Source: Gammaproteobacteria bacterium (lineage in GTDB: Bacteria; Pseudomonadota; Gammaproteobacteria; JAKDMP01). Taken from it: a stretch of 38,085 bases of DNA. The stretch's first letter is position 1; each line of letters opens with the position of its first letter. The notes under the pieces are model-generated. The model saw nothing but the letters and a program-made list of their open reading frames with translations. It had not been told where the DNA came from and made no database searches. The stretch spans positions 77,457 through 115,541 of the forward strand of contig JALUYA010000001.1 of NCBI GenBank assembly GCA_027018875.1. Direction: 5' to 3'. Positions 1-38,085 of this stretch are shown here, piece by piece. The translations under genes were made by a program, and so were the position numbers.

Positions 1-594
1 CTCGCTGGACCATAGCCGTAGTGCGCTCGGAGCATGGTTGCCGGCATCCGCAAGATCGAGTTGACGGCGTAATACCCGCCAGCCAACTTCCGCCTCTAGG
101 GTGAAGCCCAACGTTTTTCCGGTGCGAACATATAATTTCCCGCGCTCGGCCAAGAGACTCCAGGTGTTTTCTTTCCAGGGCAGGGCTAGATAATCGGGAG
201 TGAGCAAGTCGGCCATCAGGGTATGTTCTTGCAGTTGTGCCAGGCTGGCATCGAGCCAATCGCAATCCACCACCGCCACCTCGGTCTTACCTTCTTTTCC
301 GGCGGCGCCCAGGGCATAGAACAGACGTTCGGGATCGGCTACAAACTGTTCCTCCAGCGCATAGGGCAAAGCTCGAAGGAGTTTTTCCCGGTTGCGGATG
401 GGCAGTGCGGCCGTTAGGGTCCGCACCTTTTCTCCGGGCAGTAGCCACAGTGTCTGCTTGCCATTGGCCTGCACGAGCAGATCTTCCAGTGTGCCAGCAC
501 GGATTACTGCCCCCGAACGATTGCCGTTGCGATCCAGAATCAACCAATCGACTTGGTTCGACCGTGTATCCCAGGTAAAAATCAACTGTTCCAT
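1..594 (-). CDS. gspL: Type II secretion inner-membrane platform protein GspL (N-terminal part, runs off left edge)
   Basis: GspL links the cytoplasmic ATPase GspE to the inner-membrane platform and the pseudopilus. The frame is open from an ATG at 594 to the window edge, 198 codons. The translation has the actin-like cytoplasmic domain pattern of the family: WLLPGEKV near residue 54, LPIRNREKLLRALPYALEEQ at about 66-85, AVVDCDWL, then a DLLTPDYLALP segment. The ATG shares its A with the gspK stop (TGATG), so the two genes are translationally coupled. The transmembrane and periplasmic ferredoxin-like parts lie outside the window. The assignment rests on motif pattern plus position after gspK. 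Confidence 0.88.
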   Translation of the reverse strand, partial: MEQLIFTWDTRSNQVDWLILDRNGNRSGAVIRAGTLEDLLVQANGKQTLWLLPGEKVRTLTAALPIRNREKLLRALPYALEEQFVADPERLFYALGAAGKEGKTEVAVVDCDWLDASLAQLQEHTLMADLLTPDYLALPWKENTWSLLAERGKLYVRTGKTLGFTLEAEVGWRVLRRQLDLADAGNHAPSALRLWSSE

Positions 595-1508
595 CAGATC
601 GGCGTAAAGCTTCGGGCAATCGACTGGGTCATGCCCTGAGTATTGCGATAAATAATACTGTACATGCTAAGCTGGGTGTCGCCAATAGTGGTTGTTACCC
701 GCAGCAAAAAAAATTGGCTTCTAAGTGCCAGCGGCCAGGCGATCTTGCGTTGTGTCAGTTCCTGGAAACGACCGATCGAGGAAAAGCCGTTCTTGCCGCG
801 CCGGCGCACGATTGCCTCGGCCCGGTTCAGGCTTAGCCCCGGTACAACCGCGGCGATAACCGGCGCACTTGCGGTATTGATGTTGACGGGCGTGGGAATG
901 GGCAGAGCGCTTACATAAGGAGCCAGCCGTGTATAAACAGCGGGTGTGATGCCTTTAACCAACCGCAGAGTCGTGATTGAAACAAATGGGCCATTAGCGG
1001 GTGCGTAGGGAGGATTCAAAGTGGCATAGTAGCTGGATTCGGTCCCATCGGGTGCGCCGGAGCCGGCGCTTGTATCCTCCCAGTCGGCGATGGCATGGGC
1101 GATATCGGGATTAATACCAAGCACGGTAAACAATCGCTTGAGCACCGCTAGCGCCTCGGGATCAATTTTGCCATTGTGCCCGCGGAGGTTATTCAGGTTG
1201 AATCGACCTTGCAGGTCCACGACCGAACCCTGCAAGACGCCTCCGGTTACCGGTAATGGGGGTAAATGTTGGGCCCAAGGTGAATTGAGGATATCCGGTT
1301 TGTCTCTGCCGCGAAAGAGAATCCGCTCAATCCAGGCTTCGGCTCCCAGGTCATATTGGTAGGCCTGCTGCTGATATAAAATGAGCTTTACCCGATCCAG
1401 CGCCAATCCCCTTTGCCAGAGCATGGCGGCGGTGATGCTGGCTCCCAGTGCCAGGATGATCATCGCGATAATCAGGGCTACGCCGCGTTGGTGGGGCTGG
1501 CGAATCAC
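594..1508 (-). CDS. gspK: Type II secretion minor pseudopilin GspK
   Basis: GspK is the large minor pseudopilin that caps the pseudopilus tip together with GspI and GspJ. About 304 residues, the usual size. The prepilin signal QRG^VALIIAMIILAL is followed by a hydrophobic helix. A helical insertion typical of GspK follows (FNLNNL, then IADWEDTSAGSG) and a helix-hairpin-helix-like region, NINTASAPVIAAVVPGLS, near the C-terminus. As usual for GspK, the residue at +5 is not Glu. I choose the GTG at 1508 because it overlaps the gspJ stop as GTGA and gives a 9-residue leader. An ATG at 1544 is in frame but would overlap gspJ by 40 bases. Confidence 0.92.
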   Translation of the reverse strand: MIRQPHQRGVALIIAMIILALGASITAAMLWQRGLALDRVKLILYQQQAYQYDLGAEAWIERILFRGRDKPDILNSPWAQHLPPLPVTGGVLQGSVVDLQGRFNLNNLRGHNGKIDPEALAVLKRLFTVLGINPDIAHAIADWEDTSAGSGAPDGTESSYYATLNPPYAPANGPFVSITTLRLVKGITPAVYTRLAPYVSALPIPTPVNINTASAPVIAAVVPGLSLNRAEAIVRRRGKNGFSSIGRFQELTQRKIAWPLALRSQFFLLRVTTTIGDTQLSMYSIIYRNTQGMTQSIARSFTPI

Positions 1509-2113
1509 GGGGCGATCTCGACCAGGCGCCGTAGCGTTCCCCAACGCTGAGTTTTCAGCGTAATCTCGATGGCTACCGGATCGCGACGAAGGTATTGTCC
1601 CGGTTCGGCGTTGAGCGGGGGCCAGTACCGATGCCAGTGATTAAATTCATCCAGAAATCGCAATTTGACCCCGGTTACACCGGTGAGCAACACTTGCCGT
1701 GCGGGGGGTGAATCAACGACCCGGTCCAGCACCGGCCAATAATTGCGGATCAACTTCCCGCCGCTAAGCCGATAGTCGATCCGAACCAGGCTGCTACGGG
1801 GGGTTTGTAGCGGGTTTGGCCAACCGGCCCGGGTGAACTCCAGTAATGGAATACTGTTTTGCCCGCCTTTCATCGCCGGTACCAGCTCACCGGAAACTTG
1901 GCGGATCGGGCGGGAGATCGCCTGGTCAAGGTCGCGGCCGAGTATTACCATGGCCAGTTCAAGGCGGTGAAACCGTTCACTCTGGGCCTTGGTTTGTTCG
2001 CGGGTCGATATGAGCGCATCCAGTCCGCCATAGGCGGCCAGGGCGAGGATGGCAAGTACCACAACGGCCACTAAAATTTCGATCAGGGTGAACCCCCGGC
2101 GGGTGGCATGCAT
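1505..2113 (-). CDS. gspJ: Type II secretion minor pseudopilin GspJ
   Basis: GspJ is a minor pseudopilin of the tip complex with GspI and GspK. 202 residues, family-sized. The leader MHATRRG is followed by FTLIEILVAVVVLAILALAA, with Glu at +5 after the cleavage site and a long N-terminal helix. The C-terminal region has the GspJ pattern: a basic RSSLVRIDYRLSGGKLIRNYW strand region and a closing RRLVEIAP. The ATG overlaps the gspI stop (TGATG), so translation is coupled. Processing by a GspO/PilD prepilin peptidase, not in the window, is inferred. Confidence 0.92.
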   Translation of the reverse strand: MHATRRGFTLIEILVAVVVLAILALAAYGGLDALISTREQTKAQSERFHRLELAMVILGRDLDQAISRPIRQVSGELVPAMKGGQNSIPLLEFTRAGWPNPLQTPRSSLVRIDYRLSGGKLIRNYWPVLDRVVDSPPARQVLLTGVTGVKLRFLDEFNHWHRYWPPLNAEPGQYLRRDPVAIEITLKTQRWGTLRRLVEIAP

Positions 2114-2556
2114 CAGCTCGGCCCCGGCTGTGGCCGGCCAACGGTGGCCGGTGTGGGCAATTTCACCGGTTGAACATTGGGACGAGCGATGAATCCGATC
2201 AGTCGGGTCACCGTCTGCTTGGGATTGGCGGCAAGCGCGATGCTAACCGTGACCCGGCGTAGATCGGGATCCGGTGTACCCTCGATCTTTGCTTGCCAGT
2301 TCCATTTCCGGCTGGCGAATAGAACCTCCCCATTGGATTCTCCAACCGCGGGCCATTTCGGTGTCAAACGGAGCCGAGTGATCTCATTTTGTGCCACCCA
2401 CGAGCCAAATACGCGATCCTGCAGATATTCACCCACCCGGACGCTGCGCGCGGCCACCGAGAGTACCGCAAGCAAACCGATCGCAATCACCACCAGGGCG
2501 ACCAGGACCTCGATCAGTGTGAAAGCCGGTTTAACCCGAAGCAGAGGATGGGGCAT
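2113..2556 (-). CDS. gspI: Type II secretion minor pseudopilin GspI
   Basis: GspI starts the pseudopilus tip complex. From ATG 2556 the protein is about 147 residues: a short basic leader (MPHPLLRVKPA), then FTLIEVLVALVVIAIGLLAV, a typical pseudopilin helix with Glu at +5. The body has the GspI features WVAQNEITRLRL and RRVTVSIAL. The ATG at 2556 has GGGAG just upstream and is preferred; a GTG at 2586 is in frame but adds ten residues. The residue before the predicted cleavage site is Ala, not the usual Gly. The start overlaps the end of gspH by 26 bases. Confidence 0.9.
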   Translation of the reverse strand: MPHPLLRVKPAFTLIEVLVALVVIAIGLLAVLSVAARSVRVGEYLQDRVFGSWVAQNEITRLRLTPKWPAVGESNGEVLFASRKWNWQAKIEGTPDPDLRRVTVSIALAANPKQTVTRLIGFIARPNVQPVKLPTPATVGRPQPGPS

Positions 2557-3151
2557 GTTCTCCCGGAGGTTGTACGTGGACCTCACCGTTACCGTTGCCT
2601 TGAATTATAAAAACCCTCCCGTTGGCAACACGCAACCGGATCGTAAACGGTGTCGTGGTACCGGTGGACAGAATTGCGATTTGTGGGGTGACGGCGGTGC
2701 CGGACGAGCCTATGGCGGCACTTGCGGTCGGGCCTTTGGCGGTAGTACCGGACTCGGTGGATGCGGTTCCAGGCAGGGGAATCCGAAGTGTTTTTGAAGT
2801 GGAAACCGATAATGTCATCCGCTGCGGAAGATGGTGCCGACCTAAGACGGGATCGTTAGTAACCCAGGTCCAGTATTTACCATTAAATTTCATGAATTCA
2901 TATTGATGCGATGATAACCTGAGACCATACTGGATGTTTTCCATACGGGCATTTTCCCCGGCAAGCTGGATCAGCCCGGCGAGTCGCTCGGCAGCCTGGC
3001 CTGCATCGGAACGCCCTCCCAGCGTATTGATGGATAGTACCACCACGGCGGTAATAATACCGATGATGACCAGTACGGCAAGAATCTCGATCAGGGTAAA
3101 GCCGGGTGCTCTACGCCTATGTGTTGCGGGATCAACTATTGCCATTGCCAT
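2531..3151 (-). CDS. gspH: Type II secretion minor pseudopilin GspH
   Basis: GspH is thought to connect the pseudopilus tip to the GspG shaft. The leader ends RRRAPG, followed by FTLIEILAVLVIIGIITAVV, a canonical prepilin signal. The body has the GspH/FimT pattern (RLAGLIQLAGENARMENIQY, YGLRLSSHQYEF). About 206 residues from ATG 3151; an ATG at 3145 is almost as good, and one at 3196 would overlap gspG by 65 bases. Between the two C-terminal strand regions lies a stretch of about 35 residues rich in Ser, Thr, Gly and Ala (roughly residues 130-165 from this start). The start overlaps the gspG end by 20 bases. Confidence 0.9.
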   Translation of the reverse strand: MAMAIVDPATHRRRAPGFTLIEILAVLVIIGIITAVVVLSINTLGGRSDAGQAAERLAGLIQLAGENARMENIQYGLRLSSHQYEFMKFNGKYWTWVTNDPVLGRHHLPQRMTLSVSTSKTLRIPLPGTASTESGTTAKGPTASAAIGSSGTAVTPQIAILSTGTTTPFTIRLRVANGRVFIIQGNGNGEVHVQPPGEHAPSSASG

Positions 3152-3620
3152 TATTGCTGCTACCCGTCCCGCCGATAGTCCAATTGCCGATAACATGAGG
3201 GTTATTTATGCCGCCGCTGGCGTTGTCCGCGGGACCATCGGTCCACACATCAAAGGATTCACCATGTGTTCCCGGATAGAGATACTTATAAGGGTGCCCC
3301 CAGGGATCGCGCGGGATCTTAGACAAGTATTGATGCCAATTGGGCGGAATTGGCGACGTATCCGGCTTGGCGACCAATGCCTGTAGTCCTTGCTGGGTAG
3401 TGGGATAGATGAAATTGTCCAGCTTGTACATTTGAAGTGCCGAGACGATCGATTGGATATCGGTCTTGGCGCGGGTAACACGGGCACGCTCCGGCGCATT
3501 CATGACGCGGGGAACCACGATGGCCGCTAAAATAGCCAAAATAACCACGACAATCATGATTTCAATCAAGGTAAATCCCCCATTACGGGTAGGTTTGTCC
3601 TGTATACACCTGTTCCTCAT
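3132..3620 (-). CDS. gspG: Type II secretion major pseudopilin GspG
   Basis: GspG is the shaft subunit of the pseudopilus. 162 residues. The leader with basic residues ends NGG, then FTLIEIMIVVVILAILAAIV. The rest follows the family closely: VPRVMNAPERARVTRAKTDI, YPTTQQGLQAL, DPWGHPYKYLYPGTHGE, FDVWTDGPADNASGG, then GNWTIGG, with the Asp/Asn-rich Ca-binding loop near the end. After the conserved GNWTIG the protein carries a short Gly/Ser/Asn tail not seen in well-known members. First gene of the minus-strand gsp group; gspC-F and the peptidase are not here. Confidence 0.95.
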   Translation of the reverse strand: MRNRCIQDKPTRNGGFTLIEIMIVVVILAILAAIVVPRVMNAPERARVTRAKTDIQSIVSALQMYKLDNFIYPTTQQGLQALVAKPDTSPIPPNWHQYLSKIPRDPWGHPYKYLYPGTHGESFDVWTDGPADNASGGINNPHVIGNWTIGGTGSSNNGNGNS

Positions 3621-3709
3621 AAAACCGAGACCTCATAAAGCTCAAATTTAAACGGATTCAGTTTACGCCGAATCTGTCATAGTAGATAAATCGAAGCAGA
3701 TAATACGCC

Positions 3710-4354
3710 ATGATCGATTTATTTCAATCCCGGTTTCGCCGCATGAGCCGCACACTATGGGGCTCCTGGCCACTCATCTTGCTGATTACCGTAATTGTAT
3801 CGCTGGAATTTGGTGCCGATCCGCTACGCTTGATGCTGCGTTACGCGCGCCCCGAGATTGTGGCCGGCCAGTGGTGGCGACTGTTCACCGGCAATTTTGT
3901 TCATCTCGGCTGGTGGCATGTGGGGCTCGATCTAGGCGGCATTACACTGCTCTGGATACTGGTCGGTGACGTGCTCTCGGGTTGGCGTTGGATCTTGGCC
4001 ACGCTTGCCGGCGCCTGGGGGGTCGGTCTCGGGCTGTGGTGGGCTTGGCCTCATGTTATCTGGTATGTCGGTATTTCCGGTGTCGCCCATACCTATTGGG
4101 CCGCGGGCGCACTGCTCTTATTTACCCGGCGGCGTTGGGAGGGTGGAGCTCTTCTGGCACTGCTCGCCATGAAACTGGGTTGGGAGCAAGCCGTCGGCCC
4201 CTTGCCTTCATCGAGCGATATCCTGCATGAGCCCATTGTGACCAGCGCGCACTTGATCGGTGCCATTACCGGGGTCATGTTGGCACTGGCTTTTTGGGTA
4301 TTTCCCCGGGTTCACTCCCGCTTTTTGGAACTATTAATCCCTAAGTCCCTATAA
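3710..4354 (+). CDS. rrtA: Rhombosortase (rhomboid-family intramembrane serine protease)
   Basis: Rhombosortases cleave proteins bearing a C-terminal GlyGly-CTERM anchor, which are exported through type II secretion and then lipid-modified or released at the surface. 214 residues with about six hydrophobic segments and no extra domains, as in this family. The N-terminal membrane motif GQWWRLFTGNFVHLGWWH (about 53-70) matches the rhomboid HxxxN-like region, GISGVAH (121-127) holds the nucleophile Ser123, and SAHLIGAITG holds the catalytic His181. It is divergent from gspG across 89 bases and 25 bases ahead of fabD. The gsp neighbourhood supports this over a generic rhomboid protease. No GlyGly-CTERM substrate is encoded in the window. 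Confidence 0.87.
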   Translation: MIDLFQSRFRRMSRTLWGSWPLILLITVIVSLEFGADPLRLMLRYARPEIVAGQWWRLFTGNFVHLGWWHVGLDLGGITLLWILVGDVLSGWRWILATLAGAWGVGLGLWWAWPHVIWYVGISGVAHTYWAAGALLLFTRRRWEGGALLALLAMKLGWEQAVGPLPSSSDILHEPIVTSAHLIGAITGVMLALAFWVFPRVHSRFLELLIPKSL

Positions 4355-4355
4355 T
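4325..4355 (+). promoter_or_regulatory. Candidate sigma-70 promoter for the fab operon
   Basis: TTGGAA at 4325-4330 and a perfect TATAAT at 4350-4355, with a 19-base spacer, lie at the end of rrtA. A second TATAAT directly follows at 4356-4361. Transcription would begin near 4362, about 18 bases before fabD, whose own ribosome-binding site is weak. Predicted by eye only. Confidence 0.42.
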
Positions 4356-4379
4356 TATAATTTTCCCGGTAGATTTTGC

Positions 4380-5315
4380 ATGCGGTTTGCTGCTGTATTC
4401 CCCGGCCAAGGCGCCCAATCCGTAGGTATGTTGGCCGAGTTAGCTATAAGCTATCCGGTGATCTCCGACACCTATGCTGAAGCTTCTGAAATCTTGGGGT
4501 ATAACCTGGGTGCGATTATCCAGTCGGGTCCCGTGGAAGCGCTTGATCGCACTCAAAATACCCAGCCTGCGTTACTTGCCGCAGGGGTTGCGCTCTGGCG
4601 CGCTTGGAATAGTGCCGGGGGAGGGCAACCCGCTGTGCTTGCCGGCCACAGTTTGGGTGAATATACGGCGCTCGTCGCCTCTGGAACGCTGGATTTTGCC
4701 GCCGGGTTGCGCCTGGTACATCTGCGCGGACGACTCATGCAAGCGGCGGTTCCCGCCGGTACCGGAGCCATGGCGGCGATTCTGGGCTTGGAGCCCGAGC
4801 GGGTCGCCGCAGTGTGCATAACGGCTGGCACAGAGGGACTGGTCGCCCCGGCCAATCTCAATGCGCCGGGACAGGTCGTTATTTCTGGGGAGCGTCGGGC
4901 CGTTGAGAAAGTCGGTGATCTGGCGCGCGAGCAGGGTGCGAGGCGCGTCATCCCCTTGGCCGTAAGCGTGCCGTCGCACTGCACCCTGATGCGCCCGGCA
5001 GCGGAAAAACTGGCTGATGCCCTTGCCGGGGTCGAGTTTTGCAAGCCTCGTATTCCGGTGGTAAATAATGTCGATATAGCCGTCTGTGATACGCCGGAAC
5101 TAATCCGGGATGCACTGGTGCGGCAAATTATCCGCCCAGTGCGCTGGGTTGAAACCATCACCGCACTGAAAAACCGATATAACGTCGAGGCGGTGGTGGA
5201 AATGGGGCCGGGGAAAGTGCTCTCCGGGTTGGTTAAACGCTGCGACCGCACCTTGGCCGTGTTCCCAACCGACGATGTGCACCATTTTGACAAGGCCCGG
5301 GCGTCCTTGCGCTAA
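4380..5315 (+). CDS. fabD: Malonyl-CoA:ACP transacylase FabD
   Basis: Transfers malonyl from CoA to acyl carrier protein, supplying the extender unit for fatty acid synthesis in the cytoplasm. 311 residues, normal length. FPGQGAQ at 7-13, nucleophile Ser91 in GHSLGEYTA, and the downstream SVPSHCTLM segment with the catalytic His are all present. First of fabD-fabG-acpP-fabF. In E. coli fabH and plsX precede it; here rrtA does, so the fabH step must be encoded elsewhere. The ribosome-binding site is weak. Confidence 0.97.
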   Translation: MRFAAVFPGQGAQSVGMLAELAISYPVISDTYAEASEILGYNLGAIIQSGPVEALDRTQNTQPALLAAGVALWRAWNSAGGGQPAVLAGHSLGEYTALVASGTLDFAAGLRLVHLRGRLMQAAVPAGTGAMAAILGLEPERVAAVCITAGTEGLVAPANLNAPGQVVISGERRAVEKVGDLAREQGARRVIPLAVSVPSHCTLMRPAAEKLADALAGVEFCKPRIPVVNNVDIAVCDTPELIRDALVRQIIRPVRWVETITALKNRYNVEAVVEMGPGKVLSGLVKRCDRTLAVFPTDDVHHFDKARASLR

Positions 5316-5357
5316 GATCTTATTCCGATTACTTTTTATAGCCCGCTGGAGGTTGAG

Positions 5358-6095
5358 ATGCTGAATGATAAAATCGCCTGGGTCACCGGTGCCTCGCGTG
5401 GCATTGGCGCCGGTATCGCGTTCATGTTGGCAGCCGAAGGGGCCGAGGTGATCGGAACGGCGACTACGGCCGATGGTGCGGAGCAAATCACCCGAATACT
5501 TTCCACGGCCCATCATCCGGGTCAGGGCCGGGTGTTGGATATCTCCAACCCTGCTACGGTCGAACAATTCGTCAAATCGCTTGCCGAGAAGATGCCGGAT
5601 ATTCTAGTTAACAATGCCGGTATCACCCGTGATAATCTGACTATGAGGATGAAGGATTCGGATTGGCAGATCGTTTTGGACACCAATCTGGGGGGTATTT
5701 TTCATCTCACCCGTTTATGTCTGCGCCACATGCTCAAGGCTCGCTGGGGTCGCATCGTCAATATCGGTTCGGTTGTCGCCGCCATGGGCAATCCGGGGCA
5801 AGTCAACTACTGTGCCGCCAAGGCCGGACTCGAGGGATTCTCGCGAGCCTTGGCGCGCGAGGTGGCCGCTCGCGGCATTACTGTTAATACGGTAGCACCG
5901 GGCTTTATTGAAACCGACATGACCCGCGATTTACCGGCGGCTCAGCGTGAAGCGCTGGCAAGCCGGATTCCCGCCGCCCGCCTGGGAAAACCCGAGGATG
6001 TTGCTGCCGCGGTGGCCTATTTGGCTTCGGACGCCGCCGCCTATGTGACGGGCCAGACGCTGCATGTCAATGGTGGCCTGTATAGCGCATCCTGA
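5358..6095 (+). CDS. fabG: 3-oxoacyl-ACP reductase FabG
   Basis: NADPH-dependent reduction of beta-ketoacyl-ACP, the first reduction in each elongation cycle. 245 residues, a classical short-chain dehydrogenase: TGASRGIG near the N-terminus for the cofactor, NNAGITRDN, the catalytic Ser in NIGSVVAAMG, YCAAKAG with the Tyr-Lys pair, and a C-terminal VTGQTLHVNGG. A strong Shine-Dalgarno (GGAGG) precedes the ATG. It follows fabD by 42 bases in the fab operon, which favours the housekeeping FabG over other family members. Confidence 0.96.
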   Translation: MLNDKIAWVTGASRGIGAGIAFMLAAEGAEVIGTATTADGAEQITRILSTAHHPGQGRVLDISNPATVEQFVKSLAEKMPDILVNNAGITRDNLTMRMKDSDWQIVLDTNLGGIFHLTRLCLRHMLKARWGRIVNIGSVVAAMGNPGQVNYCAAKAGLEGFSRALAREVAARGITVNTVAPGFIETDMTRDLPAAQREALASRIPAARLGKPEDVAAAVAYLASDAAAYVTGQTLHVNGGLYSAS

Positions 6096-6126
6096 AGAAC
6101 CGGTGGCATGAGAGGCCAATTTTCTC

Positions 6127-6132
6127 TACAAT
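6127..6132 (+). promoter_or_regulatory. Possible acpP promoter (-10 box)
   Basis: TACAAT at 6127-6132 lies in the 99-base gap ahead of acpP. No good -35 is visible 17 bases upstream. acpP commonly has its own promoter because ACP is needed in large amounts, which makes this box plausible but not established. Confidence 0.28.
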
Positions 6133-6194
6133 AGGATATTGATCGGCGAGCCGCGGCGGTCGATTGTTTTTCCATGCAAGAGGAATCAACCGAA

Positions 6195-6437
6195 ATGAGC
6201 AGTATTGAAGATCGGGTTAAAAAGATCGTGATTGAACAGCTTGGGGTAAAGGAAGAAGACGTAAAGCCGGAAGCATCCTTCGTGGATGATCTCGGTGCGG
6301 ATTCTCTCGATACCGTCGAGCTTGTGATGGCTCTCGAGGAAGAATTCGAGTGTGAGATTCCGGACGAGGATGCCGAAAAAATCACCACCGTTCAGCAGGC
6401 CGTTGACTATATTACGAAACACGGCCCCAAGGAATGA
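6195..6437 (+). CDS. acpP: Acyl carrier protein AcpP
   Basis: Small acidic carrier of growing acyl chains. 80 residues from ATG 6195; the conserved DDLGADSLD holds the phosphopantetheine attachment Ser37, followed by acidic helix II ([19 protein letters not shown]). The start at 6195 ([12 protein letters not shown]) is chosen because it gives the family length and has AGGA about nine bases upstream; an in-frame ATG at 6174 would add seven residues not found in the family. It lies between fabG and fabF as in E. coli. Confidence 0.97.
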
Positions 6438-6481
6438 TTGCGGCGGAAATAGACAATTCCATGGCAATATAAATAGCTCCC

Positions 6482-7732
6482 ATGAAGAGCCTGCGCAGAG
6501 TTGTAGTCACTGGCCTGGGTGTTATTTCGCCTGTAGGTAATTCCGTGGATGAGGCTTGGCAGAATGTCTTGGCCGGCAAAAGTGGGATCGCCACTATAGA
6601 CCACATGGACGTCTCGGGCTTTACAACCCGTTTCGCCGGGCGGGTGAAAAACTTCGATTCCGCTCGTTACCTGGGCCCGAAGGATGCGCGTAAGATGGAT
6701 CGGTTCATCCAATATGGGCTTGCCGCCGGTCTTGATGCCTTTGCCGACTCCGGCCTCGATATGGATCGTGAGAATCCGGATCGGTTCGGGGTGCTGGTTG
6801 GATCGGGGATCGGGGGGCTCGGCATGATCGAGTCCGGTTACAGCGCCTACCTGAAAACCGGCGGATCAGGTCGAATGTCCCCCTTTGTTGTTCCCGGCAG
6901 TATCATTAACATGATCTCGGGGCACCTGTCGATCCGCCTCGGACTCCAGGGCCCCAACCTGGCCGTGGTAACCGCCTGCACCACCTCCGCCCACGCACTC
7001 GGTATGGCTGCCCGGCTGATCGGGTGGGGTGAGGCCGATGTCATGTTGGCCGGAGGTGCGGAGAGTTCTTGTACGCCCACCGGATTGGGTGGGTTTTGCG
7101 CGGCCCGAACGCTATCACAACGCAACGCTGAGCCGACCGCGGCCAGTCGTCCCTGGGATCGGGAACGTGATGGGTTTGTATTGGCCGATGGTGCGGCCGT
7201 ATTGACTCTAGAGGAATATGAACATGCCCGACGGCGGGGCGCCGAGATTTATGCGGAGGTGGCCGGTTTCGGTATGAGTGGGGATGCCTATCACATGACC
7301 GCTCCGCCCAAGAGTGGAGAAGGTGCTGCCCGGGCCATGAGTCATGCATTGGATGATGCGGGAATCCGTCCGGAGCAGGTGGGATATATTAATGCCCATG
7401 CCACCTCGACGAAGTTGGGTGATACGGCCGAGACTATCGCCATCAAGAAAGTTTTCGGCACAGCGGCATTCAGTATACCCTGTTCCTCTACCAAGTCGAT
7501 GACCGGTCACCTGCTGGGTGCGGCAGGCGGTATTGAGGCGCTGTTCAGTATTCTCGCTTTGCGTGACCAGGTCGTACCGCCGACGATTAACCTGGATCAT
7601 CCCGATGTCGATTGCGATCTCGATTATGTGCCGCATCAGGCCCGCAAAATCCGGAATCTACAGTACGTTGTATCTAATTCTTTTGGATTTGGCGGGACGA
7701 ACGGTACCTTGATTTTCGGCTGCCACTTCTGA
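6482..7732 (+). CDS. fabF: 3-oxoacyl-ACP synthase II FabF
   Basis: Condenses acyl-ACP with malonyl-ACP, extending long and unsaturated chains. 416 residues. The Cys-His-His triad is visible: Cys166 in [12 protein letters not shown], His in [11 protein letters not shown] and His in [15 protein letters not shown]. The C-terminal [14 protein letters not shown] is typical. The start ATG has no clear Shine-Dalgarno. pabC, which often follows fabF in this cluster, is missing; mltG begins 47 bases later. Confidence 0.96.
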
Positions 7733-7779
7733 CGATACCGTATCGCCCGGGCGCAGCACCTTAACGTACCGGACCAGCC

Positions 7780-8847
7780 ATGAGTTACGAGCGGCCCAAG
7801 TCCACCCGATCTTCGGTTCGCCCCCATAGCCTGGCGTGGCTTCTGGTGGTCGTTATCGTGGCCGTCGGAGCCTATACAGGCTATACGTCCTGGCGGATTT
7901 TGCGGGCGCCTCTTCCGGTTGCCGGACTGACTTTTACCGTAACGCGGGGAGAAACCGTAGATTCCCTTGCCCGGAGGTTGCATACGCTCGGGGTTCTGCA
8001 TCATGCCTGGGATCTGATTTTATTAGCGAGGTTGCAGGGGCGGGCGCGACACATACAGGCGGGAGAGTACCGGATACCGGCCGGGCTTAGCGTTGCCGGA
8101 CTCCTGTCCATGTTGGTCAGGGGGCAAGTCCTTTTACACGATTTCGTTATCGTACCGGGTACAACCTTTGCCGAAATAGTATCCCGGCTCAGTCGTAACC
8201 CGGTTTTTCGTCCTACCCTTAAGGGCCTGAGTGACCAGGCCATCATGGACAGGCTCGGTCATCCGGGGCAATATCCGGAAGGACTTTTCGCTCCCGATAC
8301 GTACGCCTTTGCCCGTGGAACCCCCGATATTGCTGTTCTGAGGCGGGCCTATGTCAAAATGCAGCGCCGGCTAAACAAAGAATGGCGCGGGCGGGCTGAA
8401 AATCTACCGCTGAAAACACCTTATCAGGCATTGATTCTAGCGTCGATTATTGAAAAGGAGACCGCGATACCCGCAGAGAGAAAAAAAATTTCCGGGGTTT
8501 TCATCCGTAGGCTGAAGTATGGCATGCGCCTGGATGCCGACCCCACCGTAATCTATGGACTGGGGCAATTGTATCATGGAGTAATCACCCGGGCCGATCT
8601 GCGCCGGGATACCGCCTATAACACCTATCTGCACTATGGCCTGCCGCCCACGCCGATTTGTATGCCAAGTCTCGCCTCGATTTATGCCGCCCTACATCCC
8701 GGTGGGGGAAAATCCCTTTATTTTGTTGCCAAGGGGGATGGTACGCATGTGTTTTCGGATACTCTGGCCGAACAGAAGGCGATGATTCGGAAATATTTGC
8801 TCAACAAAGGAAATAAACTGCACGATGAATACCCGAAACTACATTAA
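7780..8847 (+). CDS. mltG: Endolytic murein transglycosylase MltG
   Basis: Cleaves nascent glycan strands in the periplasm and sets their length; anchored in the inner membrane. 355 residues. A short cytoplasmic N-terminus is followed by a transmembrane helix (about 18-38, LAWLLVVVIVAVGAYTGYTS), a LysM-like domain (TFTVTRGETVDSLARRL), and the YceG catalytic domain with EGLFAPDTYAF, the catalytic Glu in ASIIEKET, and DADPTVIYGLG. It overlaps tmk by 23 bases, the usual mltG-tmk-holB arrangement. Confidence 0.95.
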   Translation: MSYERPKSTRSSVRPHSLAWLLVVVIVAVGAYTGYTSWRILRAPLPVAGLTFTVTRGETVDSLARRLHTLGVLHHAWDLILLARLQGRARHIQAGEYRIPAGLSVAGLLSMLVRGQVLLHDFVIVPGTTFAEIVSRLSRNPVFRPTLKGLSDQAIMDRLGHPGQYPEGLFAPDTYAFARGTPDIAVLRRAYVKMQRRLNKEWRGRAENLPLKTPYQALILASIIEKETAIPAERKKISGVFIRRLKYGMRLDADPTVIYGLGQLYHGVITRADLRRDTAYNTYLHYGLPPTPICMPSLASIYAALHPGGGKSLYFVAKGDGTHVFSDTLAEQKAMIRKYLLNKGNKLHDEYPKLH

Positions 8848-9481
8848 AAAAGGTCGATTTATTACCCTGGAAGGGATTGAGGGGGTGGGAAAATCCACTC
8901 AGGCGGTACGTTTGGGTGCCTGGCTCGAATCGCGCGGGATCCCGGTACTGGTCACCCGGGAGCCCGGGGGGACAACCATTGCCGAAGATATTCGCGGGCT
9001 TCTCAAACGCGCGCCTCAAGGTTCCATCCCGGCGCCATGCGAGTTGCTGCTTATTTTTGCCGCGCGCCAGGCACATGCGGCCCGGGTTCTGCGGCCGGCC
9101 CTGGAGACGGGGCACTGGGTGATTTGCGACCGTTTTGTCGATGCGAGCTATGCCTATCAGGGGGGGGGTAGGGGGCTGCCCAAATCCCGGATCGCCGAAC
9201 TCGAATCCTGGTTGGTACCAGATCTCAGGCCCGATCTCACGCTCTTGTTAGATTTGCCGGTGCCCAATGCCCTGGCCCGCCTCAGCGGGCGCGGTACCCG
9301 CGATCGGTTCGAGCAGGAGGCCGCCACTTTCTTCATGCGGGTTCGCAATGCCTATCTCACCCGGGCCGAGGCGGAGCCCGAACGCATTCACTGCATCGAC
9401 GCAAACGCCGATATTGATGCTGTCGAGGCCCAATGCCGCGCGCCGGTCGAAGCCTTGATTGCGGCTGGCGATCCATGCTGA
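8825..9481 (+). CDS. tmk: Thymidylate kinase Tmk
   Basis: Phosphorylates dTMP to dTDP. 218 residues. P-loop GIEGVGKST at 17-25, TREPGGT for dTMP binding, ICDRFVDASYAYQGGGRGL with the DR motif, and a LID segment RGTRDRFEQE. It overlaps the end of mltG and the start of holB, so it is probably translated by coupling within one transcript. Confidence 0.96.
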   Translation: MNTRNYIKKGRFITLEGIEGVGKSTQAVRLGAWLESRGIPVLVTREPGGTTIAEDIRGLLKRAPQGSIPAPCELLLIFAARQAHAARVLRPALETGHWVICDRFVDASYAYQGGGRGLPKSRIAELESWLVPDLRPDLTLLLDLPVPNALARLSGRGTRDRFEQEAATFFMRVRNAYLTRAEAEPERIHCIDANADIDAVEAQCRAPVEALIAAGDPC

Positions 9482-10446
9482 GTGACTTACCATGGCTGCA
9501 TGATTCCGGGAGCCGATTGGCGCAGATTCTTTCCAGTCAGCGTTTGCCTGCAGGGTTGTTATTGTATGGCCCACGGGGTCTCGGCCGGCATCGTCTCGCC
9601 TGCGCCGTGGCCCAAATCCGGTTCTGCCGGCATCCGGGTTCAGGACTGAAGAGCTGCGAAGAATGCCCTGCCTGTATGCAGGTACGCGCCGGGAGCCATC
9701 CTGATCTGCTCCAGGTACGCCCCGAGGCGGAAAATTCGGCTATTAAGATAGAATCGATCCGTGATCTTTCGCGCCGATTGGCACTTTCTTCCGGCAGTAG
9801 CGGTGCCCGCATAGCAATCATTTCGCCCGCGGAGAGGCTCAGTATCGCCGCGGCCAACGCGTTACTTAAAACACTCGAGGAGCCTTCTCCGGGAGTCACT
9901 CTGATCCTTGTCAGCAATGCCTCGGGAGGCTTGCCTGCAACGGTGCTCAGCCGTTGCCAGCGGGTCAGGGTCAGCCCGCCGTCGACCGAATCGGCTTTAC
10001 GCTGGCTCAATCAACGCCAGGAGCGGACGGATTGGTCTATTTGGTTGACCCTAGCGGGAGGCGCACCGCTCGGGGCGCTGACGCTCGCGCGGACGTTGCC
10101 CGACGATGTTTCGGCGTTGCTGGACTCGCTGATCCAGGTCGTTAATGGCCGGCGTGATCCACTGCAATTTGCCAGTCAGGCCGCAGAGTGGCCGCTGGAG
10201 CAACTGATCGGGTTGATCACCTGGCTTCTCCGGGTCGCAACCCGGGCATGGGTTCATGCACCACTGCCCGATTCCGTCTGGACCAGGCAAATTGCGCAGG
10301 CTTCCCACCTAGCGGATGGGCGCCGTCTCGTTCGTGCCTGGCAAGAAGCACACGGGTTACTCGCCGAAATCCAGGGGCTTAACCCCGCACTTGCACGAGA
10401 GCGTCTGATCCTGTTAACTATGCAGGCGTTTCGTTCTGCCCGATAG
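9475..10446 (+). CDS. holB: DNA polymerase III delta-prime subunit HolB
   Basis: Subunit of the clamp loader that places the sliding clamp on DNA. 323 residues from ATG 9475, which overlaps the tmk stop by seven bases; an in-frame upstream ATG at 9433 is less likely. The nucleotide-binding loop is degenerate (GPRGLGRHRLA lacks the P-loop Lys), as expected for a non-hydrolysing delta-prime. A four-Cys zinc module follows (CRHPG to CEECPACMQ), then NALLKTLEEPSPG and the SRCQR arginine-finger motif. The neighbours tmk and pilZ match the arrangement in Pseudomonas. Confidence 0.93.
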   Translation: MLSDLPWLHDSGSRLAQILSSQRLPAGLLLYGPRGLGRHRLACAVAQIRFCRHPGSGLKSCEECPACMQVRAGSHPDLLQVRPEAENSAIKIESIRDLSRRLALSSGSSGARIAIISPAERLSIAAANALLKTLEEPSPGVTLILVSNASGGLPATVLSRCQRVRVSPPSTESALRWLNQRQERTDWSIWLTLAGGAPLGALTLARTLPDDVSALLDSLIQVVNGRRDPLQFASQAAEWPLEQLIGLITWLLRVATRAWVHAPLPDSVWTRQIAQASHLADGRRLVRAWQEAHGLLAEIQGLNPALARERLILLTMQAFRSAR

Positions 10447-10461
10447 GAGGCCGTCTGCGTC

Positions 10462-10800
10462 ATGAGTCGTCAAGGCATACTCCAGGTGAATCTCAGCGAT
10501 CGCGTTCACCTCTATATGGCCTACATGCCATTCATTCGTGGAGGCGGGTTATTTGTCCCGACTACGGACGAATACAAGATAGGTGATGAGGTTTTCATGC
10601 TGGTTAAATTGCCCGAAGTCCCGGCGGCTAAAGGTGTGGCCGGAAAGGTCGTGTGGATTACGCCCAAGGGTGCATCCAGCCCACGCAAACAGGGAATAGG
10701 GGTGCAATTTAGCGAGCAGGACCGGGGAGAAATGGAACGCCAGATCCAAGCGCTTCTGGCGGGGCGGATCGCGGCGGAAAAAGGTACTCAAACTCTGTAG
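10462..10800 (+). CDS. pilZ: PilZ-domain protein (type IV pilus PilZ type)
   Basis: 112 residues, a single PilZ beta-barrel. The family founder lies next to holB in Pseudomonas and is needed for type IV pilus assembly. The N-terminal RxxxR motif used to bind cyclic di-GMP is absent, while the domain core is kept (GGGLFVPTTDEYKIGDEVFM, GKVVWITPKG, KQGIGVQF), as in the original non-binding PilZ. This favours a pilus-assembly role through protein contacts rather than ligand sensing. It begins 15 bases after holB. tatD, often next, is absent here. Confidence 0.87.
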   Translation: MSRQGILQVNLSDRVHLYMAYMPFIRGGGLFVPTTDEYKIGDEVFMLVKLPEVPAAKGVAGKVVWITPKGASSPRKQGIGVQFSEQDRGEMERQIQALLAGRIAAEKGTQTL

Positions 10801-10820
10801 ACAAGTTGAAATATCTCCGT

Positions 10821-10851
10821 CTGGCTTAGCCTGATTATCAGGCTAAGCCAG
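10821..10851. terminator. Strong hairpin after pilZ, terminator-like
   Basis: A perfect 14-base-pair stem (CTGGCTTAGCCTGA with its exact complement) closes on a TTA loop, 20 bases after the pilZ stop. It would end the fabD-pilZ transcript. The downstream bases TCTCTACC are not a proper U-tract, so intrinsic termination is uncertain; it might instead protect 3' ends or act with Rho. Confidence 0.6.
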
Positions 10852-10974
10852 TCTCTACCGGCGTGGTTGACAGCCTTGCGGCAGGACAATCCCAGATGTT
10901 GGCTCCCGTCCGGCTCAGGCTATTCCGCTATTCTTGGCGGTTTCATCCCGAAAAATCTGCAAGGGCTTGATGTC

Positions 10975-12399
10975 ATGACCAATAAAGCAGTAGCAGGCAG
11001 CAACCTTGGCGTAATTGCCCTTACGCTGATGACCGCCGCACTTTTTCTCACCTTGCGCAATATGCCGATGATGGCCGCAGCCGGTCTGGAAATGGTTTTC
11101 TTCAATTTTGTCACGGTGTTTGCCTTTCTCATTCCCATTGCGCTGGTATCGGCGGAACTGGCGACTGCCTGGCCGAAGAATGGTATTTTTCATTGGGCCG
11201 AGGCGGCCTTCGGTACCCGCTGGGGATTTACTGCGGTCTGGTTGCAATGGGTTCAGAGCCTGTTCGGAATCACTTCGATTCTTTCCTATGTGGCCGCGAG
11301 CCTTACCTATGCCTTTGACCCGGGGTTGGGTAACAACCGCTATTTTATTGTCGCGGTGATCCTGGTCGTATATTGGACGGCTACTTTCGCCAACCTGCAC
11401 GGCACCCGCGCCTCGGGGTTGATTTCCAGCGTATGCCTGAGTGTGGGAGTCCTGCTGCCGAGCGTGGTGCTAATCGGTCTGGCAGTACTCTATGTTGTCC
11501 AGGGCCATCCGCTGCACCTGAATTTGGCTATGACCCTTGGTAACTGGTTGCCACTCGGGCACCCCGAGCGCAGTCTGGTGCTGTTTCTGAGTTTTATCTT
11601 CGGTGTAGTCGGTATCGAGGTTTCCGCCAGTCACGCACGCGAAGTACGCAACGTACGTCGCAACTACCCGATCGCCGTCTTTACTGCCGCTGTGCTGGGC
11701 TTCTTCCTCACCCTGTTGGGGGGGCTCGCCGTGGCCGTGATTATACCTACGAACCGGCTTGACCTGGTTTCCGGGGCGGTCCAGACACTGGCCTATTTAT
11801 TTAACACCTATCACATGGTTTGGCTGGTGCCGGTTGTTTCCTTGCTTGTTGCTCTCGGTGCGGCCGGCCAGGTAAGCACATGGGTGGTGGGCCCGGTCAA
11901 GGGTCTTTGGGCCGCGGGCCGTGCCGGCAACCTGCCACCCATATTGCAGGAAGTTAACGCACGGGGGGTACCGCGCAATCTGCTCCTCGTGCAGGCACTC
12001 GCCATGAGTACCGTCACCTTAGTTTTCCTGGTCATTCCATCGGTCGATATCGCCTTTCTATTGTTGACTTCGGTAGCGGTTGTGCTGTACTCGGTGATGT
12101 ATTTATTCCTCTTCGCCGCCGCTATCCGCCTGCGTTATACCAAACCCGATATCCCCCGCCCCTACCGGGTTCCGGGCGGGCGGGTGTGGGGGTTATGGCT
12201 GGTAGCAGGAACGGGCTTTCTCACTACATTCCTATGTCTGCTGATCGGATTTCTTCCACCGGGGGTTGGCCTTGGCGCCGCTCGCTATGCCGGGCTTATT
12301 CTGTTTATACTGCTACTGATGTTGGCGCTTCCATTGTTTCTCGAACACTTCCGTCCCGCGCGTTGGCAGTCCACCGCCGATCCTACCCTTCCGGAGTAA
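10975..12399 (+). CDS. gadC: Glutamate/GABA antiporter GadC
   Basis: An APC-superfamily exchanger importing glutamate and exporting GABA, so that the decarboxylase can consume protons. About 474 residues with some twelve membrane segments. Resemblance to E. coli GadC is clear by eye: IPIALVSAELAT, FGVVGIEVSASHAREV, STWVVGPVKGLW, PDIPRPYRVPGG. The ATG at 10975 is chosen because a membrane domain starts just after it and AAGG lies upstream; an in-frame TTG at 10867 would add 36 atypical residues. Only about 18 residues follow the last membrane segment, so the roughly 35-residue cytoplasmic C-plug of E. coli GadC is missing. It ends three bases before gadB. Confidence 0.86.
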   Translation: MTNKAVAGSNLGVIALTLMTAALFLTLRNMPMMAAAGLEMVFFNFVTVFAFLIPIALVSAELATAWPKNGIFHWAEAAFGTRWGFTAVWLQWVQSLFGITSILSYVAASLTYAFDPGLGNNRYFIVAVILVVYWTATFANLHGTRASGLISSVCLSVGVLLPSVVLIGLAVLYVVQGHPLHLNLAMTLGNWLPLGHPERSLVLFLSFIFGVVGIEVSASHAREVRNVRRNYPIAVFTAAVLGFFLTLLGGLAVAVIIPTNRLDLVSGAVQTLAYLFNTYHMVWLVPVVSLLVALGAAGQVSTWVVGPVKGLWAAGRAGNLPPILQEVNARGVPRNLLLVQALAMSTVTLVFLVIPSVDIAFLLLTSVAVVLYSVMYLFLFAAAIRLRYTKPDIPRPYRVPGGRVWGLWLVAGTGFLTTFLCLLIGFLPPGVGLGAARYAGLILFILLLMLALPLFLEHFRPARWQSTADPTLPE

Positions 12400-12402
12400 C
12401 AC

Positions 12403-13776
12403 ATGGTCAAAAAATTTGTCCCCGACACCAATCTCGCTCCCACCTATGGATCCCGCGCAATGGGCAAGCCGGTACCTAAATATTCCTTGCCACAAGAGGG
12501 GATGGCAGCCACTACCGCCTACCGTCTTATCCATGACGAACTCATGCTCGACGGTAACGCCCGGCTTAACCTCGCCACCTTTGTCACCACCTGGATGGAA
12601 CCCGAGGCCGAACGGCTGATGGCCGATACCTTTGACAAAAACATGATCGATAAGGATGAATATCCACAAACCGCGGAAATCGAGTCCCGCTGTGTCAATA
12701 TGATTGCGCGCCTGTTTCACGCCTCGCCGCAGGAAGACCCGATCGGTGTTTCCGCCATCGGCTCCAGCGAAGCGGTCATGCTCGCCGGCATGGCACTCAA
12801 GTGGCGCTGGCGCGCACGGCGCGAGGCCGCCGGCCGCTCGGCCACGAAGCCCAATCTGATTCTGGGCCGCAATGTCCAGGTCGTGTGGGAGAAATTCTGC
12901 CGTTACTGGGAAGTCGAGCCGCGGTATATCCCCATATGCGAAGGCCGCTACGTCATTACCCCCGAGGATGTTCTCAGCCGCATCGACGAGAACACCATTG
13001 GTGTAGTTGCTATTCTGGGCACTACTTTTACCGGCGAGTTCGAGCCCATCAAGGCCATCCACGATGCCGTCGTACGCCACAATGCCGAACACAACCTGGC
13101 CGTCGCGCTGCACATCGATGCCGCTAGCGGCGGCTTCGTCGCCCCCTTCATCCACCCCGATCTACGCTGGGACTTCCGCCTGCCCAATGTCGTTTCCATC
13201 AATGTTTCCGGGCACAAATATGGACTGGTCTATCCCGGAGTCGGTTGGGCCATATGGCGGGGCAGGGAACACCTTCCCGAAGGCCTCGTCTTCCACGTCA
13301 ACTATCTTGGCGGCGACATGCCTACCTTCACGTTGAATTTTTCCCGGCCCGGTAACCAGATCGTTGGTCAGTACTACAACTTTCTGCGTCTCGGCCGCGA
13401 AGGCTACACTCGCATCATGATTACCTTACGCGATACGGCCATGATGCTTGCCGAGCGTATCGGCAAGCTCGGTCCTTTTAAGTGTCTGAGTGACGGCAGC
13501 ACCATCCCCGTGTTCGCCTTTCGTTTGCAGGATGTTTCGCACTATTCCGTTTACGATGTTTCCGAACATCTGCGTATCCGGGGGTGGCAGGTGCCTGCCT
13601 ACACCATGCCGCCGGCCGCTGAAAATGTTGCGGTGCTCCGCATCGTCATACGCGAAGGCTTTTCCCGCGATATGGCCGAATTGCTGCTCGGAGATCTTCG
13701 CAAGGTCATCGTTGAACTAGAGCGCGAGCCGCCGGCACACCCGCGTGGGCCGAGCGGCCGGTTTCATCACGGCTGA
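12403..13776 (+). CDS. gadB: Glutamate decarboxylase
   Basis: PLP enzyme converting glutamate to GABA and CO2 with consumption of a cytoplasmic proton. 457 residues. Family signatures include FVTTWMEPEAERLM, GSSEAVMLAGMALKW, HIDAASGGFVAPF and the PLP lysine Lys272 in NVSGHKYGLVYPGVGW. The C-terminus ends RFHHG, resembling the E. coli FKHT end whose penultimate His closes the active site at neutral pH, so a similar switch is possible. It follows gadC directly, indicating an acid-resistance operon. The window holds no recognisable Gad regulator. Third-position C is frequent compared with neighbours, a qualitative impression. Confidence 0.95.
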   Translation: MVKKFVPDTNLAPTYGSRAMGKPVPKYSLPQEGMAATTAYRLIHDELMLDGNARLNLATFVTTWMEPEAERLMADTFDKNMIDKDEYPQTAEIESRCVNMIARLFHASPQEDPIGVSAIGSSEAVMLAGMALKWRWRARREAAGRSATKPNLILGRNVQVVWEKFCRYWEVEPRYIPICEGRYVITPEDVLSRIDENTIGVVAILGTTFTGEFEPIKAIHDAVVRHNAEHNLAVALHIDAASGGFVAPFIHPDLRWDFRLPNVVSINVSGHKYGLVYPGVGWAIWRGREHLPEGLVFHVNYLGGDMPTFTLNFSRPGNQIVGQYYNFLRLGREGYTRIMITLRDTAMMLAERIGKLGPFKCLSDGSTIPVFAFRLQDVSHYSVYDVSEHLRIRGWQVPAYTMPPAAENVAVLRIVIREGFSRDMAELLLGDLRKVIVELEREPPAHPRGPSGRFHHG

Positions 13777-14323
13777 CAACTCCTAACCGAATGGGAAGAT
13801 TCGGTATGAAAACGGAGCCGCCCGGGATTCAGCCGGAAGCAATGCTTTAGCGCTACATTTGACAATCAGGAGACAACCCCGCTCTATCGTGCTTTCATCC
13901 GATTCAATATCAGCCGATATCTTTAAACTTTATGCAGTGTAAACAATAAGTTGAACTATGTTTATATAGAGTATCCGGATTTTGCGGATCGGGTTGTTAC
14001 AATCCGGTTACTCAAAATCGAGTCTGTCATTCATTTTCTCCAATCCGGGAGAATATGCCTTATCCGCCCCTGGATGGCTGTCCCATGTTTGAGACCTGCT
14101 TAAATTCCTAAAGAGTTAAACTCATTTCTGGTGTATGGAGTGGGTTGAGAAGGGCCGATAAGAAAATAAGTTTTTGCTGCGCTCTACTCCATTTGGTTTT
14201 CGGTGTTATCATTATTTAGATTTGAGTCTAAGCCTGTTACTGGGTGAGAGGTATTTTTCATCCTATATTCAATCTGTTGTCGATATTTATTTACTGAATT
14301 CAAACTCCGAAGCTTGAGTATCG
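13777..14323. other. AT-rich intergenic region without a recognised gene
   Basis: About 547 bases between gadB and the cis-prenyltransferase, visibly more AT-rich than the flanks. ACCGAA (13786-13791) and TTCGGT (13800-13805) form a weak 6-bp hairpin just after gadB. TTGACA at 13859-13864 resembles a -35 box but the -10 17 bases on is poor. No ORF resembles a known protein. It may be leftover DNA at an island edge or the untranslated leader of the next gene. Confidence 0.6.
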
Positions 14324-15208
14324 ATGAGTAAATTCCGTTCCGAGCATCACGACGTACCCGATGTTATAGCTATGGGAGTCCCCATTGCCTTGCGATTTAG
14401 CCTGCATAAGGGGGTGGGACGTAAACTTTGGCGTACTCTGGTTCGACCCTTGTATTGGGGGTACGAACGCCGGCTCGAGCGGGAAGTCGGCGCAGGGCCG
14501 ATGCCGGCGCATATCGGGCTGATTCTCGATGGTAATCGGCGTTTTGCCCGAGGGCACGGGTTTGAGTCCGTAATAGGGCATCATTTTGGTGTGCGCAAGC
14601 TGCGTGCATTTCTTGAATGGTGCGTGGAGTTTAGCGTTCGCCATGTCACGCTCTATGTATTCAGCACCGAGAATTTTAAGCGGGCTCCCGCCGAGGTGGA
14701 ATACCTGCTGAATCTATTTGTCCGCGAAAGCGAAGAATTATTGCTTAGTCCGCGTTTGCGCGCCGATCGGATCCGGGTCAAGGTCATTGGTCAGCGGTAT
14801 CGCTTGCCTCCCCACGTGATCGAGGCTACCGAAGCACTGGAAGTGTCCACGGCGAGCCATGACGGAATGCTGTTGACCATCGCACTGGCCTATGGAGGGC
14901 GCGAGGAAATCGCCGATGCGGTACGGGATTTGTTGCAGGAGGCGGCAAGTAAAAAAATCTCTATGGAGGAACTGGCCTCCAGCCTGAGTGCCGATGAACT
15001 CTCACGTCATTTGTATACCGCCGGTATGCCGGATCCGGATTTTATTATCCGCACCAGCGGGGAACAGCGTCTCTCCGGGTTCCTGCTATGGCAGTCGGCC
15101 TACAGTGAGTTTTATTTCTGTGATGCGTTGTGGCCGGAGTTCAGGCGGATCGATTTCTTGCGGGCTTTGCGCAGTTATCAGCGGCGCGAGCGCCGCTATG
15201 GGAGCTAG
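14324..15208 (+). CDS. Cis-prenyltransferase, UppS-like (probable second, atypical copy)
   Basis: 294 residues of the isoprenyl diphosphate synthase (cis-prenyltransferase) family, which adds isoprene units in cis configuration. The diphosphate-binding site is LILDGNRRFARGHG with Asp69; VTLYVFSTENFKRAPAEV and the C-terminal RTSGEQRLSGFLLWQSAYSE are conserved. Bacterial UppS usually reads MDGNGRWAK; the NRRFAR form recalls the mycobacterial and archaeal branch. An N-terminal extension of about 60 residues has a mildly hydrophobic stretch and RPLYWGYERRL. The gene stands alone, not beside cdsA, dxr or frr where the housekeeping uppS normally lies. The product chain length cannot be read from the sequence. 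Confidence 0.85.
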   Translation: MSKFRSEHHDVPDVIAMGVPIALRFSLHKGVGRKLWRTLVRPLYWGYERRLEREVGAGPMPAHIGLILDGNRRFARGHGFESVIGHHFGVRKLRAFLEWCVEFSVRHVTLYVFSTENFKRAPAEVEYLLNLFVRESEELLLSPRLRADRIRVKVIGQRYRLPPHVIEATEALEVSTASHDGMLLTIALAYGGREEIADAVRDLLQEAASKKISMEELASSLSADELSRHLYTAGMPDPDFIIRTSGEQRLSGFLLWQSAYSEFYFCDALWPEFRRIDFLRALRSYQRRERRYGS

Positions 15209-15212
15209 GCGC

Positions 15213-15596
15213 CTAACGCAGCAGCAGGACGACCGCGGCGTTGCGCCCTTCACTCAGCACGATATTCCAGGTTCGACAGGCCGCTGCGGTATCCATGATC
15301 TCCAGTCCCATCCCCACGGCCAAAAGCGGGGCAAGAGTGTCTCGATCCGGGAATTGCTGCCGTTCACCGGTGCCGATGAGCAGTGGTCGGGGAGGGGGCA
15401 CCAGCGTGAGCAGGCGGGCCAGATGCGTGGCTGTAAGTTCGGTGTAGGCTTGCGGCATCCAGTCCTGATAAATGGTTTCCGGGGTAAGGACCAGGCTCGA
15501 TCGGTAGGTTTTCTCATGAATGAGAATCTCGCCTGGCTTGTAGCTCCGTACCGCCGGTTGATGCTTGCCTAGTAAGAAGTCGCGAACTATTTCCAT
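15213..15596 (-). CDS. Mth938-like domain (DUF498 family) protein
   Basis: 127 residues, related to the small Mth938/NDUFAF3-like family of unsettled function. The typical core is present: LLIGTGERQQFP, then GLEIMDTAAACRTWNIVLSEGR, and a hydrophobic AAVVLLL end. It is convergent with the cis-prenyltransferase, with only four bases between stops, and divergent from prfB. In mitochondria the related NDUFAF3 helps complex I assembly; a role here is not shown. Confidence 0.82.
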   Translation of the reverse strand: MEIVRDFLLGKHQPAVRSYKPGEILIHEKTYRSSLVLTPETIYQDWMPQAYTELTATHLARLLTLVPPPRPLLIGTGERQQFPDRDTLAPLLAVGMGLEIMDTAAACRTWNIVLSEGRNAAVVLLLR

Positions 15597-15615
15597 ATTT
15601 TATTATCGTAGCACC

Positions 15616-15644
15616 GTGTCTGGTATGACTGAATTTTCTATAAT
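15616..15644 (+). promoter_or_regulatory. prfB: Candidate sigma-70 promoter for prfB-lysS
   Basis: A perfect TATAAT at 15639-15644 follows GTGTCT at 15616-15621 (3 of 6 bases to consensus) with a 17-base spacer. Transcription would start near 15651, about 20 bases ahead of the prfB GTG. AGGA at 15661-15664 is the ribosome-binding site. Confidence 0.5.
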
Positions 15645-15671
15645 AGCCCGCCGTTCAGTGAGGATGCAGTC

Positions 15672-16770
15672 GTGGTTGAAATTATGCCGATCCGGGAGAA
15701 AATCGTTGATTTGAAGAGCCGCAACGAAGCTCTTAGGGGGTATCTTTAACTACAATGATTGCCTGATGCGCCTTACCGAGGTTGAAAGAGAGTTGGAAAG
15801 CCCCGGCGTTTGGTCCGACCCGCAACGGGCCCAGAATTTGGGCCGTGAACGGGTGCGTCTTGCCGCGCAGGTGCACGGACTGGATGAGATATCGCGGGGG
15901 CTGGATGAAAATGAAGCCCTGGTGGAGATGGCGGCCGGTGAAAACGATGAACTTGCCATTGAAGAGCTCACCGCCGATATCGAGCGGATTGCGCGCCGAG
16001 TCGAGGCGCTTGAGTTCCGGCGCATGTTTTCGGGCGAAATGGATTCCGCCAATGCCTTTCTCGATATTCAGGCCGGTTCGGGAGGAACCGAGGCCCAGGA
16101 CTGGGCGGAGATGCTGTTGCGGATGTACTTGCGCTGGGGGGAACGGCGCGGGTTCAAGACCGAATTGATTGAAGTATCACCCGGCGAGGTGGCGGGGGTC
16201 AAAAGTGCTACTATCGGTTTCGAGGGCGACTATGCGTACGGCTGGTTACGCACCGAGACCGGGGTGCACCGGTTGGTGCGCAAGAGCCCCTTCGATTCTG
16301 GGCATCGGCGACATACCTCCTTTGCGGCAGTGTCGGTGTCCCCCGAGGTGGACGATGATATCGATATCGAGATCAACCCGGCGGATTTGCGCGTGGACGT
16401 ATACCGTGCGAGTGGAGCGGGTGGACAGCATGTGAACCGTACCGAGTCGGCGGTGCGCATCACGCACCTTCCAACCGGGATCGTGGTGCAGTGTCAGAAT
16501 GACCGCTCCCAGCACAAAAATCGGGCAACCGCCATGAAACAGCTCAAGGCGAAACTGTATGAATTCGAACTTGCCAAGCGGCGTAGCGCTCAGGCCGAGA
16601 TCGAGGCGGGCAAGGCGGATATCGGCTGGGGCAGCCAGATTCGCTCCTATGTGCTCGACCAGTCGCGCATCAAGGATTTACGCACCAACGTCGAGGTCGG
16701 TAATACGCAAGCGGTGCTCGACGGGGATATCGATCTGTTCATAGAGGCCACCCTGAAGGCGGGGCTTTAA
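15672..16770 (+). CDS. prfB: Peptide chain release factor 2, expressed by programmed +1 frameshift
   Basis: RF2 releases the peptide at UGA and UAA codons. A 25-codon zero frame from GTG 15672 ([14 protein letters not shown] through LRGYL) ends at an in-frame TAA at 15747-15749. Skipping T15747 joins it to the +1 frame [19 protein letters not shown], which lines up residue for residue with E. coli DYDAKKERLEEVNAELEQP. The product is 365 residues, the same as E. coli RF2, with GGQ at 250-252 and the RF2 SPF tripeptide in [14 protein letters not shown]. The ATG at 15766 is not a sensible start because conserved sequence precedes it. lysS follows 17 bases later, as in E. coli. Confidence 0.96.
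15735..15750 (+). promoter_or_regulatory. prfB: RF2 programmed +1 frameshift site, with UAA stop
   Basis: AGGGGG at 15735-15740 is the internal Shine-Dalgarno, followed by TAT, the slippery CTT at 15744-15746, TAA at 15747-15749 and then C. This equals the well-known enterobacterial site (AGG GGG TAT CTT TGA C) except that TGA is replaced by TAA. The shift gives Asn where E. coli RF2 has Asp. RF1 also reads UAA, so the usual RF2-specific autoregulation should be weakened. Confidence 0.93.
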
Positions 16771-16787
16771 AAGTAAGGAAACCCGAT

Positions 16788-18290
16788 ATGGCGGAGACAG
16801 GACAGAAGCCCGATTTATACGTGGAGCGCCGTGCGAAGCTCGACGCACTGAGGGCGGCAGGGTTTAATTATCCCAATGACTTCCGGCCGGATGTGACCGC
16901 AGCGGAAATTCTCGGAACTTATCGGGATTTGGATGCCGCCGCGCTCGTAGAACGCAAGGTGCGTGTACGGGTGGGTGGGCGCATGATGACCCGGCGGGTC
17001 ATGGGCAAGGCGAGTTTTGCCCACCTGGACGATGGCAGCGGCAGGATCCAGATTTTCCTACGCCGGGACGAACTTGGCGAAGAGCCCTATAGCCGGTTCA
17101 AATCCCTTGATCTTGGCGATATCGTCGGTGTGCAAGGGATGTTGTTTCGGACCCGTATGGGGGAACTCAGCGTGCGGGTTGAGAAGATCGATTTGATCGC
17201 CAAGTGCCTGCGACCCTTGCCGGAGAAGTTTCACGGCCTCAAGGATGCCGAGTTACGCCATCGTCGCCGTTATCTCGATTTAATGATGAACCCGGAAATA
17301 CGCGAGATTTTTCGCAAACGAGCGGAAATTTTGCGTATTTGCCGGGCATTGCTCGATGCCCGAGGCTACCTCGAAGTAGAAACCCCCATGATGCAGCCTC
17401 TCGCGGGGGGCGCGGCCGCGCGGCCCTTTGTCACCCACCATAATGCCTTGAATATTCCACTGTACCTGCGCATCGCCCCTGAGCTGTACCTGAAGCGTTT
17501 ATTGGTCGGTGGGTTTCAGCGGGTTTATGAGATTAATCGTAGCTTTCGCAATGAAGGCACCTCAACCCGGCACAATCCGGAATTCACCATGCTCGAAGCG
17601 TATCAAGCCTATAGCAACTGTGATTCGATGATGAGCCTCACCGAGGATCTATTGCGTTTGCTCGCGCTTGATGTGCTCGGCGCGCCGACGGTACACCAAG
17701 GTGGGGTAGAGATCAACCTCGGCGTACCCTTTCGCCGGCTCGGCCTGGGCGCTGCGGTACTCTCGGCCTGCCCCGATCTGCGGCCCGAGAATCTGCGCGA
17801 AGTGACCGCGTTGCGTGGCGCGATGACAGCGCGGCGGATTGAACCACCCGCGGGGGATGCCGGCTGGGGAAAACATCTTCTCGCCCTGTTCGAGACGCTG
17901 GTCGAGCCGGGCCTGATGCAGCCGACATTCATCACCGATTACCCGCGGGAAGTATCACCGCTCGCTCGCGCTTGTGACGAGGATCCGGAGCGGGTGGATC
18001 GATTCGAGCTTTTCATCGGGGGGCGCGAAATAGCCAACGGATTTTCCGAATTGAACGATCCGCTGGATCAGGCGCAACGCTTCGAGGAGCAGGCGCGGGA
18101 GCGCCAGGCCGGTGATGTGGAGGCTATGGTTTATGACCGCGATTACGTGCGGGCGCTGGAATATGGTATGCCTGCAGCGGGCGGTGTAGGGATCGGCATC
18201 GACCGGGTGGTGATGCTGCTTACCGGAATCGAGTCGATCCGCGAGGTCCTCCTTTTCCCCTTGTTGCGCCCAGAACCATTCATAGACTGA
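16788..18290 (+). CDS. lysS: Lysyl-tRNA synthetase, class II
   Basis: Charges tRNA-Lys. 500 residues, family length. An N-terminal OB-fold anticodon-binding domain (VRVGGRMMTRRVMGKASFAHL) is followed by class II motif 1, motif 2 (RSFRNEGTSTRHNPEFTM) and motif 3 (GVGIGIDRVVMLLTG). It sits 17 bases after prfB in the same transcript and converges on fetB, with 23 bases between stops. Confidence 0.97.
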   Translation: MAETGQKPDLYVERRAKLDALRAAGFNYPNDFRPDVTAAEILGTYRDLDAAALVERKVRVRVGGRMMTRRVMGKASFAHLDDGSGRIQIFLRRDELGEEPYSRFKSLDLGDIVGVQGMLFRTRMGELSVRVEKIDLIAKCLRPLPEKFHGLKDAELRHRRRYLDLMMNPEIREIFRKRAEILRICRALLDARGYLEVETPMMQPLAGGAAARPFVTHHNALNIPLYLRIAPELYLKRLLVGGFQRVYEINRSFRNEGTSTRHNPEFTMLEAYQAYSNCDSMMSLTEDLLRLLALDVLGAPTVHQGGVEINLGVPFRRLGLGAAVLSACPDLRPENLREVTALRGAMTARRIEPPAGDAGWGKHLLALFETLVEPGLMQPTFITDYPREVSPLARACDEDPERVDRFELFIGGREIANGFSELNDPLDQAQRFEEQARERQAGDVEAMVYDRDYVRALEYGMPAAGGVGIGIDRVVMLLTGIESIREVLLFPLLRPEPFID

Positions 18291-18313
18291 CACTGTAGCG
18301 GGGAGAAGGTGGA

Positions 18314-19162
18314 TTATTTTCGCCCACGGGATCCAACGCGGCGGTGGATCAAATCACCGAGGGTGAGAGGCTCGTGCAGGCGCTCGTTTCGTAGTTGATG
18401 GCGGGAGTTGAACAGTTGTCGGTAAGCCAGCAAGATCATTCCCAGGGCGCCAAGTGCAACGGCCGCCGCAATCATGAACACGATGACGATCTGATAGCGA
18501 ACCGCCGAGGCGGGAGCCACCCCGGCGAGTAATTGGCCGGTCATCATGCCAGGCAGACTCACGATCCCCATTACCATCATGGAATTGATAATTGGAATCA
18601 TTCCGGTGCGTAGGCTATCGCGGACCAGGTCGTGTGCGGCCTCCCAGCGAGTGGCGCCCAGCGAGAGGGTGGCTTCGATACGCTCCCGTTCTCCTATTAC
18701 GCCATCCATAAAGCGGTCCAGTGCGAGCGAAATTCCGGTCAGGGTATTGCCAAGTACCATGCCAAGCAAGGGAATGCTGTACTGGGCCTCATACCAAGGA
18801 TGCACCTGGATGATGCCACCGAGTGCCACACCGGTTACCACAAAGGATGAGGCAAATACCGCCAATAATCCGTTCCAGTAAATACCGATAAAGCGACGCC
18901 GCGTTCGGCGCACCGCGGCTATCCCGGCGAACCCGGCCATGACGATTCCTATGGCGAGGATCGGTAAGGGGGTATTCAGGGCGAAGATGTACTCGAGAAT
19001 GAAGCCGAGCAGCAACAGTTGCGTCACCATGCGTAGGCCGGCAATAACCAAAGTTTTGGTGAGTCCCAGGCGCAGCCACAGCGACAGGCCCAGGTTGATG
19101 ACGATCAGTAGCGCCGCCAGGCCCAATTGCCAGTTGCTGATGGCAAGATAGCTGGCCTTCAT
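18314..19162 (-). CDS. fetB: FetB-type ABC transporter permease (UPF0014)
   Basis: Membrane component of the FetAB iron exporter family, which in E. coli lowers iron-dependent oxidative stress. 282 residues with about seven hydrophobic segments. Typical features are RMVTQLLLLGFILEYIF, PLLGMVLGNTLTGISLALDR, the cytoplasmic coupling segment ERERIEATLSLGATRWEAA, and SLPGMMTGQLLAGVAPASAV. The ATG overlaps the fetA stop as ATGA. Substrate is inferred from the family, not shown. Confidence 0.9.
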   Translation of the reverse strand: MKASYLAISNWQLGLAALLIVINLGLSLWLRLGLTKTLVIAGLRMVTQLLLLGFILEYIFALNTPLPILAIGIVMAGFAGIAAVRRTRRRFIGIYWNGLLAVFASSFVVTGVALGGIIQVHPWYEAQYSIPLLGMVLGNTLTGISLALDRFMDGVIGERERIEATLSLGATRWEAAHDLVRDSLRTGMIPIINSMMVMGIVSLPGMMTGQLLAGVAPASAVRYQIVIVFMIAAAVALGALGMILLAYRQLFNSRHQLRNERLHEPLTLGDLIHRRVGSRGRK

Positions 19163-19839
19163 GCTGCGCCGCTCAGCTCGATGACCCGATCGGCGATACG
19201 TCCGCGCTGCGAATGGTCATGGCTGGTCCAGATCCAGGCCCTGCCCGGGTTTGCCCGAAGCCAGGCATCCAGCAATTTTTCGATTTGACCGGTACTGGCC
19301 GAATCCAGTGAAGCGGTGGGTTCATCAAGAAGCAATACCCGCGGCTCAAGCAGGAGGCAACGGATCAGCGCGATCAGTTGGGCTTCACCACCAGAGAGGT
19401 AATCGGTGTGTTGAGCCAGAAAATCCTCGTTCCGCCCGAGAGGCTGGAGATATTCAAGGACCTGGTTTTTGCAGAAGGTTCGGTGACGGTGAGTGCGGTA
19501 GGCAAAGGCGGCGGCGAGGATAGCCTCGACTCGGCCGAGGGGCAGCGCGGGTTGCTGGGCAAGCAGCATTACCTGAGCCCGGTAGGCGGGCATGGACCAG
19601 TCCTGGAGCAACCGGTTCTCGAAGTAAATTTCCCCTTCGCTGGCGTTTATCAGCCCGGCCAGCATACGCAGCAATACCGTTTTTCCTGTACCGGATGGAG
19701 CATTTATGGCTAGCCGTTCCCCTGCGTGAAGAGTGAGGTCCAGTCCTCGCCACAGGGGTCGGCCAAGGAAGTAGCAACCCAGGCCGCGAACTTCTAGCAG
19801 GGCATCCGAGCCGCTGGGGGTTGGGCGGAATGCAATCAT
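19159..19839 (-). CDS. fetA: FetA-type ABC transporter ATP-binding protein
   Basis: ATPase partner of FetB. About 226 residues from ATG 19839, with Walker A APSGTGKT, a Q-loop in VMLLAQQPALPLG, signature LSGGEAQL, Walker B RVLLLDEPTASLD and the switch His in WTSHDHS. An in-frame ATG at 19884 would add 15 residues. ATG 19839 is preferred because it overlaps the stop of the small upstream ORF as ATGA. It is translationally coupled to fetB. Confidence 0.88.
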   Translation of the reverse strand: MIAFRPTPSGSDALLEVRGLGCYFLGRPLWRGLDLTLHAGERLAINAPSGTGKTVLLRMLAGLINASEGEIYFENRLLQDWSMPAYRAQVMLLAQQPALPLGRVEAILAAAFAYRTHRHRTFCKNQVLEYLQPLGRNEDFLAQHTDYLSGGEAQLIALIRCLLLEPRVLLLDEPTASLDSASTGQIEKLLDAWLRANPGRAWIWTSHDHSQRGRIADRVIELSGAA

Positions 19840-19994
19840 GGAGACACCAGGGCCGTCAGATCTGCGAACACCGGCACAAACCATTGGTCGCCGATCTCGA
19901 CCGGGTCTGCCGGATACAGGTCTGTGAGCCGGGGCACTACTATAGCGATAGTACCGCCCCGGTGGGCATGGACATTGTGGCCTGTTTTCCCCAT
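19836..19994 (-). CDS. Small ORF (52 residues) coupled to tviB-like and fetA genes, function unknown
   Basis: The ATG at 19994-19992 shares its A with the TAA stop of the upstream dehydrogenase gene (TAATG), and the TGA stop at 19838-19836 overlaps the fetA ATG (ATGA). The predicted protein begins MGKTGHNVHAHRGGTIAIVV and ends WFVPVFADLTALVSP; it has no signal peptide and no clear membrane helix, and shows a strand-like hydrophobic pattern. It resembles no family I recognise. The exact fit between two genes argues for a translated gene or a coupling leader, though chance cannot be excluded. It is short enough to be missed by automatic callers. Confidence 0.55.
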   Translation of the reverse strand: MGKTGHNVHAHRGGTIAIVVPRLTDLYPADPVEIGDQWFVPVFADLTALVSP

Positions 19995-21277
19995 TACAGT
20001 CGCCCGTCTACCCCCTCGCGAGGTAGGACGCTCTTGACGTCGTAGAGTATCGCTTGTGGGCGGCCCCAGGCACGAATCCCCTCGCTGCCGATACGGATAA
20101 ACTCATCATGTGCCACCGCCAGCACGATGGCATCATAGACACCGTTTTCGGGTTTGGCAATCAGTTCGATTCCGTATTGGTCGTGCCCGGCTTGCGGCGC
20201 CACTAAGGGGTCGTGTACATCAATCCGGGCATGATAGCTTTCGAGTTCGCGGATTACATCAATTACACGGCTGTTTCTCAGGTCCGGGCAGTTTTCCTTG
20301 AAAGCGAGCCCGAGGATGAGAATCCGGGAGCCGGCAATATGTACCCGTCGGCGCACCAAGTGCTTCATCACCTGTTCGGCGACATAAGTTCCCATCTGAT
20401 CGTTGATGCGTCGACCCGCAAGAATCATTTCCGGATGGTATCCCATAGCCAGTGCCTTGTAGGTAAGGTAATAGGGGTCCACGCCAATGCAGTGGCCACC
20501 GACCAATCCCGGGCGAAAGGGGGCGAAGTTCCACTTGGTTCCGGCGGCGGCAAGCACTTCTTGCGTATCCAGGTTCAGCCGTTCGAACAGGATGGCGAGT
20601 TCGTTGATCAAGGCGATATTGACATCCCGCTGGGTGTTCTCGATCACTTTTGCCGCTTCGGCCACACGAATACTCGAGACTCGGTGGGTTCCGGCGCGAA
20701 TGATGCGCCGATACAATGCATCGACGAACTCGGCGGCCTCGGGAGAGGAACCCGAAGTGATCTTGATGGTGTTGGTGAGGCGATGAATCCGGTCACCAGG
20801 ATTGATACGTTCGGGACTGTAGCCAACAAAAAAATCCCGGTTCAGTATCCGCCCCGAGGTTTGCTCGATCAAGGGAATGCAGACCTCCTCGGTAGCACCG
20901 GGATATACCGTGGACTCGAACACGATTACGGCGCCGGGGGAAAGCGCCCGGCCTACCAGGCGGCTGGCCCTCTTGAGCGGCTCGAGATCGGGGATCTTGT
21001 GGACATTGACCGGAGTGGGAACGGTGACGATATACACATTGGCGTGGCGCAGGTGATTGGGATCGGCGCTGAGCTGAAGCTTTTGGGACAATGCAGTGGC
21101 CAGTTCCGGTTCCGTTATTTCCCGGATCGAATCGTGGCCGCCGGCGATCTCTGCAACCCGCTGGGGAGAAATATCGAAACCTAGTGTGGGAAATTCACCC
21201 GCAAATGCCACCGCAAGAGGCAGGCCCACATAGCCCAGGCCAAGTACGGCGATGGAAATTTGATCTGGTTTGAGCAC
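19994..21277 (-). CDS. tviB: UDP-N-acetyl-hexosamine 6-dehydrogenase, TviB/WbpO type
   Basis: Oxidises a UDP-HexNAc to the uronic acid for surface polysaccharide. 427 residues. The NAD site is VLGLGYVGLPLAV; SPERINPGDRIHRLTN and AAKVIENTQRDVNIALINEL are hallmarks of the TviB branch; the catalytic Cys is in GGHCIGVDPYYLT; and FKENCPDLRNSRVIDV lies in the C-terminal domain. The match to TviB is closer than to UDP-glucose dehydrogenase. It starts at GTG 21277 with GGGGA eight bases upstream. No other polysaccharide genes are nearby, and it heads a coupled group with the small ORF and fetAB. Confidence 0.88.
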   Translation of the reverse strand: MLKPDQISIAVLGLGYVGLPLAVAFAGEFPTLGFDISPQRVAEIAGGHDSIREITEPELATALSQKLQLSADPNHLRHANVYIVTVPTPVNVHKIPDLEPLKRASRLVGRALSPGAVIVFESTVYPGATEEVCIPLIEQTSGRILNRDFFVGYSPERINPGDRIHRLTNTIKITSGSSPEAAEFVDALYRRIIRAGTHRVSSIRVAEAAKVIENTQRDVNIALINELAILFERLNLDTQEVLAAAGTKWNFAPFRPGLVGGHCIGVDPYYLTYKALAMGYHPEMILAGRRINDQMGTYVAEQVMKHLVRRRVHIAGSRILILGLAFKENCPDLRNSRVIDVIRELESYHARIDVHDPLVAPQAGHDQYGIELIAKPENGVYDAIVLAVAHDEFIRIGSEGIRAWGRPQAILYDVKSVLPREGVDGRL

Positions 21278-21290
21278 TCGTGATTCCCCG

Positions 21291-21308
21291 CGCCATCATG
21301 GAATGGCG
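21291..21308. repeat. Short inverted repeat between tviB-like gene and dapA
   Basis: CGCCAT and ATGGCG are separated by six bases in the 112-base divergent intergenic region, 14 bases upstream of the dehydrogenase GTG. It could be an operator or chance; no known box is recognised. Confidence 0.3.
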
Positions 21309-21389
21309 TCAAGTGTAGCCGATGCCGGCTTGCGCTGAGTACCGCCGTACCGTTAGCATTTCAAAGTTCTGAGCCTTATGGGGGAGTGC

Positions 21390-22274
21390 ATGATCCGATT
21401 TTCCGGCAGCATGGTGGCCCTGGTCACACCGATGCAGGTATCGGGCGCGGTAGATGAGTCGGCGTTGACCGAGCTGATCGAATGGCACATTGCGGCAGGT
21501 ACCGATGCACTGGTTATAGCCGGAACGACGGGAGAGTCTCCGACCCTGACCTCAGAGGAACACGCCCGACTGATAGCATCTTCGGTTCAGGTAGCTCGAG
21601 GGCGGATCGAGATTATTGCGGGAGCGGGTTCCAATTCCACCCGGCAGACTTTGGATATGTCGCGCCGGGCCGCGGCGGCGGGTGCCGATGGCCTCATGCT
21701 GGTGGTACCCTATTATAATAGGCCGCCGCAACGGGCGCTGGTTGAACATTTCCGGACCATTACTCGGGCACTGGATTTGCCCATTGTGCTTTACAATGTG
21801 CCTTCACGTACGGGAACCGATCTACTCCCGGAAACCGTGGCCGAGCTGGCGCAGGAGAGTAGAATCGTTGGCATAAAGGAAGCCAGCGGACATTTGGAGC
21901 GGGTGGTTCAACTGCGGCGCTTGTGCGGGGCGGATTTCGCGCTCCTGTCTGGTGATGATGCAAGTGCCACGGCTTTCATGCTGGCCGGTGGGGACGGAGT
22001 GATATCGGTAACCGCGAATGTAGTGCCGGGGCGGGTGAAGCAATTGTGTGAAGCCTCCCGTAAGGGTGATGTGGTGCGTGCGCGGCAGCTTGATGCGGAG
22101 CTTTCGCCACTGAACCAAGCATTATTTATTGAATCGAATCCAATACCAGTCAAATGGGCACTTGAACGTATGAATAGAATCAAATCGGGTATCCGTCTTC
22201 CTTTGCTTCCGTTGGCAAGATCCGCGCGTCCTCGCGTCGAAACCGCGCTTGTAGGACTGGGGCTCGTTACATGA
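21390..22274 (+). CDS. dapA: 4-hydroxy-tetrahydrodipicolinate synthase DapA
   Basis: First committed step to lysine and diaminopimelate: condensation of pyruvate with aspartate semialdehyde. About 294 residues. TIM-barrel motifs include GTTGESPTLT, the proton-relay Tyr in VLYNVPSRTG and the Schiff-base Lys163 in VGIKEASG. ATG 21390 is chosen because GGGGGAG lies directly upstream; the in-frame ATG at 21378 precedes that site. Its stop overlaps the next lipoprotein gene by four bases, as dapA precedes bamC in E. coli. Confidence 0.96.
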   Translation: MIRFSGSMVALVTPMQVSGAVDESALTELIEWHIAAGTDALVIAGTTGESPTLTSEEHARLIASSVQVARGRIEIIAGAGSNSTRQTLDMSRRAAAAGADGLMLVVPYYNRPPQRALVEHFRTITRALDLPIVLYNVPSRTGTDLLPETVAELAQESRIVGIKEASGHLERVVQLRRLCGADFALLSGDDASATAFMLAGGDGVISVTANVVPGRVKQLCEASRKGDVVRARQLDAELSPLNQALFIESNPIPVKWALERMNRIKSGIRLPLLPLARSARPRVETALVGLGLVT

Positions 22275-22540
22275 TGCGCATCGGTATGGCATTGCTCCTG
22301 CTTGCAGTAGTTACGGTTCTTTCCGGTTGTGCCGGCTCATCTATTCCCGATGGCTGGTACACGGCCCATGCCGTAGCGCCGCTGCGCCACCCGCCTGGAG
22401 TTCCGGCCATCAAGTATAGTGATGCCTACAGCATTCCGGGTGGAGCACCGGAGGGGTATCCTGCACATAGCAAACATTCCTTGATTACCCCGCCCAATGT
22501 TTTAACCACTGCCGGTGCGGCCAAGGCCGTTGGCGGATGA
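22271..22540 (+). CDS. Small BamC-like lipoprotein
   Basis: 89 residues, with a lipoprotein signal (hydrophobic 5-17, lipobox LSGC, lipidated Cys20), leaving a mature chain of about 70 residues rich in Pro, Gly, Ala and Tyr. It is coupled to dapA by an ATGA overlap, the place of bamC (nlpB) in many gammaproteobacteria. The segment APLRHPPGVPAI followed by DAYSIPGG resembles the unstructured N-terminal BamC region that lies along BamD. The two helix-grip domains of full BamC are absent: it ends at 22540 just before the tRNA. It could be a reduced BamC or an unrelated lipoprotein. Confidence 0.7.
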   Translation: MMRIGMALLLLAVVTVLSGCAGSSIPDGWYTAHAVAPLRHPPGVPAIKYSDAYSIPGGAPEGYPAHSKHSLITPPNVLTTAGAAKAVGG

Positions 22541-22605
22541 ATGCCAGGGTATTGCAGCGTAACCGGAAATCCATGGGAACCGAGTAGAATTTTTAGTATG
22601 AAGCA

Positions 22606-22696
22606 GGAGAGATGTCCGAGCGGTCGAAGGAGCACGCCTGGAAAGCGTGTATGCGCTAACCGCGCATCGAGGGTTCGAATCCCTCTCTCTCCGCCA
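22606..22696 (+). tRNA. tRNA-Ser (anticodon GGA)
   Basis: 91 bases including an encoded CCA. Acceptor arm GGAGAGA (22606-22612) pairs with TCTCTCC (22686-22692), G73 then CCA. Anticodon stem CACGC/GCGTG (22633-22637 and 22645-22649) encloses a loop with GGA at 22640-22642. A long variable arm, as expected for class II serine tRNA, and a GGTTCGAATCC T-arm follow. TAGAAT at 22585-22590 may be its -10 box. Confidence 0.97.
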
Positions 22697-22712
22697 TACT
22701 CGAGCGGGTTAT

Positions 22713-22823
22713 GGTGGTCTGCATCCGCACCTCGCGACGATATGCCGTGAACCCCGTCAGGCCCGGAAGGGAGCAGCGGCAGCGGCGGATTCGGGTGCCG
22801 GGGATCGGCGGGTGCAGGCCGCC
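22713..22823 (+). ncRNA. ffs: Signal recognition particle RNA (4.5S, small bacterial type)
   Basis: The universal SRP domain IV is visible: GTCAGGCCCGGAAGGGAGCA with the GGAA-type tetraloop and asymmetric loop, at about 22757-22776. The ends pair: GGTGGTCTGCATCCGC (22713-22728) with GCGGGTGCAGGCCGCC (22808-22823), allowing G-U pairs. About 111 bases, the 4.5S size with no Alu domain. It lies between tRNA-Ser and dnaX, an order also found in Bacillus. Exact ends may differ by a few bases. Confidence 0.94.
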
Positions 22824-22847
22824 TCCATTATCACCGGAATTTTGCTG

Positions 22848-24506
22848 ATGGCCTATCTTGCACTTGCCCGACGGTATCGCCCGCGCACTTTTGCGGAAGT
22901 AGTAGGTCAGGATCATGTAGTGCGGGCTCTGGGCAATGCTCTTGAGCAGGGGCGGCTGCATCATGCCTACCTGTTTTCCGGCACGCGTGGGGTGGGAAAG
23001 ACGACGCTGGCGCGAATTCTCGCCCGGTGCTTTAACTGCGAGCAGGGTGTGACCGCCAAGCCCTGTGGTCAATGCAGTGCCTGTCAGGCTATCGATACGG
23101 GACGGTTTGTTGACCTGATCGAAGTCGATGCCGCATCGCGCACACGTGTCGAGGAGACCCGCGATCTCCTTGACTCCGTACCTTATGCGCCGGTTCAGGG
23201 GCGTTACAAGGTGTATCTCATCGATGAGGTTCACATGCTCTCCACCAGTTCTTTCAATGCGTTGCTCAAAACGCTTGAAGAGCCGCCGGAGCATGTTAAA
23301 TTTCTGCTTGCCACTACCGAGCCCGAGCGGGTTCCGCTTACCGTTCGCTCCCGGTGCCTGGTCTTTGCGTTGCAGCGGGTTCCGATTGCCGCAATAACCG
23401 CCACCCTCGTGCGGATTGCCCGGGAAGAGGGAATCGGTGCGCCCGTTGCGGTGTTCGAATTGCTGGCCCGGGCGGCGCGGGGATCATTGCGTGATGCCTT
23501 GTCATTACTCGACCAGGCGCTTGCTTACGGGGGAAATAATCTATCAGCAGAGGATGTCGCGGCTATGCTGGGGATGGCGGGTCGGGAAACGGCCTACGAC
23601 CTGCTTGAGCGCCTCGCTGCCGGTGACGGACCGGGCTTGCTGGAATGCCTGGCCAATGCAGTGCGCGGAGTAGCCGAACCCGGGGGAGTGCTCGTTACGT
23701 TGTGTGAGGCCCTGGCTCTGATTGCGCGCCAGCAATTGGTTCCCGAGGCGGTTCAGCCCACAGGTATTCCATTCGAGCGAGTGCGTGCTCTGGCCACCGG
23801 GTTTGCGCCTGAAGTTGTTCAACTGAACTATGACATCGCCCTGGCCGGGCAGCGGGATGTGGCGCTGGCCTCCAATCCCGAGATCGCCCTGGAAATGGTC
23901 CTGTTACGAATGCTGGCTTTTCGTCCCGCCTCGGTCGAGGTGGATCCGGTGCGGACACGGCCGGCGTCCAGTGGCCGGCCCCCAGTGGTATCTCCCTCGA
24001 ACCCGTCCGTGAAACGCAGTGAGTGCCGGGAGATCGATCAGAGCTTCGAGAAAAACATTTCCTCCGGTCCCAGAGCAGTCCCGGATCCGGATAGCAGCCC
24101 CGAGTCGATGGATTGGGGCATGGTTTTGTCGCATCTTACCCTGGGAGTTATGACTCACGAGTTAGCACAACATTGCGCCTTCGAGTCCAAGGACGGCAAC
24201 AATATTCGTTTGTGCCTCGATCCCCGCCATCAGCCTCTGTTGACGCCCAAACTGAATGAGGAATTGAGGCTCGCTCTGAGCCGGTATTTCGATGCGCCGA
24301 TTACCCTTCGGATCGAGACTGAATCAGGAGTGAAATCGCCGGCTACGCGACGGGCTGCCGAGCAGGCCGCGCGTCAGGCCGCGGCGGTCGAGGCTATAGA
24401 TAAGGATGAGAACATCCTGGCCTTGCGAGAGGCTTTTGGTGCCGAGGTGTTAGCCGGTACCATACGGCCGGAAGTGCCGGGCGATGGTGATCCACCGATG
24501 GACTGA
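22848..24506 (+). CDS. dnaX: DNA polymerase III subunits gamma/tau
   Basis: Clamp-loader ATPase of the replisome. About 552 residues from ATG 22848 (MAYLALARRYRPRTFAEVVG). An in-frame ATG at 22647 would run through the tRNA and SRP RNA and is rejected. Walker A is GTRGVGKTT, the zinc module CFNCEQGVTAKPCGQCSAC, Walker B LIDEVHML, then SFNALLKTLEEPPEHVKF and sensor SRC. The C-terminal third (about 370-470) is variable and Ser/Pro-rich, then a tau domain follows. No canonical A-rich slippage site is visible, so separate gamma production is not supported. Confidence 0.96.
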   Translation: MAYLALARRYRPRTFAEVVGQDHVVRALGNALEQGRLHHAYLFSGTRGVGKTTLARILARCFNCEQGVTAKPCGQCSACQAIDTGRFVDLIEVDAASRTRVEETRDLLDSVPYAPVQGRYKVYLIDEVHMLSTSSFNALLKTLEEPPEHVKFLLATTEPERVPLTVRSRCLVFALQRVPIAAITATLVRIAREEGIGAPVAVFELLARAARGSLRDALSLLDQALAYGGNNLSAEDVAAMLGMAGRETAYDLLERLAAGDGPGLLECLANAVRGVAEPGGVLVTLCEALALIARQQLVPEAVQPTGIPFERVRALATGFAPEVVQLNYDIALAGQRDVALASNPEIALEMVLLRMLAFRPASVEVDPVRTRPASSGRPPVVSPSNPSVKRSECREIDQSFEKNISSGPRAVPDPDSSPESMDWGMVLSHLTLGVMTHELAQHCAFESKDGNNIRLCLDPRHQPLLTPKLNEELRLALSRYFDAPITLRIETESGVKSPATRRAAEQAARQAAAVEAIDKDENILALREAFGAEVLAGTIRPEVPGDGDPPMD

Positions 24507-24614
24507 TGCCGTTATCGCGAGTCTGCTCAAGGGCTGATGATTAGCCCGTGGTGGGGTAACACGGTTGGGAATGGAATCCGGATGTTTCACGGTGACGGAA
24601 CCGTTAAGGGAAGC

Positions 24615-24643
24615 TTGGTCAACTGTTAAGATTGCATTATTGT
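24615..24643 (+). promoter_or_regulatory. Candidate promoter ahead of ybaB-recR
   Basis: TTGGTC at 24615-24620 and TATTGT at 24638-24643 with a 17-base spacer lie in the 162-base gap after dnaX. Match to consensus is only moderate. A GGAG ribosome-binding site follows near 24656, before the ybaB ATG. Confidence 0.35.
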
Positions 24644-24668
24644 TATAAATTATCACGGAGATACGAAA

Positions 24669-24989
24669 ATGGTGCCTGATTTTGCAAGCATGATGCGTGA
24701 GGCCAAAAATTTAAAAGTGCGGCTGGAGCAGATACAGGCCGAGCTGGGGCAGCTTGAATGTACCGGCGAGGCCGGAGGGGGGTTGGTTCGTTGTGTTATG
24801 AATGGGAATTTTGAAGTTCGCCGCATGCAGATCGAACCGGCAGCGGTAGAGGATGCGGAAATGCTTGAAGACCTTCTTGCCGCTGCCGTGAATGATGCCG
24901 TACGGCGGATACGCGAGGCGATACAAGCGCGTTTTTCCGGGCTTACTGGAGGGCTGCCGTTTCCTCCGGGTCTGATTCCCGGACTCTAA
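24669..24989 (+). CDS. ybaB: YbaB/EbfC nucleoid-associated protein
   Basis: Small dimeric DNA-binding protein of the YbaB family. 106 residues: an N-terminal coiled helix (MREAKNLKVRLEQIQAEL), the core GEAGGGLVRCVMNGNFEVRR, and LEDLLAAAVNDAVRRIREA. Its place between dnaX and recR is conserved across bacteria and supports the call. It starts 162 bases after dnaX, wider than usual, and ends five bases before recR. Confidence 0.93.
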   Translation: MVPDFASMMREAKNLKVRLEQIQAELGQLECTGEAGGGLVRCVMNGNFEVRRMQIEPAAVEDAEMLEDLLAAAVNDAVRRIREAIQARFSGLTGGLPFPPGLIPGL

Positions 24990-24994
24990 TCGAG

Positions 24995-25603
24995 ATGACC
25001 AACGTTTTTCCTCCGGCCCTGAGCGAATTGATTATCGCGCTACAGTGCCTACCCGGGGTGGGTCCAAAATCAGCCCAGCGTTCGGCCTTTCAACTACTGG
25101 AACGCGATCGAGGTGGCGCCCAGCGGCTTTCCCAGGCGTTGGCGCAAGCCGTATCCTTGTTGGGGCATTGTCCTCGTTGCCGCATGTTTTCCGAAACCGG
25201 GAATATCTGCCAAATATGTGCGGATCCGCGTCGCGATGCTACAGCCTTGGTAATAGTCGAAAATCCGGCCGATATTGTTGCAATTGAAAATGCCACCGAT
25301 TATCGGGGAATGTATTTTGTCTTGATGGGCCACTTGTCACCCTTAGATGGGATAGGCCCGGGACAACTCGGTGCGCAGCAGCTCGAATCCCGCCTCGATG
25401 AGGCGATCAAGGAAGTAATTATTGCGACCGGCGCCACCATCGAGGGGGAAGCCACGGCTCATTGGGTCGGAGAGATGGCGCGCCGACATCATGGCGTGCA
25501 TGTGACTCGGATAGCCCATGGCGTGCCGGTAGGGGGGGACCTCGACTATGTGGACGGTACAACCCTGGCGCGTGCCTTCAGCGGCAGGCGTGAGATTTTT
25601 TAA
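24995..25603 (+). CDS. recR: Recombination mediator RecR
   Basis: Works with RecF and RecO to load RecA at gaps. 202 residues. Helix-hairpin-helix near LPGVGPKSAQRSAF, a four-Cys zinc finger (CPRCRMFSETGNICQIC), the Toprim motif VIVENPADIVAIE, and the C-terminal GLDYVD-like GDLDYVDGTTLARAF. The final gene of the dnaX-ybaB-recR set. Confidence 0.96.
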   Translation: MTNVFPPALSELIIALQCLPGVGPKSAQRSAFQLLERDRGGAQRLSQALAQAVSLLGHCPRCRMFSETGNICQICADPRRDATALVIVENPADIVAIENATDYRGMYFVLMGHLSPLDGIGPGQLGAQQLESRLDEAIKEVIIATGATIEGEATAHWVGEMARRHHGVHVTRIAHGVPVGGDLDYVDGTTLARAFSGRREIF

Positions 25604-25618
25604 AATCAGGAGATTGGC

Positions 25619-25963
25619 ATGAGTGATTGCCTTTTTTGCCGTATTGTAAGTGGTGAAATCAAGCCGCAAATGGTGTATGAAGATGAGCAAATTATCGCCA
25701 TTCGTGACATTAATCCCCAGGCACCCGTGCACATTCTCATTATACCCAGGAAGCATATTGCGACCACCAATGATCTACACACCGAGGACACGGCCTTAAT
25801 AGGCCATATCGTGTTGATGGCGACCCGAATCGCCCGGGAGGAAGCCATCGCCGAGCAGGGATATCGAACCGTATTTAATTGTAATTCGGCCGGCTGTCAG
25901 GCTGTGTATCACCTGCACCTGCATCTACTAGGCGGGCGTCAGTTTGGATGGCCCCCGGGGTGA
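25619..25963 (+). CDS. hinT: HIT-family nucleotide-binding hydrolase, HinT type
   Basis: Purine nucleoside phosphoramidase-like protein. 114 residues, a single HIT domain: CLFCRIVSGEIKP, DINPQAPVHILIIPRKH and the catalytic HLHLHLLGGRQFGWPPG (His-x-His-x-His). A Shine-Dalgarno AGGAG lies before the ATG, and it follows recR by 15 bases. A cellular substrate is not deducible. Confidence 0.93.
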   Translation: MSDCLFCRIVSGEIKPQMVYEDEQIIAIRDINPQAPVHILIIPRKHIATTNDLHTEDTALIGHIVLMATRIAREEAIAEQGYRTVFNCNSAGCQAVYHLHLHLLGGRQFGWPPG

Positions 25964-25974
25964 TCCATCCTCTA

Positions 25975-25992
25975 TTTTACGGAACCGTAAAA
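25975..25992. terminator. Small palindrome between convergent hinT and galT-like genes
   Basis: TTTTACGG and CCGTAAAA flank AA, so a 7-bp stem with a GAAC loop can form 12 bases after hinT. The A/T ends resemble bidirectional terminators, but the stem is short. Confidence 0.4.
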
Positions 25993-26135
25993 CATTACCA
26001 TTCCCATATTCTACGTGTGCATTTCTGCACTTGGTCATTAAAACCGTCCTGTTCAAGGCTGCGTGTGGAATGAATAAACTTCGGCCCGGGTTCACAGCGG
26101 CCCGGTGTCGGGCAGGCTGGCATTCAGTGGTCTGT

Positions 26136-27191
26136 CTACCAGAATGGCCGGGCTAGTTTAGCCGTGTCTTCCGGCGTGGTAAAGGTTGCCATATCGCCGA
26201 GCATTACTTCAAAACCGGTGTGATCATTACGGGACCAGGGACTGTAGTTCGCCCGCACGACGGTGACAACGCGTAGTTCCAGGCGGCTGCTTTCATCTTC
26301 TATCATTAACAAGCCCAGGTTGTATCCATTGCGCTTGAGACTGCGATAAAACCGCTGGGTGTTGACAACCCCTGCAGCCAGTGACTCCCACGCCAAATCC
26401 GTCATTTGTCGCAGTGAGGTGGTGTATGGAAGAATTCCCCAAATTTCAAAAAAACCTTCGGGTGCAAAGGCAGCCACCCATTCCCACCGGCCGGTTTGGC
26501 CGATATAACGGGTACCGTCCTCCTTTTCGTGGCGTAAATAATCGGAAAAGATCTCTACGCCGGTGGCCTGAAAATAACTCGCTGCGCGTTGCCGTAAGAA
26601 ACGTTGGTGGTTAGAGGCCATGCTGTCTGCATGGACTTGTAAGTGCGGATGCACCAGCGAGCCTCCGGCAGAAGGCAGGTGATTTTGGGTTACAGCCAAG
26701 TAAATAGCACTCGAATCATGATTAGTAACATGTTGCAAGTATTGTGCACAGGTCAAAAAACTATTGGTATATGAGGCAATAGAAGCCGTGCCGATTTCAG
26801 TAAAGTGGTTGTTGTCTATTACACACACTGCCGAGTAATTGCCGTAGGGGAACAGGTTGGGGAACAGAATGGATTCGCCTCGTACCAGTCGCCCTGACGG
26901 CACGAGGTTGGGCACGATTTGTGGCGTTACTGTGAAAACACGGGGCCGGCAAAAGGGGCAACTTGCGGTATCGCCGGCATTGGGTGGTGGAAGCGGCAGG
27001 GCGTCTGTATCGGGTTCGGTTTGACCGGCCCGGCTGAAGGTGATCCGGCCGGTTCGTTCGGTAATGGGATTAGTGCGCACTTCGATTACTTGTTCAACAG
27101 TCTCGCCGGATGGGGAAATGAGTTTCGCGCTGAGGGTTTGCTTTTTAAAAACAAGGGGCGTGATATTATCGGGTGATGATTGAATAGACAT
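26136..27191 (-). CDS. GalT-like nucleotidyltransferase (HIT superfamily)
   Basis: 351 residues resembling galactose-1-phosphate uridylyltransferases. CPFC (78-81) would bind zinc, FPNLFPYGNYSAVCVID is typical of GalT, and the catalytic His-x-His-x-Gln is HPHLQ at 181-185 within GGSLVHPHLQVHAD. The second half (MTDLAWESLAAGVVNTQRFY, YNLGLLMIEDE) fits the GalT C-terminal fold. No gal genes are adjacent, so it may act on another sugar phosphate or nucleotide. The gene is AT-richer than its neighbours, hinting at transfer. Its start overlaps the next unknown gene by 26 bases. Confidence 0.75.
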   Translation of the reverse strand: MSIQSSPDNITPLVFKKQTLSAKLISPSGETVEQVIEVRTNPITERTGRITFSRAGQTEPDTDALPLPPPNAGDTASCPFCRPRVFTVTPQIVPNLVPSGRLVRGESILFPNLFPYGNYSAVCVIDNNHFTEIGTASIASYTNSFLTCAQYLQHVTNHDSSAIYLAVTQNHLPSAGGSLVHPHLQVHADSMASNHQRFLRQRAASYFQATGVEIFSDYLRHEKEDGTRYIGQTGRWEWVAAFAPEGFFEIWGILPYTTSLRQMTDLAWESLAAGVVNTQRFYRSLKRNGYNLGLLMIEDESSRLELRVVTVVRANYSPWSRNDHTGFEVMLGDMATFTTPEDTAKLARPFW

Positions 27192-27507
27192 TAAAGTACC
27201 TTACAAGATATTCTAAGTAACCAATTGAAAAATAATATTTTTGTATTACTACTTGCTTGAGTCCAGTGGCCTTTCCCATATTTTTCCACTCGATTATATA
27301 CCCCTCGAATTTAACGCTTGGCTGTATGGCCCAGTACATATCACGTAATTGATCTGCGATATGTATCAGACACTCGACGAGGAGGAAGGTGCTGGTCAAG
27401 ACCTGTGGTGAGTGCTCACCGTTAAGCCAAGTTAGGCAATCGTAGGGGCGGTCGCTGAAGCTCAACAAATTGCTGTGCAGCAGTATCTCCAGTCTGATTT
27501 TTGGCAT
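27166..27507 (-). CDS. Hypothetical protein, upstream of galT-like gene
   Basis: 113 residues that I do not recognise. It is rich in Leu, Ile, Tyr and Trp, with a central EWKNMGKATGLKQVVIQKYY and an amphipathic pattern but no clear transmembrane helix. It is AT-rich and overlaps the start of the galT-like gene on the same strand, so the two may be co-expressed or belong to one transferred block. Coding status is uncertain. Confidence 0.45.
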   Translation of the reverse strand: MPKIRLEILLHSNLLSFSDRPYDCLTWLNGEHSPQVLTSTFLLVECLIHIADQLRDMYWAIQPSVKFEGYIIEWKNMGKATGLKQVVIQKYYFSIGYLEYLVRYFNVYSIITR

Positions 27508-27842
27508 TACGTTCCGCTAACCGCGCCCAGCGGAGGAGCGATACGGGAGGTGGTATCACTTGTCAACTGGATTACCTAGAAAAAACTAGATTGGAGTCAA
27601 TAGGTTATGTTCGATATTTGAAGCATCGCAGAGAAGTGGAGCAAGGCGGACTACGTGGCGCGGCCCGATGGCCATTGACATATGCAGGGAGGGTGTGGGA
27701 AAGTGAATAACAGGGCATAATTACGAGTGCACGGTTTGCTTGAATGGCTATCAGTCTGCGATTATTGGCAGCCTTGATATCGGATGCACCCCCATTTATT
27801 TGTTTTTGATGATGCTGCCGAGGGTTCGGCAGGGAGGCTAGC
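27508..27842. other. Intergenic region ahead of phoU
   Basis: About 335 bases between two divergent genes. I see no convincing protein or RNA gene: a plus-strand frame over 27501-27710 has an unconvincing composition. It probably holds promoters for phoU and for the opposite-strand gene. GGGAGG, just before the phoU ATG, is a strong ribosome-binding site. Confidence 0.5.
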
Positions 27843-28589
27843 ATGGCCAAGAGCGAACATATTTCCCAGCGTTATAACGATGAGCTTGAAGCTGTACGTA
27901 ACCATGTACTGGCGATGGGTGGGGTGGTTGAGCGGCAGATCGATACGGCGTTGTTGGCACTTGCGGAAGGCGATTCCGCGCTTGCCGAGAAAGTTGAAAC
28001 AATGGATCATGAAGTTAATGCGCACGAGGTGGCCATTGATGAGCAATGCTCGCTCATTCTCGTTAGGCGGCAGCCTGCGGCAAGGGATCTACGGTTGATT
28101 GTGGCGATCATAAAAACCATCACCGACCTCGAGAGGATCGGTGATGAATCCGAAAGCGTGGCGCGTCAGGCGGTCGTAATGAGCGATTCGGGCGATTTGG
28201 TTGATGCCGATCTGCTGGATCTGGAACATATGGGGCAGCGGGTTAAGAAGATGGTTCACAATTGCTTGAATGCCTTCGCCAGGCTCGATGCCGAGGCGGC
28301 GCTTAAAGTCGCGCGCAAAGACAGAAAGGTAGACCAGGAATACGAAGGGCTGATACGTAAATCGATTACCTACATGATGGAAGATCCACGTACAATCCGC
28401 CGGGAACTGGCGGTATTGTGGTGCGCGCGATCCTTGGAGCGCATCGGTGATCACGCTAAGAATATTGCCGAATACATTGTCTATTTGGTGCACGGTAAAG
28501 ACGTGCGCCACTTGGGCCTGAAGCGCATGGAACGTGAGGTGCATAGGAGCAATCCCGGAGCGGGCGACTCCCGGAGCGTTACCTCATGA
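27843..28589 (+). CDS. phoU: Phosphate-signalling protein PhoU
   Basis: Negative regulator linking the Pst transporter to the PhoR/PhoB pathway. 248 residues, two PhoU helical repeats, each with a metal-binding acidic signature: first near ITDLERIGDESESVARQA, second near SLERIGDHAKNIAEYIVY. The strong GGGAGG site supports the start. No pst or pho genes lie next to it; its stop overlaps dsbB by four bases, an unusual pairing. Confidence 0.94.
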   Translation: MAKSEHISQRYNDELEAVRNHVLAMGGVVERQIDTALLALAEGDSALAEKVETMDHEVNAHEVAIDEQCSLILVRRQPAARDLRLIVAIIKTITDLERIGDESESVARQAVVMSDSGDLVDADLLDLEHMGQRVKKMVHNCLNAFARLDAEAALKVARKDRKVDQEYEGLIRKSITYMMEDPRTIRRELAVLWCARSLERIGDHAKNIAEYIVYLVHGKDVRHLGLKRMEREVHRSNPGAGDSRSVTS

Positions 28590-29068
28590 GTCTGAGACAA
28601 GTGGGCAATCTGCTTGGATTCCTGGCCACTGCGGCGATGCTGGGGTTTGCCTATTATCTCCAGTTTGCCCGCGAATTGATTCCGTGCCCTCTGTGCATTT
28701 TCGAGCGGGTCATCACGGCAGCGCTGGGGTTGGTTTTTCTGGCGGCCCTGTTACAACATCCCCGGCGTTGGGGGCGGTACGTGTATTCTCTGCTGGTGAT
28801 GATCGTTGCCGCTATCGGCGTTTTTGTGTCGGCTCGTCACCTTTATATTCAGCATTTACCGGCTGGTCAGGCACCAGTCTGCGGCGCTTCTCTTGACACG
28901 ATGATTCGCCATTTGCCCCCATGGGAATGGATTCGCCTAGTTCTGCATGGCTCCGGCGAATGCTCGAGGATCAGCTTTACCTTACTGGGGTTGTCACTGC
29001 CCGGTTGGGTTATGGTCTCGATGATAGGACTCGGTTTTTTTGGTATCTGGGTCAACTCCCGGCGTTAA
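28586..29068 (+). CDS. dsbB: Disulfide bond formation protein DsbB
   Basis: Inner-membrane quinone reductase that reoxidises DsbA. 160 residues with four membrane helices. The first redox pair is Cys34-Pro-Leu-Cys37 in a periplasmic loop and the second is Cys99 (PVCGASL) and Cys126 (SGECSR). The ATG overlaps the phoU stop as ATGA. DsbB would support disulfides in periplasmic and type II-secreted proteins. dsbA is not in the window. Confidence 0.93.
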   Translation: MSLRQVGNLLGFLATAAMLGFAYYLQFARELIPCPLCIFERVITAALGLVFLAALLQHPRRWGRYVYSLLVMIVAAIGVFVSARHLYIQHLPAGQAPVCGASLDTMIRHLPPWEWIRLVLHGSGECSRISFTLLGLSLPGWVMVSMIGLGFFGIWVNSRR

Positions 29069-29214
29069 TGGATTCCCGGTTTTTTATCACACCGACCGAT
29101 CCATAGCTTGAAATAAGCGGGCAAAGTGAACCTTCGGGTAGGGGAGAGGGCTAGGCAATGGGGTTGGATTACTAAATGTTCATGTTTGTCGGGTGTGGCT
29201 CTGGATGGCTCGCC

Positions 29215-29223
29215 TGCTATACT
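29215..29223 (+). promoter_or_regulatory. arnT: Extended -10 promoter for the arn operon
   Basis: TGCTATACT at 29215-29223 is an extended -10 element (TGN plus TATACT). No good -35 lies 17 bases upstream, as tolerated for this class. It would start RNA about 26 bases before the arnT ATG, which has AGAGG upstream. No recognisable PmrA box was seen. Confidence 0.5.
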
Positions 29224-29256
29224 CGCGCCAATTTCTGAATCAGCAGAGGCACATCG

Positions 29257-30924
29257 ATGAGACTCGGTTCGCGCAATCGCGCTCTTGTCGTGCTGGCGGT
29301 TTTTGCCCTAATCTGGTTTTGGGGCTTGGGGCATCGCCCATTGTTTAATACCGATGAAGGTCGTTATGCCGAGATCTCCCGGGAGATGCTGGTCAGCGGA
29401 AACTGGGTTACACCGCGGCTGAATGGCTTGAGATATTTTGAAAAACCGCCGCTTCAATACTGGGGTGAGGCGCTGGGATATAAGATTTTTGGTGTGCATG
29501 ACTGGGTCGCGCGACTCTATTCGGCACTTGCCTCTTTTCTAACCGTGCTGTTGGTGGGATGGTCGGCATCGCGGCTGTACCAACCCTCGACCGGATGGCT
29601 TGCCGGAGCACTGCTTGCCGGTAGTTTTTATTTTGGTTTTCTCGGCCATTTCAATACCTTGGATGCGGGACTCACCTTTTCGATGACCCTAACCCTGTTC
29701 GGATTTTTATTGGCGATTCGGGCCCCACCGGGCTCACGCAATGAATTGTTGTGGATGCTGGCCGCCTATGCCGGCGCCGCACTTGCCGTGCTATCGAAAG
29801 GTCTGGTGGGGGTATTGTTACCGGGTGCGGTACTGGTGCTATATCTATTGATCCGCCGTGACTGGGGCCTGATGCGGCGGTTACGGCTATTTCCGGGTCT
29901 CATGCTGTTTTTCGCCCTGGTTCTGCCCTGGTTTGTTGCCGTATCGATCCAAAATCGGGATTTCCTATGGCAATTTTTCATGGTTCAACAGTTTCTGCGG
30001 TTTTTGACTCCTGTATCTCACCGTTCGGGGCCGGCATGGTACTTTATTCCGCTGTTATTAATCGCCATTATGCCCTGGTGGGGCGCGGCGGTGCAGGGGC
30101 TTTGGGGTCCGCTGCGCAAACAGTTTGACCCCCAAGCCCGGCGGGGCTTCGATGCCGATTTGGTGCTTTGGTTGTGGGTGGTCTTTATCTTTGCGTTTTT
30201 CTCGGTCTCCCACTCCAAGCTTCCGAGCTATATCCTGCCGATCATGCCGGCTCTTGCCGTGTTGCTCGCATCGGAGCTGGAAGTCGGATCTCACACTTTC
30301 TGGTCTGTGCCGATGCTAAGTTTACTCGTCGGCCTGATCCTGGTGCTGGCTGGGATATTGAGTCCCCGATGGTTTATTGGTAAACCGGCTGCGGCTTATA
30401 TTCCCGGACTTTTGCCCTGGTTGTACGCGGCCGGTGGCGTTTTGATCATTATTGCCCTGGTTGCCTGGGCGCTGCGGCAGCGGCGCTTTTCGGCGTTATT
30501 TCTGGTGGCCGGGAGTTGGGTAATCGCAACTCGCCTGATCCTGCTTGGCGGCGCGGCGCTGGGACCGCTGTATTCGACCCGGGCACTGGTGGCGGAGGTG
30601 GCAAGTTATAATCGCCCCGGGGTGGCGGTCTATTCCATCGGGGGATATCAGCAGACCCTACCGTTCTATCTGAGGCGTAACATGATTCTTGTGTCCTATC
30701 AGGGGGAACTACAATTCGGGATCGATCATGCCCGGTACTCTTTACAGAAACGCTACATCCCGACCCTGCGAGAATTCTCCATACGGTGGCGTCTCCGGCA
30801 CCGGGCGTTGGGATTCGCACCGCGCACCGTGCTCTCCAAGCTCGATGCGCTCGGCGTTCGCTATCGCATCGTTGGGGAGAATCCGCGCTGGGTCGCGTTG
30901 GTACCGGTTGGGATGAAGCCATGA
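29257..30924 (+). CDS. arnT: Lipid A 4-amino-4-deoxy-L-arabinose transferase, ArnT type
   Basis: Inner-membrane GT-C glycosyltransferase that moves Ara4N from undecaprenyl phosphate to lipid A on the periplasmic face, lowering negative charge and giving polymyxin resistance. 555 residues, about twelve membrane segments, then a soluble C-terminal domain. The N-terminal loop has FNTDEGRYAEISREM and RYFEKPPLQYW, the expected catalytic loop of the family. Here it is the first gene of the operon, rather than late as in E. coli, and it overlaps the next gene by ATGA. Confidence 0.91.
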   Translation: MRLGSRNRALVVLAVFALIWFWGLGHRPLFNTDEGRYAEISREMLVSGNWVTPRLNGLRYFEKPPLQYWGEALGYKIFGVHDWVARLYSALASFLTVLLVGWSASRLYQPSTGWLAGALLAGSFYFGFLGHFNTLDAGLTFSMTLTLFGFLLAIRAPPGSRNELLWMLAAYAGAALAVLSKGLVGVLLPGAVLVLYLLIRRDWGLMRRLRLFPGLMLFFALVLPWFVAVSIQNRDFLWQFFMVQQFLRFLTPVSHRSGPAWYFIPLLLIAIMPWWGAAVQGLWGPLRKQFDPQARRGFDADLVLWLWVVFIFAFFSVSHSKLPSYILPIMPALAVLLASELEVGSHTFWSVPMLSLLVGLILVLAGILSPRWFIGKPAAAYIPGLLPWLYAAGGVLIIIALVAWALRQRRFSALFLVAGSWVIATRLILLGGAALGPLYSTRALVAEVASYNRPGVAVYSIGGYQQTLPFYLRRNMILVSYQGELQFGIDHARYSLQKRYIPTLREFSIRWRLRHRALGFAPRTVLSKLDALGVRYRIVGENPRWVALVPVGMKP

Positions 30925-31295
30925 GTCTGCCCGCCTTTTTCTTGGTGCTCGCCGGAGTGTTGCTCAATGCGGCGGCGCAGGTGTTGCTCAAGGCCGGTGT
31001 CGATCGCCTCGGCGGTGCTATCAGCTTACAATTCGGGGCGTTGGTGCGGGCCGGGATGGCCTTGTCCTTGAACCCGTTTATTCTGGCGGGGCTCGGCTGT
31101 TATGTAGTGAGCGTCGGGGTGTGGTTGCTTGCCCTATCGCGTACCTCGGTAAGTATCGCCTATCCCATGTTATCTATTGGTTATGTCGTGGCCGCCCTGT
31201 TCGCCTGGCTTTATCTGGGGGAGCACCTTAGTCTGAGTCGCTGGCTGGGGATAGGCGTAATTATTCTTGGTGTTTTCCTGGTGGCTAGACCTTGA
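30921..31295 (+). CDS. ArnE/ArnF-like Ara4N-phosphoundecaprenol flippase subunit (EamA/SMR type)
   Basis: 124 residues, four membrane helices, small multidrug-resistance fold. Family-like features are LNAAAQVLLKAGVDRLGG near the N-terminus and YPMLSIGYVVAALFAWLYLGE with GIGVIILGVFLVA. In E. coli two subunits, ArnE and ArnF, flip the lipid-linked sugar; only one is present here, so it may work as a homodimer. The ATGA overlap with arnT fixes the start. arnB follows one base after the stop. Confidence 0.82.
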   Translation: MSLPAFFLVLAGVLLNAAAQVLLKAGVDRLGGAISLQFGALVRAGMALSLNPFILAGLGCYVVSVGVWLLALSRTSVSIAYPMLSIGYVVAALFAWLYLGEHLSLSRWLGIGVIILGVFLVARP

Positions 31296-31296
31296 A

Positions 31297-32430
31297 ATGA
31301 AAGATTTTTTACCTTTTGTCCGACCGTCGATTGCGCCCCAGACCCGCCATGGTGTCTCCGAGGTGTTGGCCTCGGGCTGGATTACCAGTGGACCCCAGGT
31401 GGAAGCCTTCGAAGCCGAACTGGGGACTTATCTTGGTAATCGTCCCGTACTCAGCTTTTGCCATGCGACCGGGGCGCTCGAAGAATCCTTGAGGGCGCTC
31501 GGAATCGGGCCCGGTGATGAGGTGATCGTTCCGGCGATGACTTTTGCCGCTACCTTAAATGTCGTTTTTCGAGTCGGGGCCCGACCCGTACTCGTAGATG
31601 TGGATTTCGCCACCCGCAATCTGGATGTCGAGCGGGTGAAGGCGGCCTTAAACGAGCGAACCCGGGTCATTATGCCGGTGCATTTTGCCGGGCTCGCAGT
31701 GGATCTCGATCCCCTGTATCAACTAGCCGAGCAGAATCAATTACGGATCGTGGAAGATGCCGCGCACGCGATCGGCGCCTATTATCGGGGCCGAAGGATT
31801 GGCAGCTTCGGCGACATTGTCTGCTTCAGCTTTCATGCGAACAAGAACCTTACTACCATCGAAGGTGGCGCCGTTTCCACCCGGGACGAAGTGATTCTGG
31901 AAAAATTACGGCGGCTGCGATTCCATGGCCAGAAGAAACTCGAGGATGGCAGTTACGACATTCTGATGCCAGCTAGTAAATATAATCTGAGTGATGTCAA
32001 TGCGCGTATTGGGCGAGATCAACTCGCCGTGCTGGAATCGCGAAATTCTCGGCGCCGAGCCTTGGCAGATCTGTATTTCGAGGGCCTTGCGGATCTGGCC
32101 GGTTCCGGGGACTTGAGCCTTCCTGCCCGCGGCGATACCGGCCATGCCTGGCACATGTTTGCCGTTTGCATCCCCTACGCCGAGCGATCCACGAGTCGGC
32201 GCGAGATTCGCGAGGCACTTGCCGCACGCGGCGTAGGTACGGGAGTTCATTACCCGGCACTGCATCAATTGACCGTGGCCCGCGAGATGGGGATTACCGC
32301 GGGAGAATTTCCCAATTCCGAACGCATCGGCTGCGAGACACTGACTCTACCCCTGTTCCCGGAAATGCAGGATCAAGACGTGGCCCGGGTGGTCGATGCG
32401 CTTACAGGGGTACTTCATGGCCGACCCTAA
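31297..32430 (+). CDS. arnB: UDP-Ara4O aminotransferase ArnB
   Basis: PLP-dependent transamination of UDP-4-keto-arabinose to UDP-Ara4N. 377 residues of the DegT/DnrJ family, with Lys183 in SFHANKNLTTIEGG as the Schiff-base residue, plus VEDAAHAIGAYYRGRRIG. The ATG at 31297 gives MKDFLPFVRPSI, matching the family; an in-frame TTG at 31267 overlaps the preceding gene. It overlaps arnC by 14 bases. Confidence 0.93.
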   Translation: MKDFLPFVRPSIAPQTRHGVSEVLASGWITSGPQVEAFEAELGTYLGNRPVLSFCHATGALEESLRALGIGPGDEVIVPAMTFAATLNVVFRVGARPVLVDVDFATRNLDVERVKAALNERTRVIMPVHFAGLAVDLDPLYQLAEQNQLRIVEDAAHAIGAYYRGRRIGSFGDIVCFSFHANKNLTTIEGGAVSTRDEVILEKLRRLRFHGQKKLEDGSYDILMPASKYNLSDVNARIGRDQLAVLESRNSRRRALADLYFEGLADLAGSGDLSLPARGDTGHAWHMFAVCIPYAERSTSRREIREALAARGVGTGVHYPALHQLTVAREMGITAGEFPNSERIGCETLTLPLFPEMQDQDVARVVDALTGVLHGRP

Positions 32431-33379
32431 AAAATTTGACAAACAGCTTTCAGTGGTCATTCCCGTTTACAACGAGGAGGAATCCCTACCCGCGCTGTCC
32501 GCACGGATCTACCCGGTACTCGATGCACTGGGCATGGATTATGAGCTGGTATTCGTCGATGACGGCAGCGGTGATCGCAGCGTAGCGTTTCTTCGTGAGC
32601 AGTTTCAGCGCCGGCCCGATGTGACCCGTGTAGTGTTGCTACAGTCCAACTTCGGTCAGCATGCCGCCATCCTGGCCGGCTTCGCCCATGCGCGTGGCCA
32701 ATGGGTCGTCACGTTGGATGCCGACCTGCAGAACCCGCCCGAAGAGATTCCCCGCTTGCTGGAGAAAATGGGCGAAGGGTACGACTATGTCGGCACCATT
32801 CGCCGCAAGCGCCAGGACAGCTGGTGGCGGATGGCGGCATCGAGGCTGATGAACCGTATTCGAGAACGTATTACACGGGTGCGAATGACCGACCAGGGGT
32901 GCATGCTTCGGGCCTATTCGCACACGATTACCGATGCAATCAATTCCACTGCAGAAGTGACCACCTTCATCCCCGCGCTGGCTTATCTGTACGCGAGCAA
33001 ACCGACCGAGATCAGCGTTGAACACGAAGAACGGGCTCATGGCAAGTCGAAATATTCCTTATACAAGCTGTTGCGGCTCAATTTCGATTTAGTGACCAGC
33101 TTTTCCGTGGTCCCCCTGGAATTGTTTTCCTTTTTTGGGTTGATTCTGGCAAGCCTCTCGGCGATGCTGGTGATCTATTTAGCGATCCAGAGGATTTTCT
33201 TTGGTCCTCAAGTCCAGGGGATTTTCACCCTGTTTGGAATCGTGTTTTTCCTGATCGGCGTGATTCTGTTCGGTATCGGCCTTTTGGGCGAGTACATCGG
33301 GCGAATTTACCGTCAGGTTCAACAGCGGCCACGCTACCTGATCTCCGCGGTGCTTGAACGGAACGATCCCGCGACATGA
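32417..33379 (+). CDS. arnC: Undecaprenyl-phosphate 4-deoxy-4-formamido-L-arabinose transferase ArnC
   Basis: Membrane-bound family 2 glycosyltransferase attaching formyl-Ara4N to undecaprenyl phosphate. About 320 residues, with VVIPVYNEEESLPAL, VDDGSGDRSV and LDADLQNPPEEIPRL in the catalytic domain and two C-terminal membrane helices, ending EYIGRIYRQVQQRPRYLI. ATG 32417 has AGGGG upstream and lies inside the end of arnB. Overlaps the formyltransferase by four bases. Confidence 0.92.
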   Translation: MADPKKFDKQLSVVIPVYNEEESLPALSARIYPVLDALGMDYELVFVDDGSGDRSVAFLREQFQRRPDVTRVVLLQSNFGQHAAILAGFAHARGQWVVTLDADLQNPPEEIPRLLEKMGEGYDYVGTIRRKRQDSWWRMAASRLMNRIRERITRVRMTDQGCMLRAYSHTITDAINSTAEVTTFIPALAYLYASKPTEISVEHEERAHGKSKYSLYKLLRLNFDLVTSFSVVPLELFSFFGLILASLSAMLVIYLAIQRIFFGPQVQGIFTLFGIVFFLIGVILFGIGLLGEYIGRIYRQVQQRPRYLISAVLERNDPAT

Positions 33380-34299
33380 CCCGTGCAGTTGTTTTTGCCT
33401 ACCATGATATCGGCGTACGTTGCCTGGAGGTGCTACTGGCCCGTGGCATCGAGGTGCCACTGGTCGTCACCCATGAAGATGATCCTGCAGAACGGCGTTT
33501 CTTCGCCAGTGTCGCCGATCATGCCGGGTGGTATGGTATCGATACGATAAAACCCGGGGCCGAGAATTTGGGAGACTTGAGGTCGCGGTTATCTGCACTT
33601 GCTCCCGATTTTCTGTTCTCCTTTTACTATCGGTACTTGCTGCCTCCTTCGCTGCTTGATGTTCCCATCTCGGGTGCGTTGAATATGCACGGCTCCCTGC
33701 TGCCTCATTATCGTGGTCGGGCACCGGTAAATTGGGCGGTCCTGGCCGGGGAGCCCCAGACCGGGGTGACACTCCACTATATGACGGCACGTCCCGATGC
33801 CGGTGACAAGGTGGCGCAGGGTGTCGTGCCCATTTTGCCGAATGATACGGCCGGCGAGGTTATGGAGAAATTAAGCTGCGCCGCCGAGAATCTGTTGTGG
33901 CGAATATTGCCCGACTTGGTCGCAGGGCGAGCCCCCCGCATGCCTCTGGATCTCACTCAGGGGAATTATTGCGGGCGCCGTCGCCCCGAGGATGGGAAAA
34001 TCGATTGGCGCCAAGGAGCCTGGGAAATACATAATCTCATCCGTGCCGTGGCGCCTCCTTACCCCGGTGCTTTCTGCCAAGTCGCCGCTGGGCGCCTGTG
34101 TATCCTGCGCAGCCATTATCGTGGCGAACAAGCGCGGGGAAAGCGTCCGCAACTCTATCTCGAAGCGAATCGAATCTTCGCCGATTGTGTCGCCGGTGAA
34201 CGTTTCGAGGTGTTAAAATGTCTATTAAATAATCAACCACTTACCGCTATATCTTGGGCTCATCTGCTACAAGGTGAAACGCTTGCTTTAGGAGATTGA
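33376..34299 (+). CDS. arnA: UDP-Ara4N formyltransferase (ArnA N-terminal function, stand-alone)
   Basis: Formylates UDP-Ara4N using 10-formyl-tetrahydrofolate. 307 residues, the length of the ArnA N-terminal domain alone. The active-site motif MHGSLLPHYRGRAPVNWA carries the Asn-His pair just ahead of SLLP, and the catalytic Asp is in MTARPDAGDKV. Its stop comes just after the domain end; the decarboxylase half follows as a separate gene with its own Shine-Dalgarno. The ATGA overlap with arnC fixes the start. Confidence 0.9.
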   Translation: MTRAVVFAYHDIGVRCLEVLLARGIEVPLVVTHEDDPAERRFFASVADHAGWYGIDTIKPGAENLGDLRSRLSALAPDFLFSFYYRYLLPPSLLDVPISGALNMHGSLLPHYRGRAPVNWAVLAGEPQTGVTLHYMTARPDAGDKVAQGVVPILPNDTAGEVMEKLSCAAENLLWRILPDLVAGRAPRMPLDLTQGNYCGRRRPEDGKIDWRQGAWEIHNLIRAVAPPYPGAFCQVAAGRLCILRSHYRGEQARGKRPQLYLEANRIFADCVAGERFEVLKCLLNNQPLTAISWAHLLQGETLALGD

Positions 34300-34301
34300 A
34301 T

Positions 34302-35354
34302 GTGAAGAAGGTTCTTATTCTTGGCGTCAACGGCTTTATTGGGCATCATCTGACCCGGCGCATTCTTGAAACGACCGAATGGGAAGTTTTTGGGATGGAT
34401 ATGGCGAGCGACCGAGTGGAGGAGTGGATCGGTCATCCCCGTTTTACCTTCTTCGAGGGCGATATCACGATCAACCGGGAATGGGTTGAATACCATGTCA
34501 AAAAAGCCGATGTCGTGTTGCCGCTGGTGGCGATTGCAACTCCATCCACCTATGTGCAGCAACCTCTCCAGGTTTTTGAGCTTGATTTCGAGGCCAATCT
34601 GCCTATCGTCCGCCAGTGTGCCAAATATGGGAAACGAGTGCTTTTCCCCTCGACTTCGGAAGTCTACGGTATGTGCATGGATTCGGCCTTCGATCCCTAC
34701 CAGTCTCATTTGATCCTCGGTCCCATCTCCAAGCAGCGCTGGATCTACAGCTGTTCCAAGCAGTTGCTTGATCGAGTAATCTGGGCCTATGGAATGCAGC
34801 ACGGACTCGATTTCACCTTGTTTCGTCCCTTTAATTGGATCGGCCCGGGACTCGATAGCATCTATACACCCAAGGAAGGCAGCTCTCGGGTGGTGACCCA
34901 GTTTCTGGGGCAGATCGTTCGGGGCGAACCGATCAGCCTGGTTGATGGAGGGCGGCGTCGGCGTTCCTATACCTATGTCAGTGATGGTATTGATGCACTG
35001 ATGCGTATTATTGATAATCGTGCTGGGGTGGCAAACGGACGTATTTACAACATCGGCAATCCGGAAAACCAATATTCGGTGCGTGAACTGGCCGAGATGA
35101 TGCTTGCCATCTCCCGCGAGATTCCGGAATATCGCGAAGGCGCCGCGCGGGTCGAGCTGAGAGACGTGAGCGCGGATGATTACTATGGCGAGGGTTATCA
35201 GGACATTGAGCATCGTGTGCCTGATGTGAGTTATACCGAACATGAACTCGGCTGGAAGCCGGAGGTCGGGATGGAGGAAGCACTTCGGCGTATCTTCGAA
35301 GCCTACCGGGTCGACGTCGCACAAGCGCGCCAGTTGGTTTCCGAGGGTGGCTGA
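34302..35354 (+). CDS. arnA: UDP-glucuronate decarboxylase (ArnA C-terminal function, stand-alone)
   Basis: Oxidative decarboxylation of UDP-glucuronate to UDP-Ara4O. About 350 residues of the extended SDR family, equal to the ArnA C-terminal domain: VLILGVNGFIGHHL for NAD, PSTSEVYGMC, YSCSKQLLDRV with the Tyr-Lys-like pair, and FRPFNWIGPGLDSIY. GTG 34302 is chosen because AGGAG lies seven bases upstream; a TTG at 34296 overlaps the previous stop but is too close to that site. UDP-glucuronate would come from a UDP-glucose dehydrogenase not seen here. Confidence 0.92.
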   Translation: MKKVLILGVNGFIGHHLTRRILETTEWEVFGMDMASDRVEEWIGHPRFTFFEGDITINREWVEYHVKKADVVLPLVAIATPSTYVQQPLQVFELDFEANLPIVRQCAKYGKRVLFPSTSEVYGMCMDSAFDPYQSHLILGPISKQRWIYSCSKQLLDRVIWAYGMQHGLDFTLFRPFNWIGPGLDSIYTPKEGSSRVVTQFLGQIVRGEPISLVDGGRRRRSYTYVSDGIDALMRIIDNRAGVANGRIYNIGNPENQYSVRELAEMMLAISREIPEYREGAARVELRDVSADDYYGEGYQDIEHRVPDVSYTEHELGWKPEVGMEEALRRIFEAYRVDVAQARQLVSEGG

Positions 35355-35360
35355 GCGCCG

Positions 35361-36304
35361 ATGCGCATAGCGCTTAAGGTCGATGTCGATACCCTACGGG
35401 GTACGCTGGAAGGTGTGCCCACACTCACACGCCTTTTTGAACGCCGGGGCATCCAGGCAAGTTTTCTGTTTTCGGTGGGGCCCGATCACACCGGGCGGGC
35501 GCTCCGGCGTTTGTTTAAACCGGGATTTCTGGTTAAGGTATTGCGCACCTCTGTTCCCAGCACTTATGGTTTGAAGACCCTGGCCTATGGCGTGTTGCTG
35601 CCGGGACCGCACATTGGCCGACGTGCCGCTGAGGTGATGCGCGCCGTTTGCGCGGCGGGATTCGAGGTGGGGCTGCATAGCTGGGATCATGTACGCTGGC
35701 AGGATGCCGTGGCCCGCAAGGCATCCTTTTGGACCGAGCGTGAATGGCGGCGGGGGGTCGGCACATACCGGGAGGTATTTGGCGAGGAACCGTATTGTTT
35801 CGGTGCCGCAGGCTGGCAAGTTAACGAGACCGTGCTGGAACTGGAGGCGGCATCCGGGCTTCGCTGGGCCAGCGACACCCGGGGGTCGGAGCCATTTCTG
35901 CCCCAGATTAGATCCCGGGTGTTGGGATGCATACAGTTGCCTACCACGCTACCGACCATGGATGAGCTGATTGGCCGTAACGGAGTCGATGCCGGAAATA
36001 TCAGTCGCCACTTGGTGCATCGGGTTGAGGCAAGCCCAGATCCACTGCATGTTTTCACCTTGCATGCCGAACTCGAAGGGGGGGGGCTGGCAGGAGCCTT
36101 CGAACAGGTGATCGATGGCTGGGTGGCGCTGGGCGCCGAGTTATGTTCACTGGGTGAAGTGGCTGGTGAGATCGATCTTCACCAACTTCCCGTGGCCACG
36201 GTGACCTATGGTACGGTGCCCGGACGTGCGGGTCGACTGGCGGTGCAGGGGCCGACTATTCCGGACCGTGCAATTTTAGATTTACCTTATAAGGAGCATA
36301 TGGC

Positions 36305-36308
<4 letters not shown>
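35361..36308 (+). CDS. arnD: 4-deoxy-4-formamido-L-arabinose-phosphoundecaprenol deformylase ArnD
   Basis: Removes the formyl group from the lipid-linked sugar before flipping. 315 residues, NodB-type polysaccharide deacetylase fold: [12 protein letters not shown] with the metal/catalytic Asp pair, [12 protein letters not shown] with the metal His residues, and [12 protein letters not shown]. It lies seven bases after the decarboxylase gene and overlaps icd by four bases (ATGA). Confidence 0.92.
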
Positions 36309-37549
<1,241 letters not shown>

Positions 37550-37584
37550 GTGTCTCCATGGCATGTGAACGTATCAGATGTTCG

Positions 37585-37613
37585 TGCCAAGTCCTCATTA
37601 TGAGGACTTGGCA
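37585..37613. terminator. Strong hairpin after icd, terminator-like
   Basis: A perfect 13-bp stem (TGCCAAGTCCTCA with its complement) closes on TTA, 35 bases after the icd stop. It probably ends the arn-icd transcript. No U-tract follows (ACACCC), as for the hairpin after pilZ, which has the same TTA loop. Confidence 0.6.
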
Positions 37614-37633
37614 ACACCCTATCCCGCTCACGG

Positions 37634-37678
37634 TCAAGCCCCGTACCTGTCGCTGAGCGGATATGTACCGGGGCTTGA
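37634..37678. repeat. Imperfect inverted repeat after icd
   Basis: TCAAGCCCCGTAC at 37634-37646 is repeated inverted at 37665-37678 as GTACCGGGGCTTGA, with one extra C and about 18 bases between. It lies 20 bases beyond the first hairpin and could form a second structured RNA element or a protein-binding site. Confidence 0.5.
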
Positions 37679-37936
37679 AGCTGGACACGGTGTGCTGGCG
37701 GTGCCAGGGCCGACTCGTTTTGCGATACCAGACGGGCAGCCGGGCCGGATAGAGGAGAAGTGAATGGTGAAGTTTGCCTTGCCCGCTTGAATCCGGTGAC
37801 TGGGTCAGCGAGGAGCGGGGAAAGCCATCACCCGGGGACTTGGGAGGCAAGCGACGAGCGATCAGTGCCGAGTTTCTGATGGCTTTTATTCTCCTATCTG
37901 GAATGGAGCCCGGTGCAATTCCCACTATTCCGGGGG

Positions 37937-38085
37937 TCATTGCCTATTTGGATAAGGCTCGGGCAGTATTTTCCAAACCATAAATGAGTCTGAAGCAGGG
38001 TAATAGAAGTAGGTCTGTCGGCCGGTTTTCAGAGTCCGTCCATGAATGGTTTTGAAGAGTGTCTGGCGGGCCTTTTGTAGCTGGT
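37937..38085 (-). CDS. Possible C-terminal end of an unknown gene, open to right edge
   Basis: A minus-strand frame is open from the window edge to TGA at 37939-37937, 48 residues, including TGRQTYFYYPASDSFMVWKI and ending PEPYPNRQ. The composition looks protein-like, but no family is recognised and the frame is short. It could be the end of a gene or transposase fragment starting beyond 38085. Confidence 0.22.
   Translation of the reverse strand, partial: QLQKARQTLFKTIHGRTLKTGRQTYFYYPASDSFMVWKILPEPYPNRQ

Follow-up and report, generated by a model that had tools for sequence, protein, structure and literature searches.

The gene that directly follows dapA in the window, the 38,085-nucleotide stretch of gammaproteobacterial DNA that was analysed, most probably (at a rough probability of 0.82) encodes an ortholog of BamC that lacks both helix-grip domains and has kept the lipid anchor and the N-terminal lasso of about 60 residues. 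BamC is part of the machine that builds the outer-membrane proteins. The evidence is computational and consists of the homology of the lasso, the orthologous locus, the absence of any other BamC from the genome, the recurrence of the short form within the class and the selective constraint on the short chains. Since the profile matches and the short dapA-adjacent chains of related genomes coincide with the lack of another BamC, the window protein is best described as a lasso-only BamC.

A preliminary description of the same DNA had placed a lipoprotein of about 70 mature residues at the bamC position after dapA. Indeed, the open reading frame coincides exactly with the interval listed in Table 1, its ATG overlaps the dapA stop by 4 nt (ATGA), and the mature protein counts 70 residues, the lipidated Cys included. 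Only 65 nt separate its stop codon from the gene for tRNA-Ser(GGA), so nothing longer fits at the locus. The nearest relative of the window by dapA among the named records (L087; 65% identity) likewise has a dapA-adjacent lipoprotein, of 94 residues and followed by a tRNA-Ser, which is 39% identical to the window protein in the mature part. The L087 contig belongs to a MAG that is named Rhodospirillales, yet it shows a gammaproteobacterial gene order, and the identity of its dnaX product to that of the window is 88% over the first 50 residues and less than half past residue 150; possibly the contig is a chimera, or the MAG is misnamed. Elsewhere in the window (10867-13776) there are open reading frames that, by eye only, resemble an amino-acid antiporter followed by a glutamate decarboxylase, an acid-resistance pair.

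Table 1. Coordinates of the features at the dapA locus of the window.
Feature	Position	Strand	Basis or remark
Probable lasso-only BamC, 89-aa lipoprotein	22271..22540	+	ORF; profile matches
dapA, precedes bamC in relatives	21378..22274	+	TIGR00674 343.7 bits; PF00701 E=5.1e-98
19-residue signal peptide of the lipoprotein, with the lipobox LSG|C	22271..22327	+	judged from the sequence
Codon of Cys1 of the mature protein, which is lipidated and followed by Ala2	22328..22330	+	sequence
Lasso element 1, Tyr11 of GWY, corresponding to Y of YL/YK in BamC	22358..22360	+	alignments
Lasso element 2, PLRHPPGV, corresponding to PLxVPPxL of BamC	22379..22402	+	alignments
Lasso element 3, YSIP, corresponding to Y-x-I-P of BamC	22427..22438	+	alignments
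Lasso element 4, LITPPNVL, corresponding to the DIRPP element of enteric-type BamC	22481..22504	+	alignments
Ser5, where L087 has its first paired Cys	22340..22342	+	pairwise alignment
Ser51, where L087 has its second paired Cys (C-x-x-x-P-P)	22478..22480	+	pairwise alignment
tRNA-Ser(GGA)	22606..22696	+	also adjoins the short gene in relatives of the window clade
4.5S RNA	22722..22817		downstream of tRNA-Ser(GGA), then dnaX

The other components of the machinery are present in the genome (2.21 Mb in 54 contigs, 95.12% complete): BamA (680 bits), BamB (355.4 bits), BamE (82.8 bits) and BamD (L085, 1411-2160; E=5.7e-49), the last with BamD chains as its best phmmer matches in the PDB. A search of the whole genome for another full bamC, which the preliminary description had put forward as a check, returned no match to the BamC family PF06804, even at E<=10. 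BamC is thus the sole part of the E. coli BAM complex that lacks a normal counterpart in this genome.

We considered an independent origin of the gene, by which a BamF-like or newborn lipoprotein would have converged on the BamD-docking motif, and regard it as unlikely. BamF is reported to share a short N-terminal motif with BamC without having the same fold (Anwari et al. 2012, PMC3359395), but the window gene occupies the very locus of bamC, and it shares with BamC an ordered series of elements, down to the final xxPP of the enteric type (also present in the L092 and L007 chains). Moreover, chains consisting of a lasso and one domain exist. Those of about 190-250 aa in the genomes G028, G300, G005 and G090 match positions 194-322 of PF06804, which is its second domain; an N-terminal match to the same profile is found as well in G300 and G090 (E<0.05), in G005 only at 7.3 and not in G028. 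The chain of G010 matches positions 82-153 instead. A single genus group, of family f28, holds both an 87-aa chain (G173) and a 197-aa chain (G028), and the former aligns over the lasso to the N-terminal third of the latter (BLAST 5e-16, obtained by comparing just the two sequences under short-query settings without composition correction).

The lasso homology was examined with a profile built from 34 dapA-adjacent BamC proteins of at least 305 aa, of which the 75 residues after the signal peptide and Cys were taken, both of these being removed. The window protein reaches 12.4 bits in this profile, and none of 2000 shuffles scores as high (best 8.0); its likeness to the BamC N-terminus exceeds composition. 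In a first set of 27 short chains (at most 150 aa, picked by position), all 2000 shuffles score lower for 19, and for 25 no more than 17 of the 2000 are as high. Two chains fail the shuffle test: L087 taken alone (148/2000 as high), which does not surpass the shuffled profile controls either, and L068 from the same clade as the window (894/2000). In a fresh second set of 36 chains, 23 beat all 1000 shuffles, 29 had no more than 7 as high, and L236, L257, L254, L255, L245, L234 and L242 failed. When the 27 short chains were compared as a profile with the long BamC N-termini, the probability was 96.2% (E=2.6e-9), and 96.3% with the window protein removed, as against at most 0.29% for 20 shuffled profile controls. 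By itself the window protein obtained a probability of 19.6% in this comparison, at a score of 20.7 versus 12.0 for the best of 20 shuffled controls, and L087 by itself 0.4%. Among 38 other lipobox open reading frames used as control, the six high scorers are BamC-type chains themselves; the remainder score 4.0 or lower, and the top one of these is a short chain that had been read starting at its other Cys.

Profiles of the short chains also lead back to BamC. One made from 30 of them, with the window protein and L087 held out, was searched against 177,635 PDB sequences and gave 15 matches at E<=10, the best 13 of which are BamC (7.7e-7 to 0.19) and the other two dihydropyrimidinases (0.56 and 0.59). 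It aligns to residues 34-86 of E. coli BamC (5d0o_C). The window protein and L087 together match it with a probability of 95.4% (E=1.8e-8). Another 24 chains, comprising the window protein and most of those that failed the shuffle test, found BamC in 13 of 13 PDB matches (0.0011 to 0.29). Searched singly in Pfam, 19 of the 30 chains match PF06804 at E<=1, and the best match shown (1.4e-4, 21.4 bits) lies under the cut-off of 25.

These results bear directly on the view that the gene is an unrelated small Pro-rich lipoprotein that stands behind dapA by chance and resembles BamC in composition. In single-sequence searches of Pfam and NCBIfam, the window protein indeed obtains only weak matches over the end of its signal peptide (e.g. 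PF24052, E=0.1, and NF033894, 0.095). Used alone, it does not retrieve BamC from Pfam, NCBIfam or the PDB and stays under every curated BamC cut-off; a two-sequence profile with L087 found nothing in the PDB, and a search of the genome contigs with the protein gave no match. Among 56 relatives it has three non-self matches at E<=0.01, one of which, in G041, lies at the right locus. Its membership in the BamC family rests on the intermediates. Nevertheless, a chance resemblance is very unlikely, considering that shuffles of the same residues and of the profiles fall short of the real chains, that nearly all PDB matches of the short-chain profile are BamC, and that only BamC-type chains score high among the control lipoproteins. 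The preliminary description had noted that the Pro-rich chain resembles the BamC N-terminus, and the score above all 2000 shuffles in the profile search that it proposed, the profile comparisons in both directions, the locus and the intermediates bear this out.

BamC has been reported in all beta- and gammaproteobacteria (PMC3359395). At E<=0.1, PF06804 matches 263 of the 369 genomes of the class and misses 106. The dapA locus was sought in 104 of these 106 (G238 and G243, which initially gave no dapA match, were left out of the repeat search) and was found in 79; the region downstream is readable in 77, since in G115 and G002 the contig breaks off at this point. A dapA-adjacent lipoprotein of at most 150 aa is present in 53 of the 77, the window included, a longer one, at the locus or close by, in 10 (G258, G236, G122, G093, G287, G305, G130, G366, G273 and G165), and in the other 14 the script search found no lipoprotein. 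In two of the ten, G236 and G122, the BamC-type lipoprotein (L049 and L062) lies about 1 kb downstream of dapA with two other open reading frames in between. Genomes in which PF06804 matches weakly (G041, G193, G242, G328 and G039) contribute a further five short chains, which brings the total to 58 genomes in 38 family groups, all called by position, and 50 of the 58 chains have an empirical p of at most 0.01 against the BamC N-terminus profile. In nine genomes (G041, G193, G039, G242, G212, G181, G297, G057 and G087) a scan of the entire genome with PF06804 gives the short gene as its top match, within profile positions 1-54. In G001, the sole other genome of the window's family, no dapA match was found. 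Even shorter chains, down to 26 mature residues, follow dapA in family f52 (L234, L236 and L242); they share only DPLLxPPQL and do not score in the BamC profile. The curated BamC profiles overlook the short genes described here. The proposal of the preliminary description that the BamD-contacting tail of BamC can persist alone is borne out far beyond this genome, the contact itself being extrapolated from E. coli.

The lasso-only form arose repeatedly. Placed on an rpoB tree of 54 genomes, the short state requires a minimum of 10 changes, albeit on a quick tree with many weak forks and with genomes picked by state. The window clusters there with G001, G041, G234, G251 and G287 (SH-aLRT 93). 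State counts on the tree cannot separate gain from loss and would equally fit an ancestral lasso to which the helix-grip domains were added later; but long BamC proteins occur in distant lineages (e.g. an Acidithiobacillus MAG and Ferrimonas) and it is the second domain of that same PF06804 profile that one-domain chains from several families match, which makes such an order of events highly improbable.

In close pairs of relatives the short chains are under selective constraint. The dN/dS is 0.19-0.30 in seven of eight pairs; the value for the window and L087, 0.30, is near saturation, and the 0.71 of L090 and L091 is based on very few changes. The chain is short and diverges fast, as the 39% identity to L087 illustrates, but that it is a decaying bamC pseudogene is hardly credible given these ratios, the open frame near or overlapping dapA in many lineages, the conserved last lasso element and the 65 nt before the tRNA, in which no remnant fits.

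A second recurrent property of the short chains is a pair of cysteines. Among 64 chains (63 short ones and the L017 fusion described below), 22 contain, in addition to the lipidated Cys, exactly two others (L016, L017, L018, L019, L037, L065, L068, L087, L088, L089, L090, L109, L231, L232, L240, L244, L253, L256, L257, L264, L265 and L267), 37 have none and five have one. In all 22 the first Cys is found at mature position 5-16, and the second stands four residues before Pro-Pro (20/22) or five before the Pro of x-Pro (2/22), at a spacing of 43-64 residues; the second site is absent in all five single-Cys chains. No p value was attached to the pairing because related chains are not independent. 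With this placement a disulfide between the two Cys would close the lasso, and its formation in the Cys-pair chains is possible judging from the sequences. By the alignment of the short-chain profile to E. coli BamC, the two Cys correspond to residues of about 34 and 80 there. The window protein has Ser at both sites where L087 has Cys.

The dapA-adjacent lipoprotein of G287 (L017, 2449-3855) has 468 aa and consists of a lasso-like N-terminus with the Cys pair, followed by an outer-membrane barrel that matches Alginate_exp (PF13372, E=3.1e-8). Its N-terminus obtains only 1.8 bits in the BamC profile, and its description as a lasso-barrel fusion is founded on the locus, the Cys pair and the neighbourhood in the tree.

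In E. coli the N-terminal lasso of BamC is described as coiling around BamD, while both helix-grip domains are mobile (PMC13067283, PMC5056442); the lasso comprises residues 32-85 and contacts BamD extensively (PMC5056442). The C-terminal helix-grip domain is reported to move with SurA and to touch D29 of BamD (PMC11970506). By analogy with the E. coli structures, the extended window chain would lie over the TPR face of BamD, beside the membrane, and may serve there as a clamp, tethered by its lipid, that holds BamD in a BamABDE complex. It would have no counterpart of the BamC regions that contact the POTRA domains and move with SurA in E. coli. Such a chain would presumably keep the BamD-coiling activity and lose the SurA-linked one, and stabilisation as well as an effect on substrate entry may be expected of it.

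BamC has been called the most mysterious of the BAM lipoproteins (PMC13067283), and E. coli membranes lacking it are reported to assemble the proteins tested without impairment (PMC10300371). The retention of the lasso together with the repeated loss of the domains suggests that the conserved task of the protein is carried by the tail that grips BamD. At about even odds, we would go further and regard the lasso as the part in which the function of BamC resides, and as a portable module for docking to BamD. On this reading it has been freed from the helix-grip domains time and again, one large group closes it with a disulfide, one family has pared it down to about 26 residues, and in one genome it bears an outer-membrane barrel. 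In any case, the short chains constitute ready-made minimal proteins for testing the effect of the lasso on BamD, and they also allow one to ask whether the C-terminal domain, coupled to SurA, is an optional extra.

In the titles and the first parts of abstracts in the literature, most subscription papers being outside that scope, no description of BamC proteins without helix-grip domains was found. The closest known systems include BamC (NlpB, PF06804 / PRK11679) itself: the window protein is equally a lipoprotein encoded after dapA and has the Y, PLxxPPxL, YxIP and xxPP elements in order, whereas it lacks the helix-grip domains and has about 70 mature residues as compared to more than 300. 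The alphaproteobacterial BamF, likened here by its description, is similar in that it is a lipoprotein of the outer membrane whose N-terminus carries a BamC-like motif and which shows no sign of helix-grip domains, but it is reported from Alphaproteobacteria only (PMC3359395). Finally, some BamC chains in the PDB were deposited as lasso only (e.g. 5ayw_C, 56 residues) and represent the same stretch, which the short-chain profiles match; the source gene of those chains encodes a whole BamC, whereas here the rest is not encoded.
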